Origin: Frigoribacterium sp.
Lineage (GTDB): Bacteria > Actinomycetota > Actinomycetes > Actinomycetales > Microbacteriaceae
NCBI GenBank assembly: GCA_025363205.1
Contig: JANYEI010000081.1
Location: 1-58,837, forward strand
Length of the DNA stretch: 58,837 bases
Direction: 5' to 3'
In this document: piece by piece, positions 1-58,837 of the stretch
Layout: the number at the start of each line of letters is the position of its first letter
Position numbering within the stretch: the stretch's first letter is position 1
The notes under the pieces: generated by a model
Databases searched by the model: none
Seen by the model: the letters and a program-made list of their open reading frames with translations, nothing else
What the model was told of the DNA's origin: nothing
Translations under genes and position numbers: made by a program

Positions 1-89
1 TTCTTGTCACCGGCATGCTGGTTGGCTACGTGCTCAAGCGAATGGGCTACGGCGTCTACGGCGCCAAATACACGCCGAAGGGCCACTGA
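1..89 (+). CDS. C-terminal end of a small trp-cluster membrane protein (HGxxPAAW-type), partial
   Basis: Only the last 28 codons are in the window, read from base 3 to a TGA at 87-89. They encode a hydrophobic stretch with glycines (LVTGMLVGYVLKRMGYG) and a short polar tail (AKYTPKGH). From memory, Microbacteriaceae carry a roughly 80-residue HGxxPAAW/DUF6704 membrane protein just upstream of trpC with this kind of tail. The stop lies 5 bases before the trpC start, so it is probably co-transcribed with the trp genes. Its function is unknown. The family call is inferred from position and the short tail only. Confidence 0.55.
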   Translation, partial: LVTGMLVGYVLKRMGYGVYGAKYTPKGH

Positions 90-94
90 CTCAG

Positions 95-865
95 TTGCTT
101 TCTGATCTCGTCTCCGGGGCCCTTTTCGACTCAGCGGAGCGCCGCGCACTGCGCAGTCTCGCCGTGGTCGAGGCCGAGGCCCTCGCCCGACCTGCCGCCA
201 TCGATGCGCTGGCGGCTCTCGCGCCGTCGTCTCGTGTTCGCATCATCGCCGAGATAAAGCGAGCGAGCCCGTCTCGGGGTGCCCTTGCCGACATCCCCGA
301 TCCCGCCGCCCTTGCCGTCTCCTACCAAACCGGAGGAGCGAGCGCTATCAGCGTGCTCACCGAGCAGCGAAAGTTTGGCGGATCGCTCGCCGATCTCGAA
401 GCGGTTCGGGGTGCGGTTTCGATCCCGGTGCTCCGCAAGGACTTCATCGCTGAGCGATACCAGGTGTTCGAGGCACGGGCAGCCGGAGCCGATATCGTGC
501 TCCTGATTGTTGCGGCTCTCGACCAGGCGACCCTCGCAAACCTGTTCGATCTGACCAGCACGCTCGGAATGGCTGTGCTGGTGGAGACCCATAGCGCCGA
601 CGAGGTGTCGCGTGCACTCGATATCGGTGCGGGGCTGGTCGGGGTGAATGCGCGCGACCTCAGTACCTTCGAGCTTGATCAGAATCTTTTTGGCACTCTG
701 GCTGGCCAAATCCCCTCCGGAGTCATCCGGGTCGCCGAGTCCGCGGTGCTTACCGCCGCGGATGTCGTGCACTACCGCGAAGCGGGAGCGGATGTCGTAC
801 TCGTCGGAGAGGCGCTGGTCACAGGAGATCCGGTGCGAACGCTGGCAGACTTTCTCGGTAACTAG
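95..865 (+). CDS. trpC: Indole-3-glycerol phosphate synthase TrpC
   Basis: It converts CdRP (carboxyphenylamino-deoxyribulose phosphate) to indole-3-glycerol phosphate in tryptophan synthesis, in the cytosol. The 256-residue product has the usual length for a monofunctional TrpC TIM barrel. Visible family motifs are IIAEIKRASPSRG near residues 50-62, with the catalytic Glu/Lys pair, VLRKDFI around 113-119, and VGVNARDL near 187-194. The start is TTG at 95, because no ATG or GTG precedes the conserved N-terminus. It heads trpC-trpB-trpA, all in one direction with short gaps. Confidence 0.96.
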   Translation: MLSDLVSGALFDSAERRALRSLAVVEAEALARPAAIDALAALAPSSRVRIIAEIKRASPSRGALADIPDPAALAVSYQTGGASAISVLTEQRKFGGSLADLEAVRGAVSIPVLRKDFIAERYQVFEARAAGADIVLLIVAALDQATLANLFDLTSTLGMAVLVETHSADEVSRALDIGAGLVGVNARDLSTFELDQNLFGTLAGQIPSGVIRVAESAVLTAADVVHYREAGADVVLVGEALVTGDPVRTLADFLGN

Positions 866-892
866 TCAATCTCAAGCAAGGGCGTTAGATCC

Positions 893-2155
893 ATGGCACT
901 GCGCGACCAACTCGGACCGTACTTTGGCGAATACGGCGGACGATTTGTGCCCGAATCCCTGATTGCGGCACTGGACGAACTTGACGCCGCATACAGAGCG
1001 GCGAAGGCGGACCCTGTGTTTCAGGAGGAACTCGCCGAACGGCACCGCACCTACACCGGGCGTCCATCGATCATCACCGAAGTGCCGCGCTTTGCTGCTC
1101 ACGCCGGCGGCGCCCGCGTCATACTTAAGCGCGAGGATCTCAATCACACCGGATCGCACAAGATCAATAACGTGCTTGGCCAGGCGATGCTCGCGCGTCG
1201 ACTCGGCAAGACCCGCCTGATCGCCGAGACCGGAGCCGGCCAGCACGGCGTTGCGACCGCGACGGCCGCTGCACTGTTCGGCATGGAGTGCGTCGTGTAC
1301 ATGGGCGAGGTCGATACCGAGCGCCAGGCGCTCAACGTGGCCAGGATGCGGCTGCTCGGAGCGGAGGTCATTCCGGTGACCGCCGGGTCCCGCACGCTCA
1401 AAGACGCCATCAACGAGGCCCTGCGCGACTGGGTCGCAAACGTGGACAACACCCACTACCTTCTGGGAACCGTTGCGGGGCCGCATCCGTTCCCGGTGAT
1501 GGTACGCGACTTCCACAAGATCATCGGCGAGGAGGCGAGGGTCCAGGTGCTCGAGCTCACCGGCGCGCTTCCGGATGCGGTCACCGCGTGCGTGGGCGGC
1601 GGCTCAAATGCGATGGGAATTTTTCACGCCTTCCTCGACGACCCGGACGTGGCGCTTTACGGTTATGAGGCGGCCGGAGATGGGGCGGACACGCCACGGC
1701 ACGCGGCGACGATCACCAAGGGCCGACCGGGTGTGCTGCACGGCGCACGCAGCTACCTTCTGCAGGATGAGGACGGTCAAACCGTCGAGTCACACTCGAT
1801 CTCTGCCGGCCTCGACTACCCGGGCGTCGGTCCCGAGCATTCCTGGCTCGCGGACATCGGCCGCGCGCAGTACCGGCCGATCACCGACGACGAGGCGATG
1901 TCGGCCATGCGCCTGCTCTCGATGACCGAGGGAATCATTCCGGCCATCGAAACGGCCCATGCGTTGGCCGGCACGATAAAGCTCGGCCTCGAGCTGGGTC
2001 CGGAGGCGACAATCCTGGTGAATCTCAGCGGGCGAGGGGACAAAGACATGGAGACGGCCGGCAAGTACTTCGACATCCTCGACACCGCGACCCCCCTGGT
2101 TGAGGCCGCGAAGGAGCTTGCCACGCAGTCCGGATCGATCAGGGACAGCCTGTGA
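893..2155 (+). CDS. trpB: Tryptophan synthase beta chain TrpB
   Basis: The PLP enzyme condenses indole with serine to make tryptophan, as the beta subunit of the alpha2-beta2 complex. The 420-residue product is full length. The [11 protein letters not shown] motif places the Schiff-base lysine at about residue 90. ETGAGQHG and the glycine-rich phosphate loop [10 protein letters not shown] are intact. Its stop overlaps the trpA start by 4 bases (GTGA at 2152-2155), so the two subunits are translationally coupled, as expected for a stoichiometric complex. Confidence 0.98.
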
Positions 2156-2949
2156 GCACCGCGACAGTGAGCACCGTCGAAGCCGTCATCGCCGCCCGGA
2201 AAGCGGCAGGCAGCGGAGCCCTCGTCGGCTACCTGCCCGTTGGGTTCCCCGACCTGCGCACGAGTATCGAGGCCGCGGTCGCCCTCGCCGAGAACGGCGT
2301 CGACGTGATCGAGCTCGGCTTGCCATACTCCGACCCGGTGATGGACGGCCCCGTGATCCAGGAGGCCACGCTCACGGCTCTCAAGGGTGGCTTTAAGCTG
2401 CGCCACGGGTTCGAGGCGATCGCGGAGATCACGGCACGCACAAACGTGCCGGTGTTGCTGATGACCTACTGGAACCCGGTGGTTCAGTACGGCGTCGACC
2501 GCTTCGCAGACGACCTCATCGCGGCCGGGGGAGCCGGACTCATCACCCCCGACCTCATTCCGGACGAGGCACGTGACTGGCTAGCCGCATCGAGTCGCAC
2601 CGGGCTTGATCGCGTGTTCCTTGCTGCACCGTCGTCCACTGACGCCCGTCTCGATCAGGCGGTTCGGCAGAGCCGGGGCTTCGTCTATACGGTCTCAACC
2701 ATGGGCATCACCGGTGCCCGCAGTGATGTGGATGTCGCGGCCAAGACTCTCGTCGCGCGCCTGCGCGGCGCGGGAGCAACGTCCACTTGCGTGGGGCTCG
2801 GTATCTCCTCTCCGGATCAGGTGCGGGAAGTCCTGCGCTATGCGGACGGTGCCATTGTGGGTTCCGCGCTGGTGAAGGCACTCGCCGACGGGGGCGTGCC
2901 CGCCGTGGCCGCGACGGCCGCGCACTTGGCGACCGGTACGCTTAGCTAG
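2152..2949 (+). CDS. trpA: Tryptophan synthase alpha chain TrpA
   Basis: It cleaves indole-3-glycerol phosphate to indole and glyceraldehyde 3-phosphate, and indole is channelled to TrpB. The 265-residue TIM barrel has the catalytic-Glu/Asp region [15 protein letters not shown] and the phosphate-binding region [11 protein letters not shown]. It begins with GTG, which overlaps the trpB stop. It is the last trp gene; lgt follows after a repeat-bearing spacer. Confidence 0.97.
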
Positions 2950-2955
2950 TTGTTC

Positions 2956-3003
2956 ATGAGCAACTGGCTTTATGAGCGACTGGCTTTATGAGCGATCGGC
3001 TTC
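2956..3003 (+). repeat. Three tandem copies of a 16-bp unit between trpA and lgt
   Basis: Copies at 2956-2971, 2972-2987 and 2988-3003 follow ATGAGCRACTGGCTTT. The second differs from the first at one base and the third is more diverged. Each copy contains an ATG, but the 16-base period shifts frame, so only the copy at 2972 is in frame with lgt. Confidence 0.85.
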
Positions 3004-3076
3004 CGGAGTAGTCGGCTACCGAAACTCCCGCATCAGACGTAGGCAGCACAAGAGCGTCAGTACGAAAGGCTTCACC

Positions 3077-4135
3077 GTGGTTCTTCCCCTGAGCATCCCC
3101 AGCCCGAGCGAACCGTGGCAGGCGATCCACCTCGGTCAATGGCTGAATGGTTTGGGTCTCTCGTTCGTCTCGCCGAACCTCAGCATCCGAACCTATGCGA
3201 TCTGCATTCTCGTCGGTATCGTTGCGGCGACGGTGCTGACCAACGAGCGGCTGAAGGCACGCGGTGCCGAGTCCGGCGTTGTGCTCGACGTCGCGCTGTG
3301 GGCTGTGCCGCTCGGAATCATCGGTGCCCGCATCTTCCATGTGGTCACCCACCCGGACGATTACTTCGGCTCAGCGGAGAAGATGTTGCACATTCTCTTC
3401 ATCTGGGAGGGTGGCATCGCGATCTTCGGGTCGCTAATTGGCGGTGCGATCGGCGTGTACATCGGCTGCCGGATGACGGGTTTGCGATTCTGGACCTTCG
3501 CAGACGCGCTTGCCCCCGGCCTCCTTCTCGCCCAGGCCTTCGGCCGCTTCGGCAACTGGTTCAACCACGAGCTGTACGGTGTGCCGACGAATGCGTGGTG
3601 GGGCCTAGAGATCGAGAAGAGCAACCCGGCGTTCCCCGCGGGCCTGCCAGCGGGCACCCTGTTTCAGCCCACCTTCCTCTTCGAGGTGATCTGGAATGTG
3701 GCTGGCGTGCTCGTGATCCTCGCCGTATCGAAGAAGTTCACTCTCCAGTGGGGTAAGACAGTCTCGGTTTACCTCATCTGGTACGGCCTCGGCCGAAGTT
3801 ATTTCGAGTCGATTCGCATCGACCCGAGCCTGATCTTCCTCGGCGTTCGCACGAATGTGTGGGCGGCCTTGGGGGCAATCCTCATCGGCGTCATCATCTT
3901 TGTGGTGCAGTCGCGCCGCCACCCTGGACTGGAGCCGAGTGCGTACCTGCCGGGACGGGAGTGGACTTCGACGCCTGCGGTAGACTCTTCAGACACCTAT
4001 TCGGAATTCGATGAGGTCGACAACGATGCCGATCTCGACAGCAAGTCGCCGTCCGAACCGGTCATGGCATCCTCCGTCAAGGGCGGTGCCGCCACAAGTG
4101 GGACGTCCGTCACAAGCGGGACTCGCCCGCGGTAA
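3077..4135 (+). CDS. lgt: Prolipoprotein diacylglyceryl transferase Lgt
   Basis: The membrane enzyme moves diacylglycerol from phosphatidylglycerol to the lipobox cysteine of preprolipoproteins. The Lgt signature GRFGNWFNHELYG is present, with several hydrophobic helices and a polar, acidic, Ser/Thr-rich C-terminal tail of about 60 residues, as in many actinobacterial Lgt. I chose GTG at 3077 (352 aa) because GAAAGG lies about 8 bases upstream. The reading frame stays open to an ATG at 2972, but those 35 residues are basic, unlike Lgt, and come partly from a tandem repeat. The trpA-lgt-gltB order is typical of actinobacteria. Confidence 0.93.
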   Translation: MVLPLSIPSPSEPWQAIHLGQWLNGLGLSFVSPNLSIRTYAICILVGIVAATVLTNERLKARGAESGVVLDVALWAVPLGIIGARIFHVVTHPDDYFGSAEKMLHILFIWEGGIAIFGSLIGGAIGVYIGCRMTGLRFWTFADALAPGLLLAQAFGRFGNWFNHELYGVPTNAWWGLEIEKSNPAFPAGLPAGTLFQPTFLFEVIWNVAGVLVILAVSKKFTLQWGKTVSVYLIWYGLGRSYFESIRIDPSLIFLGVRTNVWAALGAILIGVIIFVVQSRRHPGLEPSAYLPGREWTSTPAVDSSDTYSEFDEVDNDADLDSKSPSEPVMASSVKGGAATSGTSVTSGTRPR

Positions 4136-4141
4136 CCGGGG

Positions 4142-4158
4142 TGCCGCGAATAGCGGCA
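4142..4158 (+). terminator. Possible terminator hairpin after lgt
   Basis: A perfect 6-bp stem TGCCGC/GCGGCA closes a 5-base loop just after the lgt stop. There is no U-tract, so the call is tentative. Confidence 0.35.
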
Positions 4159-4272
4159 TCGAGGGCAGGGCGCCATATCCCCGCGTCTGACTGCCGTCAC
4201 AATTTCGGGATTCATCCCCTCGGGCCGCCGCCGTCCCATCTGCCGACGTAACCTCGTGAGGACGGTTCGACC

Positions 4273-8848
<4,576 letters not shown>

Positions 8849-8856
<8 letters not shown>

Positions 8857-10303
8857 TCCGAAAGGGTTTCTGAAGACGCGGGAGCGGGAGTTGCCCGCTC
8901 GACGCCCGGTCGCGTTGCGGCTTATGGACTGGAAAGAGGTCTATGAGCAGCGGGACAGCGCGACGGTGCGCACGCAGGCTGGCCGCTGCATGGACTGTGG
9001 TATTCCGTTCTGTCACAACGGTTGCCCCCTCGGCAACCTGATCCCGGAGTGGAACGACCTCACCTGGCGCGGAGAGGGGCGCCAGGCGATCGAGAGACTG
9101 CACGCCACCAATAACTTTCCCGAGTTCACCGGTCGGCTCTGCCCGGCCCCGTGCGAGTCATCCTGCGTGCTCGCGATCAACCAGCCGGCGGTGACCATCA
9201 AAAACGTCGAGGTCGCCATCATCGACCAGGCCTTCGCAAACGACTGGGTCGAGCCGCATCCTCCCGAACGCCTCACTGGCAAGACCGTCGCCGTTGTCGG
9301 TTCGGGTCCGGCGGGTCTCGCCGCTGCACAGCAGCTCACCCGCGCGGGCCACACCGTCGCCGTTTTCGAGCGGGATGACCGCATCGGCGGACTCCTGCGC
9401 TACGGCATCCCGGATTTCAAGATGGAGAAGAGGCACATCGAGCTTCGACTCAAGCAGATGCAGGCCGAGGGAACCCGCTTTCGAGCTGGAGTGGAGATTG
9501 GTGTTGACATTGCCTGGGATGAACTGCGCGCTCGTTACGACGCGGTGATTGTGGCCACGGGAGCGCTCCAGCCGCGGGACCTTCCTATCCCCGGGCGCGA
9601 CCTCTCCGGTGTCCACTTCGCCATGGACTACCTTGTGCAGCAAAACCGTGTCGGAGCCGGAGACGTCATCGTCGACCAGCTCACTGCCGATGGGAAGCAC
9701 GTCGTGGTGCTCGGGGGTGGCGATACCGGTGCCGACTGCATCGGCACCGCGCATCGCCAGGCGGCCCTGTCCGTCACGAACCTCGCCATCGGTCTGCAGC
9801 CGCCCAACGAGCGTCCTGATCATCAACCCTGGCCGATGGCCCCGACGCTGTTCGAAGTGACGACCGCGCACGAGGAGGGCGGTGAGCGGGTTTATCTCGC
9901 CTCCACCGTCGAATTCCTGGCTAATGATGCGGGCGAGGTGCGGGCCATCCGGGTCGCCGAAACCGAATACCTCGACGGTCGCCGCGTTCCCAAGGCAGGA
10001 ACCGAGCGAGAAATCCCCGCGGATCTGGTGCTTCTCGCCCTAGGATTCACCGGAACGGACAGCGAGGCACTTGAGAGTCAGTTGCGACTCCCGTTCGACA
10101 GTGGAAACGTTGAACGCGATGCCGACTACCAGACGAGCGAATCGGGCGTGTTCGTCGCGGGCGACGCGGGTCGTGGGCAATCGCTCATCGTGTGGGCCAT
10201 TGCCGAGGGCCGTGCCGCAGCCGCGGCTGTCGATCGTTTCCTCGAGGGCGACACTGCACTTCCTTCCCCGGTCTCTCCGACCGATCGGGCTGTCGCACTT
10301 TAG
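8849..10303 (+). CDS. gltD: Glutamate synthase small beta subunit GltD
   Basis: It passes electrons from NADPH through FAD and 4Fe-4S clusters to GltB. The 484-residue product shows N-terminal cysteine clusters ([13 protein letters not shown] and CPAPCESSC), an FAD Rossmann motif [12 protein letters not shown] near residue 150, and an NADPH-binding motif [12 protein letters not shown] near 288. It starts with GTG inside the end of gltB. The C-terminal FAD segment [19 protein letters not shown] is typical. Confidence 0.98.
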
Positions 10304-10349
10304 CTCCTCGACAACTCCTTCTCGAATTTTCCCCAACAGAAAGAAATAC

Positions 10350-11795
10350 ATGAGACGCGCAAAAATTGTTGCAACCCTCGGGCCGGCAACGTCCAGCTAT
10401 GAAAACATCCGCGCCATCGTGGATGCCGGAGTGGATGTCGCCCGCATGAACCTCAGCCATGGCAGCTACGACGTGCATGAGGAGGTCTACGCCAATGTCC
10501 GCAAGGCGAGCGCCGACTCCGGGCGCGCCGTCGCAGTGCTCGTCGATCTTCAGGGCCCGAAGATCCGGCTCGGCAAATTCGAGAACGGCCCCTACGAGCT
10601 TTCGGTCGGAGATATCTTCAAGATCACAATCGAGGAGATCCTCGGCACCAAGGAGATCTCGGGCACCACATTCAAGGGCCTTCCCCATGACGTCAAGCCC
10701 GGAGACCCCCTGCTCATCGACGATGGCAAGGTGAAGCTCAAGGTGATCTCCACCGACGGTACCGTCGTCACGACCGAGGTCGTTGTCGGCGGAGCGGTAT
10801 CGAACAATAAGGGCATCAACCTGCCGGGTGTCGCTGTGAACGTTCCGGCGCTCTCTGACAAGGACGAAGCAGACCTCCGTTGGGGGCTCAAGCTCGGAGC
10901 GGATCTCATCGCGCTGTCGTTCGTTCGCAATGCGGAGGACATCATCCGGGTGCACGAGATCATGGCAGAGGAGGGAGTCAAACTCCCGGTCATTGCCAAG
11001 ATCGAGAAGCCGCAGGCCGTCGAGAACCTCGAGTCCATCATCGACGCCTTCGACGGCATCATGGTTGCTCGGGGAGACCTCGGCGTCGAGATGCCTCTCG
11101 AGGCGGTGCCGATCGTTCAGAAGCACGCCGTGGAGTTGTCTCGCCGCATGGCCAAGCCGGTCATCGTTGCGACCCAGATGCTCGAATCCATGATCTCTAG
11201 CCCCATCCCCACGCGTGCGGAGACTTCCGATGTCGCCAACGCCGTTCTCGACGGAGCGGATGCCGTGATGTTGAGCGGGGAGACGAGTGTGGGGGAGTAC
11301 CCCGTGATCACCGTGCAGACAATGGCCCGGATCATCACCTCCACCGAGGAACACGGTCTCGAGCGCATCGCGGAACTCGGCACGAAACCGCGCACCCAGG
11401 GCGGGGCGATCACTCTCGCCGCGGCCGAGGTCGCAGATTTCGTCGAGGCCAAGTTCCTCTGCGTCTTCACCGAGTCCGGCGACTCCGTTCGGCGCATGTC
11501 GCGGCTGCGCCACCGCATCCCGATCATTGCTTACACGCCGGAGGAGCGTATCCGAAACCGTCTGGCCTGGGTGTGGGGCACGGAGACCTATCTGGTTGAG
11601 CGCAAGACCCACACCGATGCTCTGTTCGGCCAGGTTGACGACATCCTGCTCGGTCACAATCGTGCAGCCCTCGGCGAAAAAGTGGTGGTGATCGCGGGCT
11701 CCCCTCCCGGAATCTCCGGTGGTACCAACGACATGCGCGTGCATCGAGTCGGTGACGCACACAACGCGGTCGCCCCCGCTTATGTCACCGACTGA
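10350..11795 (+). CDS. pyk: Pyruvate kinase
   Basis: It converts phosphoenolpyruvate and ADP to pyruvate and ATP, the last step of glycolysis. The 481-residue product starts at the ATG at 10350 with the family N-terminus MRRAKIVATLGPATSS. Conserved parts are MNLSHG, the active-site region PVIAKIEKPQAVENL, the Mg/K-binding MVARGDLGVEMP, and a complete C-terminal regulatory domain. An upstream in-frame extension is rejected because it is antisense-like and lacks family similarity. AGAAAGAAA upstream can serve as the ribosome site. Confidence 0.98.
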   Translation: MRRAKIVATLGPATSSYENIRAIVDAGVDVARMNLSHGSYDVHEEVYANVRKASADSGRAVAVLVDLQGPKIRLGKFENGPYELSVGDIFKITIEEILGTKEISGTTFKGLPHDVKPGDPLLIDDGKVKLKVISTDGTVVTTEVVVGGAVSNNKGINLPGVAVNVPALSDKDEADLRWGLKLGADLIALSFVRNAEDIIRVHEIMAEEGVKLPVIAKIEKPQAVENLESIIDAFDGIMVARGDLGVEMPLEAVPIVQKHAVELSRRMAKPVIVATQMLESMISSPIPTRAETSDVANAVLDGADAVMLSGETSVGEYPVITVQTMARIITSTEEHGLERIAELGTKPRTQGGAITLAAAEVADFVEAKFLCVFTESGDSVRRMSRLRHRIPIIAYTPEERIRNRLAWVWGTETYLVERKTHTDALFGQVDDILLGHNRAALGEKVVVIAGSPPGISGGTNDMRVHRVGDAHNAVAPAYVTD

Positions 11796-11826
11796 TCGCG
11801 GCCCGCTCGTCTGAAGACTGGGATAA

Positions 11827-11860
11827 GGCTGGCCGTCGGCTGTGAAATAGACGGCCGGCC
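11827..11860 (+). terminator. Terminator-like hairpin after pyk
   Basis: An 11-bp stem (GGCTGGCCGTC with GACGGCCGGCC, one G-U type mismatch) closes a 12-base loop 31 bases after the pyk stop. There is no U-tract, as is common in high-GC actinobacteria. Confidence 0.6.
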
Positions 11861-11907
11861 CCCTGCCCTCGGTACGGTGAATCCATAACCATTGAAGGGA
11901 TTTCACA

Positions 11908-12180
11908 ATGACTGATTCACAGCAGGTCTCCGGACTATTCGACGACGCAGCGGGTCCGGAAGGCCGGAACATCAGCGACTGGACCGACCTCGGACGCGAG
12001 ATGTGGTCATACCTCACCGGGCGAGGTGCAGCCGTCAACTACAGCTTCATCGACATGGTCGTCGAAGTGCCCCGGGATATCGGTCCGGATGCTCCTCGGG
12101 CCACCTGGAAACTCAACGGCACGCTGCGCGTCACAACGAGTGATGACCAGGACGCCGGCGCAGACCAGCACCGGAACTGA
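11908..12180 (+). CDS. Conserved hypothetical protein, 90 aa
   Basis: I do not recognise a named domain. The 90-residue product is soluble and acidic at both ends, with a central segment (WSYLTGRGAAVNYSFIDMVVEVP) that could form amphipathic strands and a C-terminal strand ATWKLNGTLRVTTS. AAGGGATTTCACA before the ATG gives a ribosome site. It stops 2 bases before the FHA gene, so the two form an operon and may act together. From memory, similar small proteins occur next to pyk in related Microbacteriaceae. Confidence 0.75.
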   Translation: MTDSQQVSGLFDDAAGPEGRNISDWTDLGREMWSYLTGRGAAVNYSFIDMVVEVPRDIGPDAPRATWKLNGTLRVTTSDDQDAGADQHRN

Positions 12181-12182
12181 TC

Positions 12183-13091
12183 ATGGTCGCTGTACCTCGG
12201 CTGGAGATCGACCTCACCTTCTCGCTCGAGGAGCCTGGCATCGATTCGTCTGGCGCCATCGTCTCGCAGCTCGAAGGTACAGTCACTGCGGCTGGCACCG
12301 AGGTCACCATCTTCGCCAATCACCCGGAGACCCTGTTCAAGGGTCGCAGCATGAAACTTGCCGACATTCGCTCGATAGCGCAAGAGATCGCTGCGTTTGG
12401 GCTTTCCATCACGCTGAGCGGGCCGGGCGGCGTCATTGCGCGCATTGGAGACGTCAACGCTTCGGTACTTCAGCGTGTCGTTACCGGCTCGCCGCACATC
12501 AGACTGGGTGGCGCCGCGGCGATTGCTCCGCTGATGCGCAGCCGTGGCGCTGCGGTCTCGGCCATTCCACTGCCGCCGAAGACGCTCTTTCCGTTGGTGC
12601 CAACCGTGAGTCGTCGGATTCGGCGAACGGCGACGACAACGCACTATCTGCCGCGATCGGGTCGTCCGCGCCTCATCTTTGTCATTGGCTCAAAGAACTG
12701 GAACGGTCAGATGCCACGCGAGTTCGATCTCCTGCCCGAGGTCACCACAATCGGCTCCGGGTCCGAAGCCAGCCTGCAGTTGGATGGGCTGAACGCTCTG
12801 CATGCTGAGATTCGCCGGACGGCAGATGACGAATATGTGTTGTACCCAATCGGTGCTCAGGCTGGAGGCTCTGGGCTGGTCGAAACTACCGGGCGAAAAG
12901 ACGGCGGCCAAGTCTTACGAACAGGAACCCGAATTGAGCTTGGAAAGTGGAAAATGGCCTATTTCCGTGAGGAGTTCGCCGATCATGGGCGTCCGCACGG
13001 CGGGCGTGTCGGCGGAGAAATGTCACGCCAGAAACCGCAGCGCAACATCCGACCGGGACAGTCCTCCGGGAAGAGCTCTTCGGGGAACTAG
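12183..13091 (+). CDS. FHA-domain protein with an N-terminal region of unknown function
   Basis: The 302-residue product has a C-terminal forkhead-associated fold at about residues 160-265. It includes the GSGSEASLQLDGLNALHAEIRR stretch in two parts: a Gly-Ser loop, then the LHAEI core that replaces the usual SRxH-type segment. FHA domains bind phosphothreonine peptides. Residues 1-150 resemble no family I can name; they include mixed beta segments and a hydrophobic stretch around IAPLMRSRGAAVSAIPLP. The C-terminus is basic and Gly/Ser-rich. It follows the 90-aa gene by 2 bases. Its stop codon shares CTAG with the convergent rhodopsin gene. Confidence 0.75.
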   Translation: MVAVPRLEIDLTFSLEEPGIDSSGAIVSQLEGTVTAAGTEVTIFANHPETLFKGRSMKLADIRSIAQEIAAFGLSITLSGPGGVIARIGDVNASVLQRVVTGSPHIRLGGAAAIAPLMRSRGAAVSAIPLPPKTLFPLVPTVSRRIRRTATTTHYLPRSGRPRLIFVIGSKNWNGQMPREFDLLPEVTTIGSGSEASLQLDGLNALHAEIRRTADDEYVLYPIGAQAGGSGLVETTGRKDGGQVLRTGTRIELGKWKMAYFREEFADHGRPHGGRVGGEMSRQKPQRNIRPGQSSGKSSSGN

Positions 13092-14059
13092 CGTTCGTCG
13101 TCAGCAGGATCCGGATCCTGCTCCGGTTCTGCCGCCACGGCGGAGGTCGACGGTGGCCGCGGTCGGCGAACATGTCCGACGGCATCTGTCGCGAGATAAA
13201 CAGCTCGAGCTATGCCTGCATCAGACTGTTTGACAGAAGAGATCCAGATCGACTCAGGATGAACGTCGTCTCCGGCACGCACATCCTCGGCAGTGCGCAA
13301 CTTCGCGACTCGATGTACGAGTTCGCCGAAGCCAATCTTGATTGCAACATCCGCGATACACAGGCTGATCTGGATGGCTGTGGCCCAGCCTCCGCCACCC
13401 GTGTAGATCTGGATGAGGTAGACGATCGGATAGATGATCCAGCCAACGAGCAAAACGATGGTGGCATTCCGAAGCAGGATTGCGGACTCTGGAGTGAGTC
13501 GGGGGAGCGAGACCCGTACGGCGCGAATGAGGACGACGTTGGTAATGATCCAGAAGACCCCACTCACGCCCCCCCAGAGCAGCATCATCGACGGACGGGA
13601 GGTGCCCCCGAGAATGAACGCCCCGAGGAACCCGGTGAAGATCATCAGGATCGCGCCAACCATGGCAATAACGCCAATACGGCGGGCCCTCGCGCCGGCG
13701 AGCACACAGACGCTCAGCAGTTCCATGGTGAGCAGGGGAACAGTGATCGACCAGTCCATGTAGCGCAGGGCGAAGACGAGCATCGATCCTGCAGCGGCTT
13801 CGAATCTTGTCCCCGTGGCGTGGTAGCCGGTTCGGAAGGCGACGATGATGCCGAGGTATGACGCAATCGCGACCGCCGCGACGGTGAGGCGGGCCACGCT
13901 GGCGGATCGATAGCGGGAGCCGACCTCCCCCCGGGTAATCCAGGTGCGTACGAGGCCAGCGAGCAGCGCGAGTCCCGCCACAACGACGAAGTACAGGGTG
14001 AGAAGGTATTGGGAAGAAGTGAGCGTCGCGGTCCAGGGTCCGCCGATCTGGTCGATCAT
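13088..14059 (-). CDS. Microbial (type 1) rhodopsin, predicted outward proton pump
   Basis: The 323-residue product has seven predicted helices across residues 15-255 and a polar, acidic cytoplasmic tail (262-323). The helix C motif RYMDWSITVPLLTMELL gives R99, D102 (acceptor, BR D85), T106 and E113 (donor, BR D96), the DTE pattern of proton-pumping proteorhodopsin-like proteins. K241 in ADVAIKIGFG is the retinal Schiff-base lysine and D237 the second counter-ion; helix F has WIIYP (W207, Y210, P211). L110 at the spectral-tuning site predicts green absorption. The start ATG at 14059 overlaps the stop of the upstream DUF7882 gene (ATGA). No retinal-forming gene lies in the window. Pump function is inferred from residues only. 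Confidence 0.9.
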   Translation of the reverse strand: MIDQIGGPWTATLTSSQYLLTLYFVVVAGLALLAGLVRTWITRGEVGSRYRSASVARLTVAAVAIASYLGIIVAFRTGYHATGTRFEAAAGSMLVFALRYMDWSITVPLLTMELLSVCVLAGARARRIGVIAMVGAILMIFTGFLGAFILGGTSRPSMMLLWGGVSGVFWIITNVVLIRAVRVSLPRLTPESAILLRNATIVLLVGWIIYPIVYLIQIYTGGGGWATAIQISLCIADVAIKIGFGELVHRVAKLRTAEDVRAGDDVHPESIWISSVKQSDAGIARAVYLATDAVGHVRRPRPPSTSAVAAEPEQDPDPADDER

Positions 14060-14406
14060 CCGGTGGCAAATTTCGATGTTTGCGGCACGGACTGGACCTG
14101 CGGCGTGACGGCGGGTTCTGGCGAGAAGAACATTCCTCCAGCACTGTTTGCTGAGAGCATCAGCGCCTGAATCCACTCCCGATTGAGAGCCGGCGTGCGA
14201 CTCCCCGCGAAGCGATAGAAAATGGCACTGCTCGGGTCCAGCCAGATCGAGCTACGTCCGCTGCCTGCATCCGCCGAGTTGGTCCACGTGAAGAGGAAGC
14301 TCTCGCGCCGTCGTAGTTTCGCCGTAATCACCACCTGCAGGTGCATGAGCGCGCGATCATCGAAGCTGATCTCCGTGCCCGGGTTGCCGTACAGCAAACT
14401 ACCCAT
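14056..14406 (-). CDS. DUF7882-type protein coupled to the rhodopsin gene
   Basis: The 116-residue soluble protein begins MGSLLYGNPGTEISFDDR and continues with HLQVVITAKLRRRESFLFTW, then a Gly-Ser/Ile-Trp-Leu segment and GSRTPALNREWIQ. This pattern matches, from memory, a small family frequent in Microbacteriaceae (DUF7882, sometimes mislabelled as a DNA ligase). Its function is unknown. AGGAG lies about 7 bases before the ATG. Its TGA overlaps the rhodopsin ATG, so ribosomes finishing this gene can restart on the rhodopsin. The last 30 residues are Pro/Ser/Thr-rich. Confidence 0.8.
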   Translation of the reverse strand: MGSLLYGNPGTEISFDDRALMHLQVVITAKLRRRESFLFTWTNSADAGSGRSSIWLDPSSAIFYRFAGSRTPALNREWIQALMLSANSAGGMFFSPEPAVTPQVQSVPQTSKFATG

Positions 14407-14432
14407 GGGGGTGCTCCTGAAGTTGTTGCCCC

Positions 14433-14438
14433 ACTTTA
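14433..14438 (-). promoter_or_regulatory. Candidate -10 element for the DUF7882-rhodopsin unit
   Basis: TAAAGT on the - strand, about 27 bases before the DUF7882 start, fits an actinobacterial TANNNT -10 box. No clear -35 is visible. It lies in the 60-base gap after the DUF2510 gene, so the DUF7882-rhodopsin pair may have its own promoter. Confidence 0.4.
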
Positions 14439-14466
14439 GCGTGCTTCGCCTCCGGGGCGTCGCGTG

Positions 14467-15096
14467 TCAGCTGGTGAGCGGAATGCTGCTGATCAGGGTG
14501 GACATAATCTGTGCGACCTTGGCGAGAGCGACCACTGTCACTATCAGGGTGACCCCGATCCAGAGCCAGACCGGGGCGAGTCCGCGACCGCACCGGCGAC
14601 GGACAATAATCGAGCGTCCGATCACATAAACACCTCCGCTGAAGAAGGTCCAGGCCCAGTGGAACGGTCGATCGTACCCATCGCGAAGGAGTCGCTTTCG
14701 GTCGAAGTACGCCAGGAGCACCGCTCCGCCGTAGACGATCCAACCCAACGCGAGGGTTGCAAGATAGCCGGGGTCGCGATATGTGGCGAGCGGATCCGAC
14801 CCAGAACCCACTAGTGCTGATGCGTTAAGGGTGAGTAGAGTCACGGTGCCAAGTAACGGAAGCAGGGCCATGATCCAAATGAGCGGGTTGTACACCGCTG
14901 TCCCCGTTGGCGCCCCTGTGGGCGCCGAGCGCAGGGAATACGGTGCGGCGCTGTACGCGGGTGTCCCGACTGATCCTGCGCTCACACTGTCCGTCCAGGC
15001 ATTGCCATCCCACCAGCGCAACTGGGGTGCCCCGGTATGGTCGGGATACCACCCCGCTGGCGTCGACGGAATGGGAAAGCGAGGTGAGTCAGTCAC
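14467..15096 (-). CDS. DUF2510 domain membrane protein
   Basis: The 209-residue protein has an N-terminal DUF2510 motif at about residues 14-36 (AGWYPDHTGAPQLRWWDGNAW), a presumed extracytoplasmic or regulatory module common in actinobacteria. A short linker and about four hydrophobic segments follow (near 70-90, 110-130, 145-165, 175-200). It starts with GTG; AAGGAG lies 7 bases upstream. It precedes DUF7882 and rhodopsin on the same strand by 60 bases and could be co-transcribed with them. Its function is unknown. Confidence 0.8.
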   Translation of the reverse strand: MTDSPRFPIPSTPAGWYPDHTGAPQLRWWDGNAWTDSVSAGSVGTPAYSAAPYSLRSAPTGAPTGTAVYNPLIWIMALLPLLGTVTLLTLNASALVGSGSDPLATYRDPGYLATLALGWIVYGGAVLLAYFDRKRLLRDGYDRPFHWAWTFFSGGVYVIGRSIIVRRRCGRGLAPVWLWIGVTLIVTVVALAKVAQIMSTLISSIPLTS

Positions 15097-15162
15097 AGGG
15101 GCTCCTTCGGATTCGGCTCACCGCACACTAGCTAAGCGGTACTTACCGATGCGGAGCGAAAC

Positions 15163-15963
15163 ATGAATGAGGATGCCAGATCGAGTCTTTTTCAATCGGA
15201 TTCGATCGCCGAGAACTATCACCACTATCTCCTGCCAACGGTTTTCGAACCCTGGGCGCATCATCTGGTTGGCTCGCTCGTACTGAACGCTGGCCAGACC
15301 GTTTTGGATGTCGCTTCGGGCACCGGCGCTGTCGCGCGCGCTGCGGCGAAAGCGGTTGGCCCGACCGGGCGGGTGATCGCGAGTGACATCAGCATCGGGA
15401 TGCTCGCTGAAGTCTCAGTCGGCGCCGATCCGGACGGCGCTCCCATCGAAACCCTGGAAGCCCCTGCGACGGCCATTCCGCTCGAGGACGATTCGGTCGA
15501 TGTTGTGCTGTGCCAGCACGGGCTGCCCTTCGTGCGCGATCAGGTAGCCGCGCTGGCGGAGATGAAGCGGGTGCTTCGCCCCGGTGGCACTCTTGGCATC
15601 GTCGTCTGGGTCGCTGCAATGCGCCTCGAGCCGTTCGACAGCTACGGGGATGTGCTGAGAGACGAGGGCCTTGATGAACCATTCCCCCGCGCCTGGGACT
15701 TCGATTCTTTCAAGATGACCCGCGCGCGACTCACCAAACTCCTGGCCGGCTTCGAAGACGTGACGGTGCAGACGACTTCACTTCGGCTGGACTGGCCGAA
15801 CGTCGCGGACGCGGTCAACGGAATCTTCGGCACACCCTACGGCCCGGTCCTGACCGCACTGATGCCGGAGAAAAAGCAGCACGCACTCTCGGTGCTTCGG
15901 GACTGGATGACGGCCTCACCGCATCCGCTGGTCACTGCTTTCATCGCAACGGCCACCGCCTGA
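15163..15963 (+). CDS. Class I SAM-dependent methyltransferase
   Basis: The 266-residue product has a Rossmann methyltransferase core: motif I LDVASGTGAVARAAA at about 47-61, the acidic end of strand 2 in VIASDIS, then DVVLCQHGLPFV and RVLRPGGTLGIVVW. The pattern resembles UbiE/MenG-like small-molecule methyltransferases, but the substrate cannot be set from sequence. It is divergent from the DUF2510 gene with a 66-base shared spacer and lies upstream of a tRNA-Leu on the other strand. Confidence 0.88.
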   Translation: MNEDARSSLFQSDSIAENYHHYLLPTVFEPWAHHLVGSLVLNAGQTVLDVASGTGAVARAAAKAVGPTGRVIASDISIGMLAEVSVGADPDGAPIETLEAPATAIPLEDDSVDVVLCQHGLPFVRDQVAALAEMKRVLRPGGTLGIVVWVAAMRLEPFDSYGDVLRDEGLDEPFPRAWDFDSFKMTRARLTKLLAGFEDVTVQTTSLRLDWPNVADAVNGIFGTPYGPVLTALMPEKKQHALSVLRDWMTASPHPLVTAFIATATA

Positions 15964-16005
15964 TCGGCCCAAGACAGACTGATTACTCTTGGCCGAACTT
16001 ATTCG

Positions 16006-16088
16006 TGCCGGTGGTGGGACTCGAACCCACACGCCCTTTCGAGCAAAGCATTTTGAGTGCTCCGCGTCTGCCATTCCGCCACACCGGC
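16006..16088 (-). tRNA. tRNA-Leu (anticodon CAA)
   Basis: Read on the - strand, the acceptor stem GCCGGTG pairs perfectly with CACCGGC and the discriminator is A. The anticodon loop CTCAAAA carries CAA (reads UUG) on a 5-bp stem GAGCA/TGCTT. A long variable arm, typical of leucine tRNA, and a T-arm with GGTTCGAGTCC follow. The 3' CCA is not encoded. The gene is 83 bases long. Confidence 0.95.
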
Positions 16089-16114
16089 GCACGATACCGA
16101 GCCCAAGAATACCG

Positions 16115-16120
16115 TAGGCT
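16115..16120 (+). promoter_or_regulatory. -10 box of a leaderless promoter for the ANTAR regulator
   Basis: TAGGCT stands 7 bases before the GTG start at 16128, so transcription would start at or next to the first codon. No ribosome-binding sequence is present. The same arrangement occurs before polA and the DUF885 gene. Confidence 0.6.
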
Positions 16121-16127
16121 TGCAGTC

Positions 16128-16733
16128 GTGCCAGACCAGGAAATCGCTACTCAGACCCCCCGCCGTGTCGTGGTGGCCGAGGATGAGTCGCTCATCCGGC
16201 TCGACATCGTCGAAACTCTCCGTGACAACGGATTCGAGGTCGTCGGCGAGGCGGGTGACGGCGAGACCGCTGTCGCCCTCGCCACGGAATTGCGTCCAGA
16301 CCTTGTAATCATGGACGTGAAGATGCCATTGCTCGACGGAATCTCCGCTGCGGAGCGACTCACCAAGAACCACATCGCTCCCGTGGTGCTGCTCACCGCC
16401 TTCAGCCAGAAGGAGCTCGTGGAACGAGCAACCGAAGCGGGCGCCCTGGCTTACGTGGTCAAACCCTTCACCCCCAACGACCTGCTCCCTGCCATCGAGA
16501 TCGCCCTCGCGCGCTATGCCCAGATCATCACTCTCGAAGCGGAAGTGACTGACCTGGTCGAGCGCTTCGAGACCCGCAAACTCGTTGACCGCGCCAAGGG
16601 CCTGCTCAACGAGAAGATGGGGCTCACTGAGCCAGAGGCGTTCCGGTGGATTCAGAAAGCTTCAATGGACCGGCGCCTGACGATGCATGATGTGGCCCAG
16701 GCGATCATCGAACAGCTCTCTGCGAAGAAATAA
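16128..16733 (+). CDS. pdtaR: ANTAR-domain response regulator (PdtaR-like)
   Basis: The 201-residue protein has a receiver domain (residues 12-125; acidic pocket E18/D19, phospho-acceptor D63 in VIMDVKMP, conserved Lys in AYVVKPF). A coiled linker and a C-terminal ANTAR RNA-binding domain (about 140-197; RKLVDRAKGLLNEKMG...EAFRWIQKASMDRR) follow. Such proteins act as antiterminators by binding two-hairpin RNAs; the M. tuberculosis orthologue Rv1626 pairs with the kinase PdtaS. The kinase is not in the window. The start is GTG at 16128; the frame is open further upstream but overlaps the tRNA. Confidence 0.93.
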   Translation: MPDQEIATQTPRRVVVAEDESLIRLDIVETLRDNGFEVVGEAGDGETAVALATELRPDLVIMDVKMPLLDGISAAERLTKNHIAPVVLLTAFSQKELVERATEAGALAYVVKPFTPNDLLPAIEIALARYAQIITLEAEVTDLVERFETRKLVDRAKGLLNEKMGLTEPEAFRWIQKASMDRRLTMHDVAQAIIEQLSAKK

Positions 16734-16762
16734 GCTTCTAAGACGTAGCTGGCTCGCGTGAC

Positions 16763-16777
16763 GTAGCTGTTCGCTAC
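16763..16777. terminator. Small hairpin between convergent genes
   Basis: GTAGC and GCTAC pair around a 5-base loop in the 47-base gap between the ANTAR regulator and the thioesterase. The stem is short, so its role as a bidirectional terminator is tentative. Confidence 0.3.
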
Positions 16778-16780
16778 AAC

Positions 16781-17206
16781 TCAGGCGTCGCGCAAAAAGT
16801 TCGTCATGCGCACTGTCGACAGTCGTCGGCCCTGCTCATCGCGCATGACGATCTCGTGGGTCGCCAGAGTGCGACCCAGGTTCAGGGCAATGCACGTACC
16901 GGTAACAAGACCCGACGTAATCGAGCGGCTGTGAGTCGCGTTGATCTCAATTCCCACGGCGATGCGCCCTTGGCCGGCATGGATCGCGGACGACACCGAT
17001 CCGAGCGTCTCACCAAGCACGACGTGCGCTCCGCCGTGAAGCAACCCAACAACCTGCGTATTGCCCTCGACCGGCATTGTCGCGACCGACCGTTCCGCGG
17101 AGAGTTCGAGGAATTCGAAGCCCATCTTTCGGGCGAGCTCACCTCCCCCGGAGTTTACGAGCCGTTCCACAAGTTCCGGGTCGAGATCGTCGGGGATGAT
17201 GGTCAT
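16781..17206 (-). CDS. Hotdog-fold thioesterase (PaaI/YdiI type)
   Basis: The 141-residue product shows the hotdog thioesterase signature: GLLHGGAHVVLGETLGS (HGG plus a catalytic acidic residue on the long helix), then AVGIEINATHSRSI. Members hydrolyse acyl-CoA thioesters such as phenylacetyl- or DHNA-CoA; the substrate here is unknown. I chose the ATG at 17206, where AAGGAAG lies upstream, and rejected a 22-residue Pro/Arg-rich extension. It is convergent with the ANTAR gene and divergent from polA with a 55-base gap. Confidence 0.88.
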   Translation of the reverse strand: MTIIPDDLDPELVERLVNSGGGELARKMGFEFLELSAERSVATMPVEGNTQVVGLLHGGAHVVLGETLGSVSSAIHAGQGRIAVGIEINATHSRSITSGLVTGTCIALNLGRTLATHEIVMRDEQGRRLSTVRMTNFLRDA

Positions 17207-17249
17207 CGGCTTCTTCCTTGCGGGGCTGCGGGGTGTCGGCGGCCGCGGA

Positions 17250-17255
17250 TAGGCT
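17250..17255 (+). promoter_or_regulatory. -10 box of a leaderless promoter for polA
   Basis: TAGGCT, then six bases, then the GTG start at 17262. No Shine-Dalgarno sequence is visible, consistent with a leaderless transcript. A -35 box is not clear. Confidence 0.6.
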
Positions 17256-17261
17256 GGCCTA

Positions 17262-19940
17262 GTGCCGGACAACGAAAAGCCTACCCTCCTCGTTATCGAC
17301 GGGCATTCCCTTGCCTTCCGAGCGTTCTATGCCCTTCCCGTCGATAGTTTCCAGAATCGGGAGGGTCAACACACCAACGCGATTCACGGGTTCATTGCGA
17401 TGCTGATCAACCTGCTCCAAAAGGAGAAACCGACTCACCTGGCGGTCGCATTCGATATCTCGCGGTACTCGTTCCGCACCAGGGAATATCCCGAATACAA
17501 GGGAACTCGTGGAGAGACGCCCGCAGAGTTCATCGGGCAGATCCCACTGCTCGAAGAGGCACTGCATGCGATGGGAATCACGACTGTGTCGAAAGAGGAT
17601 TACGAGGCCGATGACATCCTCGCGACCCTCGCGATGAAGGGCGCTCAGCAGGGCTTCCGCGTGCTCATCGTCTCGGGCGACCGAGACGCCATTCAGATGG
17701 TCAACGACGACGTGACCCTGCTCTATCCCAATGCTCGGGGTGTATCAGAACTCAAGCGCTATGACCGCGATGCCGTATTCGAGCGTTACGGCGTCGAACC
17801 TCACCAGTATCCGGACGTCGCGGCTCTCGTGGGCGAGACGAGCGACAATCTCATCGGCATCGACAAGGTGGGGGAGAAGACAGCCGTCAAGTGGATCAAC
17901 CAGTACGGCGGTTTGGACGGGGTGCTCGCCCACGCGGATGAGATCAAGGGAGTCGTCGGAGAGAAGCTGCGTGAACAGCGGGATCGGGCCATTCGCAACC
18001 GAAAGCTCAACCACCTCCTCACCGATGTGGAGTTGCCCGTCGGTCCTCACGACCTCGACCGGCGGCCGATCGACGAGGTTGCCGTACGCGAGATCTTCGA
18101 CAAGCTACAGTTCCGTACTCTTCTCGAAAGGGTGCTCAAAATCGCTGCGGCGGCGGGAGATCCGATCTCGCTTGAGTCGACCGGTGAGGGTTCGGCAGCG
18201 CCGGTGTCCGAGGTGCCCGGCGTGCGCACGATGATCGACGAAGAACTCGGTCATTGGATCGCCACCGTTAGTGCGAAGGGCACGCACCCGCTCGGACTGC
18301 ATCTCGAGGTTGGGCCGGAGGGGATCACTGGATTCGGCCTCGCCACAGCCGAGGACTCGGCCTACGTGCCCTGGGCTGCGGGACGACCGGACTACAACGC
18401 TTTGGCCGAGTGGCTGGCCTCCTCAGCGCCGAAGTACCTGTTCGACTACAAACCGGCGCTCAAGCTTCTGCAGAAGGCCGGATTGGCGGTCGATGGTGTC
18501 GTTTTCGATACGACTCTCGCGGCATGGCTGCTCAAGCCGGGCGGCCACGACCAGCCTCTCGCGGAGCAGGTGTACACCCATCTGGGGGAGCACCTCGCCG
18601 AGCCGGATCCCAACCAGCTCGTGCCGGAGACGGATGCGGTGAGCGTTGCAACGCAGGCCTGGTACGTCGTGCGGCTGTCGGAGTACCTCACCGAGCGGCT
18701 GGACGAGGGATCGATCCGCGTGCTGCGAGAAATCGAGCTTCCCCTGATTCCGGTGATCTCGGCAATGGAGACCACGGGGATCACGGTAAATCCGCACATC
18801 CTCAGCCGCCTCAATCGTGAACTCGGAGTGACCGCCGCTGATTTGGCGACCCGTGCGTACGCCGAAATCGGTGGACGCGAAATCAACCTGGGATCGCCGA
18901 AGCAGTTGCAGCAGGTGCTGTTCGAAGACCTGCAGATGCCAAAGACCCGATCCAACAAGACCGGCTATTCCACGGATGCGGCGTCGCTCGCCGACCTGCA
19001 GGACCAGAATCCGCATCCGTTTCTCGACCTGCTTCTTCAGCACCGGGATGCCACGAAACTGCGCCAGATCGTCGATACGCTCGAGAAGGCCATCGCCGAC
19101 GATCACCGAGTCCATACCCGCTATGACCAAACCGGCACCAGTACGGGTCGCATTTCGTCCACAGACCCCAATCTGCAGAATATTCCTGTTCGCACCGCGG
19201 TAGGCCGGGAGATCCGCACCGCTTTTGAGAGCGGACCCGAGTTCACGACGCTTCTCACCGCGGACTACTCGCAGATCGAGATGCGCATCATGGCGCATCT
19301 CTCGGGAGATGCCGGACTCATTGAGGCCTTCAACTCGGGGGAGGACCTCCATCGATTCGTCGGGTCGAGAATTTTTGGCGTCGACCCAGTGGATGTCACC
19401 GGCGCGATGCGCACGAAAGTTAAGGCGATGTCCTACGGGCTCGCTTACGGCCTGAGCGCCTTCGGACTCAGCAAGCAGTTGCGCATCGAGAACTCCGAGG
19501 CCAAACAGCTGATGACCGACTATTTTGAGCGGTTCGGAGCCGTTCGGGATTACCTGCGCAGCGTCGTCGACCAGGCACGCGAAGACGGCTATACCGAGAC
19601 GATTTTCGGTCGCAGACGTCCATTCCCCGACCTGGCCTCGAACAACCGGGTACTGAAGCAGAACGCGGAGCGGGCGGCACTCAACGCGCCGATCCAGGGC
19701 TCGGCCGCCGACATCCTCAAGATCGCGATGCTGGGGGTGGCCTCGGATCTCGACGGGCGCAGCCTGTCGTCCCGTCTGCTGTTGCAGGTGCACGACGAAC
19801 TGGTCTTCGAGGTCGCCGAGGGCGAACTTGACGAACTCACCGCGATCGTCACTGACCGTATGGGGCATGCAGCAGATCTCGCCGTGCCCCTCGAGGTGCA
19901 GGTCGGCCTCGGGGCGAACTGGGACGCAGCCGCTCACTGA
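17262..19940 (+). CDS. polA: DNA polymerase I PolA
   Basis: It fills gaps and removes RNA primers during replication and repair. The 892-residue product has a 5'-3' exonuclease domain (about 1-300, with DYEADD), a middle 3'-5' exonuclease-like domain (about 320-500) and a family A polymerase domain (about 510-892). The polymerase motifs are intact: A DYSQIEMR, B around MRTKVKAMSYGLAYG, and C LQVHDELVFE. In the middle domain the expected DxE metal motif is replaced by HPLGLHLEV, so proofreading is probably lost, as in other actinobacterial PolA. It starts with GTG. Confidence 0.98.
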   Translation: MPDNEKPTLLVIDGHSLAFRAFYALPVDSFQNREGQHTNAIHGFIAMLINLLQKEKPTHLAVAFDISRYSFRTREYPEYKGTRGETPAEFIGQIPLLEEALHAMGITTVSKEDYEADDILATLAMKGAQQGFRVLIVSGDRDAIQMVNDDVTLLYPNARGVSELKRYDRDAVFERYGVEPHQYPDVAALVGETSDNLIGIDKVGEKTAVKWINQYGGLDGVLAHADEIKGVVGEKLREQRDRAIRNRKLNHLLTDVELPVGPHDLDRRPIDEVAVREIFDKLQFRTLLERVLKIAAAAGDPISLESTGEGSAAPVSEVPGVRTMIDEELGHWIATVSAKGTHPLGLHLEVGPEGITGFGLATAEDSAYVPWAAGRPDYNALAEWLASSAPKYLFDYKPALKLLQKAGLAVDGVVFDTTLAAWLLKPGGHDQPLAEQVYTHLGEHLAEPDPNQLVPETDAVSVATQAWYVVRLSEYLTERLDEGSIRVLREIELPLIPVISAMETTGITVNPHILSRLNRELGVTAADLATRAYAEIGGREINLGSPKQLQQVLFEDLQMPKTRSNKTGYSTDAASLADLQDQNPHPFLDLLLQHRDATKLRQIVDTLEKAIADDHRVHTRYDQTGTSTGRISSTDPNLQNIPVRTAVGREIRTAFESGPEFTTLLTADYSQIEMRIMAHLSGDAGLIEAFNSGEDLHRFVGSRIFGVDPVDVTGAMRTKVKAMSYGLAYGLSAFGLSKQLRIENSEAKQLMTDYFERFGAVRDYLRSVVDQAREDGYTETIFGRRRPFPDLASNNRVLKQNAERAALNAPIQGSAADILKIAMLGVASDLDGRSLSSRLLLQVHDELVFEVAEGELDELTAIVTDRMGHAADLAVPLEVQVGLGANWDAAAH

Positions 19941-19945
19941 CCCTT

Positions 19946-19981
19946 ATGGCGGGGAGCTCCGTGATGGCGGGGAGCTCCCTG
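19946..19981 (+). repeat. Two tandem 18-bp repeats after polA
   Basis: Copies at 19946-19963 and 19964-19981 differ at one base (…CTCCGTG versus …CTCCCTG). Each contains the palindrome GGAGCTCC. Confidence 0.85.
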
Positions 19982-20042
19982 CGCTCGTCGAGCCGTCGAA
20001 GAGCCCACTCCCCGCTGACTACTTCCCGCTGGCTACGCGGTC

Positions 20043-20088
20043 GCGAGTGACACGTGTGCCCGAACCTTCGGGCGCGCGTGTCACTCGC
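20043..20088. repeat. Long inverted repeat (46-base hairpin)
   Basis: Arms GCGAGTGACACG and CGTGTCACTCGC pair perfectly over 12 bp. Inside, TGCCCGAA pairs with TTCGGGCG around a two-base apex, with G-U type mismatches. It may be a polA terminator or a REP-like dispersed element. There is no U-tract. Confidence 0.65.
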
Positions 20089-20143
20089 GGCGGCGGAGCT
20101 TTGCGGCGCATGGGCGACACGTGTCCCCGACGAGAGGCATGAG

Positions 20144-20173
20144 TTGACAAGCGGACACAAACGGACTTATATA
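20144..20173 (+). promoter_or_regulatory. SigA-type promoter of the PTS operon
   Basis: A consensus -35 TTGACA (20144-20149) is followed, after 18 bases, by TATATA (20168-20173). This is the best consensus promoter in the window and reads into the DeoR-type gene and the operon behind it. Confidence 0.75.
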
Positions 20174-20180
20174 AACACAG

Positions 20181-20201
20181 AACAACATTGCAGATGTTGT
20201 T
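20181..20201. promoter_or_regulatory. Perfect palindrome, candidate repressor operator
   Basis: AACAACAT and ATGTTGTT form perfect 8-bp arms around TGCAG, just downstream of the -10 box and 22 bases before the regulator start. DeoR-family regulators usually repress their own operon, so this is the likely operator. Confidence 0.65.
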
Positions 20202-20223
20202 ATTTTCCCGACGAAGAGGTCCG

Positions 20224-20985
20224 ATGTACGCCCCGGAGCGACACAAGCAGATCCTGGAGACCGCGCGGTCGTTCGGCCGCGTCGAGGTCGCCGGACTCGC
20301 TCGTGACCTTGCCGTCACACCGGAGACTGTGCGTCGGGATCTCACCGCACTTGAGCGCCGGGGGGTGCTTCGTCGAGTACACGGAGGGGCCATTCCGGTC
20401 GAGCGATTCGGCAACGAGCCGGATGTCGCGGACCGCGAGGGCCACTCAGCCGGGCAGAAGGAGCGCATCGCCCGCGCCGCGCTTGAGGAGCTTCCTGACG
20501 GCGGATCCATCATCCTTGACGCCGGCACCACCACGGTGCGTCTTGCCCAGATGCTGCCGACGGACCGCGAGCTCACAGTCGTGACACATTCGATCCCGGT
20601 CGCTGCCATCCTGACCGGTCGCCCCAACATCAGCCTCCACCTTCTCGGCGGGGTCGTACGCCCGCGCACGCGTGCCGCCGTCGGCGAATGGACACAGGCC
20701 CAGATCGCGGATGTCTTCGCGGATGTTGCCTTCATGGGCACAAACGGCATCAGTATCGAACGCGGACTGACGACTCCCGACATCGCCGAAGCAACCATCA
20801 AGCGAGCCCTCATCGCTGCATCCCGCCGCGTCGTCGTGCTGGCCGACCACACCAAGTTCGGCCGTGAAGACTTCGCAAGGGTGGCCCCGCTGAGCAGCGT
20901 CGACACAATCATCACGGACATCAGTCTCGACGTGGAATTCGCCGAAGACATCGAGAGTGCCGGCCCGACGGTGGTGATCGTGTGA
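20224..20985 (+). CDS. DeoR/GlpR-family transcriptional regulator of the sugar PTS operon
   Basis: The 253-residue protein has an N-terminal winged HTH (residues 5-58, with LAVTPETVRRDLTALERRGVLRRVHGGA). A C-terminal DeoR sugar-phosphate sensor domain follows, with DAGTTTVRLAQML, FMGTNGI and VVLADHTKFG. It starts at ATG 20224 after GAAGAGG. It overlaps the kinase gene by 4 bases (GTGA). It is likely an autorepressor relieved by a ketose phosphate, by analogy to FruR of actinobacteria. The effector is not known from sequence. Confidence 0.92.
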   Translation: MYAPERHKQILETARSFGRVEVAGLARDLAVTPETVRRDLTALERRGVLRRVHGGAIPVERFGNEPDVADREGHSAGQKERIARAALEELPDGGSIILDAGTTTVRLAQMLPTDRELTVVTHSIPVAAILTGRPNISLHLLGGVVRPRTRAAVGEWTQAQIADVFADVAFMGTNGISIERGLTTPDIAEATIKRALIAASRRVVVLADHTKFGREDFARVAPLSSVDTIITDISLDVEFAEDIESAGPTVVIV

Positions 20986-21935
20986 TCGTCTCAGTGACTC
21001 TCAATCCCAGCCTCGACCGCACGGTTGAGGTCGATCGTCTCGAGCGTGGAGCGGTGCTTCGAACGTCATCGCCCGTGCTTGAGCCCGGAGGCAAGGGGGT
21101 CAATCTCACCCGCGCACTGTCGCGCAACGGTGTCGCGAGCGTTGCGGTGCTTCCCGTCGCCGGCGCCGAAGGAGCGGAATTGAGCGCCCTTCTGGAAACC
21201 GCGGGCGTTGCAACGCGGCTAGTCCCGGTGAGCGGGCGCACTCGTTCGAATCTGACTGTCGCAGAGCCTGATGGCACGGTCACCAAGTTGAACGAGCCCG
21301 GCTTTTCCCTCTCGACGACCGATTTCTCCCTGATCTCGGCCATGCTCACCGGCCAAGTGACAGCGGGCGACTGGGTGGTTTTCTCCGGCAGCGTTCCTCC
21401 CGGTTGCTCTGGCGATCAGCTCGTGCAATTGATGAGGACGGTGACCGAGCTTGGTGCTTCACTCGCCGTCGACACGAGCGGGGATGCCCTCATGGCCTCG
21501 ATCACCGCACGACCGCGCCTGATCAAGCCCAATCGTGCGGAACTCGCCGAAGCGGTCGGTCGCGAACTTGAGTCGATCTCCGATGTCATTGCCGCGGCAG
21601 AGGAACTGCGCGCGCGCGGCGTGGAGCGTGTGCTCGTGAGCCTTGGTGCGGACGGTGCCGTCCTGATTGGTGAACACGGAGCCATCGTCGGCGAATCCGC
21701 GGTGCCTCTTCAGCGCAGCACCGTCGGCGCAGGTGACTGCTTTCTCGCCGGTTTCCTGTCCAAATTCTCAGCGGATGAATCCGACGAGGCTGCTGCGCTG
21801 GTCGAAGCCCTCGCTTGGGGCGCTGCGGCCGTGAGTCTTCCCGGGACATCCGTTCCTGGTCCGGGCGATATCGCCTACACAAACGTCCACCTGGTGCGGC
21901 AACCAGACCTGGATCGGGCACTCGTGGCCAGCTAA
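20982..21935 (+). CDS. fruK: PfkB-family sugar-phosphate kinase, 1-phosphofructokinase type
   Basis: The 317-residue ribokinase-fold protein begins MIVSVTLNPSLDRTVEV and has GGKGVNLTRAL near residue 36 and the catalytic signature STVGAGDCFLAGFL near 246. These match FruK/LacC-type kinases. The usual reaction is fructose 1-phosphate to fructose 1,6-bisphosphate; tagatose 6-phosphate or another ketohexose phosphate is a real alternative given the linked dehydrogenase. It is coupled to the regulator by a GTGA overlap. Confidence 0.88.
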   Translation: MIVSVTLNPSLDRTVEVDRLERGAVLRTSSPVLEPGGKGVNLTRALSRNGVASVAVLPVAGAEGAELSALLETAGVATRLVPVSGRTRSNLTVAEPDGTVTKLNEPGFSLSTTDFSLISAMLTGQVTAGDWVVFSGSVPPGCSGDQLVQLMRTVTELGASLAVDTSGDALMASITARPRLIKPNRAELAEAVGRELESISDVIAAAEELRARGVERVLVSLGADGAVLIGEHGAIVGESAVPLQRSTVGAGDCFLAGFLSKFSADESDEAAALVEALAWGAAAVSLPGTSVPGPGDIAYTNVHLVRQPDLDRALVAS

Positions 21936-22003
21936 TACCGCCGAATCCATTTCACTACCCGAAATCCCTTATCCCTGAACCGTACAAAGGAGTACCACTA
22001 GAA

Positions 22004-23236
22004 ATGTCCGACTACACTCCCGTGGCCGCCGGAACCGGCGCCCGCGCACGCATCCAGCGAGGCGGTGCATTCCTTGCGGGGATGATCATGCCGAACCTCG
22101 GTGCCTTCATCGCCTGGGGTCTTGTCACTGCCCTCTTCATCCCCAACGGCTGGATCAACGAGATCGCCCGCGCCACCGGAGCGGTCGCGAAAGACGGCGT
22201 CGTGCCGTTCGCGAGCCAGGCCTCCACGATCGTCGGTCCGATCATCGTGTTCCTCCTGCCAATCCTGATCGGCTACACCGGTGGTCGCACGGTGCACGGC
22301 CAGCGAGGTGCCGTCGTCGGTGCGATCGCCACGATCGGCGTCATAGTGTCGCCGCTCGCACTCGCGCTGCACACCTCGTCCACCGCAGCACCGAAGTCCA
22401 TAGCAGACCTCGGCCCACAGTTCCTCGGCGCGCTTATCATTGGCCCGCTCGCGGCGCTTCTGCTGAAGTGGATCGACAGCCTGATCGATGGAAAGCTGCG
22501 CGGTGGATTTGAAATGCTGGTGGACAACTTCACCTCCGGCATTGTGGGTGGCTTCGCGGCGCTCGTCGGAGTGTTCGCCCTCGGCCCGGCGGTCTTCTGG
22601 CTGACCACCGTCTTCGCAAGCTTCGTCGACGGCCTCATCAACGCGAGGCTGCTTCCTTTGGCCTCGATCATCATCGAGCCGGCAAAGATCCTCTTCCTCA
22701 ACAATGCGATCGGAAACGGCGTGCTCGTGCCGCTCGCTGCCAAGCAGGCAGCGGGACCGGATGGCAAGTCAATCCTCTTCATGCTGGAGTCGAATCCCGG
22801 TCCCGGCCTCGGAATCCTCGTTGCGATGATGCTGTTCGGACCAATTGCCATCCGCGCGACCGTGCCGGCCGCGATCGTCGTGCAGTTTCTCGGCGGCATC
22901 CACGAGATCTACTTCCCCTATGTGCTCATGAAGCCGATCCTGCTTATTGCCGCCATCGCGGGGGGAGCATCCGGTGTCCTCATGTTCAGCCTGTTCAACG
23001 ACGGACTGTTGGCACCGGCATCTCCGGGCAGCATCTTCGCCTACATCCTTGTGGCCTACCCGGGAGACCTTCCGACCATCCTGCTCGGGATCCTCGTCTC
23101 CGCTGGCGTAGCGTTTATCGTGAGCGCCCTGTTGCTCGGATTCGGCCGCAACAGTAACAGTGGCCTCGACCTCGAGGCTGCTCGTGAGCAGAACGCGAAG
23201 AACAAGAACAAGCCGGCGACGGCTCCCGTCGCCTGA
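22004..23236 (+). CDS. PTS hexitol (mannitol-type) permease, IIC component
   Basis: The 410-residue membrane protein has about eight or more hydrophobic segments. It carries the MtlA-type motifs GGFEMLVDNFTSGI and GGIHEIYFPYVLM, the latter near the substrate site. It ends with a charged Lys/Asn tail and, unlike E. coli MtlA, has no fused IIB or IIA; these are separate genes downstream. AAAGGAG precedes the start. Mannitol-type specificity is inferred from family; fructose, sorbitol, galactitol or arabitol remain possible. Confidence 0.9.
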   Translation: MSDYTPVAAGTGARARIQRGGAFLAGMIMPNLGAFIAWGLVTALFIPNGWINEIARATGAVAKDGVVPFASQASTIVGPIIVFLLPILIGYTGGRTVHGQRGAVVGAIATIGVIVSPLALALHTSSTAAPKSIADLGPQFLGALIIGPLAALLLKWIDSLIDGKLRGGFEMLVDNFTSGIVGGFAALVGVFALGPAVFWLTTVFASFVDGLINARLLPLASIIIEPAKILFLNNAIGNGVLVPLAAKQAAGPDGKSILFMLESNPGPGLGILVAMMLFGPIAIRATVPAAIVVQFLGGIHEIYFPYVLMKPILLIAAIAGGASGVLMFSLFNDGLLAPASPGSIFAYILVAYPGDLPTILLGILVSAGVAFIVSALLLGFGRNSNSGLDLEAAREQNAKNKNKPATAPVA

Positions 23237-23265
23237 TCGACAGACAGAACCGAGGAGATTTTCAG

Positions 23266-23574
23266 ATGGCAACAATCGACGGATCACGCATCAAGAAGCT
23301 GATCGTTGCGTGTGACGCGGGAATGGGAAGCAGCGTCATGCTGGCTTCGACGCTGAAGAAGCAACTCGCCAAAAGTGGAGTGACCGTTGAGCATTCGCCC
23401 GTCGCCTCGATCCCGAGCGACGCCGACCTCGTGTTCACCCACACAGGCCTGGCCGACCGCGCCAGGCATACAGTGCCCGGCGTCCCGGTGGTGCCGTTTC
23501 AGCTCTTCCTGGGGGATCCTGCGGTCGCCAAGATCGTCAAGGCAATTCAAAACGGCGAGACCTTCGAGGCCTAG
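23266..23574 (+). CDS. PTS mannitol-type IIB component
   Basis: The 102-residue cytosolic protein carries the phospho-cysteine loop VACDAGMGSSVM (Cys16) of the lactose/mannitol IIB fold. It takes phosphate from IIA and hands it to the sugar during uptake by IIC. It is a stand-alone domain, with GAGGAG upstream. The IIA gene follows after 3 bases. Confidence 0.92.
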   Translation: MATIDGSRIKKLIVACDAGMGSSVMLASTLKKQLAKSGVTVEHSPVASIPSDADLVFTHTGLADRARHTVPGVPVVPFQLFLGDPAVAKIVKAIQNGETFEA

Positions 23575-23577
23575 GAG

Positions 23578-24051
23578 ATGACGGAAGAAACCACCCCCGG
23601 TCTGTCCGCTCTGCTGGCCGAGTCGTCCATTCGACTCGATCTGACCGCGATCGACCAGGAGGACGCGATCAGGCAGACCGGAGCAGCCCTGCTCGAGGCC
23701 GGCGCGATCGATGCCTCCTACATCGACGCAATGCTCGAGCGCGAGCGGTCGGTTTCCACCTTTGTCGGGGAGGGTGTCGCTATTCCTCACGGCACCCTCG
23801 CCGGCAAGGACTCGGTGAAGAACGATGCTCTGGTGGTTCTCCGCTTTCCGGACGGCGTGGACTGGGATGGTAATGATGTGCGCGTCTGCGTCGGCATTGC
23901 CGCCCGTGGCAACGGGCATATCGCGCTGCTGTCGCAACTCGCGATCGTGCTTCTCGACCCGGATAAGGCGGCGGCACTCCGTGCGGCGACGACGAGCACC
24001 GAGGTGTACGAGCTCCTCAAGCCCGATCCCGAAGATGTGGACGGCGCGTGA
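23578..24051 (+). CDS. PTS mannitol/fructose-type IIA component
   Basis: The 157-residue protein is a PTS EIIA type-2 domain. The motif GVAIPHGT provides the phospho-histidine H71, which accepts phosphate from HPr. It starts at ATG 23578, with GGAG overlapping the IIB end. It overlaps the dehydrogenase gene by 4 bases (GTGA), placing the enzyme firmly in the same transcript. Confidence 0.92.
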   Translation: MTEETTPGLSALLAESSIRLDLTAIDQEDAIRQTGAALLEAGAIDASYIDAMLERERSVSTFVGEGVAIPHGTLAGKDSVKNDALVVLRFPDGVDWDGNDVRVCVGIAARGNGHIALLSQLAIVLLDPDKAAALRAATTSTEVYELLKPDPEDVDGA

Positions 24052-25088
24052 AGGTAGCGAGGTTTTACGCGCCCGGTGACATCCGTCTCGAAGAGATCGC
24101 GGAACCGCAGGTTTCCGCCGGAGAGGTGAAGATCCGGGTGCGCAACTGTTCCACCTGTGGAACCGACGTCAAGATCTCGCGTTCCGGGCATCCCAACATG
24201 ACGCCGCCGCAGGTAATGGGACACGAGATCGCGGGCGAGATCGTCGACATCGGTGAGGGGGTCAAAGGCTGGACCGCTGGTGATCGCGTGCAGGTAATCG
24301 CAGCGATCCCCGATGGCACCTGCGCCGACTGTCTGGCCGGTCGTCCGACGGTCTGCGCACACCAGCTCTCGATGGGCTACCAGTTTCCCGGCGGGTTCGC
24401 CGAGTTCATGATCGTGCCGCGCGAGGTCATGCACGTTGACGGACTCAATCGCATTCCGGAGGGACTCGGTTTTGCCGAGGCGAGCCTTGCCGAACCCCTG
24501 GCCTGTGTGCTCAACGGGCAGGAACTCGCCAGGGTCGGTGACGGGGATGTAGTCGTGGTCGTCGGCTCCGGTCCGATCGGTTGCCTGCATGTGCGCCTCG
24601 CTCGCGCACGCGGCGCGGCGAAGATCATCCTGGTCGACCTGAACGCCGACCGGTTGAAGAAGGCTGCCGACCTGGTCAAGCCCGACCTTGCCATCGCATC
24701 CGAGTCCACTGATCCCGTCGCCGCGGTGCTCGAGGCGACGGGCGGTCGGGGAGCGGATGTCGTGATCACCGCAGCCGCATCCGGTGCTGCCCAGGAACAG
24801 GCACTCCTGATGCTCGCACGCCGGGGTCGGCTCAGCCTGTTCGGCGGGCTTCCGAAAGACCACCCCACGATTACCGTCGACTCCAACCTCGTGCACTACC
24901 GGGAGCTCACGATCGTCGGGGTGAACGGTTCGAGCCCCGCCCACAATAAGAAGGCACTCGAGCTGATCGCCTCAGGGGCCGTCCCGGTGACCGACCTGAT
25001 CACGCACCGGTTGCCCCTCGACGAGGTACTGGAGGCCATCGAGATCGTTGCCCGCGGCGACGGCATCAAGGTCACGATCGAGCCCTGA
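24048..25088 (+). CDS. Zinc-dependent MDR polyol (phosphate) dehydrogenase
   Basis: The 346-residue medium-chain dehydrogenase has catalytic-zinc ligands C37 (CGTD) and H59-E60 (GHE), plus a Rossmann motif VVVVGSGPIGCLHV near residue 166. In the structural-zinc lobe the canonical C-x2-C-x2-C-x7-C reads D89-C92-C95-C103, so the first cysteine is aspartate. It starts with GTG inside the IIA gene. Context suggests it oxidises the hexitol or pentitol phosphate delivered by the PTS, like GatD or arabitol-phosphate dehydrogenase; MtlD is a different family. The substrate is inferred. Confidence 0.85.
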   Translation: MKVARFYAPGDIRLEEIAEPQVSAGEVKIRVRNCSTCGTDVKISRSGHPNMTPPQVMGHEIAGEIVDIGEGVKGWTAGDRVQVIAAIPDGTCADCLAGRPTVCAHQLSMGYQFPGGFAEFMIVPREVMHVDGLNRIPEGLGFAEASLAEPLACVLNGQELARVGDGDVVVVVGSGPIGCLHVRLARARGAAKIILVDLNADRLKKAADLVKPDLAIASESTDPVAAVLEATGGRGADVVITAAASGAAQEQALLMLARRGRLSLFGGLPKDHPTITVDSNLVHYRELTIVGVNGSSPAHNKKALELIASGAVPVTDLITHRLPLDEVLEAIEIVARGDGIKVTIEP

Positions 25089-25136
25089 AACACTCAGCAT
25101 CGACCTGTCGCACGACCGAACAACAAGGAGTCAGAA

Positions 25137-25406
25137 ATGCCTGAACGTACCGTCACCGTCGCCTCGAGCGTCGGACTTCACGCCCGTCCCGCGTCGCTGT
25201 TCAGCCAGGCCGCGGCAACGGTCGGAGTGCCGGTGACTCTCACCAGCGCTGCCGGAAAGACCGTCAACGCCGCGAGCATCCTGGGCGTGCTCTCGCTCGG
25301 TATCGGTCACGGCGAGGTCGTCACCCTCAAGGCCGACGGCGACGAGGCGGAGACAGCGCTCGATTCTCTCGCCGAGCTGCTGAACACCGACCTCGACAAA
25401 GAGTAG
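25137..25406 (+). CDS. ptsH: Phosphocarrier protein HPr
   Basis: The 89-residue HPr has the phospho-histidine H15 in SVGLHARPAS. Ser47 in NAASILGVLSLGIG corresponds to Ser46 of Gram-positive HPr. It relays phosphate from enzyme I to IIA. AAGGAG precedes the ATG. It is the last gene of the PTS operon and is followed by a terminator. Enzyme I (ptsI) is not in the window. Confidence 0.95.
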   Translation: MPERTVTVASSVGLHARPASLFSQAAATVGVPVTLTSAAGKTVNAASILGVLSLGIGHGEVVTLKADGDEAETALDSLAELLNTDLDKE

Positions 25407-25421
25407 TCAGGCGCGCAAAGT

Positions 25422-25451
25422 AGAGGGGTCATCCTTCGGGATGGTCCCTCT
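25422..25451 (+). terminator. Terminator hairpin with UUCG tetraloop after ptsH
   Basis: A 13-bp stem (AGAGGGGTCATCC with GGATGGTCCCTCT, two G-U pairs) closes a TTCG loop 15 bases after the ptsH stop. TCTTC follows. It separates the PTS operon from the next promoter. Confidence 0.8.
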
Positions 25452-25475
25452 CTTCGCGTTGGGGACCACCTGTTC

Positions 25476-25481
25476 TAGGCT
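25476..25481 (+). promoter_or_regulatory. -10 box of a leaderless promoter for the DUF885 gene
   Basis: TAGGCT, then CGGGGG, then the ATG at 25488, so the transcript would start at the start codon. The arrangement is identical to that of polA. Confidence 0.6.
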
Positions 25482-25487
25482 CGGGGG

Positions 25488-27173
25488 ATGACTGATGCAG
25501 ACCAGGCCCACGAGGCCCGTCCCACCACACCCATCGATGCGATCGCCGAGACCTGGGTCGATACCGAGCTCGATCTGTTTCCCGAATACCGCGTGTATCT
25601 CGGGCGTGCGGGTCACGAGGGCGAATACGCGGACTACTCGCCGGAGGGCGCCGAGCGAGTAATCGCTGAGGTGAAAAAAACCCTCGCGAGTATCACAGCT
25701 GCAACTGCCGTCGACGCGGTCGACGAGGTTACCAAGATGGACCTGAGTCGTGAGTTGCAGCTGCAGATTGACAAACACGACGCTGGTTTCGACCAGCGCG
25801 ACCTCAATGTGATCGCGTCGGCCCCGCAGAGTCTTCGCGACATCTTCGACCTCATGCCGACCGATTCCGAAGAGGACTGGTCGCACGTCGCCACTCGCAT
25901 GCGCAACCTTCCAGCGGCGATGGATGGCTATATCCAAACCCTGCGCACCGGCATCGCCGCCGGAAATGTACCTGCCATCCGCCAGATTCGCGAAGTCGTC
26001 GCCCAGGCGGCGAAGCAGGTGGCCGACACGGGCTTCTTCTACCGATTGTCCGAGGGGGCGAAGGCCGGAAACAGCGACCTCCCGGAGTCTCTCCGGGGTG
26101 ATCTCGCGGCTGCGGCGCGTGATTCCGCTGGCGCTTATGCGGCGCTGTCCGACTTCCTCGAAAACGAACTCGCGCCACACGCGCCGGAGCGAGACGCCGT
26201 CGGCCGTGAGATCTACACGCTCGCCTCCCGCGACTTTCTCGGCGCCGTCGTCGACCTCGACGAGACCTACCAGTGGGGCATCGAGGAGTTGGCCCGCATG
26301 ACGGCGGAACAGGAATCGATCGCGCGCGAGATCAAGCCTGGCGCGACCGTCGCCGAGGCGATCGAGTTTCTCGACAAGGACGTGAGCCGAAAGCTGCACG
26401 GTACGGACGCCCTTCAGAAGTGGATGCAGGAGACAAGTGACCGCGCGGTCGATGAGCTCTCCCGGGTGCATTTCGACATCCCGGCCGAAGTGCGACGACT
26501 CGAATGCATGATCGCGCCGACGCAGGAGGGTGGTATCTATTACACGCCGCCCACCGATGATTTCTCGCGAGCGGGCCGCATGTGGTGGAGCGTTCCCGAG
26601 GGCGTCACTGAGTTTGACACCTGGCGCGAGCTCACCACCGTCTATCACGAGGGCGTTCCCGGGCATCACCTTCAAATCGGGCAGGCCGTGTACAACAAGG
26701 CACTGCTCAACACTTGGCGTCGCAATGCCGGTACCTCCGGTCACGCCGAGGGCTGGGCGCTCTACGCAGAGCGCCTCATGGAGCAACTCGGCTACCTCGA
26801 CGACCCCGCCGACCGACTGGGAATGCTTGACGGCCAGCGGATGCGTGCGGCACGAGTGGTGCTCGACATCGGCGTTCATCTCGAAAAACCGCTTCCCGAC
26901 GGGTCCGGTCCCTGGACGGGGGAATACGCCTTCGGCTTTCTCGGCCGTAACGTCAACATGAGTCCGGAGTTCGTGCGCTTCGAGGTCAACCGCTATCTCG
27001 GCTGGCCGGGCCAGGCGCCCTCCTACAAGATCGGACAGCGAATTTGGGAGCAGTTGCGTGACGAGTACGCGCGTCGTGAGGGAGCCGCCTTCGACATCCG
27101 TGCCTTTCACAAGAAGGCTCTCGACATCGGCGGTGTCGGGCTCGACACCCTGAAGGCGGCACTGCTCACGTAG
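25488..27173 (+). CDS. DUF885-family zinc metallopeptidase-like protein
   Basis: The 561-residue soluble protein has the DUF885 zinc motif YHEGVPGHHLQ (H387, E388, H393, H394). A downstream HAEGWALYAERL supplies a further Glu/His, and the C-terminal part has LGWPGQAPSYKIGQ. No signal peptide is seen, so it is probably cytosolic. DUF885 proteins are thought to be peptidases; the substrate is unknown. Its stop touches the DUF4166 start, so the two genes and the SDR behind form a short operon. Confidence 0.9.
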   Translation: MTDADQAHEARPTTPIDAIAETWVDTELDLFPEYRVYLGRAGHEGEYADYSPEGAERVIAEVKKTLASITAATAVDAVDEVTKMDLSRELQLQIDKHDAGFDQRDLNVIASAPQSLRDIFDLMPTDSEEDWSHVATRMRNLPAAMDGYIQTLRTGIAAGNVPAIRQIREVVAQAAKQVADTGFFYRLSEGAKAGNSDLPESLRGDLAAAARDSAGAYAALSDFLENELAPHAPERDAVGREIYTLASRDFLGAVVDLDETYQWGIEELARMTAEQESIAREIKPGATVAEAIEFLDKDVSRKLHGTDALQKWMQETSDRAVDELSRVHFDIPAEVRRLECMIAPTQEGGIYYTPPTDDFSRAGRMWWSVPEGVTEFDTWRELTTVYHEGVPGHHLQIGQAVYNKALLNTWRRNAGTSGHAEGWALYAERLMEQLGYLDDPADRLGMLDGQRMRAARVVLDIGVHLEKPLPDGSGPWTGEYAFGFLGRNVNMSPEFVRFEVNRYLGWPGQAPSYKIGQRIWEQLRDEYARREGAAFDIRAFHKKALDIGGVGLDTLKAALLT

Positions 27174-27791
27174 GTGCCCTCTCCCTATGAGCAGGCTTTC
27201 GGCGATACCCTGAATTCGCTCCACCCGGGTCTCCGCGCGTACTTCGGCGAAATCCCGCGCGGGAGCATCGGTGTGGGAGCCGGCGTCTTTGACGTCGTCG
27301 GCACCCCGCGCCGCTGGCTCTGGCCGGCCCTGCGACTGCTTGCTGCCGAGGGCATCATGTTCCCGGCCTGGCAGCGACAGGTGCCGTTCACGGTGGTCAA
27401 CCGGCCGTTCGTGGATGCTCGCGGCAATCTCGCCGTCCGAGCGGTGCGCAGGTTCCGGTTCGACTCCGGTGAACGAAGCATGATCGATGCGATCACCGCC
27501 GAACGCGGGGGGCTCGTCGACCATCTCGGCCGGTCACGTCGGCTGGCCTCGCGGCTCTCGGGCACTGTCGTTGACGGTCGACTCACCCTCGTCTCGACCG
27601 TGGTCACGGTGCGGCTGGGGCGGGTGCGCCTGAGAGTGCCACGGGCGATCGCACCCACGGTGACCCTGGTTGAGCGCTTCGACGTAGCCGATGGTCGTCA
27701 GCATGTGGCCCTTGAGGTGCGTGCACCGCTCATCGGTAGGCTTTACGAGTACTCCGGTTCGTTCAGCTACAGGATCGAGAAGGGTCCATGA
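27174..27791 (+). CDS. DUF4166 domain protein
   Basis: The 205-residue protein begins with GTG directly after the DUF885 stop. It shows the DUF4166 pattern: YEQAFGDTLNSLHPGLRAYFG, then GVFDVVGTPRRWLWP and VPFTVVNRPF, ending LIGRLYEYSGSF. The family is unknown, often linked or fused to Rossmann-fold oxidoreductases, which fits the SDR gene that overlaps its end by 4 bases. Confidence 0.85.
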   Translation: MPSPYEQAFGDTLNSLHPGLRAYFGEIPRGSIGVGAGVFDVVGTPRRWLWPALRLLAAEGIMFPAWQRQVPFTVVNRPFVDARGNLAVRAVRRFRFDSGERSMIDAITAERGGLVDHLGRSRRLASRLSGTVVDGRLTLVSTVVTVRLGRVRLRVPRAIAPTVTLVERFDVADGRQHVALEVRAPLIGRLYEYSGSFSYRIEKGP

Positions 27792-28762
27792 CCGATACCC
27801 CTGCCACCGACCGAATCGTGATCGCCGGGGCATCCGGCTTCATCGGCCAGTACCTCGCCGGGCGATTCCGCGGCGAGGGTGCCAGCGTCTCCCTGATCGG
27901 GCGCCGGGGAGCGGATGCGTCGTGGGACGACGCGGCGGCGATCACCGATCTCCTCGAGGGAGCGGACCTACTGGTGAACCTCGCCGGTAAGAGTGTCAAT
28001 TGTCGCTATACCGCGGCGAACCGTGCCGAGATATTGCGGTCGCGAGTCGACACGACCCGCCGGCTGGCCGAGGCCATCCGCGACTGTCGTGAGCCGCCCG
28101 CGCTCTGGATCAATTCGTCGACCGCAACGATCTACCGACATGCTGACGACCGGCCCATGACGGAGTCGACCGGTGAGCTGGGCGACGGTTTCTCGGTCGG
28201 AATCGCCAAGGCGTGGGAGGCCGCGTTCTTCGAGGGTGACCTCCCCGCGACCCGCCGGGTCGCGCTCCGGATGGCGATCGTGCTCGGCGATGGCAGCGCG
28301 CTCGTTCCCCTGATGGCTCTCGTCCGGTTCGGGCTGGGCGGTGCGCAGCTCGACGGTCCGTGGTTCTCGACGGCGGCGCGACGAGCAGCAGGCACGTTCC
28401 ATGAATACCGATCGCGCGGAGGCGGCCAGAAGTTCAGCTGGGTGCATATCGCGGACGTGTTTGGCGTCATCCGCTTCCTCCGCTCCCGTCCCGAGATCTC
28501 GGGGGTGGTGAACGTGAGTTCCCCAACCCCTTCCGACAATCGCACCGTGATGCAGACGCTGAGGGACGTGCTCGGGATGCCGTTCGGCCTTCCTGCGCCA
28601 CGCTGGATGCTCGAACTCGGCACTGCCGCGATCCGCAGCGAGACCGAACTCGTGCTCAAAAGCCGCTGGGTTTTGCCCGAACGGCTCTTCAATGCGGGAT
28701 ATGAATTCGAATATCCCGAACTGCGCCCGGCCCTCCGGAACATCGTCGGCTCTCGCGGGTGA
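27788..28762 (+). CDS. TIGR01777-family epimerase/SDR protein (YfcH-like)
   Basis: The 324-residue extended SDR has an N-terminal NAD(P) motif IVIAGASGFIGQYLAG. The characteristic segment LVNLAGKSVNCRYT and a WINSSTATIYRH active-site region follow. A C-terminal DUF1731 domain (about 270-322) contains PAPRWMLELG and LKSRWVLPERL. These proteins are predicted NAD(P)-dependent sugar epimerases with no settled substrate. The start ATG overlaps the DUF4166 stop (ATGA). Confidence 0.92.
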   Translation: MTDTPATDRIVIAGASGFIGQYLAGRFRGEGASVSLIGRRGADASWDDAAAITDLLEGADLLVNLAGKSVNCRYTAANRAEILRSRVDTTRRLAEAIRDCREPPALWINSSTATIYRHADDRPMTESTGELGDGFSVGIAKAWEAAFFEGDLPATRRVALRMAIVLGDGSALVPLMALVRFGLGGAQLDGPWFSTAARRAAGTFHEYRSRGGGQKFSWVHIADVFGVIRFLRSRPEISGVVNVSSPTPSDNRTVMQTLRDVLGMPFGLPAPRWMLELGTAAIRSETELVLKSRWVLPERLFNAGYEFEYPELRPALRNIVGSRG

Positions 28763-28788
28763 CGTCTTTCATTGGGGGGCGGTAGACT
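28759..28788 (+). promoter_or_regulatory. Promoter of rpsA
   Basis: GTGACG (28759-28764, four of six to TTGACA) and TAGACT (28783-28788) are 18 bases apart. The start site falls near 28795, leaving a leader of about 115 bases before rpsA. The -35 overlaps the stop of the SDR gene. Confidence 0.6.
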
Positions 28789-28911
28789 AAGGCGTCGCAA
28801 TCATGCGGCACTTCACTCGCCTGCCCGCCGCGGGAACAATACGAAACACTGATCCACGCCAGCACCTCCGCGGCCGGCCCTGAAAAATGTCCATCCTGGA
28901 GCAACTACTAC

Positions 28912-30357
28912 ATGACAATCGTAACGACCGACAAGGCGCCAAAGCAGGTCGCAATCAACGACATCGGATCTGCTGAAGACTTTCTCGCCGCGGTCGAAAA
29001 GACACTGAAGTTTTTCAACGACGGAGACCTCATCGAGGGAACCGTCGTCAAAATCGATCGTGACGAGGTCCTCCTCGACGTCGGTTACAAGACCGAGGGT
29101 GTAATCCCCTCCCGCGAACTTTCCATCAAGCACGACGTGGACCCCACAGAGGTAGTCCAGGTCGGTGATGTTGTCGAAGCCCTCGTCCTCCAGAAGGAAG
29201 ACAAAGAAGGCCGCCTGATTCTCTCCAAGAAGCGCGCACAGTACGAGCGTGCGTGGGGCGATGTCGAGAAGATCAAGGATTCCGATGGCGTCGTCACCGG
29301 TTCGGTGATCGAGGTCGTCAAGGGCGGCCTCATCGTCGACATCGGGCTCCGCGGATTCCTTCCGGCCTCGCTCATCGAGCTTCGCCGCGTTCGCGACCTC
29401 ACGCCGTACCTCGGCCAGGAGATCGAGGCCAAAATCCTCGAGCTCGACAAGAACCGCAACAACGTTGTGCTCTCTCGCCGCGCCCTCCTCGAACAGACCC
29501 AGTCCGAGAGCCGTACGACCTTCCTCAACAACCTCGCAAAGGGCCAGGTTCGCAAGGGTGTCGTCTCGTCGATCGTCAACTTCGGTGCGTTCGTCGACCT
29601 CGGCGGCGTCGACGGTCTCGTCCACGTCTCCGAGCTCAGCTGGAAGCACATCGAGCACGCCTCGGAGGTTGTCGAGGTTGGCCAGGAGGTCACCGTCGAG
29701 ATCCTCGAGGTCGACCTCGAGCGCGAGCGTGTCTCGCTGTCGCTCAAGGCCACTCAGGAAGACCCGTGGCAGGTATTCGCCCGCACTCACGCCATCGGCC
29801 AGGTTGCACCCGGAAAGGTCACCAAGCTTGTTCCCTTCGGTGCGTTTGTTCGCGTCGCAGAGGGGATCGAGGGCCTGGTGCACATCTCCGAGCTCTCGGG
29901 CAAGCACGTTGAGCTCGCCGAGCAGGTTGTCTCGGTCGGCGATGAGGTGTTCGTGAAGGTGATCGATATCGACCTCGAGCGTCGTCGGATCTCCCTCTCG
30001 CTGAAGCAGGCGAACGAGGGCGTCGACCCCGAAGGAACCGAGTTCGACCCGGCACTCTACGGAATGCTCACCGAGTACGACGAAGCGGGCAACTACAAGT
30101 ACCCCGACGGCTTCGACCCGGAGACCAACGAGTGGAAAGAGGGTTTCGAGTCCCAGCGCGAGAAGTGGGAGCAGGACTACGCTGCGGCCCAGGCTCGCTG
30201 GGAAGCGCACAAGAAGCAGGTCGCGACCGCCGACGAGATCAGCGACGCACCGGTCGCCGGAGGCTCCTCGTTCTCGAACGACGCCGACTCCGCCGGAACC
30301 CTGGCAGACGACGAGGCCCTCGCGGCACTTCGTGAGAAGTTGAGCTCCAACTCTTAA
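28912..30357 (+). CDS. rpsA: 30S ribosomal protein S1
   Basis: The 481-residue protein has four S1 RNA-binding domains at about residues 35-105, 120-190, 208-277 and 293-362. It carries repeated signatures such as GAFVDLGGVDGLVHVSELSW and GAFVRVAEGIEGLVHISELS. A charged C-terminal tail follows, with acidic and Gln/Trp-rich segments typical of actinobacteria. It binds mRNA at the 30S subunit. TGGAGC precedes the ATG, and a strong terminator follows. Confidence 0.98.
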   Translation: MTIVTTDKAPKQVAINDIGSAEDFLAAVEKTLKFFNDGDLIEGTVVKIDRDEVLLDVGYKTEGVIPSRELSIKHDVDPTEVVQVGDVVEALVLQKEDKEGRLILSKKRAQYERAWGDVEKIKDSDGVVTGSVIEVVKGGLIVDIGLRGFLPASLIELRRVRDLTPYLGQEIEAKILELDKNRNNVVLSRRALLEQTQSESRTTFLNNLAKGQVRKGVVSSIVNFGAFVDLGGVDGLVHVSELSWKHIEHASEVVEVGQEVTVEILEVDLERERVSLSLKATQEDPWQVFARTHAIGQVAPGKVTKLVPFGAFVRVAEGIEGLVHISELSGKHVELAEQVVSVGDEVFVKVIDIDLERRRISLSLKQANEGVDPEGTEFDPALYGMLTEYDEAGNYKYPDGFDPETNEWKEGFESQREKWEQDYAAAQARWEAHKKQVATADEISDAPVAGGSSFSNDADSAGTLADDEALAALREKLSSNS

Positions 30358-30372
30358 GCAGTCTGTTGTGAG

Positions 30373-30399
30373 ACGGCCGGACCCCACAGGTCCGGCCGT
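30373..30399 (+). terminator. Terminator after rpsA
   Basis: A perfect 11-bp stem ACGGCCGGACC/GGTCCGGCCGT closes a CCACA loop and is followed by TTTCC. It lies 15 bases after the rpsA stop. Confidence 0.85.
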
Positions 30400-30456
30400 T
30401 TCCGCGTTAACCGCCGACCGAGCATCCGTCGCCGGCCACTCGCGTCGGGGTCCGGT

Positions 30457-30462
30457 TAGCAT
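30457..30462 (+). promoter_or_regulatory. -10 box of a leaderless promoter for coaE
   Basis: TAGCAT stands 7 bases before the GTG at 30470. No ribosome site is seen. Confidence 0.5.
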
Positions 30463-30469
30463 TGCTTGC

Positions 30470-31081
30470 GTGTATCTCATCGGCCTCACTGGCGGCATAG
30501 CCTCGGGAAAAACAGTTGTTGCTCGCCGGCTCGAGGAGCTGGGAGCCACGAGGGTGGATGCCGACCAACTCGCGCGTGACGTCGTGGCCGCTGGCACTCC
30601 CGGTCTTGCGGCGATCACCGAACGTTTCGGTGTCGGCGTGATCGCACCAGATGGCACGCTTGACCGTGCCGCGCTTGGCGCCGTGATCTTCCAGGATCCC
30701 GATGCCCGACTCGCGCTCAACGGGATCACGCATCCCGCCATCCGCGAGTTGAGTTCGCGGCTGTTCGCCGAACTGGCGGATCGCGACCCCGATGCCGTCG
30801 TGGTCTACGACGTGCCGCTTCTCGCCGAGGCGTTGCGGGATCCTGGCTATCACCGGTTCGACCTCGTCGTCGTCGTCGACGCAAGCACCGAAATCCGGGT
30901 GCGACGACTCGTCGAATTGCGGGGGCTCAATCGCGAGGAAGCGCTTCACCGGCTCAACTCCCAGGCGACCAACGCGGAGCGGCTCGCGATCGCCGATGTG
31001 GTCATCGATAGCAACGGCACGCTCGAGGAGACGATCGAACAGGCGGATGCGCTCTGGGCGGGGCTCGCCAGCCGCCGCTAG
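30470..31081 (+). CDS. coaE: Dephospho-CoA kinase CoaE
   Basis: It phosphorylates dephospho-CoA to CoA. The 203-residue P-loop kinase has GLTGGIASGKT at residues 5-15, DADQLARDVV, and VYDVPLLAE. The GTG at 30470 gives an N-terminus (VYLIGLTGG) that fits the family. An upstream frame of 34 residues overlaps the rpsA terminator and is rejected. The rpsA-coaE-uvrB order is conserved in actinobacteria. Confidence 0.95.
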   Translation: MYLIGLTGGIASGKTVVARRLEELGATRVDADQLARDVVAAGTPGLAAITERFGVGVIAPDGTLDRAALGAVIFQDPDARLALNGITHPAIRELSSRLFAELADRDPDAVVVYDVPLLAEALRDPGYHRFDLVVVVDASTEIRVRRLVELRGLNREEALHRLNSQATNAERLAIADVVIDSNGTLEETIEQADALWAGLASRR

Positions 31082-31130
31082 CCGCATTCTGCCCACGGAG
31101 ATATCCGGTACCGGTGTCGGTGGCGCTGCC

Positions 31131-31136
31131 TAAGCT
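31131..31136 (+). promoter_or_regulatory. -10 box of a leaderless promoter for uvrB
   Basis: TAAGCT, then TGAAAC, then the ATG at 31143. I looked for an actinobacterial LexA box (GAAC-N4-GTTC) nearby and found none. Confidence 0.5.
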
Positions 31137-31142
31137 TGAAAC

Positions 31143-33212
31143 ATGGAACCGACACGCTCAGTGCGCCCTTTCGAGGTCATCAGCGACTACATCCCCAGCG
31201 GCGACCAGCCGACGGCCATCGCGGAGCTGACCGCACGGATCAATGCAGGCGAGACCGATATCGTGCTGCTCGGTGCCACCGGCACCGGCAAGTCGGCCAC
31301 CACAGCGTGGCTGATCGAAGCGGTGCAGCGGCCCACTCTCGTGCTTGCGCACAACAAGACTCTTGCGGCACAGCTTGCCAACGAATTCCGCGAACTGATG
31401 CCGAACAACGCCGTGGAGTATTTCGTCTCGTACTACGACTACTACCAGCCAGAGGCATACGTGCCGCAGACCGATACCTTCATCGAAAAGGACTCGTCGA
31501 TCAACGCCGAAGTCGAGCGGCTCAGGCACTCCACCACGAACTCCCTGCTCAGCCGCCGCGATGTAATCGTCGTCTCCACGGTGTCCTGCATCTACGGTCT
31601 CGGCTCTTCTGAGGAGTATTTGGACGCCATGATGGCCCTCCAGGTTGGCATGAAGATCAACCGCGAGACCCTCATCCGCAAGTTCGTGTCGATGCAATAC
31701 CAGCGCAACGACGTGGACTTCTCGCGCGGCAACTTTCGGGTGCGTGGCGACACCATCGAGATCATTCCGATGTATGAGGAGCTCGCGATCCGCATCGAAA
31801 TGTTCGGTGACGAGGTCGAAGGGCTGTACAGCCTGCATCCGCTCACCGGTGACGTCGTCAAGAAGCTTGACGCGGTATCGGTGTTCCCTGGGTCGCACTA
31901 TGTGGCTGGCCAGGAACGCATGCACGCGGCCATCAAGACCATCAAGGTGGAGCTCGACGAGCGGTTGAAGCAACTCGAGCGAGAGGGCAAACTGCTCGAG
32001 GCTCAGAGGCTGCGCATGCGCACGACCTTCGACATCGAGATGATGGAGCAGATCGGATTCTGCAGCGGCATCGAGAACTACTCGCGTCACATCGACCAGC
32101 GAGAGCCGGGCGAGGCTCCGCACTGCCTGATCGACTATTTCCCCGATGATTTTCTCGTCGTGATCGACGAGTCACATGTGACCGTGCCACAGATCGGTGC
32201 GATGTACGAGGGGGATGCCTCGCGCAAACGCACGCTTGTCGACCACGGGTTCCGGCTGCCGAGTGCACTCGACAACCGTCCGCTCAAGTTCAACGAGTTT
32301 CTCGACCGGGTTGGCCAGAAAGTATACCTCTCGGCCACGCCCGGGAAATATGAAATGGGCATCACCGACAGCGTGGTGGAGCAGATCATCCGCCCCACCG
32401 GTCTCATCGACCCGGAGATCGTCGTCAAACCATCCAAGGGCCAGATCGATGACCTGCTCGAGGAGATCCGCAAGCGCACTGCGGCCAACGAACGTGTGCT
32501 CGTCACGACGCTCACCAAGAAAATGGCGGAGGAACTCACCGAATTTCTCGGCGAGGCCGGCGTGCGGGTGCGTTACCTGCACTCGGATGTCGACACCCTT
32601 CGTCGTGTGGAGCTGCTCACGGAACTCCGCCAAGGGGTCTACGACGTGCTCGTCGGGATCAACCTGTTGCGAGAGGGTCTCGACCTCCCTGAGGTCTCCC
32701 TCGTGGCGATTCTCGATGCCGACAAGGAGGGCTTCCTACGCTCCTCGACCTCCCTCATCCAGACCATTGGGCGTGCGGCGCGAAATGTCTCCGGTGCCGT
32801 GCACATGTACGCCGACGTGATGACCGACTCCATGAAGCTCGCAATCTCTGAGACCACTCGTCGCCGAGAGTTGCAGGTGGCGTACAACCTCGAGCGTGGG
32901 GTCGATCCGCAACCGCTTCGCAAGAAGATCGCCGACATCACCGAGTCGCTCAACCGCGAGGGCGCGGACACGGCGGCGCTCCTCTCCAACCGGGACGGCC
33001 GCAAGCGGTCTCCCACGCCGAACCTCAAGCGGCATGGGGGGCTGGCGGCCAGCGGGGCGAACGACCTCGAGTCGATCATCCGGGATCTCAACGACCAGAT
33101 GTTGCTGGCCGCGGGGGAGCTCAAGTTCGAGTTGGCCGGGAGGCTACGCGACGAGGTATCCGATCTTAAGAAGGAGCTTCGGCAGATGGAAGCGGCCGGG
33201 CACCTCTCCTGA
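31143..33212 (+). CDS. uvrB: Excinuclease ABC subunit B UvrB
   Basis: UvrB is the damage-verifying helicase-like subunit of nucleotide excision repair. The 689-residue product has Walker A GATGTGKS near residue 45 and the beta-hairpin [12 protein letters not shown]. Helicase motifs include [10 protein letters not shown] and [11 protein letters not shown]-terminal UVR motif (about 645-680; [24 protein letters not shown]) binds UvrC. uvrA and uvrC follow on the same strand. Confidence 0.98.
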
Positions 33213-33311
33213 ATAGTTCGGCGCAGGTAGTTTGTCATCGCGAAGCCACACGGGAAGTCACTCCTCGCTACGCACAGAGCGAACGCGGGGCTTCATTGTC
33301 GGTGGCCTGCA

Positions 33312-33317
33312 TAGAAT
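33312..33317 (+). promoter_or_regulatory. -10 box of a leaderless promoter for uvrA
   Basis: TAGAAT stands 7 bases before GTG 33325, supporting that codon as the start rather than the ATG at 33316, which would overlap the -10 box. Confidence 0.5.
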
Positions 33318-33324
33318 GTTAAGA

Positions 33325-36252
33325 GTGTCTATTTCCCGCGTTGAGTCCGGTTCGAAGCTTTCTGTCCATGGGGCGAGAGTGCACAATCTCAAGGGTGTCG
33401 ACCTCGAGATTCCGCGAGATTCTCTGGTGGTGTTCACCGGCCTCTCCGGCTCCGGAAAGTCATCGCTCGCCTTTGACACGATCTTCGCCGAAGGCCAGCG
33501 TCGCTACGTCGAATCCTTGTCTGCCTACGCTCGCCAGTTCCTCGGCCAGGTCGATCGCCCGGACGTCGATTTCATCGATGGACTGAGTCCAGCCGTCTCG
33601 ATCGACCAGAAGTCCACCAATCGCAACCCGCGCTCCACGGTCGGCACAATCACTGAAATCTACGACTACATGCGGCTCCTCTGGGCCCGCATCGGGGTAC
33701 CTCACTGCGCGATTTGCGGCGAGAAGATCGAGCGCCAGTCGGTGCAACAGATCGCCGACCAGCTGATGACTCTCGAGACCGGGGTGCGCTATCAGATTGT
33801 GAGTCCCGTGATCTCACAGAAGAAGGGTGAGTTCGTCGATCTCTTCAAGGAACTTGCCGCGAGTGGCTATTCGCGCGCGATTGTGGACGGCGAGCAGATT
33901 CAACTCAGTGAGCCGCCGACGCTGAAGAAGCAATATAAACACGACATTTCGGTGGTCGTTGATCGTCTCGTCGCCGCCGACGATATTCTCACTCGACTGA
34001 CCGATTCCCTCGAGACCGCCCTTCGGCTCACCGACGGCCTTGTCAGCGTCAACTACGTCGATGCCACCGGTCCCGACGCCTGGCGCAACTTCAGCGAGAA
34101 GCTGTCGTGTCCGAACGGGCATCCGGTGCAACTCACCGAGATCGAGCCGCGCACCTTCTCCTTCAACGCCCCGTTTGGCGCGTGCCCGGCGTGCTCCGGT
34201 CTCGGCACCAGGATGTCGGTCGACTCTGAACTGCTGCTCGGAGATCCGGCCCTCAGCCTCGCCGACGGCGTGATCCTCCCCTGGACGCAGTCAGGCAAGG
34301 GCCTGTTCAACTACTTCCAGCGATTGCTCGAGGGCCTCGCCGCCGACCTTGATTTCTCGCTCAAGACTCCATGGCGCGACCTCGGCACAGATATCCAGAA
34401 CGCGATCCTCAAGGGAAACGACTTCGAGGTCACCGTCAAGTGGAAGAACCGCTTCGGCCGTGAGATGAAGTATTCCACCGGCTTCGAGGGTGTAATGCCC
34501 TATATCGAACGCAAGTTTCTCGAGGCGGAGACCGACTCGGCACGGCAGCGCTACTCGGCGTACCTGCGAGAGATCGACTGCCCGGTCTGTAACGGTAAAC
34601 GGTTGAGGCCCGAAGTGCTCGCGGTCACTGTGCATGATCACAACATTGCGGATGTCGCGGAGCTCAGCCTCGTCGATGCCTTCGACTTCATGCAGCGACT
34701 CGAGCTCTCCGCGCGGGATGCAAAGATCGCGGCGCAGGTACTGAGAGAGATTCGATTGCGGCTCGAGTTCCTGATTGAAGTCGGTCTGAGTTATCTCAAT
34801 CTCTCCCGCTCAGCCGGCTCGCTCTCTGGCGGCGAGGCCCAGCGCATCCGCCTCGCCACGCAGATCGGATCAGGCCTCACCGGGGTGTTGTATGTGCTCG
34901 ACGAGCCGAGCATCGGACTGCACCAACGTGACAATCGGCGGCTTATCGAGACTCTCGTCAAGCTGAAAAACCTCGGCAATACGCTCATCGTCGTGGAGCA
35001 CGACGAAGACACCATTCGCACCGCAGACTGGATCGTCGACATCGGTCCCGGTGCGGGCGAGCACGGCGGAGAGGTCGTGCACTCCGGGTCGTACGAAGCG
35101 CTGCTCGCCAACACGCATTCGATGACCGGCGACTATCTCTCCGGTCGTCGCTCGATTGAGACCCCGCAATCGCGCCGCCCGATTGACAAGAACCGGATGC
35201 TCACGGTTGAGGGTGCCCGCGCTAACAACCTGCGCAACGTCACCGTCGAATTCCCGCTTGGTACCTTCACTGCGGTCACTGGTGTCAGCGGATCGGGCAA
35301 GTCGAGCCTCATCAACGACATCCTGTACAAGGTGCTGGCCAATGAGCTCAACGGTGCCCGCCAGATCCCGGGCAAGCACACCCGCGTCACCGGTCTCGAC
35401 AACCTCGACAAGGTCGTACACGTAGACCAGGCACCGATCGGGCGCACTCCGCGCTCCAACCCCGCCACCTACACCGGGGTGTTCGATAAGATCCGCAACC
35501 TCTTCAGCGAGACCCAGGACGCCAAAGCTCGTGGCTACCTGCCCGGTCGATTCAGCTTCAACGTGAAGGGCGGGCGCTGTGAGAACTGTTCTGGCGACGG
35601 AACGATCAAGATCGAGATGAACTTCCTGCCCGACGTCTACGTGGTGTGCGAAGTCTGTAACGGTGCACGCTATAACCGCGAGACTCTCGCGGTGCACTAC
35701 AAGGGCAAGAGCATCGCGGAGGTGTTGGACATGCCGATCAGCGAGGCCGCCGATTTCTTCGAGGCGATCTCCTCCATCAGCCGGTTCCTGAAGACCCTCG
35801 TCGATGTCGGGCTCGGATACGTGCGTCTCGGCCAGAGTGCCACGACGCTCTCCGGCGGTGAGGCACAGCGGGTGAAGCTAGCAACGGAGCTGCAGAAGCG
35901 ATCGATGGGGCGCAGTATCTACGTGCTCGATGAGCCAACCACCGGGCTGCATTTCGAAGATGTACGAAAGCTCCTGCTGGTGCTCAACGGCCTCGTCGAC
36001 AAGGGAAACACCGTCATCGTGATCGAGCATAATCTCGACGTGATCAAGTCTGCGGACTGGCTGATCGATCTCGGTCCGGAGGGCGGTGCCGGCGGGGGAA
36101 AGATCCTCGCGGTGGGCACACCCGAGCACCTCGCCACCGTTGAAGCGAGTTTCACCGGCTCATTCCTCAAAGAGGTTTTGCCCGCGGTCGTTGCCCCGGT
36201 GCGTCGCAAGAAGCCCGCGACGGCCCGCGCACAAGCTCTCGCGACAACGTAA
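33325..36252 (+). CDS. uvrA: Excinuclease ABC subunit A UvrA
   Basis: UvrA is the dimeric ABC-type damage sensor. It has two ATPase halves with Walker A GLSGSGKS and GVSGSGKS, and two ABC signatures in [12 protein letters not shown] and [12 protein letters not shown]. Zinc-finger cysteine pairs are seen in [15 protein letters not shown] and CENCSGDG. The length is about 975 residues, with a basic Ala-rich tail. GTG 33325 is preferred because of the -10 box 7 bases upstream; ATG 33316 is the alternative, adding three residues. Confidence 0.96.
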
Positions 36253-36257
36253 CGGCC

Positions 36258-38186
36258 GTGTCTGACACCGTAGTGTGGCGCCCCAAGGCGGGCGAGATTC
36301 CCCAGCAGCCCGGGGTCTACCGCTTTCGTGATGCCGCCCAGCGTGTGCTCTACGTCGGCAAGGCGAAGAATCTCCGTGCACGCCTGAGCAACTACTTCGC
36401 GCCGCTTGCGAGCCTGCATGAGCGCACGCGCCGCATGGTGCTGAGCGCAGCATCCGTCGAGTGGACCGTTGTCGGCACCGAATTCGAAGCTCTTCAGCTG
36501 GAATTCACCTGGATCAAGGAATTCGATCCACCGTTCAACGTGCAGTTCCGTGACGACAAGTCGTACCCCTATTTGGCGATCACTCTCGGCGAGGATGTGC
36601 CGCGAGTGCTGGTGACCCGCAACCGCAACCTCAGAGGTGCCCGCTACTTCGGGCCATACACGAAGGTCTGGGCGATTCGCGAAACCGTGGACATCATGCT
36701 CAAGGCATTCCCGATGCGCAGCTGCTCAGAATCCACTTACAAGCGTGCGGAGCAGACCGGCAGACCGTGCCTGCTTGGCGACATCGGCAAGTGCGCGGCG
36801 CCCTGCGTCGGTCGGGTCTCCAAGGCCGAGCACAAGTCGATCGCCCTCGACTTCGCCTCGTTCATGGCAGGAAATGACTCAAAGTACGTCGGCGAAGTCT
36901 CCAAGCGAATGAAGGCCGCGGCGGCGGTGCAGGACTATGAATCCGCGGCGAAATTTCGTGACCAGCTCGGCGCTCTAGAAACCGCACTGTCGAAAAATAC
37001 CGTTGTTCTGTCGGAAGATGTGGATGCCGATATCTTCGGCATCGCGCACGACGAACTCGCCGCTGCGGTGCAGCAGTTCACGGTGCGTGGTGGGCGTATC
37101 CGCGGCGTGCGCAGCTGGGTGGTAGACAAGGAACTCGACCTCGAGCTCGACGAACTCGTGGAGACGGTCGTGCATAACGCCTATGACGAGCTCGATCCGC
37201 CGCGGCTCGTGGTGGTGCCCGAGCTGCCGGAAGACGCGGCCGAGCTGGAGACCTGGCTCACCGAGCTTCGGGCTGAACGTGGCGTCGGACAGGGGCGGCC
37301 AGGACAGGGCCGGTCCGGACAGGGGAAGGTTGTCATGCGAGTCGCCCAGCGTGGCGAACTCGCTGCCCTCGCTCTCACCGTTGCCACCAATGCACGCAAC
37401 GCCCTCATCCTGTACAAGACGCGTCGCAGCGGGGACTTCGTGGCGCGGTCCCAGGCCCTCGCTGATATCCAAGAAGCCCTCGGCATGGAGGATGCCCCGT
37501 TGCGAATGGAGTGCTACGACGTATCGCACCTGAGCGGTACCAATATCGTGGCCTCGATGGTCGTATTCGAAGACGGCCTGCCGCGCAAGGACCAGTACCG
37601 TCGCTTCAGTATCTCGGAGTCCACAGACGATACGGAATCGATCTATCAGACGCTCTCTCGGCGTCTCGCGCACCTCGACGACGATCCCTCCCTCCCGGCA
37701 GTGGATCCGTCGCTGGCGGGGGAGCCTGTCGAGGCACCGGGGCGTGCGCGGTTCGCATACCGCCCCAATCTCCTCATCGTTGACGGCGGACAGCCGCAGG
37801 TGGCCGCCGCCGCTCGAGCTTTGGACGACGCCGGCATCACCGGGATTACGCTGTGCGGCATCGCGAAACGGCTCGAGGAAATCTGGCTTCCCGGCAACGA
37901 CTATCCCGTGATCCTTCCGCGTAACAGCGACGCGCTCTTTCTGATCCAGCGCATTAGAGATGAAGCCCATCGGTTCGCGATCACCTACCAGCGCCAGCGA
38001 CGGAAGCGCGATGTCGGGTCGGTGCTGTCTGAAATTCCCGGGCTTGGCCCGGCTCGGGTGAAGGAACTGCTTCGCCACTTCGGCTCGGTCACTCAACTGC
38101 GTGCCGCGGATCCGGTGGCGATCGCCGCGGTCAAGGGTGTTGGCGACGTCATCGCGCAAACGATCTTCGAGAAACTCCGCGAGTGA
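36258..38186 (+). CDS. uvrC: Excinuclease ABC subunit C UvrC
   Basis: UvrC makes both incisions in excision repair. The 642-residue product has the GIY-YIG nuclease (residues 12-95, [20 protein letters not shown]), a UVR domain near 205-240, the RNase H-like second nuclease ([24 protein letters not shown]), and C-terminal helix-hairpin-helix repeats. A Gly-Gln-Gly-Arg repeat insert lies at about 344-357. It begins with GTG 5 bases after uvrA, so it is co-transcribed. The whole UvrABC set is therefore contiguous here. Confidence 0.98.
37287..37325 (+). repeat. In-frame 15-bp tandem repeat inside uvrC
   Basis: Copies start at 37287, 37302 and 37317 (partial), with unit core GGACAGGG. They encode [14 protein letters not shown] in a linker between the UVR domain and the second nuclease. 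Confidence 0.85.
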
Positions 38187-38195
38187 CTTGGTCGG

Positions 38196-38201
38196 TAGGC
38201 T
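38196..38201 (+). promoter_or_regulatory. Candidate -10 box for rapZ
   Basis: TAGGCT stands 43 bases before the rapZ ATG, giving a leader of about 37 bases that contains AGGAG. It matches the hexamer used by the leaderless genes but at a normal distance. Confidence 0.45.
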
Positions 38202-38244
38202 TGACTCTCAGGCAACATCACAGGAGTGAAGGCGTGACCACGCG

Positions 38245-39135
38245 ATGACCGGGGACAGCTACCACCAGCCCGAACAGCAGCAGGAGGTGCTCATCGTCAC
38301 TGGCATGTCCGGTGCCGGAAGATCCACCGTTGGCAATGCTCTGGAGGACCTCGGCTGGTATGTCGTCGACAATCTTCCGCCCCAGATGCTCCGTCCACTG
38401 GTCGAGCTGGCGGGAAAGGCGGGCAACAACCTGCCAAAGGTCGCCGCGGTCGTCGATGTGCGGGGCGGCAAACTGTTCGCCGATCTCACACAGACGGTCG
38501 AGGCGCTCCGTGAGGCGACCCCCGTTCGCGTGCTCTTTCTTGAGGCGACTGATGCCGCGCTCGTGCGGCGGTTCGAGCAGGTTCGGCGGCCCCATCCCCT
38601 ACAGGGTGACGGAACGCTTCTCGACGGTATCAGTGCCGAACGACAGCGGATGCTCGGACTGCGCGAGTCAAGTGACCTCATCGTCGATACCTCCGACCTC
38701 AACATCCATCAGCTCGCAACGAAGATCTCTGAAACCTTTTCGAGTGCCGATACCCCCGGTCTCCAGCTCACCGTGCTGAGCTTTGGCTACAAATATGGGC
38801 TTCCGGCCGATGCCGACCTCGTTGCAGACATGCGTTTTCTTCCCAACCCGTTCTGGATGCCCGCCTTGCGCTCGCTCAGCGGGCTGGATGACCCGGTGAG
38901 CGAGTACGTGCTCGCACAGGAGGGCGCAGTCGAATTTGTCGACCGCTATGTGCGTGCACTCGAGCCGGTACTCGCCGGCTACCAGCGCGAGAACAAGAGA
39001 CACGCTACGATCGCCATTGGGTGCACGGGGGGAAAGCACCGGTCGGTCGCGATTGTGCAACGACTGGCTACCCTTCTGCGCGAGCAACCCGGAGTCGCCG
39101 TCAGCATCAAACATCGCGACCTCGGTCGCGAGTAG
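38245..39135 (+). CDS. rapZ: RNase adapter / nucleotide-binding protein RapZ
   Basis: The 296-residue protein has an N-terminal P-loop [10 protein letters not shown], a Walker B-like region, and a C-terminal domain with [18 protein letters not shown] and the ligand-binding signature [10 protein letters not shown]. In E. coli RapZ senses glucosamine 6-phosphate and steers small-RNA decay; its role in actinobacteria is less clear. It lies between uvrC and whiA, the conserved arrangement, but no yvcK gene is present. Confidence 0.95.
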
Positions 39136-39159
39136 TGCCGCTCTCCCCGACCTCCGCCC

Positions 39160-39234
39160 GAACTTCGATAGACCTGAACTTCGATAGACCTGAACTCCGA
39201 TGGCCCTGAACCCCGATGGCCCTGAACCCCGGCC
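39160..39234 (+). repeat. 16-bp tandem repeat, about 4.7 copies, between rapZ and whiA
   Basis: Units at 39160, 39176, 39192, 39208 and a partial at 39224 follow GAACTTCGATAGACCT, changing stepwise to GAACCCCGATGGCCCT. The first two are identical and later copies diverge. There is no coding capacity of note. Confidence 0.9.
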
Positions 39235-39290
39235 AAATCTGCGAGATCAGGCCGCGCCATCCTCGAATAACTGAAAGTTAGGAAATCGGA

Positions 39291-40271
39291 TTGGCTCTCA
39301 CCGCCGACGTCAAAGATGAACTCGCTCGCATCGATGTGAGCAAGACCACAGTTCGAGCAGCGGAGCTCGCCACCATTCTCCGTTTCTCCGGGGGCCTGCA
39401 CATGATCTCCGGACGCATCGCAGTCGAGTCTGAGCTCGACACCGCGCAGCTCGCACGACGCGTGCGCAAAGACCTTGCCGAGTTGTACGGGGTGAAGAGC
39501 GAAATCTCCGTGATCTCCGCTTCCGGTCTTCGTCGCACGAGCCACTACCTCGTGCGAGTGCTCGATGGGGGAGAGACCCTTGCCAGGCAGACGGGGCTGC
39601 TGGATGCCCGCCGCCGACCGATCCGCGGCCTTCCGAACAAGCTCACCACCGGAAGCCGCGAGGAGCTTGCCGCCGTCTGGCGCGGTGCGTTCCTCGCGCA
39701 CGGTTCGCTCACCGACCCCGGTCGCTCGGCGGCTCTCGAGATCACCTGCCCCGGCAACGAGTCCGCCATGGCTCTGGTCGGTGCTGCCGGCCGCCTGAAG
39801 ATCGCGGCGAAAGCGCGAGAGGTGCGCGGAGTCCATCGGGTCGTCATCCGCGACGGCGAGGCCATCAGCGCGATGCTGGTGCACATGGGTGCGCATTCGA
39901 CCGTGCTGAACTGGGAGGAGCTGCGCCAGCGCCGGGAGGTGCGCGCGACGGCCAATCGACTTGTCAACTTCGACGATGCGAACCTGCGTCGTTCCGCGCA
40001 GGCCGCAGTGGCCGCCTGTGCTCGCGTCGAGCGTGCCCTCGAGATCCTCGAGGGCAACGTGCCCGAACACCTGCGCTATGCGGGAGACCTGCGCTTGCGC
40101 TTCCGGGATTCAAGCCTCGATGAGCTCGGCCACCATGCGGATCCGCCGATGACGAAGGATGCCGTGGCCGGCCGCATCCGCCGCCTTCTCGCCATGGCCG
40201 ATAAGCGTGCAGTCGATCTCGGGATTCCGGGCACCGACGCAAATCTGCCCCCGGACTACGACGACGCCTGA
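39291..40271 (+). CDS. whiA: WhiA, sporulation/cell-division DNA-binding regulator
   Basis: The 326-residue protein has a LAGLIDADG-like N-terminal half ([39 protein letters not shown]). A C-terminal HTH domain follows (about 250-315; [32 protein letters not shown] in two parts). In Streptomyces WhiA works with WhiB on division genes; non-sporulating actinobacteria keep it. The start is TTG at 39291 with TAGGAAA upstream; no ATG or GTG fits. Confidence 0.96.
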
Positions 40272-40368
40272 GCGTTCGATAATGCCGGATCGGCCACGCT
40301 CCTGAACAAGCACTGAAGGTGCCCTGACCGGGAGGGAAGCATCTGAGGGGTGCCCTTGCCGTGCCGAG

Positions 40369-40374
40369 TACACT
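40369..40374 (+). promoter_or_regulatory. Candidate -10 box for sodA
   Basis: TACACT lies 67 bases before the sodA ATG. The leader carries AAAGGAGA next to the start. Confidence 0.4.
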
Positions 40375-40440
40375 GAAAAAAGACCCGTACTGATGGGGAA
40401 ATGCTGCGTCAGCGGGGCTACTCACAAAGGAGATCGCACT

Positions 40441-41067
40441 ATGGCCGATTACACTCTGCCCGAACTGGGATACGACTACGGAGCACTCGCTCCGAGCATC
40501 AGCGGCACCATCATGGAGCTTCACCACTCCAAGCATCACCAGGCCTACGTGACCGGAGCCAATGCTGCCGTCGCGGGCCTCGCGGCAGCCCGCGACTCTG
40601 GCGACCTTGCCAACGTCAACAAGCTCGAAAAGGACCTCGCCTTCAACCTCGGTGGTCACGTGAACCACTCCATCTTCTGGACCAACCTCTCACCGGATGG
40701 CGGCGACAAGCCGGTCGGACAGCTCGCGTCAGCGATTGACGACAACTTTGGATCCTTCGACAAGTTTTCGGCGCACTTCACCGCGGCCGCGCTCGGCGTG
40801 CAGGGCTCGGGCTGGGCCGCCCTGGTCTGGGACTCGATCGGTCAGAAGCTCCTGATCAGCCAGTTCTTCGACCAGCAGTCCAACTTCGCCGCCGGCACCG
40901 TTCCGGTTCTGATGCTCGACGTCTGGGAGCACGCGTACTACCTCGACTACAAGAACGTACGAGCGGACTATGTCAAGGCGTTCTGGAACATCGCCAACTG
41001 GGCGAACGTGCAGCAGCGTTTCGACGTCGCTCGCGAAAAGACGAACGGCCTGCTGGTACTGTCGTAG
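40441..41067 (+). CDS. sodA: Superoxide dismutase, Mn/Fe family
   Basis: It dismutates superoxide. The 208-residue protein has the four metal ligands H28, H76 ([10 protein letters not shown]), D160 and H164 (DVWEHAYY). The GGHxNH pattern and Gln in FDQQSN point to manganese preference, but metal choice needs assay. It starts at ATG 40441 after AAAGGAGA; a 16-residue upstream extension is rejected. It is cytosolic, with no signal peptide. Confidence 0.96.
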
Positions 41068-41079
41068 CAAATCAGCGTG

Positions 41080-41106
41080 GTGTGGCCGGGTTCGTCCCGG
41101 CCGCAC
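41080..41106 (+). terminator. Terminator after sodA
   Basis: An 11-bp stem (GTGTGGCCGGG with CCCGGCCGCAC, one G-U pair) closes a TTCGT loop 12 bases after the stop. Confidence 0.7.
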
Positions 41107-41143
41107 CCCTGCTGTCATCTGCATTCCACCACACCCCCCATGA

Positions 41144-42187
<1,044 letters not shown>

Positions 42188-42196
42188 GGCAGCCGG

Positions 42197-43417
42197 ATGA
42201 CGCTCCGCACGATCGATACTCTCGGTTCGCTTGCGGGCAGGACGGTCATCGTCCGCTGTGATCTGAACGTGCCTCTCACTGACGCCCAGATCACGGACGA
42301 TGGCCGCATCCGCGCCTCGCTTCCGACCCTCAATCTGCTCATTCAAGCCGGTGCACGCGTGGTGGTGGTCTCCCACTTGGGGCGCCCCAACGGTGCCCCG
42401 GACGCGAAGTACAGCCTCGCTCCGGTGGCACAGCGGCTGAGTGAGCTTCTCGGCAAGGCCGTGACGTTCGCCTCGGACACCGTTGGGAGCTCCGCTGCGG
42501 AAGCCGTTGGCGGGCTGGCGGACGGAGATGTCGTACTGCTTGAGAACCTTCGCTTCAACGGGGGGGAGACGGCAAAGTGTGCGGATGAGCGTCGCGAGTT
42601 CGCGAGAAAGCTGGCCGCTTTCGGTGATGCGTTCGTCTCCGACGGATTCGGTGTCGTCCACCGAAAGCAGGCAAGCGTTTATGAATTGGCCGAATTGCTG
42701 CCGAGTGCAGCGGGCACACTCATCGTCACCGAACTCGACGTGCTTGATCGTCTCACCGAGTCGCCCACCAAGCCGTACTCTGTCGTGCTCGGCGGATCAA
42801 AGGTGTCGGACAAGCTCGGCGTGATTGCCCACCTCCTTCCGCGAGTCGACTCATTGCTCATCGGTGGGGGCATGCTCTTCACGTTCCTTGCTGCGCGGGG
42901 TCACCAGGTCGGCGCGAGCCTGCTCGAGATCGACCAACTAGATGTGGTGCGAGGCTACCTCGCACAGGCCGAGGAGCTGGGGGTCGAGATCGTGCTCCCG
43001 ACGGATGTCGTCGTGGCGTCGAAGTTCGGTGCCGATGCCGAGCACCAGGTGCGCCCCGCCGACGACATCGAGGGTTCGCCCTGGGGTGAGTCTGGTCTCG
43101 GGCTGGATATCGGCCCGGAGACCGCTGCTCGCTTCGCGGAGGTCATCCGTGGGTCGAAGACAGTGTTCTGGAATGGTCCGATGGGTGTCTTCGAGCTAGC
43201 GCCGTTCGCTGCGGGCACGAAGACTATCGCCAAGGCGTTGACCGAGGTCGACGGCCTTTCGGTGGTCGGTGGGGGAGACTCCGCCGCCGCGGTGCGGTCC
43301 CTCGGCTTCACTGACGACCAGTTCGGCCATATCTCAACCGGTGGCGGAGCAAGCCTCGAATTCCTGGAGGGCAAGAGCCTTCCCGGCCTGGAAGTACTGG
43401 GATGGACAACAGCATGA
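42197..43417 (+). CDS. pgk: Phosphoglycerate kinase
   Basis: It transfers phosphate from 1,3-bisphosphoglycerate to ADP. The 406-residue product has RCDLNVPL, SHLGRPNG, LGGSKVSDKLGV and the C-terminal nucleotide loop VVGGGDSAAAV. It follows gap by 9 bases and overlaps tpiA by 4 bases (ATGA at 43414). Confidence 0.98.
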   Translation: MTLRTIDTLGSLAGRTVIVRCDLNVPLTDAQITDDGRIRASLPTLNLLIQAGARVVVVSHLGRPNGAPDAKYSLAPVAQRLSELLGKAVTFASDTVGSSAAEAVGGLADGDVVLLENLRFNGGETAKCADERREFARKLAAFGDAFVSDGFGVVHRKQASVYELAELLPSAAGTLIVTELDVLDRLTESPTKPYSVVLGGSKVSDKLGVIAHLLPRVDSLLIGGGMLFTFLAARGHQVGASLLEIDQLDVVRGYLAQAEELGVEIVLPTDVVVASKFGADAEHQVRPADDIEGSPWGESGLGLDIGPETAARFAEVIRGSKTVFWNGPMGVFELAPFAAGTKTIAKALTEVDGLSVVGGGDSAAAVRSLGFTDDQFGHISTGGGASLEFLEGKSLPGLEVLGWTTA

Positions 43418-44199
43418 CCACACGCACCCCGTTTATCGCCGGCAACTGGAAGATGAATCTCGACCACCTCCAGTCGATCGCCTTCGTGCAGAAGCTGGCC
43501 TGGAGCCTGAAGGACGCGAAGCTCGACTACGGCACGGTCGAGGTGGCGATCTTCCCGCCGTTCACCGACCTGCGTTCGGTGCAGACCCTCATCTCGGCTG
43601 ACAAGCTTCCGCTCAAATTCGGCGGTCAGGATGTGTCGGCCCACGACTCCGGTGCCTACACCGGTGAGATTTCGGGTGCCTTTCTCGCGGCCCTCGACTG
43701 CGAGTACGTGATCATCGGCCACTCGGAGCGACGCACGATTCACCACGAGACCGATGAGCAACTTGCCGCGAAGGTTGCTGCGGCAATCTCCCACGGCCTT
43801 GTGCCAGTGCTCTGCGTCGGTGAAACGGCTGCGGATCTCGAGAAGCATGGACCGAGTGCCGTTCCCGTCGCCCAGCTGCGCGGAGCGCTCGCATCGGTGA
43901 AGACGGGAGCAAACATCGTCGTGGCATACGAGCCGGTCTGGGCGATCGGATCCGGCCAGGCGGCGACCCCGGCGCAGGCGGAACAGGTCGCGATCCAGCT
44001 TCGGGCCACCCTCGCGGAGCTCATCGGCGAGGAAGCGGCATCTGCTACGCGCATTCTCTACGGAGGATCGGTAAAGGCGTCCAACATCGCGGGCTTCATG
44101 CGCGAACCCAACGTGGACGGTGCACTGGTGGGCGGGGCGAGTCTCGACCTTGCGGAGTTCTCCAGCATCGCGCAGTTCCAGAAGCACGTCGGAACCTGA
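43414..44199 (+). CDS. tpiA: Triosephosphate isomerase
   Basis: It interconverts dihydroxyacetone phosphate and glyceraldehyde 3-phosphate. The 261-residue TIM barrel has FIAGNWKMN (N11, K13), the catalytic His in IIGHSERR, and the catalytic Glu in VAYEPVWAIGSG. I chose ATG 43414, which overlaps the pgk stop, over an in-frame ATG at 43402. A strong hairpin follows. Confidence 0.97.
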   Translation: MTTRTPFIAGNWKMNLDHLQSIAFVQKLAWSLKDAKLDYGTVEVAIFPPFTDLRSVQTLISADKLPLKFGGQDVSAHDSGAYTGEISGAFLAALDCEYVIIGHSERRTIHHETDEQLAAKVAAAISHGLVPVLCVGETAADLEKHGPSAVPVAQLRGALASVKTGANIVVAYEPVWAIGSGQAATPAQAEQVAIQLRATLAELIGEEAASATRILYGGSVKASNIAGFMREPNVDGALVGGASLDLAEFSSIAQFQKHVGT

Positions 44200-44210
44200 G
44201 CCCTCGCTTC

Positions 44211-44238
44211 CTCGGCGGTTTCACAGGGAACCGCCGAG
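44211..44238 (+). terminator. Terminator after tpiA
   Basis: A perfect 10-bp stem CTCGGCGGTT/AACCGCCGAG closes an 8-base loop 11 bases after the tpiA stop. Confidence 0.75.
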
Positions 44239-44244
44239 GCCGGT

Positions 44245-44281
44245 TATACTAAATCGCGCCCGATAGACCTTATCGGCGCGC
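44245..44281 (+). promoter_or_regulatory. secG promoter -10 and leader hairpin
   Basis: TATACT (44245-44250) is a good -10 box. The start site would fall at the 5' foot of a hairpin (44255-44280): about 10 bp with one bulged C, loop GACCT. The hairpin ends before AAAGG, leaving the ribosome site free. Confidence 0.55.
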
Positions 44282-44297
44282 CCCAGAAAGGCTGTTC

Positions 44298-44549
44298 GTG
44301 GAAATACTTCAGGTCATCCTGCAGGTGGTACTCGGTATCACGAGTCTCCTGCTGACCCTCCTCATCCTGCTGCACCGCGGTCGCGGCGGCGGGCTGTCCG
44401 ACATGTTCGGTGGCGGAGTGACCAGCAACCTCGGAGCATCCGGAGTCGCCGAACGCAACCTCAACCGAATCACCCTGATCCTCGCGCTGATTTGGGTGTC
44501 ATCTATCATCGTGCTTGGTTTGATCACCAAGTTCGACGTAACCGGCTAG
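44298..44549 (+). CDS. secG: Preprotein translocase subunit SecG
   Basis: The 83-residue membrane protein has two hydrophobic helices (about 3-24 and 55-77). Between them lies the SecG loop (RGRGGGLSDMFGGG, SGVAERNLNRIT). It assists SecYE translocation. It starts with GTG after AAAGG. The gap-pgk-tpi-secG order is conserved in actinobacteria. Confidence 0.95.
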   Translation: MEILQVILQVVLGITSLLLTLLILLHRGRGGGLSDMFGGGVTSNLGASGVAERNLNRITLILALIWVSSIIVLGLITKFDVTG

Positions 44550-44560
44550 GAGACGTACCC

Positions 44561-44926
44561 ATGGCTTCAGGTGGCAGTGCTATTCGTGGTTCTCGCGTCG
44601 GTGCAGGACCGATGGGGGAGCAGGACCGTGGTTTCCACGCCGAGCGTCTTCAGGTCTTCTACTGGTGTGCCAACGGGCATGAGTTGAGCCCACATTTTCT
44701 CGCAACGATCGAGCCAGAAGAGATTCCCGCGACTCTCGACTGCCCGAATTGTGGTCTTCCGGCTGGTCGCGACAAGGAAAACCCTCCGGCGGTGGTCAAG
44801 GTCGAACCGTACAAGACACACCTCGCCTATGTGAAGGAACGGCGCACCGAGGAGGAAGCGGCGACGCTGCTCGATGAAGCTCTCGAGCAGTTGCGTGCCC
44901 GTCGCGGTCGCCTAACGCCCCAGTAA
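44561..44926 (+). CDS. rbpA: RNA polymerase-binding protein RbpA
   Basis: The 121-residue actinobacterial protein binds RNA polymerase and the principal sigma factor and stabilises open complexes. Visible parts are the N-terminal basic tail (GSAIRGSRVGAGPMGE), a zinc-like core (YWCANGHE … CPNCGLPAG) and the C-terminal sigma-interaction region (YKTHLAYVKERRTEEEAATLL). I chose ATG 44561, with AGGAGA upstream, and not an earlier in-frame ATG that overlaps secG. It follows secG by 11 bases. Confidence 0.97.
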   Translation: MASGGSAIRGSRVGAGPMGEQDRGFHAERLQVFYWCANGHELSPHFLATIEPEEIPATLDCPNCGLPAGRDKENPPAVVKVEPYKTHLAYVKERRTEEEAATLLDEALEQLRARRGRLTPQ

Positions 44927-44981
44927 GGCCGTCGGTGCCTAAGGCTGTCGGTGCTTCGGTAGCGCCGTCGGGCCAGCGCGC

Positions 44982-45752
44982 CTAGTACTCTGCCGCGATC
45001 AGGTCTTCCGGAACCTCAGCGGCAGCCTCGCGGTCGACAAAGAACACCGTTCGAAGGCGCCCTACGACTCCGGCAACAGGCACCTCCCAGGTGCTGGCGC
45101 CCGCGAGGGCCAGTCCGAGCGCTGAGGCTTTGTCCGGGCCAGAGAGGGCGAGCCAGATGCGGTCTGCACTGTTGATCACCGGCAACGTGAGGCTGAGGCG
45201 CTCGGGCGGTGGCTTCGGGGAGTGACGAACGGCGATGACCGTCCCCTCCGTCACGCGGATTCCCGGGGTGTCCGGAAATAACGAGGCCACGTGGCCGTCC
45301 GGACCGACGCCAAGGAACAGGATGTCGAATCGCGGAGTCTCCTGACCTTCGTCTGCGCAGCGCGCGAGTTCTGTTGAATAAGAGGTCGCCGCGTCGTCGA
45401 GGCTGATGCCGGCGTCCGAGGCAGCACACCAGTGGATATTCTCGGGGCGCAGAGCAACATGATCGAGCAGCGCCGTGCGAGCCTGGGTGTCGTTGCGGCC
45501 GACGTCACCGCGCGGGAGCCAGCGCTCATCACTCCACCACAGGATGACACGGGACCAGTCGATGCTGTCACGCGCCGGCGACTCATTGATCGCCTCGAGA
45601 ACAGCGCTGCCGACGGTGCCCCCGGTAAGGGCGATGTTTACCCTTGGTTGCTGGTCGAGCAGGTCAACGACCTTCGTGATGAATCGAGCCGCGACCGAAC
45701 CGGCAAGGGCCCTCTTGTCTGCGTGCACGAGCACACGACGCACATTCGTCAC
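44982..45752 (-). CDS. pgl: 6-phosphogluconolactonase
   Basis: It hydrolyses 6-phosphogluconolactone in the oxidative pentose phosphate pathway. The 256-residue product has the glucosamine-6-phosphate isomerase-like fold with ALTGGTVGSAV, WWSDERWLP, and FLGVGPDGHVASLFP. It starts with GTG that overlaps the opcA stop (GTGA). It is the last gene of the tkt-tal-pgi-zwf-opcA-pgl operon and converges on rbpA. Confidence 0.96.
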   Translation of the reverse strand: MTNVRRVLVHADKRALAGSVAARFITKVVDLLDQQPRVNIALTGGTVGSAVLEAINESPARDSIDWSRVILWWSDERWLPRGDVGRNDTQARTALLDHVALRPENIHWCAASDAGISLDDAATSYSTELARCADEGQETPRFDILFLGVGPDGHVASLFPDTPGIRVTEGTVIAVRHSPKPPPERLSLTLPVINSADRIWLALSGPDKASALGLALAGASTWEVPVAGVVGRLRTVFFVDREAAAEVPEDLIAAEY

Positions 45753-46723
45753 TGCTCGGGTACCTTGATCGATCCGGTGACGGTGGGAGCGTCGAGTTGG
45801 GCGAGACCGTGCTGGATCACTTCTCCGAAGAGGTCATCCGGGTCGAGTCGGCGCAGTTCCTCGGCCAGGCAGTCGCGAAGACTGCGGCGGATGAGTGAAA
45901 TATCGTGGACAGGCTGGTTCGGTTGCACGAGGGTGACGATATTCGTGGTGGTGCGCTCGAGTTCAATCACGCCGGACGCACGGTGGAGCCGGACACCCTG
46001 GATTCCGCTCGATCCGTGAGAGGGAGTCATGAGTTCGTGGCGGGCCGGCACCTTGAGCTGCATCTGCAGCCAGGCGGCGAGCAGTCCCGTCGAGGGCGAA
46101 TCGGGCGCTCCATGCACCTCGACGCTCGTGATCGACTCATATGGCGGCTGGTCGAGCACCGCTGCCAATTGCGCGCGCCACAGCGTGAGGCGCGTCCAGG
46201 CGAAGTCGGTATCACCGGGACTGTAGGTGCGGGAGAGGTGGTTCAAGAATCCGCGCGGATCGCGCTGGGCCGCGGCATCCGTGATCCGACGCTGGGCAAT
46301 GCGACCAAGAGGGGACTCAGAAGCCACTTCCGGTGCTTCACCCGGCCACCAGGCCACAACGGGAGCATCGGGCAGCAGCAGGCCGGTCACCAGCCCCTCC
46401 TCATCCGAGGCGGTATCGCCGTAGGCCTTGAGCACCACCACCTCGCTCGCACCGGCATCACCGCCGACGCGAATCTGCGCGTCGAGCCGCGGCGCATCCG
46501 ACATGTCGGGACCGTCCGCTCCGGTCGAGATCACGATGACACGCATCGGATGCTCGCGGGATGCGTCATTCGCCGCCTCGATCGCTTCCTCTTCATGTCC
46601 GAGGTTCGTGGAGATGACGAGGGTGAGCACACGCCCGAGGGCGACAGCACCACCCTCTTCCCGGATCTTGACGAGGGCTTTCGAAATCTGGCTTGTTGTG
46701 GTGTTGGGAAGGTCGACGATCAT
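45749..46723 (-). CDS. opcA: Glucose-6-phosphate dehydrogenase assembly protein OpcA
   Basis: OpcA activates or assembles Zwf in cyanobacteria and actinobacteria. The 324-residue protein has the family N-terminus DLPNTTTSQISKALVKIREE and the segments LVISTNLGHEEEAIEAANDA and LLPDAPVVAWWPGEAP. I chose ATG 46723, 22 bases after zwf; the 19-residue extension overlaps zwf and is rejected. It is coupled to pgl. Confidence 0.95.
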   Translation of the reverse strand: MIVDLPNTTTSQISKALVKIREEGGAVALGRVLTLVISTNLGHEEEAIEAANDASREHPMRVIVISTGADGPDMSDAPRLDAQIRVGGDAGASEVVVLKAYGDTASDEEGLVTGLLLPDAPVVAWWPGEAPEVASESPLGRIAQRRITDAAAQRDPRGFLNHLSRTYSPGDTDFAWTRLTLWRAQLAAVLDQPPYESITSVEVHGAPDSPSTGLLAAWLQMQLKVPARHELMTPSHGSSGIQGVRLHRASGVIELERTTTNIVTLVQPNQPVHDISLIRRSLRDCLAEELRRLDPDDLFGEVIQHGLAQLDAPTVTGSIKVPEQ

Positions 46724-46745
46724 GAACGTCTCCAGACTGTGGTGG

Positions 46746-48287
46746 TCACGGGCGTCTCCAAACGCGGCCGTCGCGGGCAAGGAGTTCGTCGGCGGATGCC
46801 GGTCCCCAGGTTCCGGGGCGGTATTGCTCTGGCTGACCCTGGGTTGCCCAATACTCCTCTATCGGATCGAGGATCTTCCAGCTCAGTTCCACCTCCTGAT
46901 GGCGGGGGAACAGCGGCGGATCACCGAGGAGCACGTCGAGGATCAGGCGCTCATATGCCTCCGGGCTGGCCTCGGTGAATGCGTGCCCGTAGCCGAAGTC
47001 CATGGTCACATCCCGCACCTGCATGCCAGCACCCGGCACCTTTGAGCCAAAGCGGATGGTGACACCCTCATCCGGCTGCACGCGGATCACCAGGGCATTC
47101 TGGCCGAGCGCAGAGGTCTGGCTCTCGGCGAAGAGGTTTTGCGGGGCGCGCTTGAACACGACCGCGATCTCGGTGACGCGTCGGCCGAGCCGCTTGCCGG
47201 CACGGAGGTAAAAGGGCACCCCGGCCCAGCGGCGAGTGCCGATGTCCAGGCGGATGGCGGCGAAGGTCTCGGTGAGCGACTTGCGGTTCATGCCGTCTTC
47301 CTCGAGGAATCCGACCACCTTCTCGCCGCCCTGCCAGCCACTTGCATATTGGCCGCGGGCGGTTGAGCGGGAGAGATCTTTCGGCAGGTGGATGGCCGAG
47401 AGCACTTTCTCTTTCTCGGCACGAAGATCTTTTGCGGCGAAAGACACCGGCTCTTCCATCGCCGTCAGTGCGAGAAGCTGCAAAAGGTGGTTCTGGATGA
47501 CATCGCGTGCGGCGCCGATCCCGTCGTAGTAGCCCGCACGACCGCCGACTCCGATGTCCTCGGCCATGGTGATTTGAACGTGATCGACATAGTTCGCGTT
47601 CCAGATAGGTTCGTAGAGCTGGTTGGCGAAGCGCAGAGCCAGGATGTTCTGCACCGTCTCTTTGCCGAGGTAATGGTCGATCCGAAAAACGCAGTCCGGC
47701 GGAAACACCGACTCGACGACGTCATTGAGCTCGCGTGCGGTGGTGAGGTCGCTGCCGAAAGGCTTCTCAATCACGACACGACGCCACGCGCCAGCCACCT
47801 CGTCGGCCAACCCGGAGCGGCGCAACTGTTCCGTGACCTGGGGGAACGACTTAGGCGGGATCGAGAGGTAGAAGGCGTGATTGCCCATCGTGCCGCGCGT
47901 CTCGTCGAGTTCTTCGAGTGTCTTCTTGAGCTCGGCGAATGCCTTGTCGTCGTCGAACTCGCCCTGCACGAAGCGGATGCCCTCCGCGAGTTGTTTCCAG
48001 ACATTTTCGTCGAACGGCGTGCGGGCGTACTGCGCGACTGCGTCGTGCACCACCTGGGCGAAGTCCTGGTCGACCCAGTCACGACGGGCGAATCCGACGA
48101 GCGCGAAGCCGGGGGGGAGTAGCCCGCGGTTGGCGAGATCGTAGACCGCTGGCATCAGTTTCTTGCGCGCGAGGTCACCCGTCACTCCAAAAATAATGAG
48201 GGCACTCGGCCCGGCAATCCGGTTGAGACGGCGGTCGGAGGGCAACCTCAGCGGGTTGAATTCCGGAGTTATTTCCACCGGGGACAT
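46746..48287 (-). CDS. zwf: Glucose-6-phosphate 1-dehydrogenase
   Basis: It oxidises glucose 6-phosphate and makes NADPH. The 513-residue product has the nucleotide motif FGVTGDLARKKLMPA near residue 33, the catalytic RIDHYLGKETVQN, and a C-terminal substrate domain. It sits between pgi and opcA. Confidence 0.98.
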   Translation of the reverse strand: MSPVEITPEFNPLRLPSDRRLNRIAGPSALIIFGVTGDLARKKLMPAVYDLANRGLLPPGFALVGFARRDWVDQDFAQVVHDAVAQYARTPFDENVWKQLAEGIRFVQGEFDDDKAFAELKKTLEELDETRGTMGNHAFYLSIPPKSFPQVTEQLRRSGLADEVAGAWRRVVIEKPFGSDLTTARELNDVVESVFPPDCVFRIDHYLGKETVQNILALRFANQLYEPIWNANYVDHVQITMAEDIGVGGRAGYYDGIGAARDVIQNHLLQLLALTAMEEPVSFAAKDLRAEKEKVLSAIHLPKDLSRSTARGQYASGWQGGEKVVGFLEEDGMNRKSLTETFAAIRLDIGTRRWAGVPFYLRAGKRLGRRVTEIAVVFKRAPQNLFAESQTSALGQNALVIRVQPDEGVTIRFGSKVPGAGMQVRDVTMDFGYGHAFTEASPEAYERLILDVLLGDPPLFPRHQEVELSWKILDPIEEYWATQGQPEQYRPGTWGPASADELLARDGRVWRRP

Positions 48288-48343
48288 GGGGCTCCTAGCG
48301 AGTTTTTGTCGATTGGGTGATCAGCGGTCAAGCACTCGGATGA

Positions 48344-49942
48344 CTAAGTGATGGCGCCGAAGAGCGTCGCGAGATCCCGTGCCGGGTCGGTGAGAGTGAG
48401 GGTGAGAACCGGGCGACCGTGGTCGGCGAGCACGCTCGCGTCACCGGCTGCCTGCGCCTGGATGAGGTAGCCGTAGGAGAACGGGCTGTCCGGGATCTCG
48501 AGGTCGGCCGGAGCCGTCGCCGTGATCTGAAGGAACACTCCGGTGGCCGGTCCGCCCTTGTGGTACTGACCGGTGGAGTGCAGGAAGCGTGGACCCCAGC
48601 CGAAGGTGACCGGGCGCCCGGTCTTTTCGGCGAGTCGGTCGCGGAGCTTTGCCAGCTCGTGGTTGGCAGTGCGATCGACGTAGGCCTGAACGGCGAGATA
48701 TCCGTCCGGCCCGATATGGCTGAGGAGGGCTTCGATCGCGGCGGATACCGAATCCGCACCGGCGAGGAGCTCGATCGATCCGCGCACCTCGATGCCGTCC
48801 GCTGTGAAGGCAGGGGCGACGGGCTCGGGACGCGAGTCGAGCAACGCTCGGGTCGCTATCTTGGCCGACTCGACATCCGGCTGGTCAAAGGGGTCGATTC
48901 CGAGCAGTCGACCGGCGACCGCGACCGCGTATTCCCAGACGAGCATCTGTGCGCCGAGGGTACCGCTGATTTCAATCTCCCCATCGCGCACGTCCTTGGT
49001 GGCGCGAGCGCTCTCGACGAGGCGCACGATCTGCACATCGTCGAGGTTCTCGGTGAGCTCGGGGGAGTGCAGGTCGAGGACCACCGGAAGGAGTCCCGTG
49101 CCGCTCTTGCCGGTCGATTCCGCGATGAGCTGTTCGACCCAATCGCCGAAACCGACGATATAGGTGCCATCGGCGACAATCCCGATCTTGTCCTTCAGAG
49201 GCGAGGTTCCGGCAATAGCGGCGCCGAGGATGAGCCCGGGGTTATCCACCTGGTCGACCATGAGCTGGCCGGTGATCGCGGATGCTTCGGCGAGAAGCGC
49301 ACGAATATCCACGCCGGCGAGCCCGGACGGCACAAGGCCAAAGGCCGTCAGCGCTGAATAGCGACCGCCAACATTGGGGTCGGCGTTGAAGACCCGATAT
49401 CCGGCCGCTCGCGCCGAGGCGTCGAGTGGCGAGCCCGGGTCAGTCACGACGACGATGCGCTCAGCCGGGTTGATACCGATGCCGTGAAAGGCCTCTTCGT
49501 AGGACTTGCGTTGGCTTGCCGTCTCGAGTGTTGAGCCCGATTTTGACGAGATGACGACAACAGTCGTCTCGAGACGATCGGCGAGGGCGGCCAGGATCTG
49601 GCCAGGGTCGGTCGAGTCGAGAATCGTGAGCTCGACACCCGCAGTGCGCGTGATTACCTCGGGAGCGAGCGAAGAACCGCCCATCCCGCCGAGCACCACG
49701 TGATTCACGCCGGAGGCATGGAGTTTGTCGCGCAACGCGATGATGTCGTCAATCAATGGCTCGGAGATGACGACTGCTTCAGTCCAGCCGAGGCGCTTGC
49801 CTGCCTCTGCCTCGGCATCGCTTCCCCAGAGGGTCGGGTCCTGGTCGGAAATTCGGGAGGCGACGAGGTCGCTCACCAGCTGCGGCACAATGCGGTCGAC
49901 GGCCTCTGCGGCGGCGCCGCTCACCGTGATGTCGAAGCTCAT
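48344..49942 (-). CDS. pgi: Glucose-6-phosphate isomerase
   Basis: It interconverts glucose 6-phosphate and fructose 6-phosphate. The 532-residue product has SIS-type sugar-phosphate motifs: [22 protein letters not shown], and [13 protein letters not shown]. Its position in the pentose phosphate operon suits cycling of fructose 6-phosphate back through Zwf. The ATG overlaps the tal stop (ATGA). Confidence 0.95.
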
Positions 49943-51066
49943 TTGCTGCCCTCAGCGTTCGCCGACTGGAGTGCTGCCGTGACGGTGTCGAGCAGTTCAT
50001 TCCACGACACGATGAACTTCTCGACGCCCTCTTTCTCGAGCAGCGCGGTGACCTCCTCATAGGAGATTCCCAGTGCGTCGAGTGAGTCGAGTACCGCATT
50101 CGCGTCATCGTAATTGCCGGTTACTTGGTCACCGTCGATCACGCCGTGGTCGAACGTGGCCTCGAGGGTTTTCTCCGGCATGGTGTTAACCACGTTGGCC
50201 ACGGCGAGCCCCGTGACGTAGAGAGTGTCGGGCAGAGTCGGGTCCTTCACACCGGTGGATGCCCAGAGCGGGCGCTGCACATGCGCTCCGGCGGCAAGGA
50301 GGCCCTTGGCCCGCTCGCTGTCGAAGGCCTGCTCGAAGACCTGGTAGGCCAGTCGCGCGTTCGCGATCCCGGCCTTGCTCTTGAGCGCAATCGCCTCGGG
50401 AGTGCCGATGGCATCGAGGCGGTTGTTGATCTCGGTGTCGACGCGGGAGACGAAGAACGAGGCGACCGAACGGATAGCGGACAGGTCGAGCCCGGCAGCC
50501 TTCGCCCGCTCGAGGCCGGAAAGGTAGGCATTGATGACCTCTCGGTGACGCTCGAGGCTGAAGATGAGGGTGACGTTGACGCTGATGCCCGATCCGATGG
50601 TCTCGGTGATCGCCTCGAGACCCTCGACGGTCGCGGGGATCTTGATCATCGCATTCGGACGGTCGACTTTGGCCCACAGCTGCTTGGCTTGGGCGGAAGT
50701 CGCGGCGGCATCGTGTGCGAAGCCGGGCTCCACCTCGATCGAAACGCGCCCGTCCTGTCCGTTGGTCGCGTCATAGACCGGACGGAAGATGTCACTCGCG
50801 TTGGCAACATCATCGGTGGTGATTTCGAAGACGGCCTCGGTGACGGTCTTACCCGCGGCGGCGAGTTCGGCCACTTGGGCGTCGTACGCCTCACCCTTGG
50901 CGAGTGCGCTTGCGAAGATGGTCGGGTTTGTCGTGACGCCCACGATATTGCGCTCGGCGATCAGCGTGTGCAGCCCGCCGGTGTTGATCCTCTCGCGAGA
51001 GAGGTCGTCGAGCCAGATGCTCGTGCCGAGGGCGGACAGCGTGGCGGTGGGGGTGTTCTCAGTCAT
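49939..51066 (-). CDS. tal: Transaldolase
   Basis: It transfers a dihydroxyacetone unit between sugar phosphates. The 375-residue product has [13 protein letters not shown] and the Schiff-base lysine in [12 protein letters not shown]. The length fits the actinobacterial long type. It follows tkt by 26 bases and overlaps pgi. Confidence 0.97.
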
Positions 51067-51092
51067 GTTCGTTTTCCCTTACTGTTCGACGC

Positions 51093-53189
51093 CTACGCGG
51101 CGGCGGCGATCGAGTCTTTGGCGGCGGTGACGGCGTGTTCGGTAGTCATTCCGAACTCTCGGAACAGTGTCTTGTAGTCGGCAGAGGCTCCGAAATGCTC
51201 GATCGAAACACTGCGGCCGGCATCACCGACGTAGCCACGCCAGGTCAGGTCCCGGCCGGCCTCGATGGAGACCCGTGCTCTGACATCCTTCGGGAGCACG
51301 GACTCGCGGTACTCGGCCGTCTGCTCTTCGAACCACTCGAGGCACGGAGCGGAGACAACCCGCGCATTGATGCCCTCCGCCTTGAGCTGCTCGCGGGCGT
51401 CTATCGCGATTTGCACTTCGGAGCCGGTGGCGATGAATATCACGTCAGGGGTGCCGTTCGGCGCTTCCGCAAGCACATAGGCGCCCTTGGCAACATGCTT
51501 CGCCGCGGCGAAGGTCTCGCCGCTGGCGACATCGTCGCCGCGTTCGAACACCGGAATGTTCTGGCGGGTCAGTGCGATACCGGCCGGTCCCTCGCGGCGC
51601 TCGAGGATCGTCTTCCAGGCCCATGCGGTCTCGTTCGCGTCGCCGGGGCGCACGATATCGAGTCCGGGGATGGCGCGCAGCGAAGCCAGCTGCTCGATCG
51701 GCTGGTGGGTGGGTCCATCCTCACCAAGCGCGACCGAGTCGTGCGTCCAGACGTAGATCGCCGGAGCCTTCATCAGTGCGGCGAGCCGCACGGCAGGACG
51801 CATGTAGTCGCTGAAAATCAGGAACGTTCCGCCGAATACACGGGTGTTGCCGTGAAGCACGATGCCATTAAGAATCGCGCCCATGGCGTGCTCGCGGATG
51901 CCGAAATGCAGCACGCGTCCATACTTGTTACCGGTCCACTCGTGCGTCGAGTGCTCGGCCGGTACGAAGGACTGTGCGCCTTCAATCGTGGTGTTGTTGG
52001 ATTCGGCGAGGTCGGCCGAGCCGCCCCAGAGTTCTGGGATCACCGGGCCGAGCGCGTTCAGCACCTTGCCGGATGCCGCTCGCGTAGAGACCTCCTTGCC
52101 CGCCTCGAAGACGGGAAGGGCCTGTTCGACGCCCGCGGGGAGTTCGCCGGAAAGCACGCGATCGAGCAGCACCTTTCGCTCCGGATTGGCGACTGCCCAG
52201 GCATCGAACTGAATGTTCCACTTGGCGTGGTCGGCCTTGCCACGGTCCACGGCCCTTCGGGTGTGTTCGAGCACAGCCGGGTCGACATCGAAGGTCTTCT
52301 CAGGGTCGAAGCCGAGCACCTTCTTGACGGCGGCCAGTTCCTCGGCACCGAGCGCAGACCCGTGGATCTTGCCAGAGTTCTGCTTCTTCGGGCTCGGCCA
52401 GCCGATGATGGTTTTGAGGATGATGAGTGAGGGCTTGGACGTCTCTGCCTTCGCCGCCTCGATCGCGTCATTGAGCGCCGCAATGTCTTCCACATACTGG
52501 CCGGTCTTCTTCCAGTCGACCACCTGCACCTGCCAGTGGTACGCCTCGTAGCGGGCCTTTACGTCTTCGGTGAAAGCGATGTTGGTGTCGTCCTCGATCG
52601 AGATCTGATTGCTGTCGTAGATCGCGATGAGGTTGCCGAGCTCCTGGTGGCCGGCGAGGGAGGATGCCTCGCTCGTCACACCCTCCTGCATGTCACCGTC
52701 GCCGGCGATTGCGTAGATGTAGTGGTCAAACGGGCTCGTACCCTCCGCGGCATCCGGGTCGAACAGACCGCGCTCGAAGCGGGACGCATAAGCGAAGCCC
52801 ACGGCAGAAGAGAGACCCTGGCCGAGCGGACCGGTGGTGATTTCCACACCGTCGGTGTGACCGTACTCGGGATGGCCGGGGGTCAGGGAGCCCCAGGTAC
52901 GAAGTGCTTTGAGATCGTCAAGCTCGAGGCCGTAGCCGCCGAAGTAGAACTGAACGTACTGGGTGAGGGAGGAGTGCCCCACCGACAGGATGAAGCGGTC
53001 ACGACCAATCCAAGTACTGTCGCTTGGATCACGGCGCATCACCTTCTGGAAGAGGAGGTACGCGGCGGGAGCGAGGCTCATCGCAGTGCCCGGGTGCCCG
53101 TTTCCCACCTTTTCGACCGCATCCGCTGCCAGGATGCGGGCGGTGTCAACGGCGGTGTTGTCAATGGGATCCCATTGGAGAGCTGCCAC
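51093..53189 (-). CDS. tkt: Transketolase
   Basis: The thiamine-diphosphate enzyme moves two-carbon units in the pentose phosphate pathway. The 698-residue product has GNGHPGTAMSLAP, the ThDP-binding GDGDMQEGVTSEASSLAGH, and HDSVALGEDGPTHQP in the pyrimidine domain. I chose GTG 53189 (VAALQWDPIDN), which fits family N-termini; a 17-residue basic extension is rejected. It is first in the six-gene operon. Confidence 0.97.
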   Translation of the reverse strand: MAALQWDPIDNTAVDTARILAADAVEKVGNGHPGTAMSLAPAAYLLFQKVMRRDPSDSTWIGRDRFILSVGHSSLTQYVQFYFGGYGLELDDLKALRTWGSLTPGHPEYGHTDGVEITTGPLGQGLSSAVGFAYASRFERGLFDPDAAEGTSPFDHYIYAIAGDGDMQEGVTSEASSLAGHQELGNLIAIYDSNQISIEDDTNIAFTEDVKARYEAYHWQVQVVDWKKTGQYVEDIAALNDAIEAAKAETSKPSLIILKTIIGWPSPKKQNSGKIHGSALGAEELAAVKKVLGFDPEKTFDVDPAVLEHTRRAVDRGKADHAKWNIQFDAWAVANPERKVLLDRVLSGELPAGVEQALPVFEAGKEVSTRAASGKVLNALGPVIPELWGGSADLAESNNTTIEGAQSFVPAEHSTHEWTGNKYGRVLHFGIREHAMGAILNGIVLHGNTRVFGGTFLIFSDYMRPAVRLAALMKAPAIYVWTHDSVALGEDGPTHQPIEQLASLRAIPGLDIVRPGDANETAWAWKTILERREGPAGIALTRQNIPVFERGDDVASGETFAAAKHVAKGAYVLAEAPNGTPDVIFIATGSEVQIAIDAREQLKAEGINARVVSAPCLEWFEEQTAEYRESVLPKDVRARVSIEAGRDLTWRGYVGDAGRSVSIEHFGASADYKTLFREFGMTTEHAVTAAKDSIAAAA

Positions 53190-53350
53190 GAGAATTCGAC
53201 CCTTCTGTTGCGTACGATGTCTATCCCGGGTGGGTTGCACCGCCTGAGGTAACTACACATTCTCACCTGACGACATCGGCAGTGCCGTGAGCAGCCCGGT
53301 ACGCCAATGAGGTCGGCGGGGGCGGAACTACGGCGTGCAAGTTACCTCTA

Positions 53351-53356
53351 AGTATA
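53351..53356 (-). promoter_or_regulatory. Candidate -10 box for the tkt operon
   Basis: TATACT on the - strand, about 160 bases before the tkt start, implies a long leader. No clear -35 is visible. Confidence 0.45.
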
Positions 53357-53433
53357 GAGAAGCCCATACGAGGGCGTTCCTATTCGTCGTGCCAGTGCGG
53401 CAGGGGGTGACGGGAGCTCCCAGCCGGGGAGCC

Positions 53434-53439
53434 TAGACT
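53434..53439 (+). promoter_or_regulatory. Candidate -10 box for ctaB
   Basis: TAGACT stands 32 bases before the ctaB ATG; the leader has AGAGGAGC as ribosome site. Confidence 0.5.
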
Positions 53440-53471
53440 CTTTTTGGGCACGATTGGGCGTTAGAGGAGCA

Positions 53472-54398
53472 ATGGACGTAGCGGTAGAAACTCGGCAGCT
53501 TGGCGAGCGAATCGGCTTCGCCCGCAAGTCGAAGGCCTATCTCGCTCTGACCAAACCCCGAGTCATTGAACTGCTTCTCGTGACGACCGCACCCGTGATG
53601 ATCCTGGCGCAGGGTGGCATTCCGAATCTCTGGCTCATGCTGTGGACTCTCGTCGGTGGTGCGCTCAGCGCGGGATCCGCTGGCGCCTTCAATTGCTACA
53701 TTGACCGGGACATGGACCGCGTGATGAAGCGCACGAGCAAGCGCCCGTTGGTCACGGGCGAACTCACCGATCGTGAAGCGCTCGCTTTTGCCTGGGCAAT
53801 AGGCGCGGCCTCGATCGTTGTGCTCGGGCTGCTGGTCAACTGGCTTGCGGCCGCACTGTCCCTCGTCGCCATCCTCTTCTACGTGCTCGTCTACACTCTT
53901 GTTCTCAAGCGCCGAACCCCCCAAAACATCGTCTGGGGTGGCGCCGCTGGCTGTATGCCAGTGCTCATCGGCTGGGCAGCCGTCACTGGGTCTCTCAGCT
54001 GGGCCCCGGTCATCCTGTTCGGCATCGTGTTTCTCTGGACGCCGCCACACTACTGGCCGCTCTCGATGCGTTACCGCGCCGACTACGCGTCGGTGAACGT
54101 TCCAATGCTGGCCGTGGTGCGCGGTCGCACTGTAGTGGGCCTGCAGGTCGTTCTCTACGCGTGGGCGACCGTCGCCTGCTCCCTTCTGCTGATCCCGGTC
54201 GCACACATGGGCATCCTGTACACGGTCGTTGCTGTTCTGGCGGGCGGATGGTTCGTGTTCGAGTCCCATCGCCTGTATTCCATGGCGATCCGCCATGACA
54301 CCGTCAAGCCGATGCGGGTGTTCCACAGCTCAATCAGCTATCTCACGCTGCTCTTTCTCGCGGTGGGCATCGACCCGCTGCTCGCCCTGCTGCGCTGA
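53472..54398 (+). CDS. ctaB: Protoheme IX farnesyltransferase (heme O synthase)
   Basis: It farnesylates heme b to heme O for cytochrome oxidase. The 308-residue membrane protein has about nine helices and the prenyl-diphosphate site [20 protein letters not shown] at about 76-95. A second acidic region ([16 protein letters not shown]) is present. ATG 53472 follows AGAGGAGC. ctaA follows 51 bases after, and the two enzymes act in sequence. Confidence 0.96.
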
Positions 54399-54449
54399 CC
54401 CTTCTGCACTGACCTTTTTTCTGACCCTCGATCCCGGAAGGACCGACCC

Positions 54450-55421
54450 ATCGTCACCCCATTCACCTGGCTGGCCAATCGCTTTACGCTCGGAGAACGC
54501 GCCCTGCGCTGGGGAACGACCGCGGCCCTTGTGGTGAGCGTCTTCATCGTGCTCACCGGAGGTGTCGTTCGCGTCACCGGCTCGGGGCTCGGGTGCCCCA
54601 CTTGGCCGTCCTGCGACGCCGGGTCGTTCACTACGACTCCCGAGTTGGGCATTCACGGCTTCATCGAGTTCACGAACCGAGCGCTGACCGGCGTGCTCAT
54701 TCTCGCCGTCGGTTGGGCGATCGTCGCTGCGCGGCTGCAGAAGCCGCGTAATCGCACGCTCACCCGCCTGGCCTGGTCTCAATTCTGGCTCGTGGTGGCG
54801 AACTCGATCGCAGGCGGAATCTCGGTGCTCACCGGTCTCAACCCCTATGTCGTTGCAATGCACTTCGTGCTGGCGATCGCGCTGCTCACCACGACGACGC
54901 TCACCTGGCATCGTGCCCGGCAGGCCATTTTGGAGCCGACACCGCGCGCAGCGGAGGTGCAGCCAAGGTCCGTGATTCTCAGCGCCCTCCTTGTCGCCAC
55001 CACTTTCGCGTTAATCGTGATCGGCACGCTGGTTACCGGCTCGGGGCAGCACTCCGGCGACTCGGCGGGTGTGCCGCGCATGGGTTTTGTCTGGGCACAG
55101 GTGACGGTGGTCCATGGTGTGCTCGGCACGCTCGTGCTCGTGCTAGCTCTTGCCCTGTTTGGCAGCCTACGGACCCGCGCCGAGACCTCTCTCGCGCGCC
55201 GCCGAGTCGTTATTTTTTTGATTGTCACGGTCGCGCAGGCCGCGCTCGGACTGCTCCAGGCGAACATCGGGGTTCCGGCCGGATTGGTCGCGATCCACGT
55301 GCTCGGTTCCGCTCTCGTCTGGGTGGGGGTCTTGCGGGTGCTGCTCGACGTAAACCCGCGGCTGTTCCGCACGGTTGGATTGCAGGCACCGGTCGAGGCT
55401 GCGGTCAGTATTCACCGCTGA
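54450..55421 (+). CDS. ctaA: Heme A synthase CtaA, with an apparent non-standard start
   Basis: It oxidises heme O to heme A in the membrane. Helices and motifs fit CtaA: VLTGGVVRVTGSGLGCPTW with the cysteine pair CPTWPSC, then HGFIEFTNRALTG and HVLGSALVW with heme-ligand histidines. The first standard start (GTG 54531) would cut the first helix. The open frame upstream reads VTPFTWLANRFTLGERALRW, which looks like real CtaA sequence. There is no ATG, GTG or TTG back to the ctaB stop; GGAAGG lies 8 bases before an ATC at 54450, which I take as the probable start (323 aa). Confidence 0.85.
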   Translation: MVTPFTWLANRFTLGERALRWGTTAALVVSVFIVLTGGVVRVTGSGLGCPTWPSCDAGSFTTTPELGIHGFIEFTNRALTGVLILAVGWAIVAARLQKPRNRTLTRLAWSQFWLVVANSIAGGISVLTGLNPYVVAMHFVLAIALLTTTTLTWHRARQAILEPTPRAAEVQPRSVILSALLVATTFALIVIGTLVTGSGQHSGDSAGVPRMGFVWAQVTVVHGVLGTLVLVLALALFGSLRTRAETSLARRRVVIFLIVTVAQAALGLLQANIGVPAGLVAIHVLGSALVWVGVLRVLLDVNPRLFRTVGLQAPVEAAVSIHR

Positions 55422-55438
55422 TTCGCACCCATCCCCTG

Positions 55439-55444
55439 TAGAAT
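55439..55444 (+). promoter_or_regulatory. Candidate -10 box of the suf operon
   Basis: TAGAAT lies 185 bases before sufB, implying a leader of about 180 bases. No -35 is clear. Confidence 0.4.
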
Positions 55445-55629
55445 CTGCTGGGAAGGCAGTACGCAGCTATGCCACCGTGTCGGCGTTGATACGATCGGCG
55501 CCGTCCATCGGCGTAGACGGTGAAGATTCGCCACTACCGGCGTCCCGCGGAATGACTCCGCTGTGAGTTCGGTTACAGCAGGGGAGAGCCCTGTGATTAC
55601 AGAGTTTTGTGAAAAGGAAGAGGGAAATC
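55445..55629 (+). other. Long structured leader of sufB
   Basis: No gene is supported. It holds a repeated ATCGGCG, a small CCGTC/GACGG hairpin, and at 55556-55585 a stem GCTGT/ACAGC extended by CTCC/GGAG. GGAAGAGGGAAA serves as ribosome site. Confidence 0.4.
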
Positions 55630-57048
55630 ATGTCGGACATTCTGATCGACCGTCCCGAACTTGAAAGCCTTGGCATTTATGAGTTCGGCTGGTCCGACTC
55701 CGACGTCGCCGGGGCGTCCGCCAAACGGGGAATCTCTCCCGAGGTTGTCGCTGATATCTCCGCGCTCAAGAGCGAACCGGAGTGGATGCTGAAAAACCGC
55801 CTCAAGGCTCTCGCGCTCTTCTACAAGAAGCCGATGCCCGCCTGGGGTGCTGATTTGTCCGGTATCGACTTCGACAACATCAAGTACTTCGTGCGGTCAA
55901 CTGAGAAACAAGCGCAGACCTGGGATGACCTTCCGGACGACATTAAGAACACCTATGAGAAGCTCGGTATCCCCGAGGCGGAGCGCCAGCGTCTGGTATC
56001 TGGCGTGGCCGCGCAGTATGAGTCCGAGGTTGTGTACCACACGATCAACAAGGACCTCGAAGACCAGGGCGTCATTTTCATGGACACCGATACTGCTCTT
56101 AAGGAGCATCCAGAGCTGTTCAAGGAGTATTTCGGAACCGTCATTCCGGCTGGTGACAACAAGTTCGCTGCGCTCAACACCTCCGTCTGGTCCGGCGGGT
56201 CGTTTGTCTATGTGCCAAAGGGCGTCCACGTGCAGATCCCGCTGCAGGCCTACTTCCGTATCAATACGGAGAACATGGGACAGTTCGAGCGCACCCTGAT
56301 CATCGCTGATGAGGGGTCATACGTGCACTACATCGAGGGCTGCACCGCGCCGATCTACAAGTCGGACTCGCTGCACTCCGCGGTCGTCGAAATTATCGTG
56401 AAGAAGAATGCTCGGGTGCGCTACACCACCATTCAAAACTGGTCGAACAACGTGTACAACCTGGTCACCAAGCGCGCGATCGCGCACGAGGGCGCCACCA
56501 TGGAGTGGATCGACGGCAACATCGGCTCCAAGGTCACCATGAAATACCCGTCGATCTACCTCGTGGGTGAGCACGCCAAGGGTGAGACTCTCTCGGTGGC
56601 ATTCGCGGGTCCGGGACAGCACCAGGATGCCGGCGCCAAGATGATCCACATGGCCCCGTACACGCAATCGTCGATCGTCTCAAAGTCGATCGCCCGCGGA
56701 GGTGGACGCACCGGTTACCGCGGTGAAGTTCGCATTGCCGAAGGCGCCCATCACTCCGCAAACACGGTGCGCTGTGACGCCCTACTGGTCGATGCAATCT
56801 CCCGCTCCGACACTTACCCGACGACGGATGTCCGCGAGGACGACGTGCAGATGGGCCACGAGGCCACCGTCTCCCGGGTGAGCGCGGAGCAGTTGTTCTA
56901 CCTGCAGTCACGGGGAATGCCCGAGGACGAAGCAATGGCGATGATCGTGCGCGGTTTCATCGAACCGATCGCGCGTGAACTGCCCATGGAGTATGCCCTC
57001 GAGCTCAATAAGCTCATCGAGATGGGCATGGAAGGCAGCGTCGGCTAG
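55630..57048 (+). CDS. sufB: Fe-S cluster assembly scaffold SufB
   Basis: SufB forms the SufBCD scaffold on which Fe-S clusters are built. The 472-residue product has SufB signatures: [40 protein letters not shown], and a C-terminal beta-helix with [15 protein letters not shown] and [18 protein letters not shown] 55630 follows GGAAGAGGG. sufD begins in the next codon. Confidence 0.98.
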
Positions 57049-58275
57049 GTGTCTGTTCCTACTCAAACCGTGCCCGCAACGGTCACCACGGGTCCTGCGG
57101 CTGCGCCCGACCACTCCCGCCTCGGCTCAAAGCAGCACAGCGACGGCGGCTGGGGCCTCGTGCCCCTGCAGGTCCGTTCAGCGCGATTCGCCTCTTTCGA
57201 CGTCGCCGACTTCGAGCCTGTCACCGGCCAGGAAACGGAGTGGAAGCACACTCCCATCGCCCGGGTCCAGGCACTCATCGACGGCACTCTCGAGGCGGAC
57301 ATCGAACCGCTCACTGGGGTCACCGCGTCTGGCGAGCTGGCGCTCATCGAGTGGGTGCCACGGGGCGATGCCCGCATCGGCCGGGCGGGAAAGCCGGAAG
57401 AGCGGGCATCCGCAAATGCCTGGAGTTCTTTTGAATCGGCGCTGGTCATCACGATCACCGGCGAACAGGCCTGCGAGGTAACCGTCACCCGATCCGCGCT
57501 CGGAACCACCGCTCGAGCCGCGCACATGGTCATCCACGCAACGCATCACAGCGTCGGGACCGTTGTGCTGCAGAACAGCGGGGATGCTCTCCTCAGCGAG
57601 AATGTCGAGATTATCCTCGACGAGGGCGCCCAGTTGACGGTCGTCACAGTACAGCAGTGGGATTCCAGCGCTGTTCACCTCGCGAGTCACTTCTCGGAGA
57701 TCGGTCGTGACGCCCGGCTCAAGCATGTGGTCGTCTCTCTCGGCGGATCAGTCGTTCGTGTGAATCCGTCGGTGCATCTCTCCAGCGAAGGCGGGGATGT
57801 GGAGCTGTATGGCGTGTACTTTGCCGACAGCGGCCAGCACCTCGAACAGCAGGTCTTCGTAAACCATGATGCCCCGAACACCAAGTCACGCGTCAGCTAC
57901 AAGGGTGCTCTTCAGGGTGTCGGCGCGCACACCGTCTGGATCGGGGACGTGCTCATTCGCCCGACCGCATCGGGAACCGACAGCTACGAACAGAATCGCA
58001 ACCTCCTCCTGACGGATGGCGCGCGCGCAGACTCCATTCCGAACCTCGAGATCGAGACCGGAGAAATCGCTGGCGCCGGTCACGCGAGTGCATCGGGACG
58101 ATTCGATGACGAACAGCTGTTTTACCTGCAGGCGCGCGGAATCGGCGAACATGAAGCGCGACGACTCGTCGTGCGGGGCTTCCTGTCGGAAATCGTGCAG
58201 AAGATCGGGTCACCCGAGCTCGAAGAACGACTGCAAAAAGCCATCGAGGCCGAACTTACCCGAGCTGAAGGCTGA
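57049..58275 (+). CDS. sufD: Fe-S cluster assembly protein SufD
   Basis: SufD pairs with SufB and SufC. The 408-residue product has the SufBD core in its C-terminal two thirds (VHLSSEGGDVELYGVYFADSG in part, HDAPNTKSRVSYKGAL, LFYLQARGIGEHEARRLVVRGFL). It begins with GTG directly after the sufB stop. The first 60 residues are variable and Pro/Thr-rich. Confidence 0.97.
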   Translation: MSVPTQTVPATVTTGPAAAPDHSRLGSKQHSDGGWGLVPLQVRSARFASFDVADFEPVTGQETEWKHTPIARVQALIDGTLEADIEPLTGVTASGELALIEWVPRGDARIGRAGKPEERASANAWSSFESALVITITGEQACEVTVTRSALGTTARAAHMVIHATHHSVGTVVLQNSGDALLSENVEIILDEGAQLTVVTVQQWDSSAVHLASHFSEIGRDARLKHVVVSLGGSVVRVNPSVHLSSEGGDVELYGVYFADSGQHLEQQVFVNHDAPNTKSRVSYKGALQGVGAHTVWIGDVLIRPTASGTDSYEQNRNLLLTDGARADSIPNLEIETGEIAGAGHASASGRFDDEQLFYLQARGIGEHEARRLVVRGFLSEIVQKIGSPELEERLQKAIEAELTRAEG

Positions 58276-58281
58276 CCCCGA

Positions 58282-58620
58282 ATGGAAGAAGCAGTAGTGA
58301 CCATCAAGATCTGTGCCGAAAGCGATATCGAACTCGGCTCTGCCGTGCGGGTCGTCATCGATGGCACCCCCATCGCAGTAGTGCGGGATTCCGCTGGCAC
58401 CGTTCACGCCATCGGCGATACCTGCACTCACGGCGACATCTCCCTCGCGGAAGGGTTTGTCGAAGACGACACTCTGGAGTGCTGGGCACACGGTTCCAAG
58501 TTCTCGTTGATCACTGGCAAGCCGATCACCCTCCCTGCCTACGAGCCGGTTCCCGTATTTGCGGTCTCAATCGTGGACGGCGACGTCTTCATCGACCCGA
58601 CCCCCGTGATCACCCCCTAA
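58282..58620 (+). CDS. Rieske-type ferredoxin (non-heme dioxygenase ferredoxin subunit family)
   Basis: The 112-residue protein has a Rieske [2Fe-2S] site: C48-T-H50 (CTHG) and C67-x2-H70 (CWAHGS). It lies between sufD and sufC, the usual place in actinobacterial suf operons, and may supply electrons or hold a cluster for Suf. Its partner is not known. The start is ATG 58282, 6 bases after sufD. Confidence 0.93.
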
Positions 58621-58639
58621 CTCACAAGGAGTTCGTACC

Positions 58640-58837
58640 ATGTCAGTACTCGAAGTCAAAGACCTCCACGTGAGCGTCGAAACGGAACAGGGCACAACGC
58701 AGATCCTCAAGGGGGTCGACCTGGTCGTCAACGAGGGGGAGATCCACGCGATCATGGGCCCCAACGGCTCAGGCAAGTCAACCCTCGCGTACACGATCGC
58801 TGGTCATCCCAAGTATCACGTCGAGAGCGGATCGGTC
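58640..58837 (+). CDS. sufC: Fe-S assembly ATPase SufC, partial at the window edge
   Basis: SufC is the ABC-type ATPase of the SufBCD complex. Sixty-six residues are visible, with the Walker A motif [16 protein letters not shown], and the gene runs off the end. AAGGAG precedes the ATG. The visible part includes [15 protein letters not shown] and ILKGVDLVV. Confidence 0.95.

Follow-up and report, generated by a model that had tools for sequence, protein, structure and literature searches.

AUC as the probable start codon of ctaA, the heme A synthase gene, in a genus of Microbacteriaceae

Where does translation of ctaA begin at a locus whose reading frame offers no standard start codon at the conserved N terminus? 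The question is raised by a 58,837-nucleotide stretch of DNA from Frigoribacterium sp. (the window), which is contig 29 of a 264-contig, 3.3-Mb draft genome (G000) and in which ctaB and then ctaA lie on the same strand. Judged from its nearest CtaA relatives, the source is a Microbacteriaceae species; the closest named relatives are Frigoribacterium MAG GL140_3 (94% identity) and Frigoribacterium sp. CG_9.8 (81%). A preliminary description, made from the sequence of the window, had pointed out that ctaA lacks ATG, GTG and TTG from the ctaB stop to a GTG at 54531 and that GGAAGG lies eight bases before an ATC at 54450. Both points hold in the window sequence: the frame is open from 54399, and its first canonical codon is that GTG. 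The features of the locus are as follows.

53472–54398, forward strand: ctaB, heme O synthase, with an ATG start and a TGA stop at 54396–54398 (NCBIfam NF003349.0, 443.7 bits, cut-off 246)
54399–54449, forward strand: ctaB-ctaA spacer, without ATG, GTG or TTG in any frame
54436–54441, forward strand: Shine-Dalgarno-like GGAAGG, separated from the ATC at 54450 by eight bases (54442–54449)
54450–54452, forward strand: ATC, proposed start codon of ctaA, ATC in 11 of 12 genomes of the genus
54450–55421, forward strand: ctaA, heme A synthase, 323 codons plus TGA (PF02628)
54471–54473, forward strand: CTG, rival start; this column is CTC, CTT or TTA in other members of the genus
54531–54533, forward strand: GTG, first canonical in-frame codon, rejected as the start; its position varies among relatives

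The ctaA product matches the Pfam family PF02628 at 77.9 bits (cut-off 29.9), with ctaB adjoining and a haem-copper oxidase in the genome, and it matches the solved heme A synthase 6a2j, from B. subtilis, with an E value of 5.4e-13. Its sole NCBIfam match, the equivalog NF045570, did not reach the cut-off (21.4 bits against 550); this model is named for Alphaproteobacteria and tests that subfamily, not membership of the Pfam family. CtaA matches were found in 393 of the 398 sampled genomes of the family and in all 13 genomes of the genus, 12 of which have a single match, and a haem-copper oxidase gene (COX1) is present in all four genus genomes that were checked (G000, G003, G004 and G010). 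With the oxidase gene present and, in nearly every genome, a single CtaA match, a working CtaA is to be expected. Two kinds of CtaA occur in the family, one like that of the window (E below about 1e-60) and a divergent one of about 40% identity, and G002, although placed in the same genus, has the divergent kind only. In G001, for which contamination is estimated at 12%, the ctaA region occurs twice (L011 and L015, on contigs 1 and 3), with equal match scores and identical sequence around the start. On the other side of the window's ctaA, the 208-base gap before sufB (55422–55629) appeared by eye to be rich in inverted repeats; an Rfam scan of the window returned one tRNA only (16006–16088) and nothing near ctaA or within that gap.

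Among the 12 genus genomes with an orthologue, the aligned start codon is ATC in 11 (G000, G001, G003–G006 and G008–G012) and GTG in one (G007). G002 (43% identity, a distant homologue) was excluded from this count, the two copies in G001 were counted once, and so were loci L016–L019, which are on the same contigs as G006, G004, G012 and G010. These 11 ATC genomes are relatives of one another, some of them closely paired (G010/G012, G009/G011 and G000/G006, for example), and several are fragmented drafts. This distribution supports the use of AUC, which the preliminary description had considered alongside a sequencing error for ATG. The window does come from a draft in 264 contigs; nevertheless, the same ATC is shared by 10 other genomes of the genus, including the two-contig G003 and G004, the latter being the same contig as L017, Frigoribacterium sp. 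CG_9.8, whose title does not call it a MAG. The shared ATC rules out an error of sequencing or assembly for all practical purposes, leaving it a negligible probability.

The A, the T and the C of the codon are invariant over the 11 ATC genomes, and codon 2 differs among them at its first two positions (GTC, ATC, ACC or CGC). ATC is a common isoleucine codon in GC-rich genomes, and the nearby third base at +5 is invariant over the 11 as well, so that invariance of the C is, by itself, weak evidence for a start codon. The variation in codon 2 bears on the idea that another non-standard codon is used. GTC, the codon 2 of 8 of the 11 ATC genomes, would have a precedent in the start of Streptomyces sigR, since GTC starts are described in PMC5472188; however, codon 2 is ATC in G008, ACC in G005 and CGC in G001. 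Likewise, CTG 54471, which had also been put forward at the outset, is not conserved, its column being CTC, CTT or TTA in the others, whereas codon 1 is ATC in all 11. A start at either GTC or CTG is thus improbable.

Outside the genus, we compared 62 orthologous loci from 61 genomes, these being the strongest full-length matches; we excluded the contig-edge match in G187, the partial match in G390, the additional copy in G021 and every CtaA of the weaker second kind (E values from 1e-51 upward). ATG, GTG or TTG stands exactly at the aligned site in 35 of the 62 loci and 1–15 codons upstream of it in the remaining 27, and none of the 62 starts at the position of GTG 54531. The 13 other named Microbacteriaceae loci (Rathayibacter, Herbiconiux and others), some of which share contigs with members of the 62, have ATG or GTG at the site; a Streptomyces locus has ATG seven codons upstream of it, and a Propioniferax locus has ATG one codon upstream. 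Among the genomes read, ATC at the predicted ctaA start position is therefore a mark of the genus. The N-terminal sequence NRFTLGERALRW, which the preliminary description had likened to the normal first helix of CtaA, lies in the ctaA frame and indeed aligns with the N termini of orthologues having ATG or GTG at the ATC-aligned codon.

A start further downstream, at GTG 54531 or another canonical codon, would yield a CtaA without its first 27 residues. GTG 54531, as the first canonical codon in frame, is the start that a gene caller recognising ATG, GTG and TTG alone would choose, and the best local match to 6a2j begins at the residue it encodes, residue 28 of the window CtaA. This match starts, however, at chain residue 20 of 6a2j, which therefore has 19 residues ahead of that point, and the match to 8aw5 pairs residue 22 of the window CtaA with chain residue 14; the two structures have 13–19 further residues before the matched start. 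The start point of the 6a2j alignment is, as we assume from the CtaA fold, within the first membrane helix. Moreover, the 27 N-terminal residues are conserved with orthologues having ATG or GTG at the aligned codon, and the GTG itself does not keep its place: the next in-frame canonical codon is at +27 in G000, G003, G004 and G006, at +28 in G008, G010 and G012, at +33 in G009, at +18 in G011, at +11 in G001 and at +77 in G005. A downstream start is on these grounds quite unlikely, about as much so as one at GTC or CTG, with G001 (GTG at +11) and G011 (ATG at +18) as possible exceptions to the lack of a usable canonical codon.

Upstream, the frame of 9 of the 11 ATC genomes is free of canonical codons from the ATC back to its stop; G003 and G004 have their nearest ones inside ctaB, 59 and 63 codons from the ATC. 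Furthermore, all 11 lack ATG, GTG and TTG in every frame over an interval that begins at the ctaB stop and reaches 13 or more bases beyond the ATC. The runs without a canonical triplet in any frame extend over 51–161 nt, and the chance of such a run at a random position is 0.002–0.11 per genome, with the window's own sequence as background and with genomes that are not independent of one another. In the window, the run measures 130 nt from the ctaB stop, for which the frequency at random positions, counted on both strands, is 0.0073.

Because the ctaB stop of the window is in frame with ctaA, a CtaB-CtaA fusion made by stop readthrough or frameshift had to be weighed. The distance from the ctaB stop to the ATC is 51 nt in G000, 80 in G006, 26 in G003, 38 in G004, 28 in G009, 40 in G010, 39 in G008, 40 in G012, 39 in G011, 32 in G005 and 38 in G001 (where two long frames end nearby, the ctaB stop was picked from the CtaB C terminus). 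These distances fall in all three frames, which excludes a conserved fusion and makes this explanation of the window very improbable indeed.

If AUC 54450 is the start, as we favor, the ribosome would need to be directed to it, and the window has a ribosome-binding site at a suitable distance, as do 8 of the 11 ATC genomes, the site being weaker in G001, G005 and G011. G occurs at −10 in 9 of the 11 and at −9 in 8 of the 11. The computed pairing of the window's GGAAGG with an assumed 16S tail sequence, taken without a shuffle control, is −9.0 kcal/mol; on the same basis 8 of the 11 ATC genomes reach −5.9 kcal/mol or better, G005 and G011 both have −5.1 kcal/mol, and G001 has −2.8 kcal/mol, no better than the −2.9 kcal/mol of G007 with its GTG start. 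Predicted mRNA folding around the start revealed no common structure and was unremarkable in most genomes; in G011 the ATC is predicted to be paired.

How the genus came by this codon was examined with trees. In the tree built from CtaA only, nine ATC genomes form one clade and G001, G005 and G007 fall elsewhere, and these data do not reject monophyly of the genus (p-AU 0.25). In the tree from CtaA and CtaB together (68 rows, after removal of those whose CtaB was short or absent and of the two most remote ones), the genus is one clade with support of 100/98.9, on which ATC needs two changes. A clade of the 11 ATC rows without G007 is rejected with p-AU 0.030 (CtaA) and 0.0097 (CtaA and CtaB), so the history needs either a reversion or more than one gain. 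The simplest account would be one gain of ATC at the base of the genus and one reversion to GTG in G007; several independent gains are a possible alternative. In G007 (L013), the ctaB-ctaA spacer is 2 nt, versus 26–80 nt in the ATC genomes. In the Rathayibacter loci read, the ctaA ATG overlaps the ctaB stop, and a coupled ctaA start may have given way in the genus to a spaced one (26–80 nt) with its own Shine-Dalgarno site and AUC.

AUC also appears to serve as a start elsewhere in these genomes. We found infC in 10 of the 12 genus genomes searched, and all 10 (L107–L116) have AAGGAG, six bases, ATC and then AGC GAT CCC CGT. The ATC start of infC was assigned from this Shine-Dalgarno site and from a statement on Streptomyces in PMC5472188; several canonical codons also stand in frame at more distant upstream positions in some of these infC genes. 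Gene callers likely misplace the infC start in these genomes. To gauge how common non-standard starts are, 288 orthologous gene pairs were surveyed in 420 kb of G003 (1.45–1.85 and 2.694–2.714 Mb) against 368 kb of G004 (contig 3 whole and part of contig 4). Of the 288 pairs, 32, ctaA included, were flagged because they lack a canonical start near the conserved coding boundary; read by eye, ctaA alone was taken as real, and in the remaining pairs a canonical start seems to lie later in the gene, the boundary to fall within the protein or the frame to be wrong. Even infC went unflagged, owing to a chance GTG/TTG located 12 codons upstream of its boundary; the survey count is thus too low and is no proof that ctaA stands alone. 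With that limit, the G003/G004 pairs suggest that non-standard starts are rare in the genus.

A special initiator tRNA with the anticodon GAU would explain efficient use of AUC. In G003, where all 45 tRNAs found with the Rfam model were read, no such unusual initiator was among them: there is one tRNA-Ile (GAT), which is followed by, and forms an ordinary pair with, tRNA-Ala (TGC), and there are three CAT tRNAs. Judged from the tRNA set of G003, decoding of AUC by a dedicated GAU initiator thus has hardly any probability, on a par with a sequencing error.

Together, these observations lead us to favor a start of CtaA at AUC 54450, weak and under IF3 control, with a single ancestral gain and a single reversion as the simplest history, a reading to which we assign a probability of roughly 0.88. 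In mechanistic terms, the Shine-Dalgarno site at 54436–54441 would place the initiator fMet-tRNA on AUC 54450, IF3 would reject most of the initiation complexes formed there, and CtaA would be made from a message shared with ctaB, but more slowly than CtaB; a shortage of IF3 would raise the yield of CtaA, as described for infC. The AUC would have been gained in the ancestor of this Microbacteriaceae genus and kept, reverting to GTG in one species. The analysis shows the sequence features, their conservation, the lack of canonical alternatives and the parallel with infC, and we infer initiation at AUC, the shared message, the low yield, IF3 control and any benefit. According to PMC5472188, IF3 destabilises the complexes formed on any codon but AUG, GUG and UUG, and PMC13068326, citing another study, reports ATC as a functional but slow start in E. 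coli; from these two sources low expression of CtaA from AUC is plausible. A bolder and distinctly tentative idea is that ctaA has the same IF3-sensing AUC start as infC, so that heme A supply and maturation of haem A oxidases would follow the ratio of IF3 to ribosomes (in growth, cold or stress); if true, ctaA would be a member of a small IF3 regulon.

An AUC start maintained at the level of a genus, in a gene that has no obvious connection with IF3, would offer a natural test between a role in low expression and IF3 sensing, for which G007, the GTG species of the same genus, provides a ready natural comparison. In practical terms, annotation software that accepts no starts but ATG, GTG and TTG will truncate CtaA here by 27 N-terminal residues. 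Among the titles listed in our literature search, which extended to Microbacteriaceae, to rare start codons and to AUC or other non-canonical starts with IF3, none dealt with a ctaA start codon. infC, which starts at ATC in Streptomyces and at ATT in E. coli, resembles ctaA as proposed here in having an AUC start behind a Shine-Dalgarno site, an arrangement seen in infC of this genus as well; unlike ctaA, which encodes a membrane enzyme, infC encodes IF3 itself and is autoregulated. We know of no link of ctaA to IF3. PMC5472188 gives ATC as the infC start in Streptomyces, describes autoregulation of IF3 and remarks that experimental characterisation exists for very few non-standard start codons. 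Non-standard starts, AUC included, are already known, from infC, from rnhC (PMC13068326) and from sigR with GTC (PMC5472188). rnhC of Listeria monocytogenes resembles ctaA in being a gene other than infC with a fixed ATC start, which according to that paper was confirmed experimentally; it is a different gene in another phylum, and the passages of PMC13068326 on it give no regulatory role. sigR of Streptomyces, as presented in PMC5472188, resembles ctaA as an actinobacterial gene other than infC whose non-standard start is conserved within a genus (GTC in 32 of 34 Streptomyces species) and misplaced by gene callers; it differs in using GTC instead of ATC and in that its repression by IF3 has been proven experimentally. 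Furthermore, sigR precedes its partner gene, whereas ctaA comes after ctaB.
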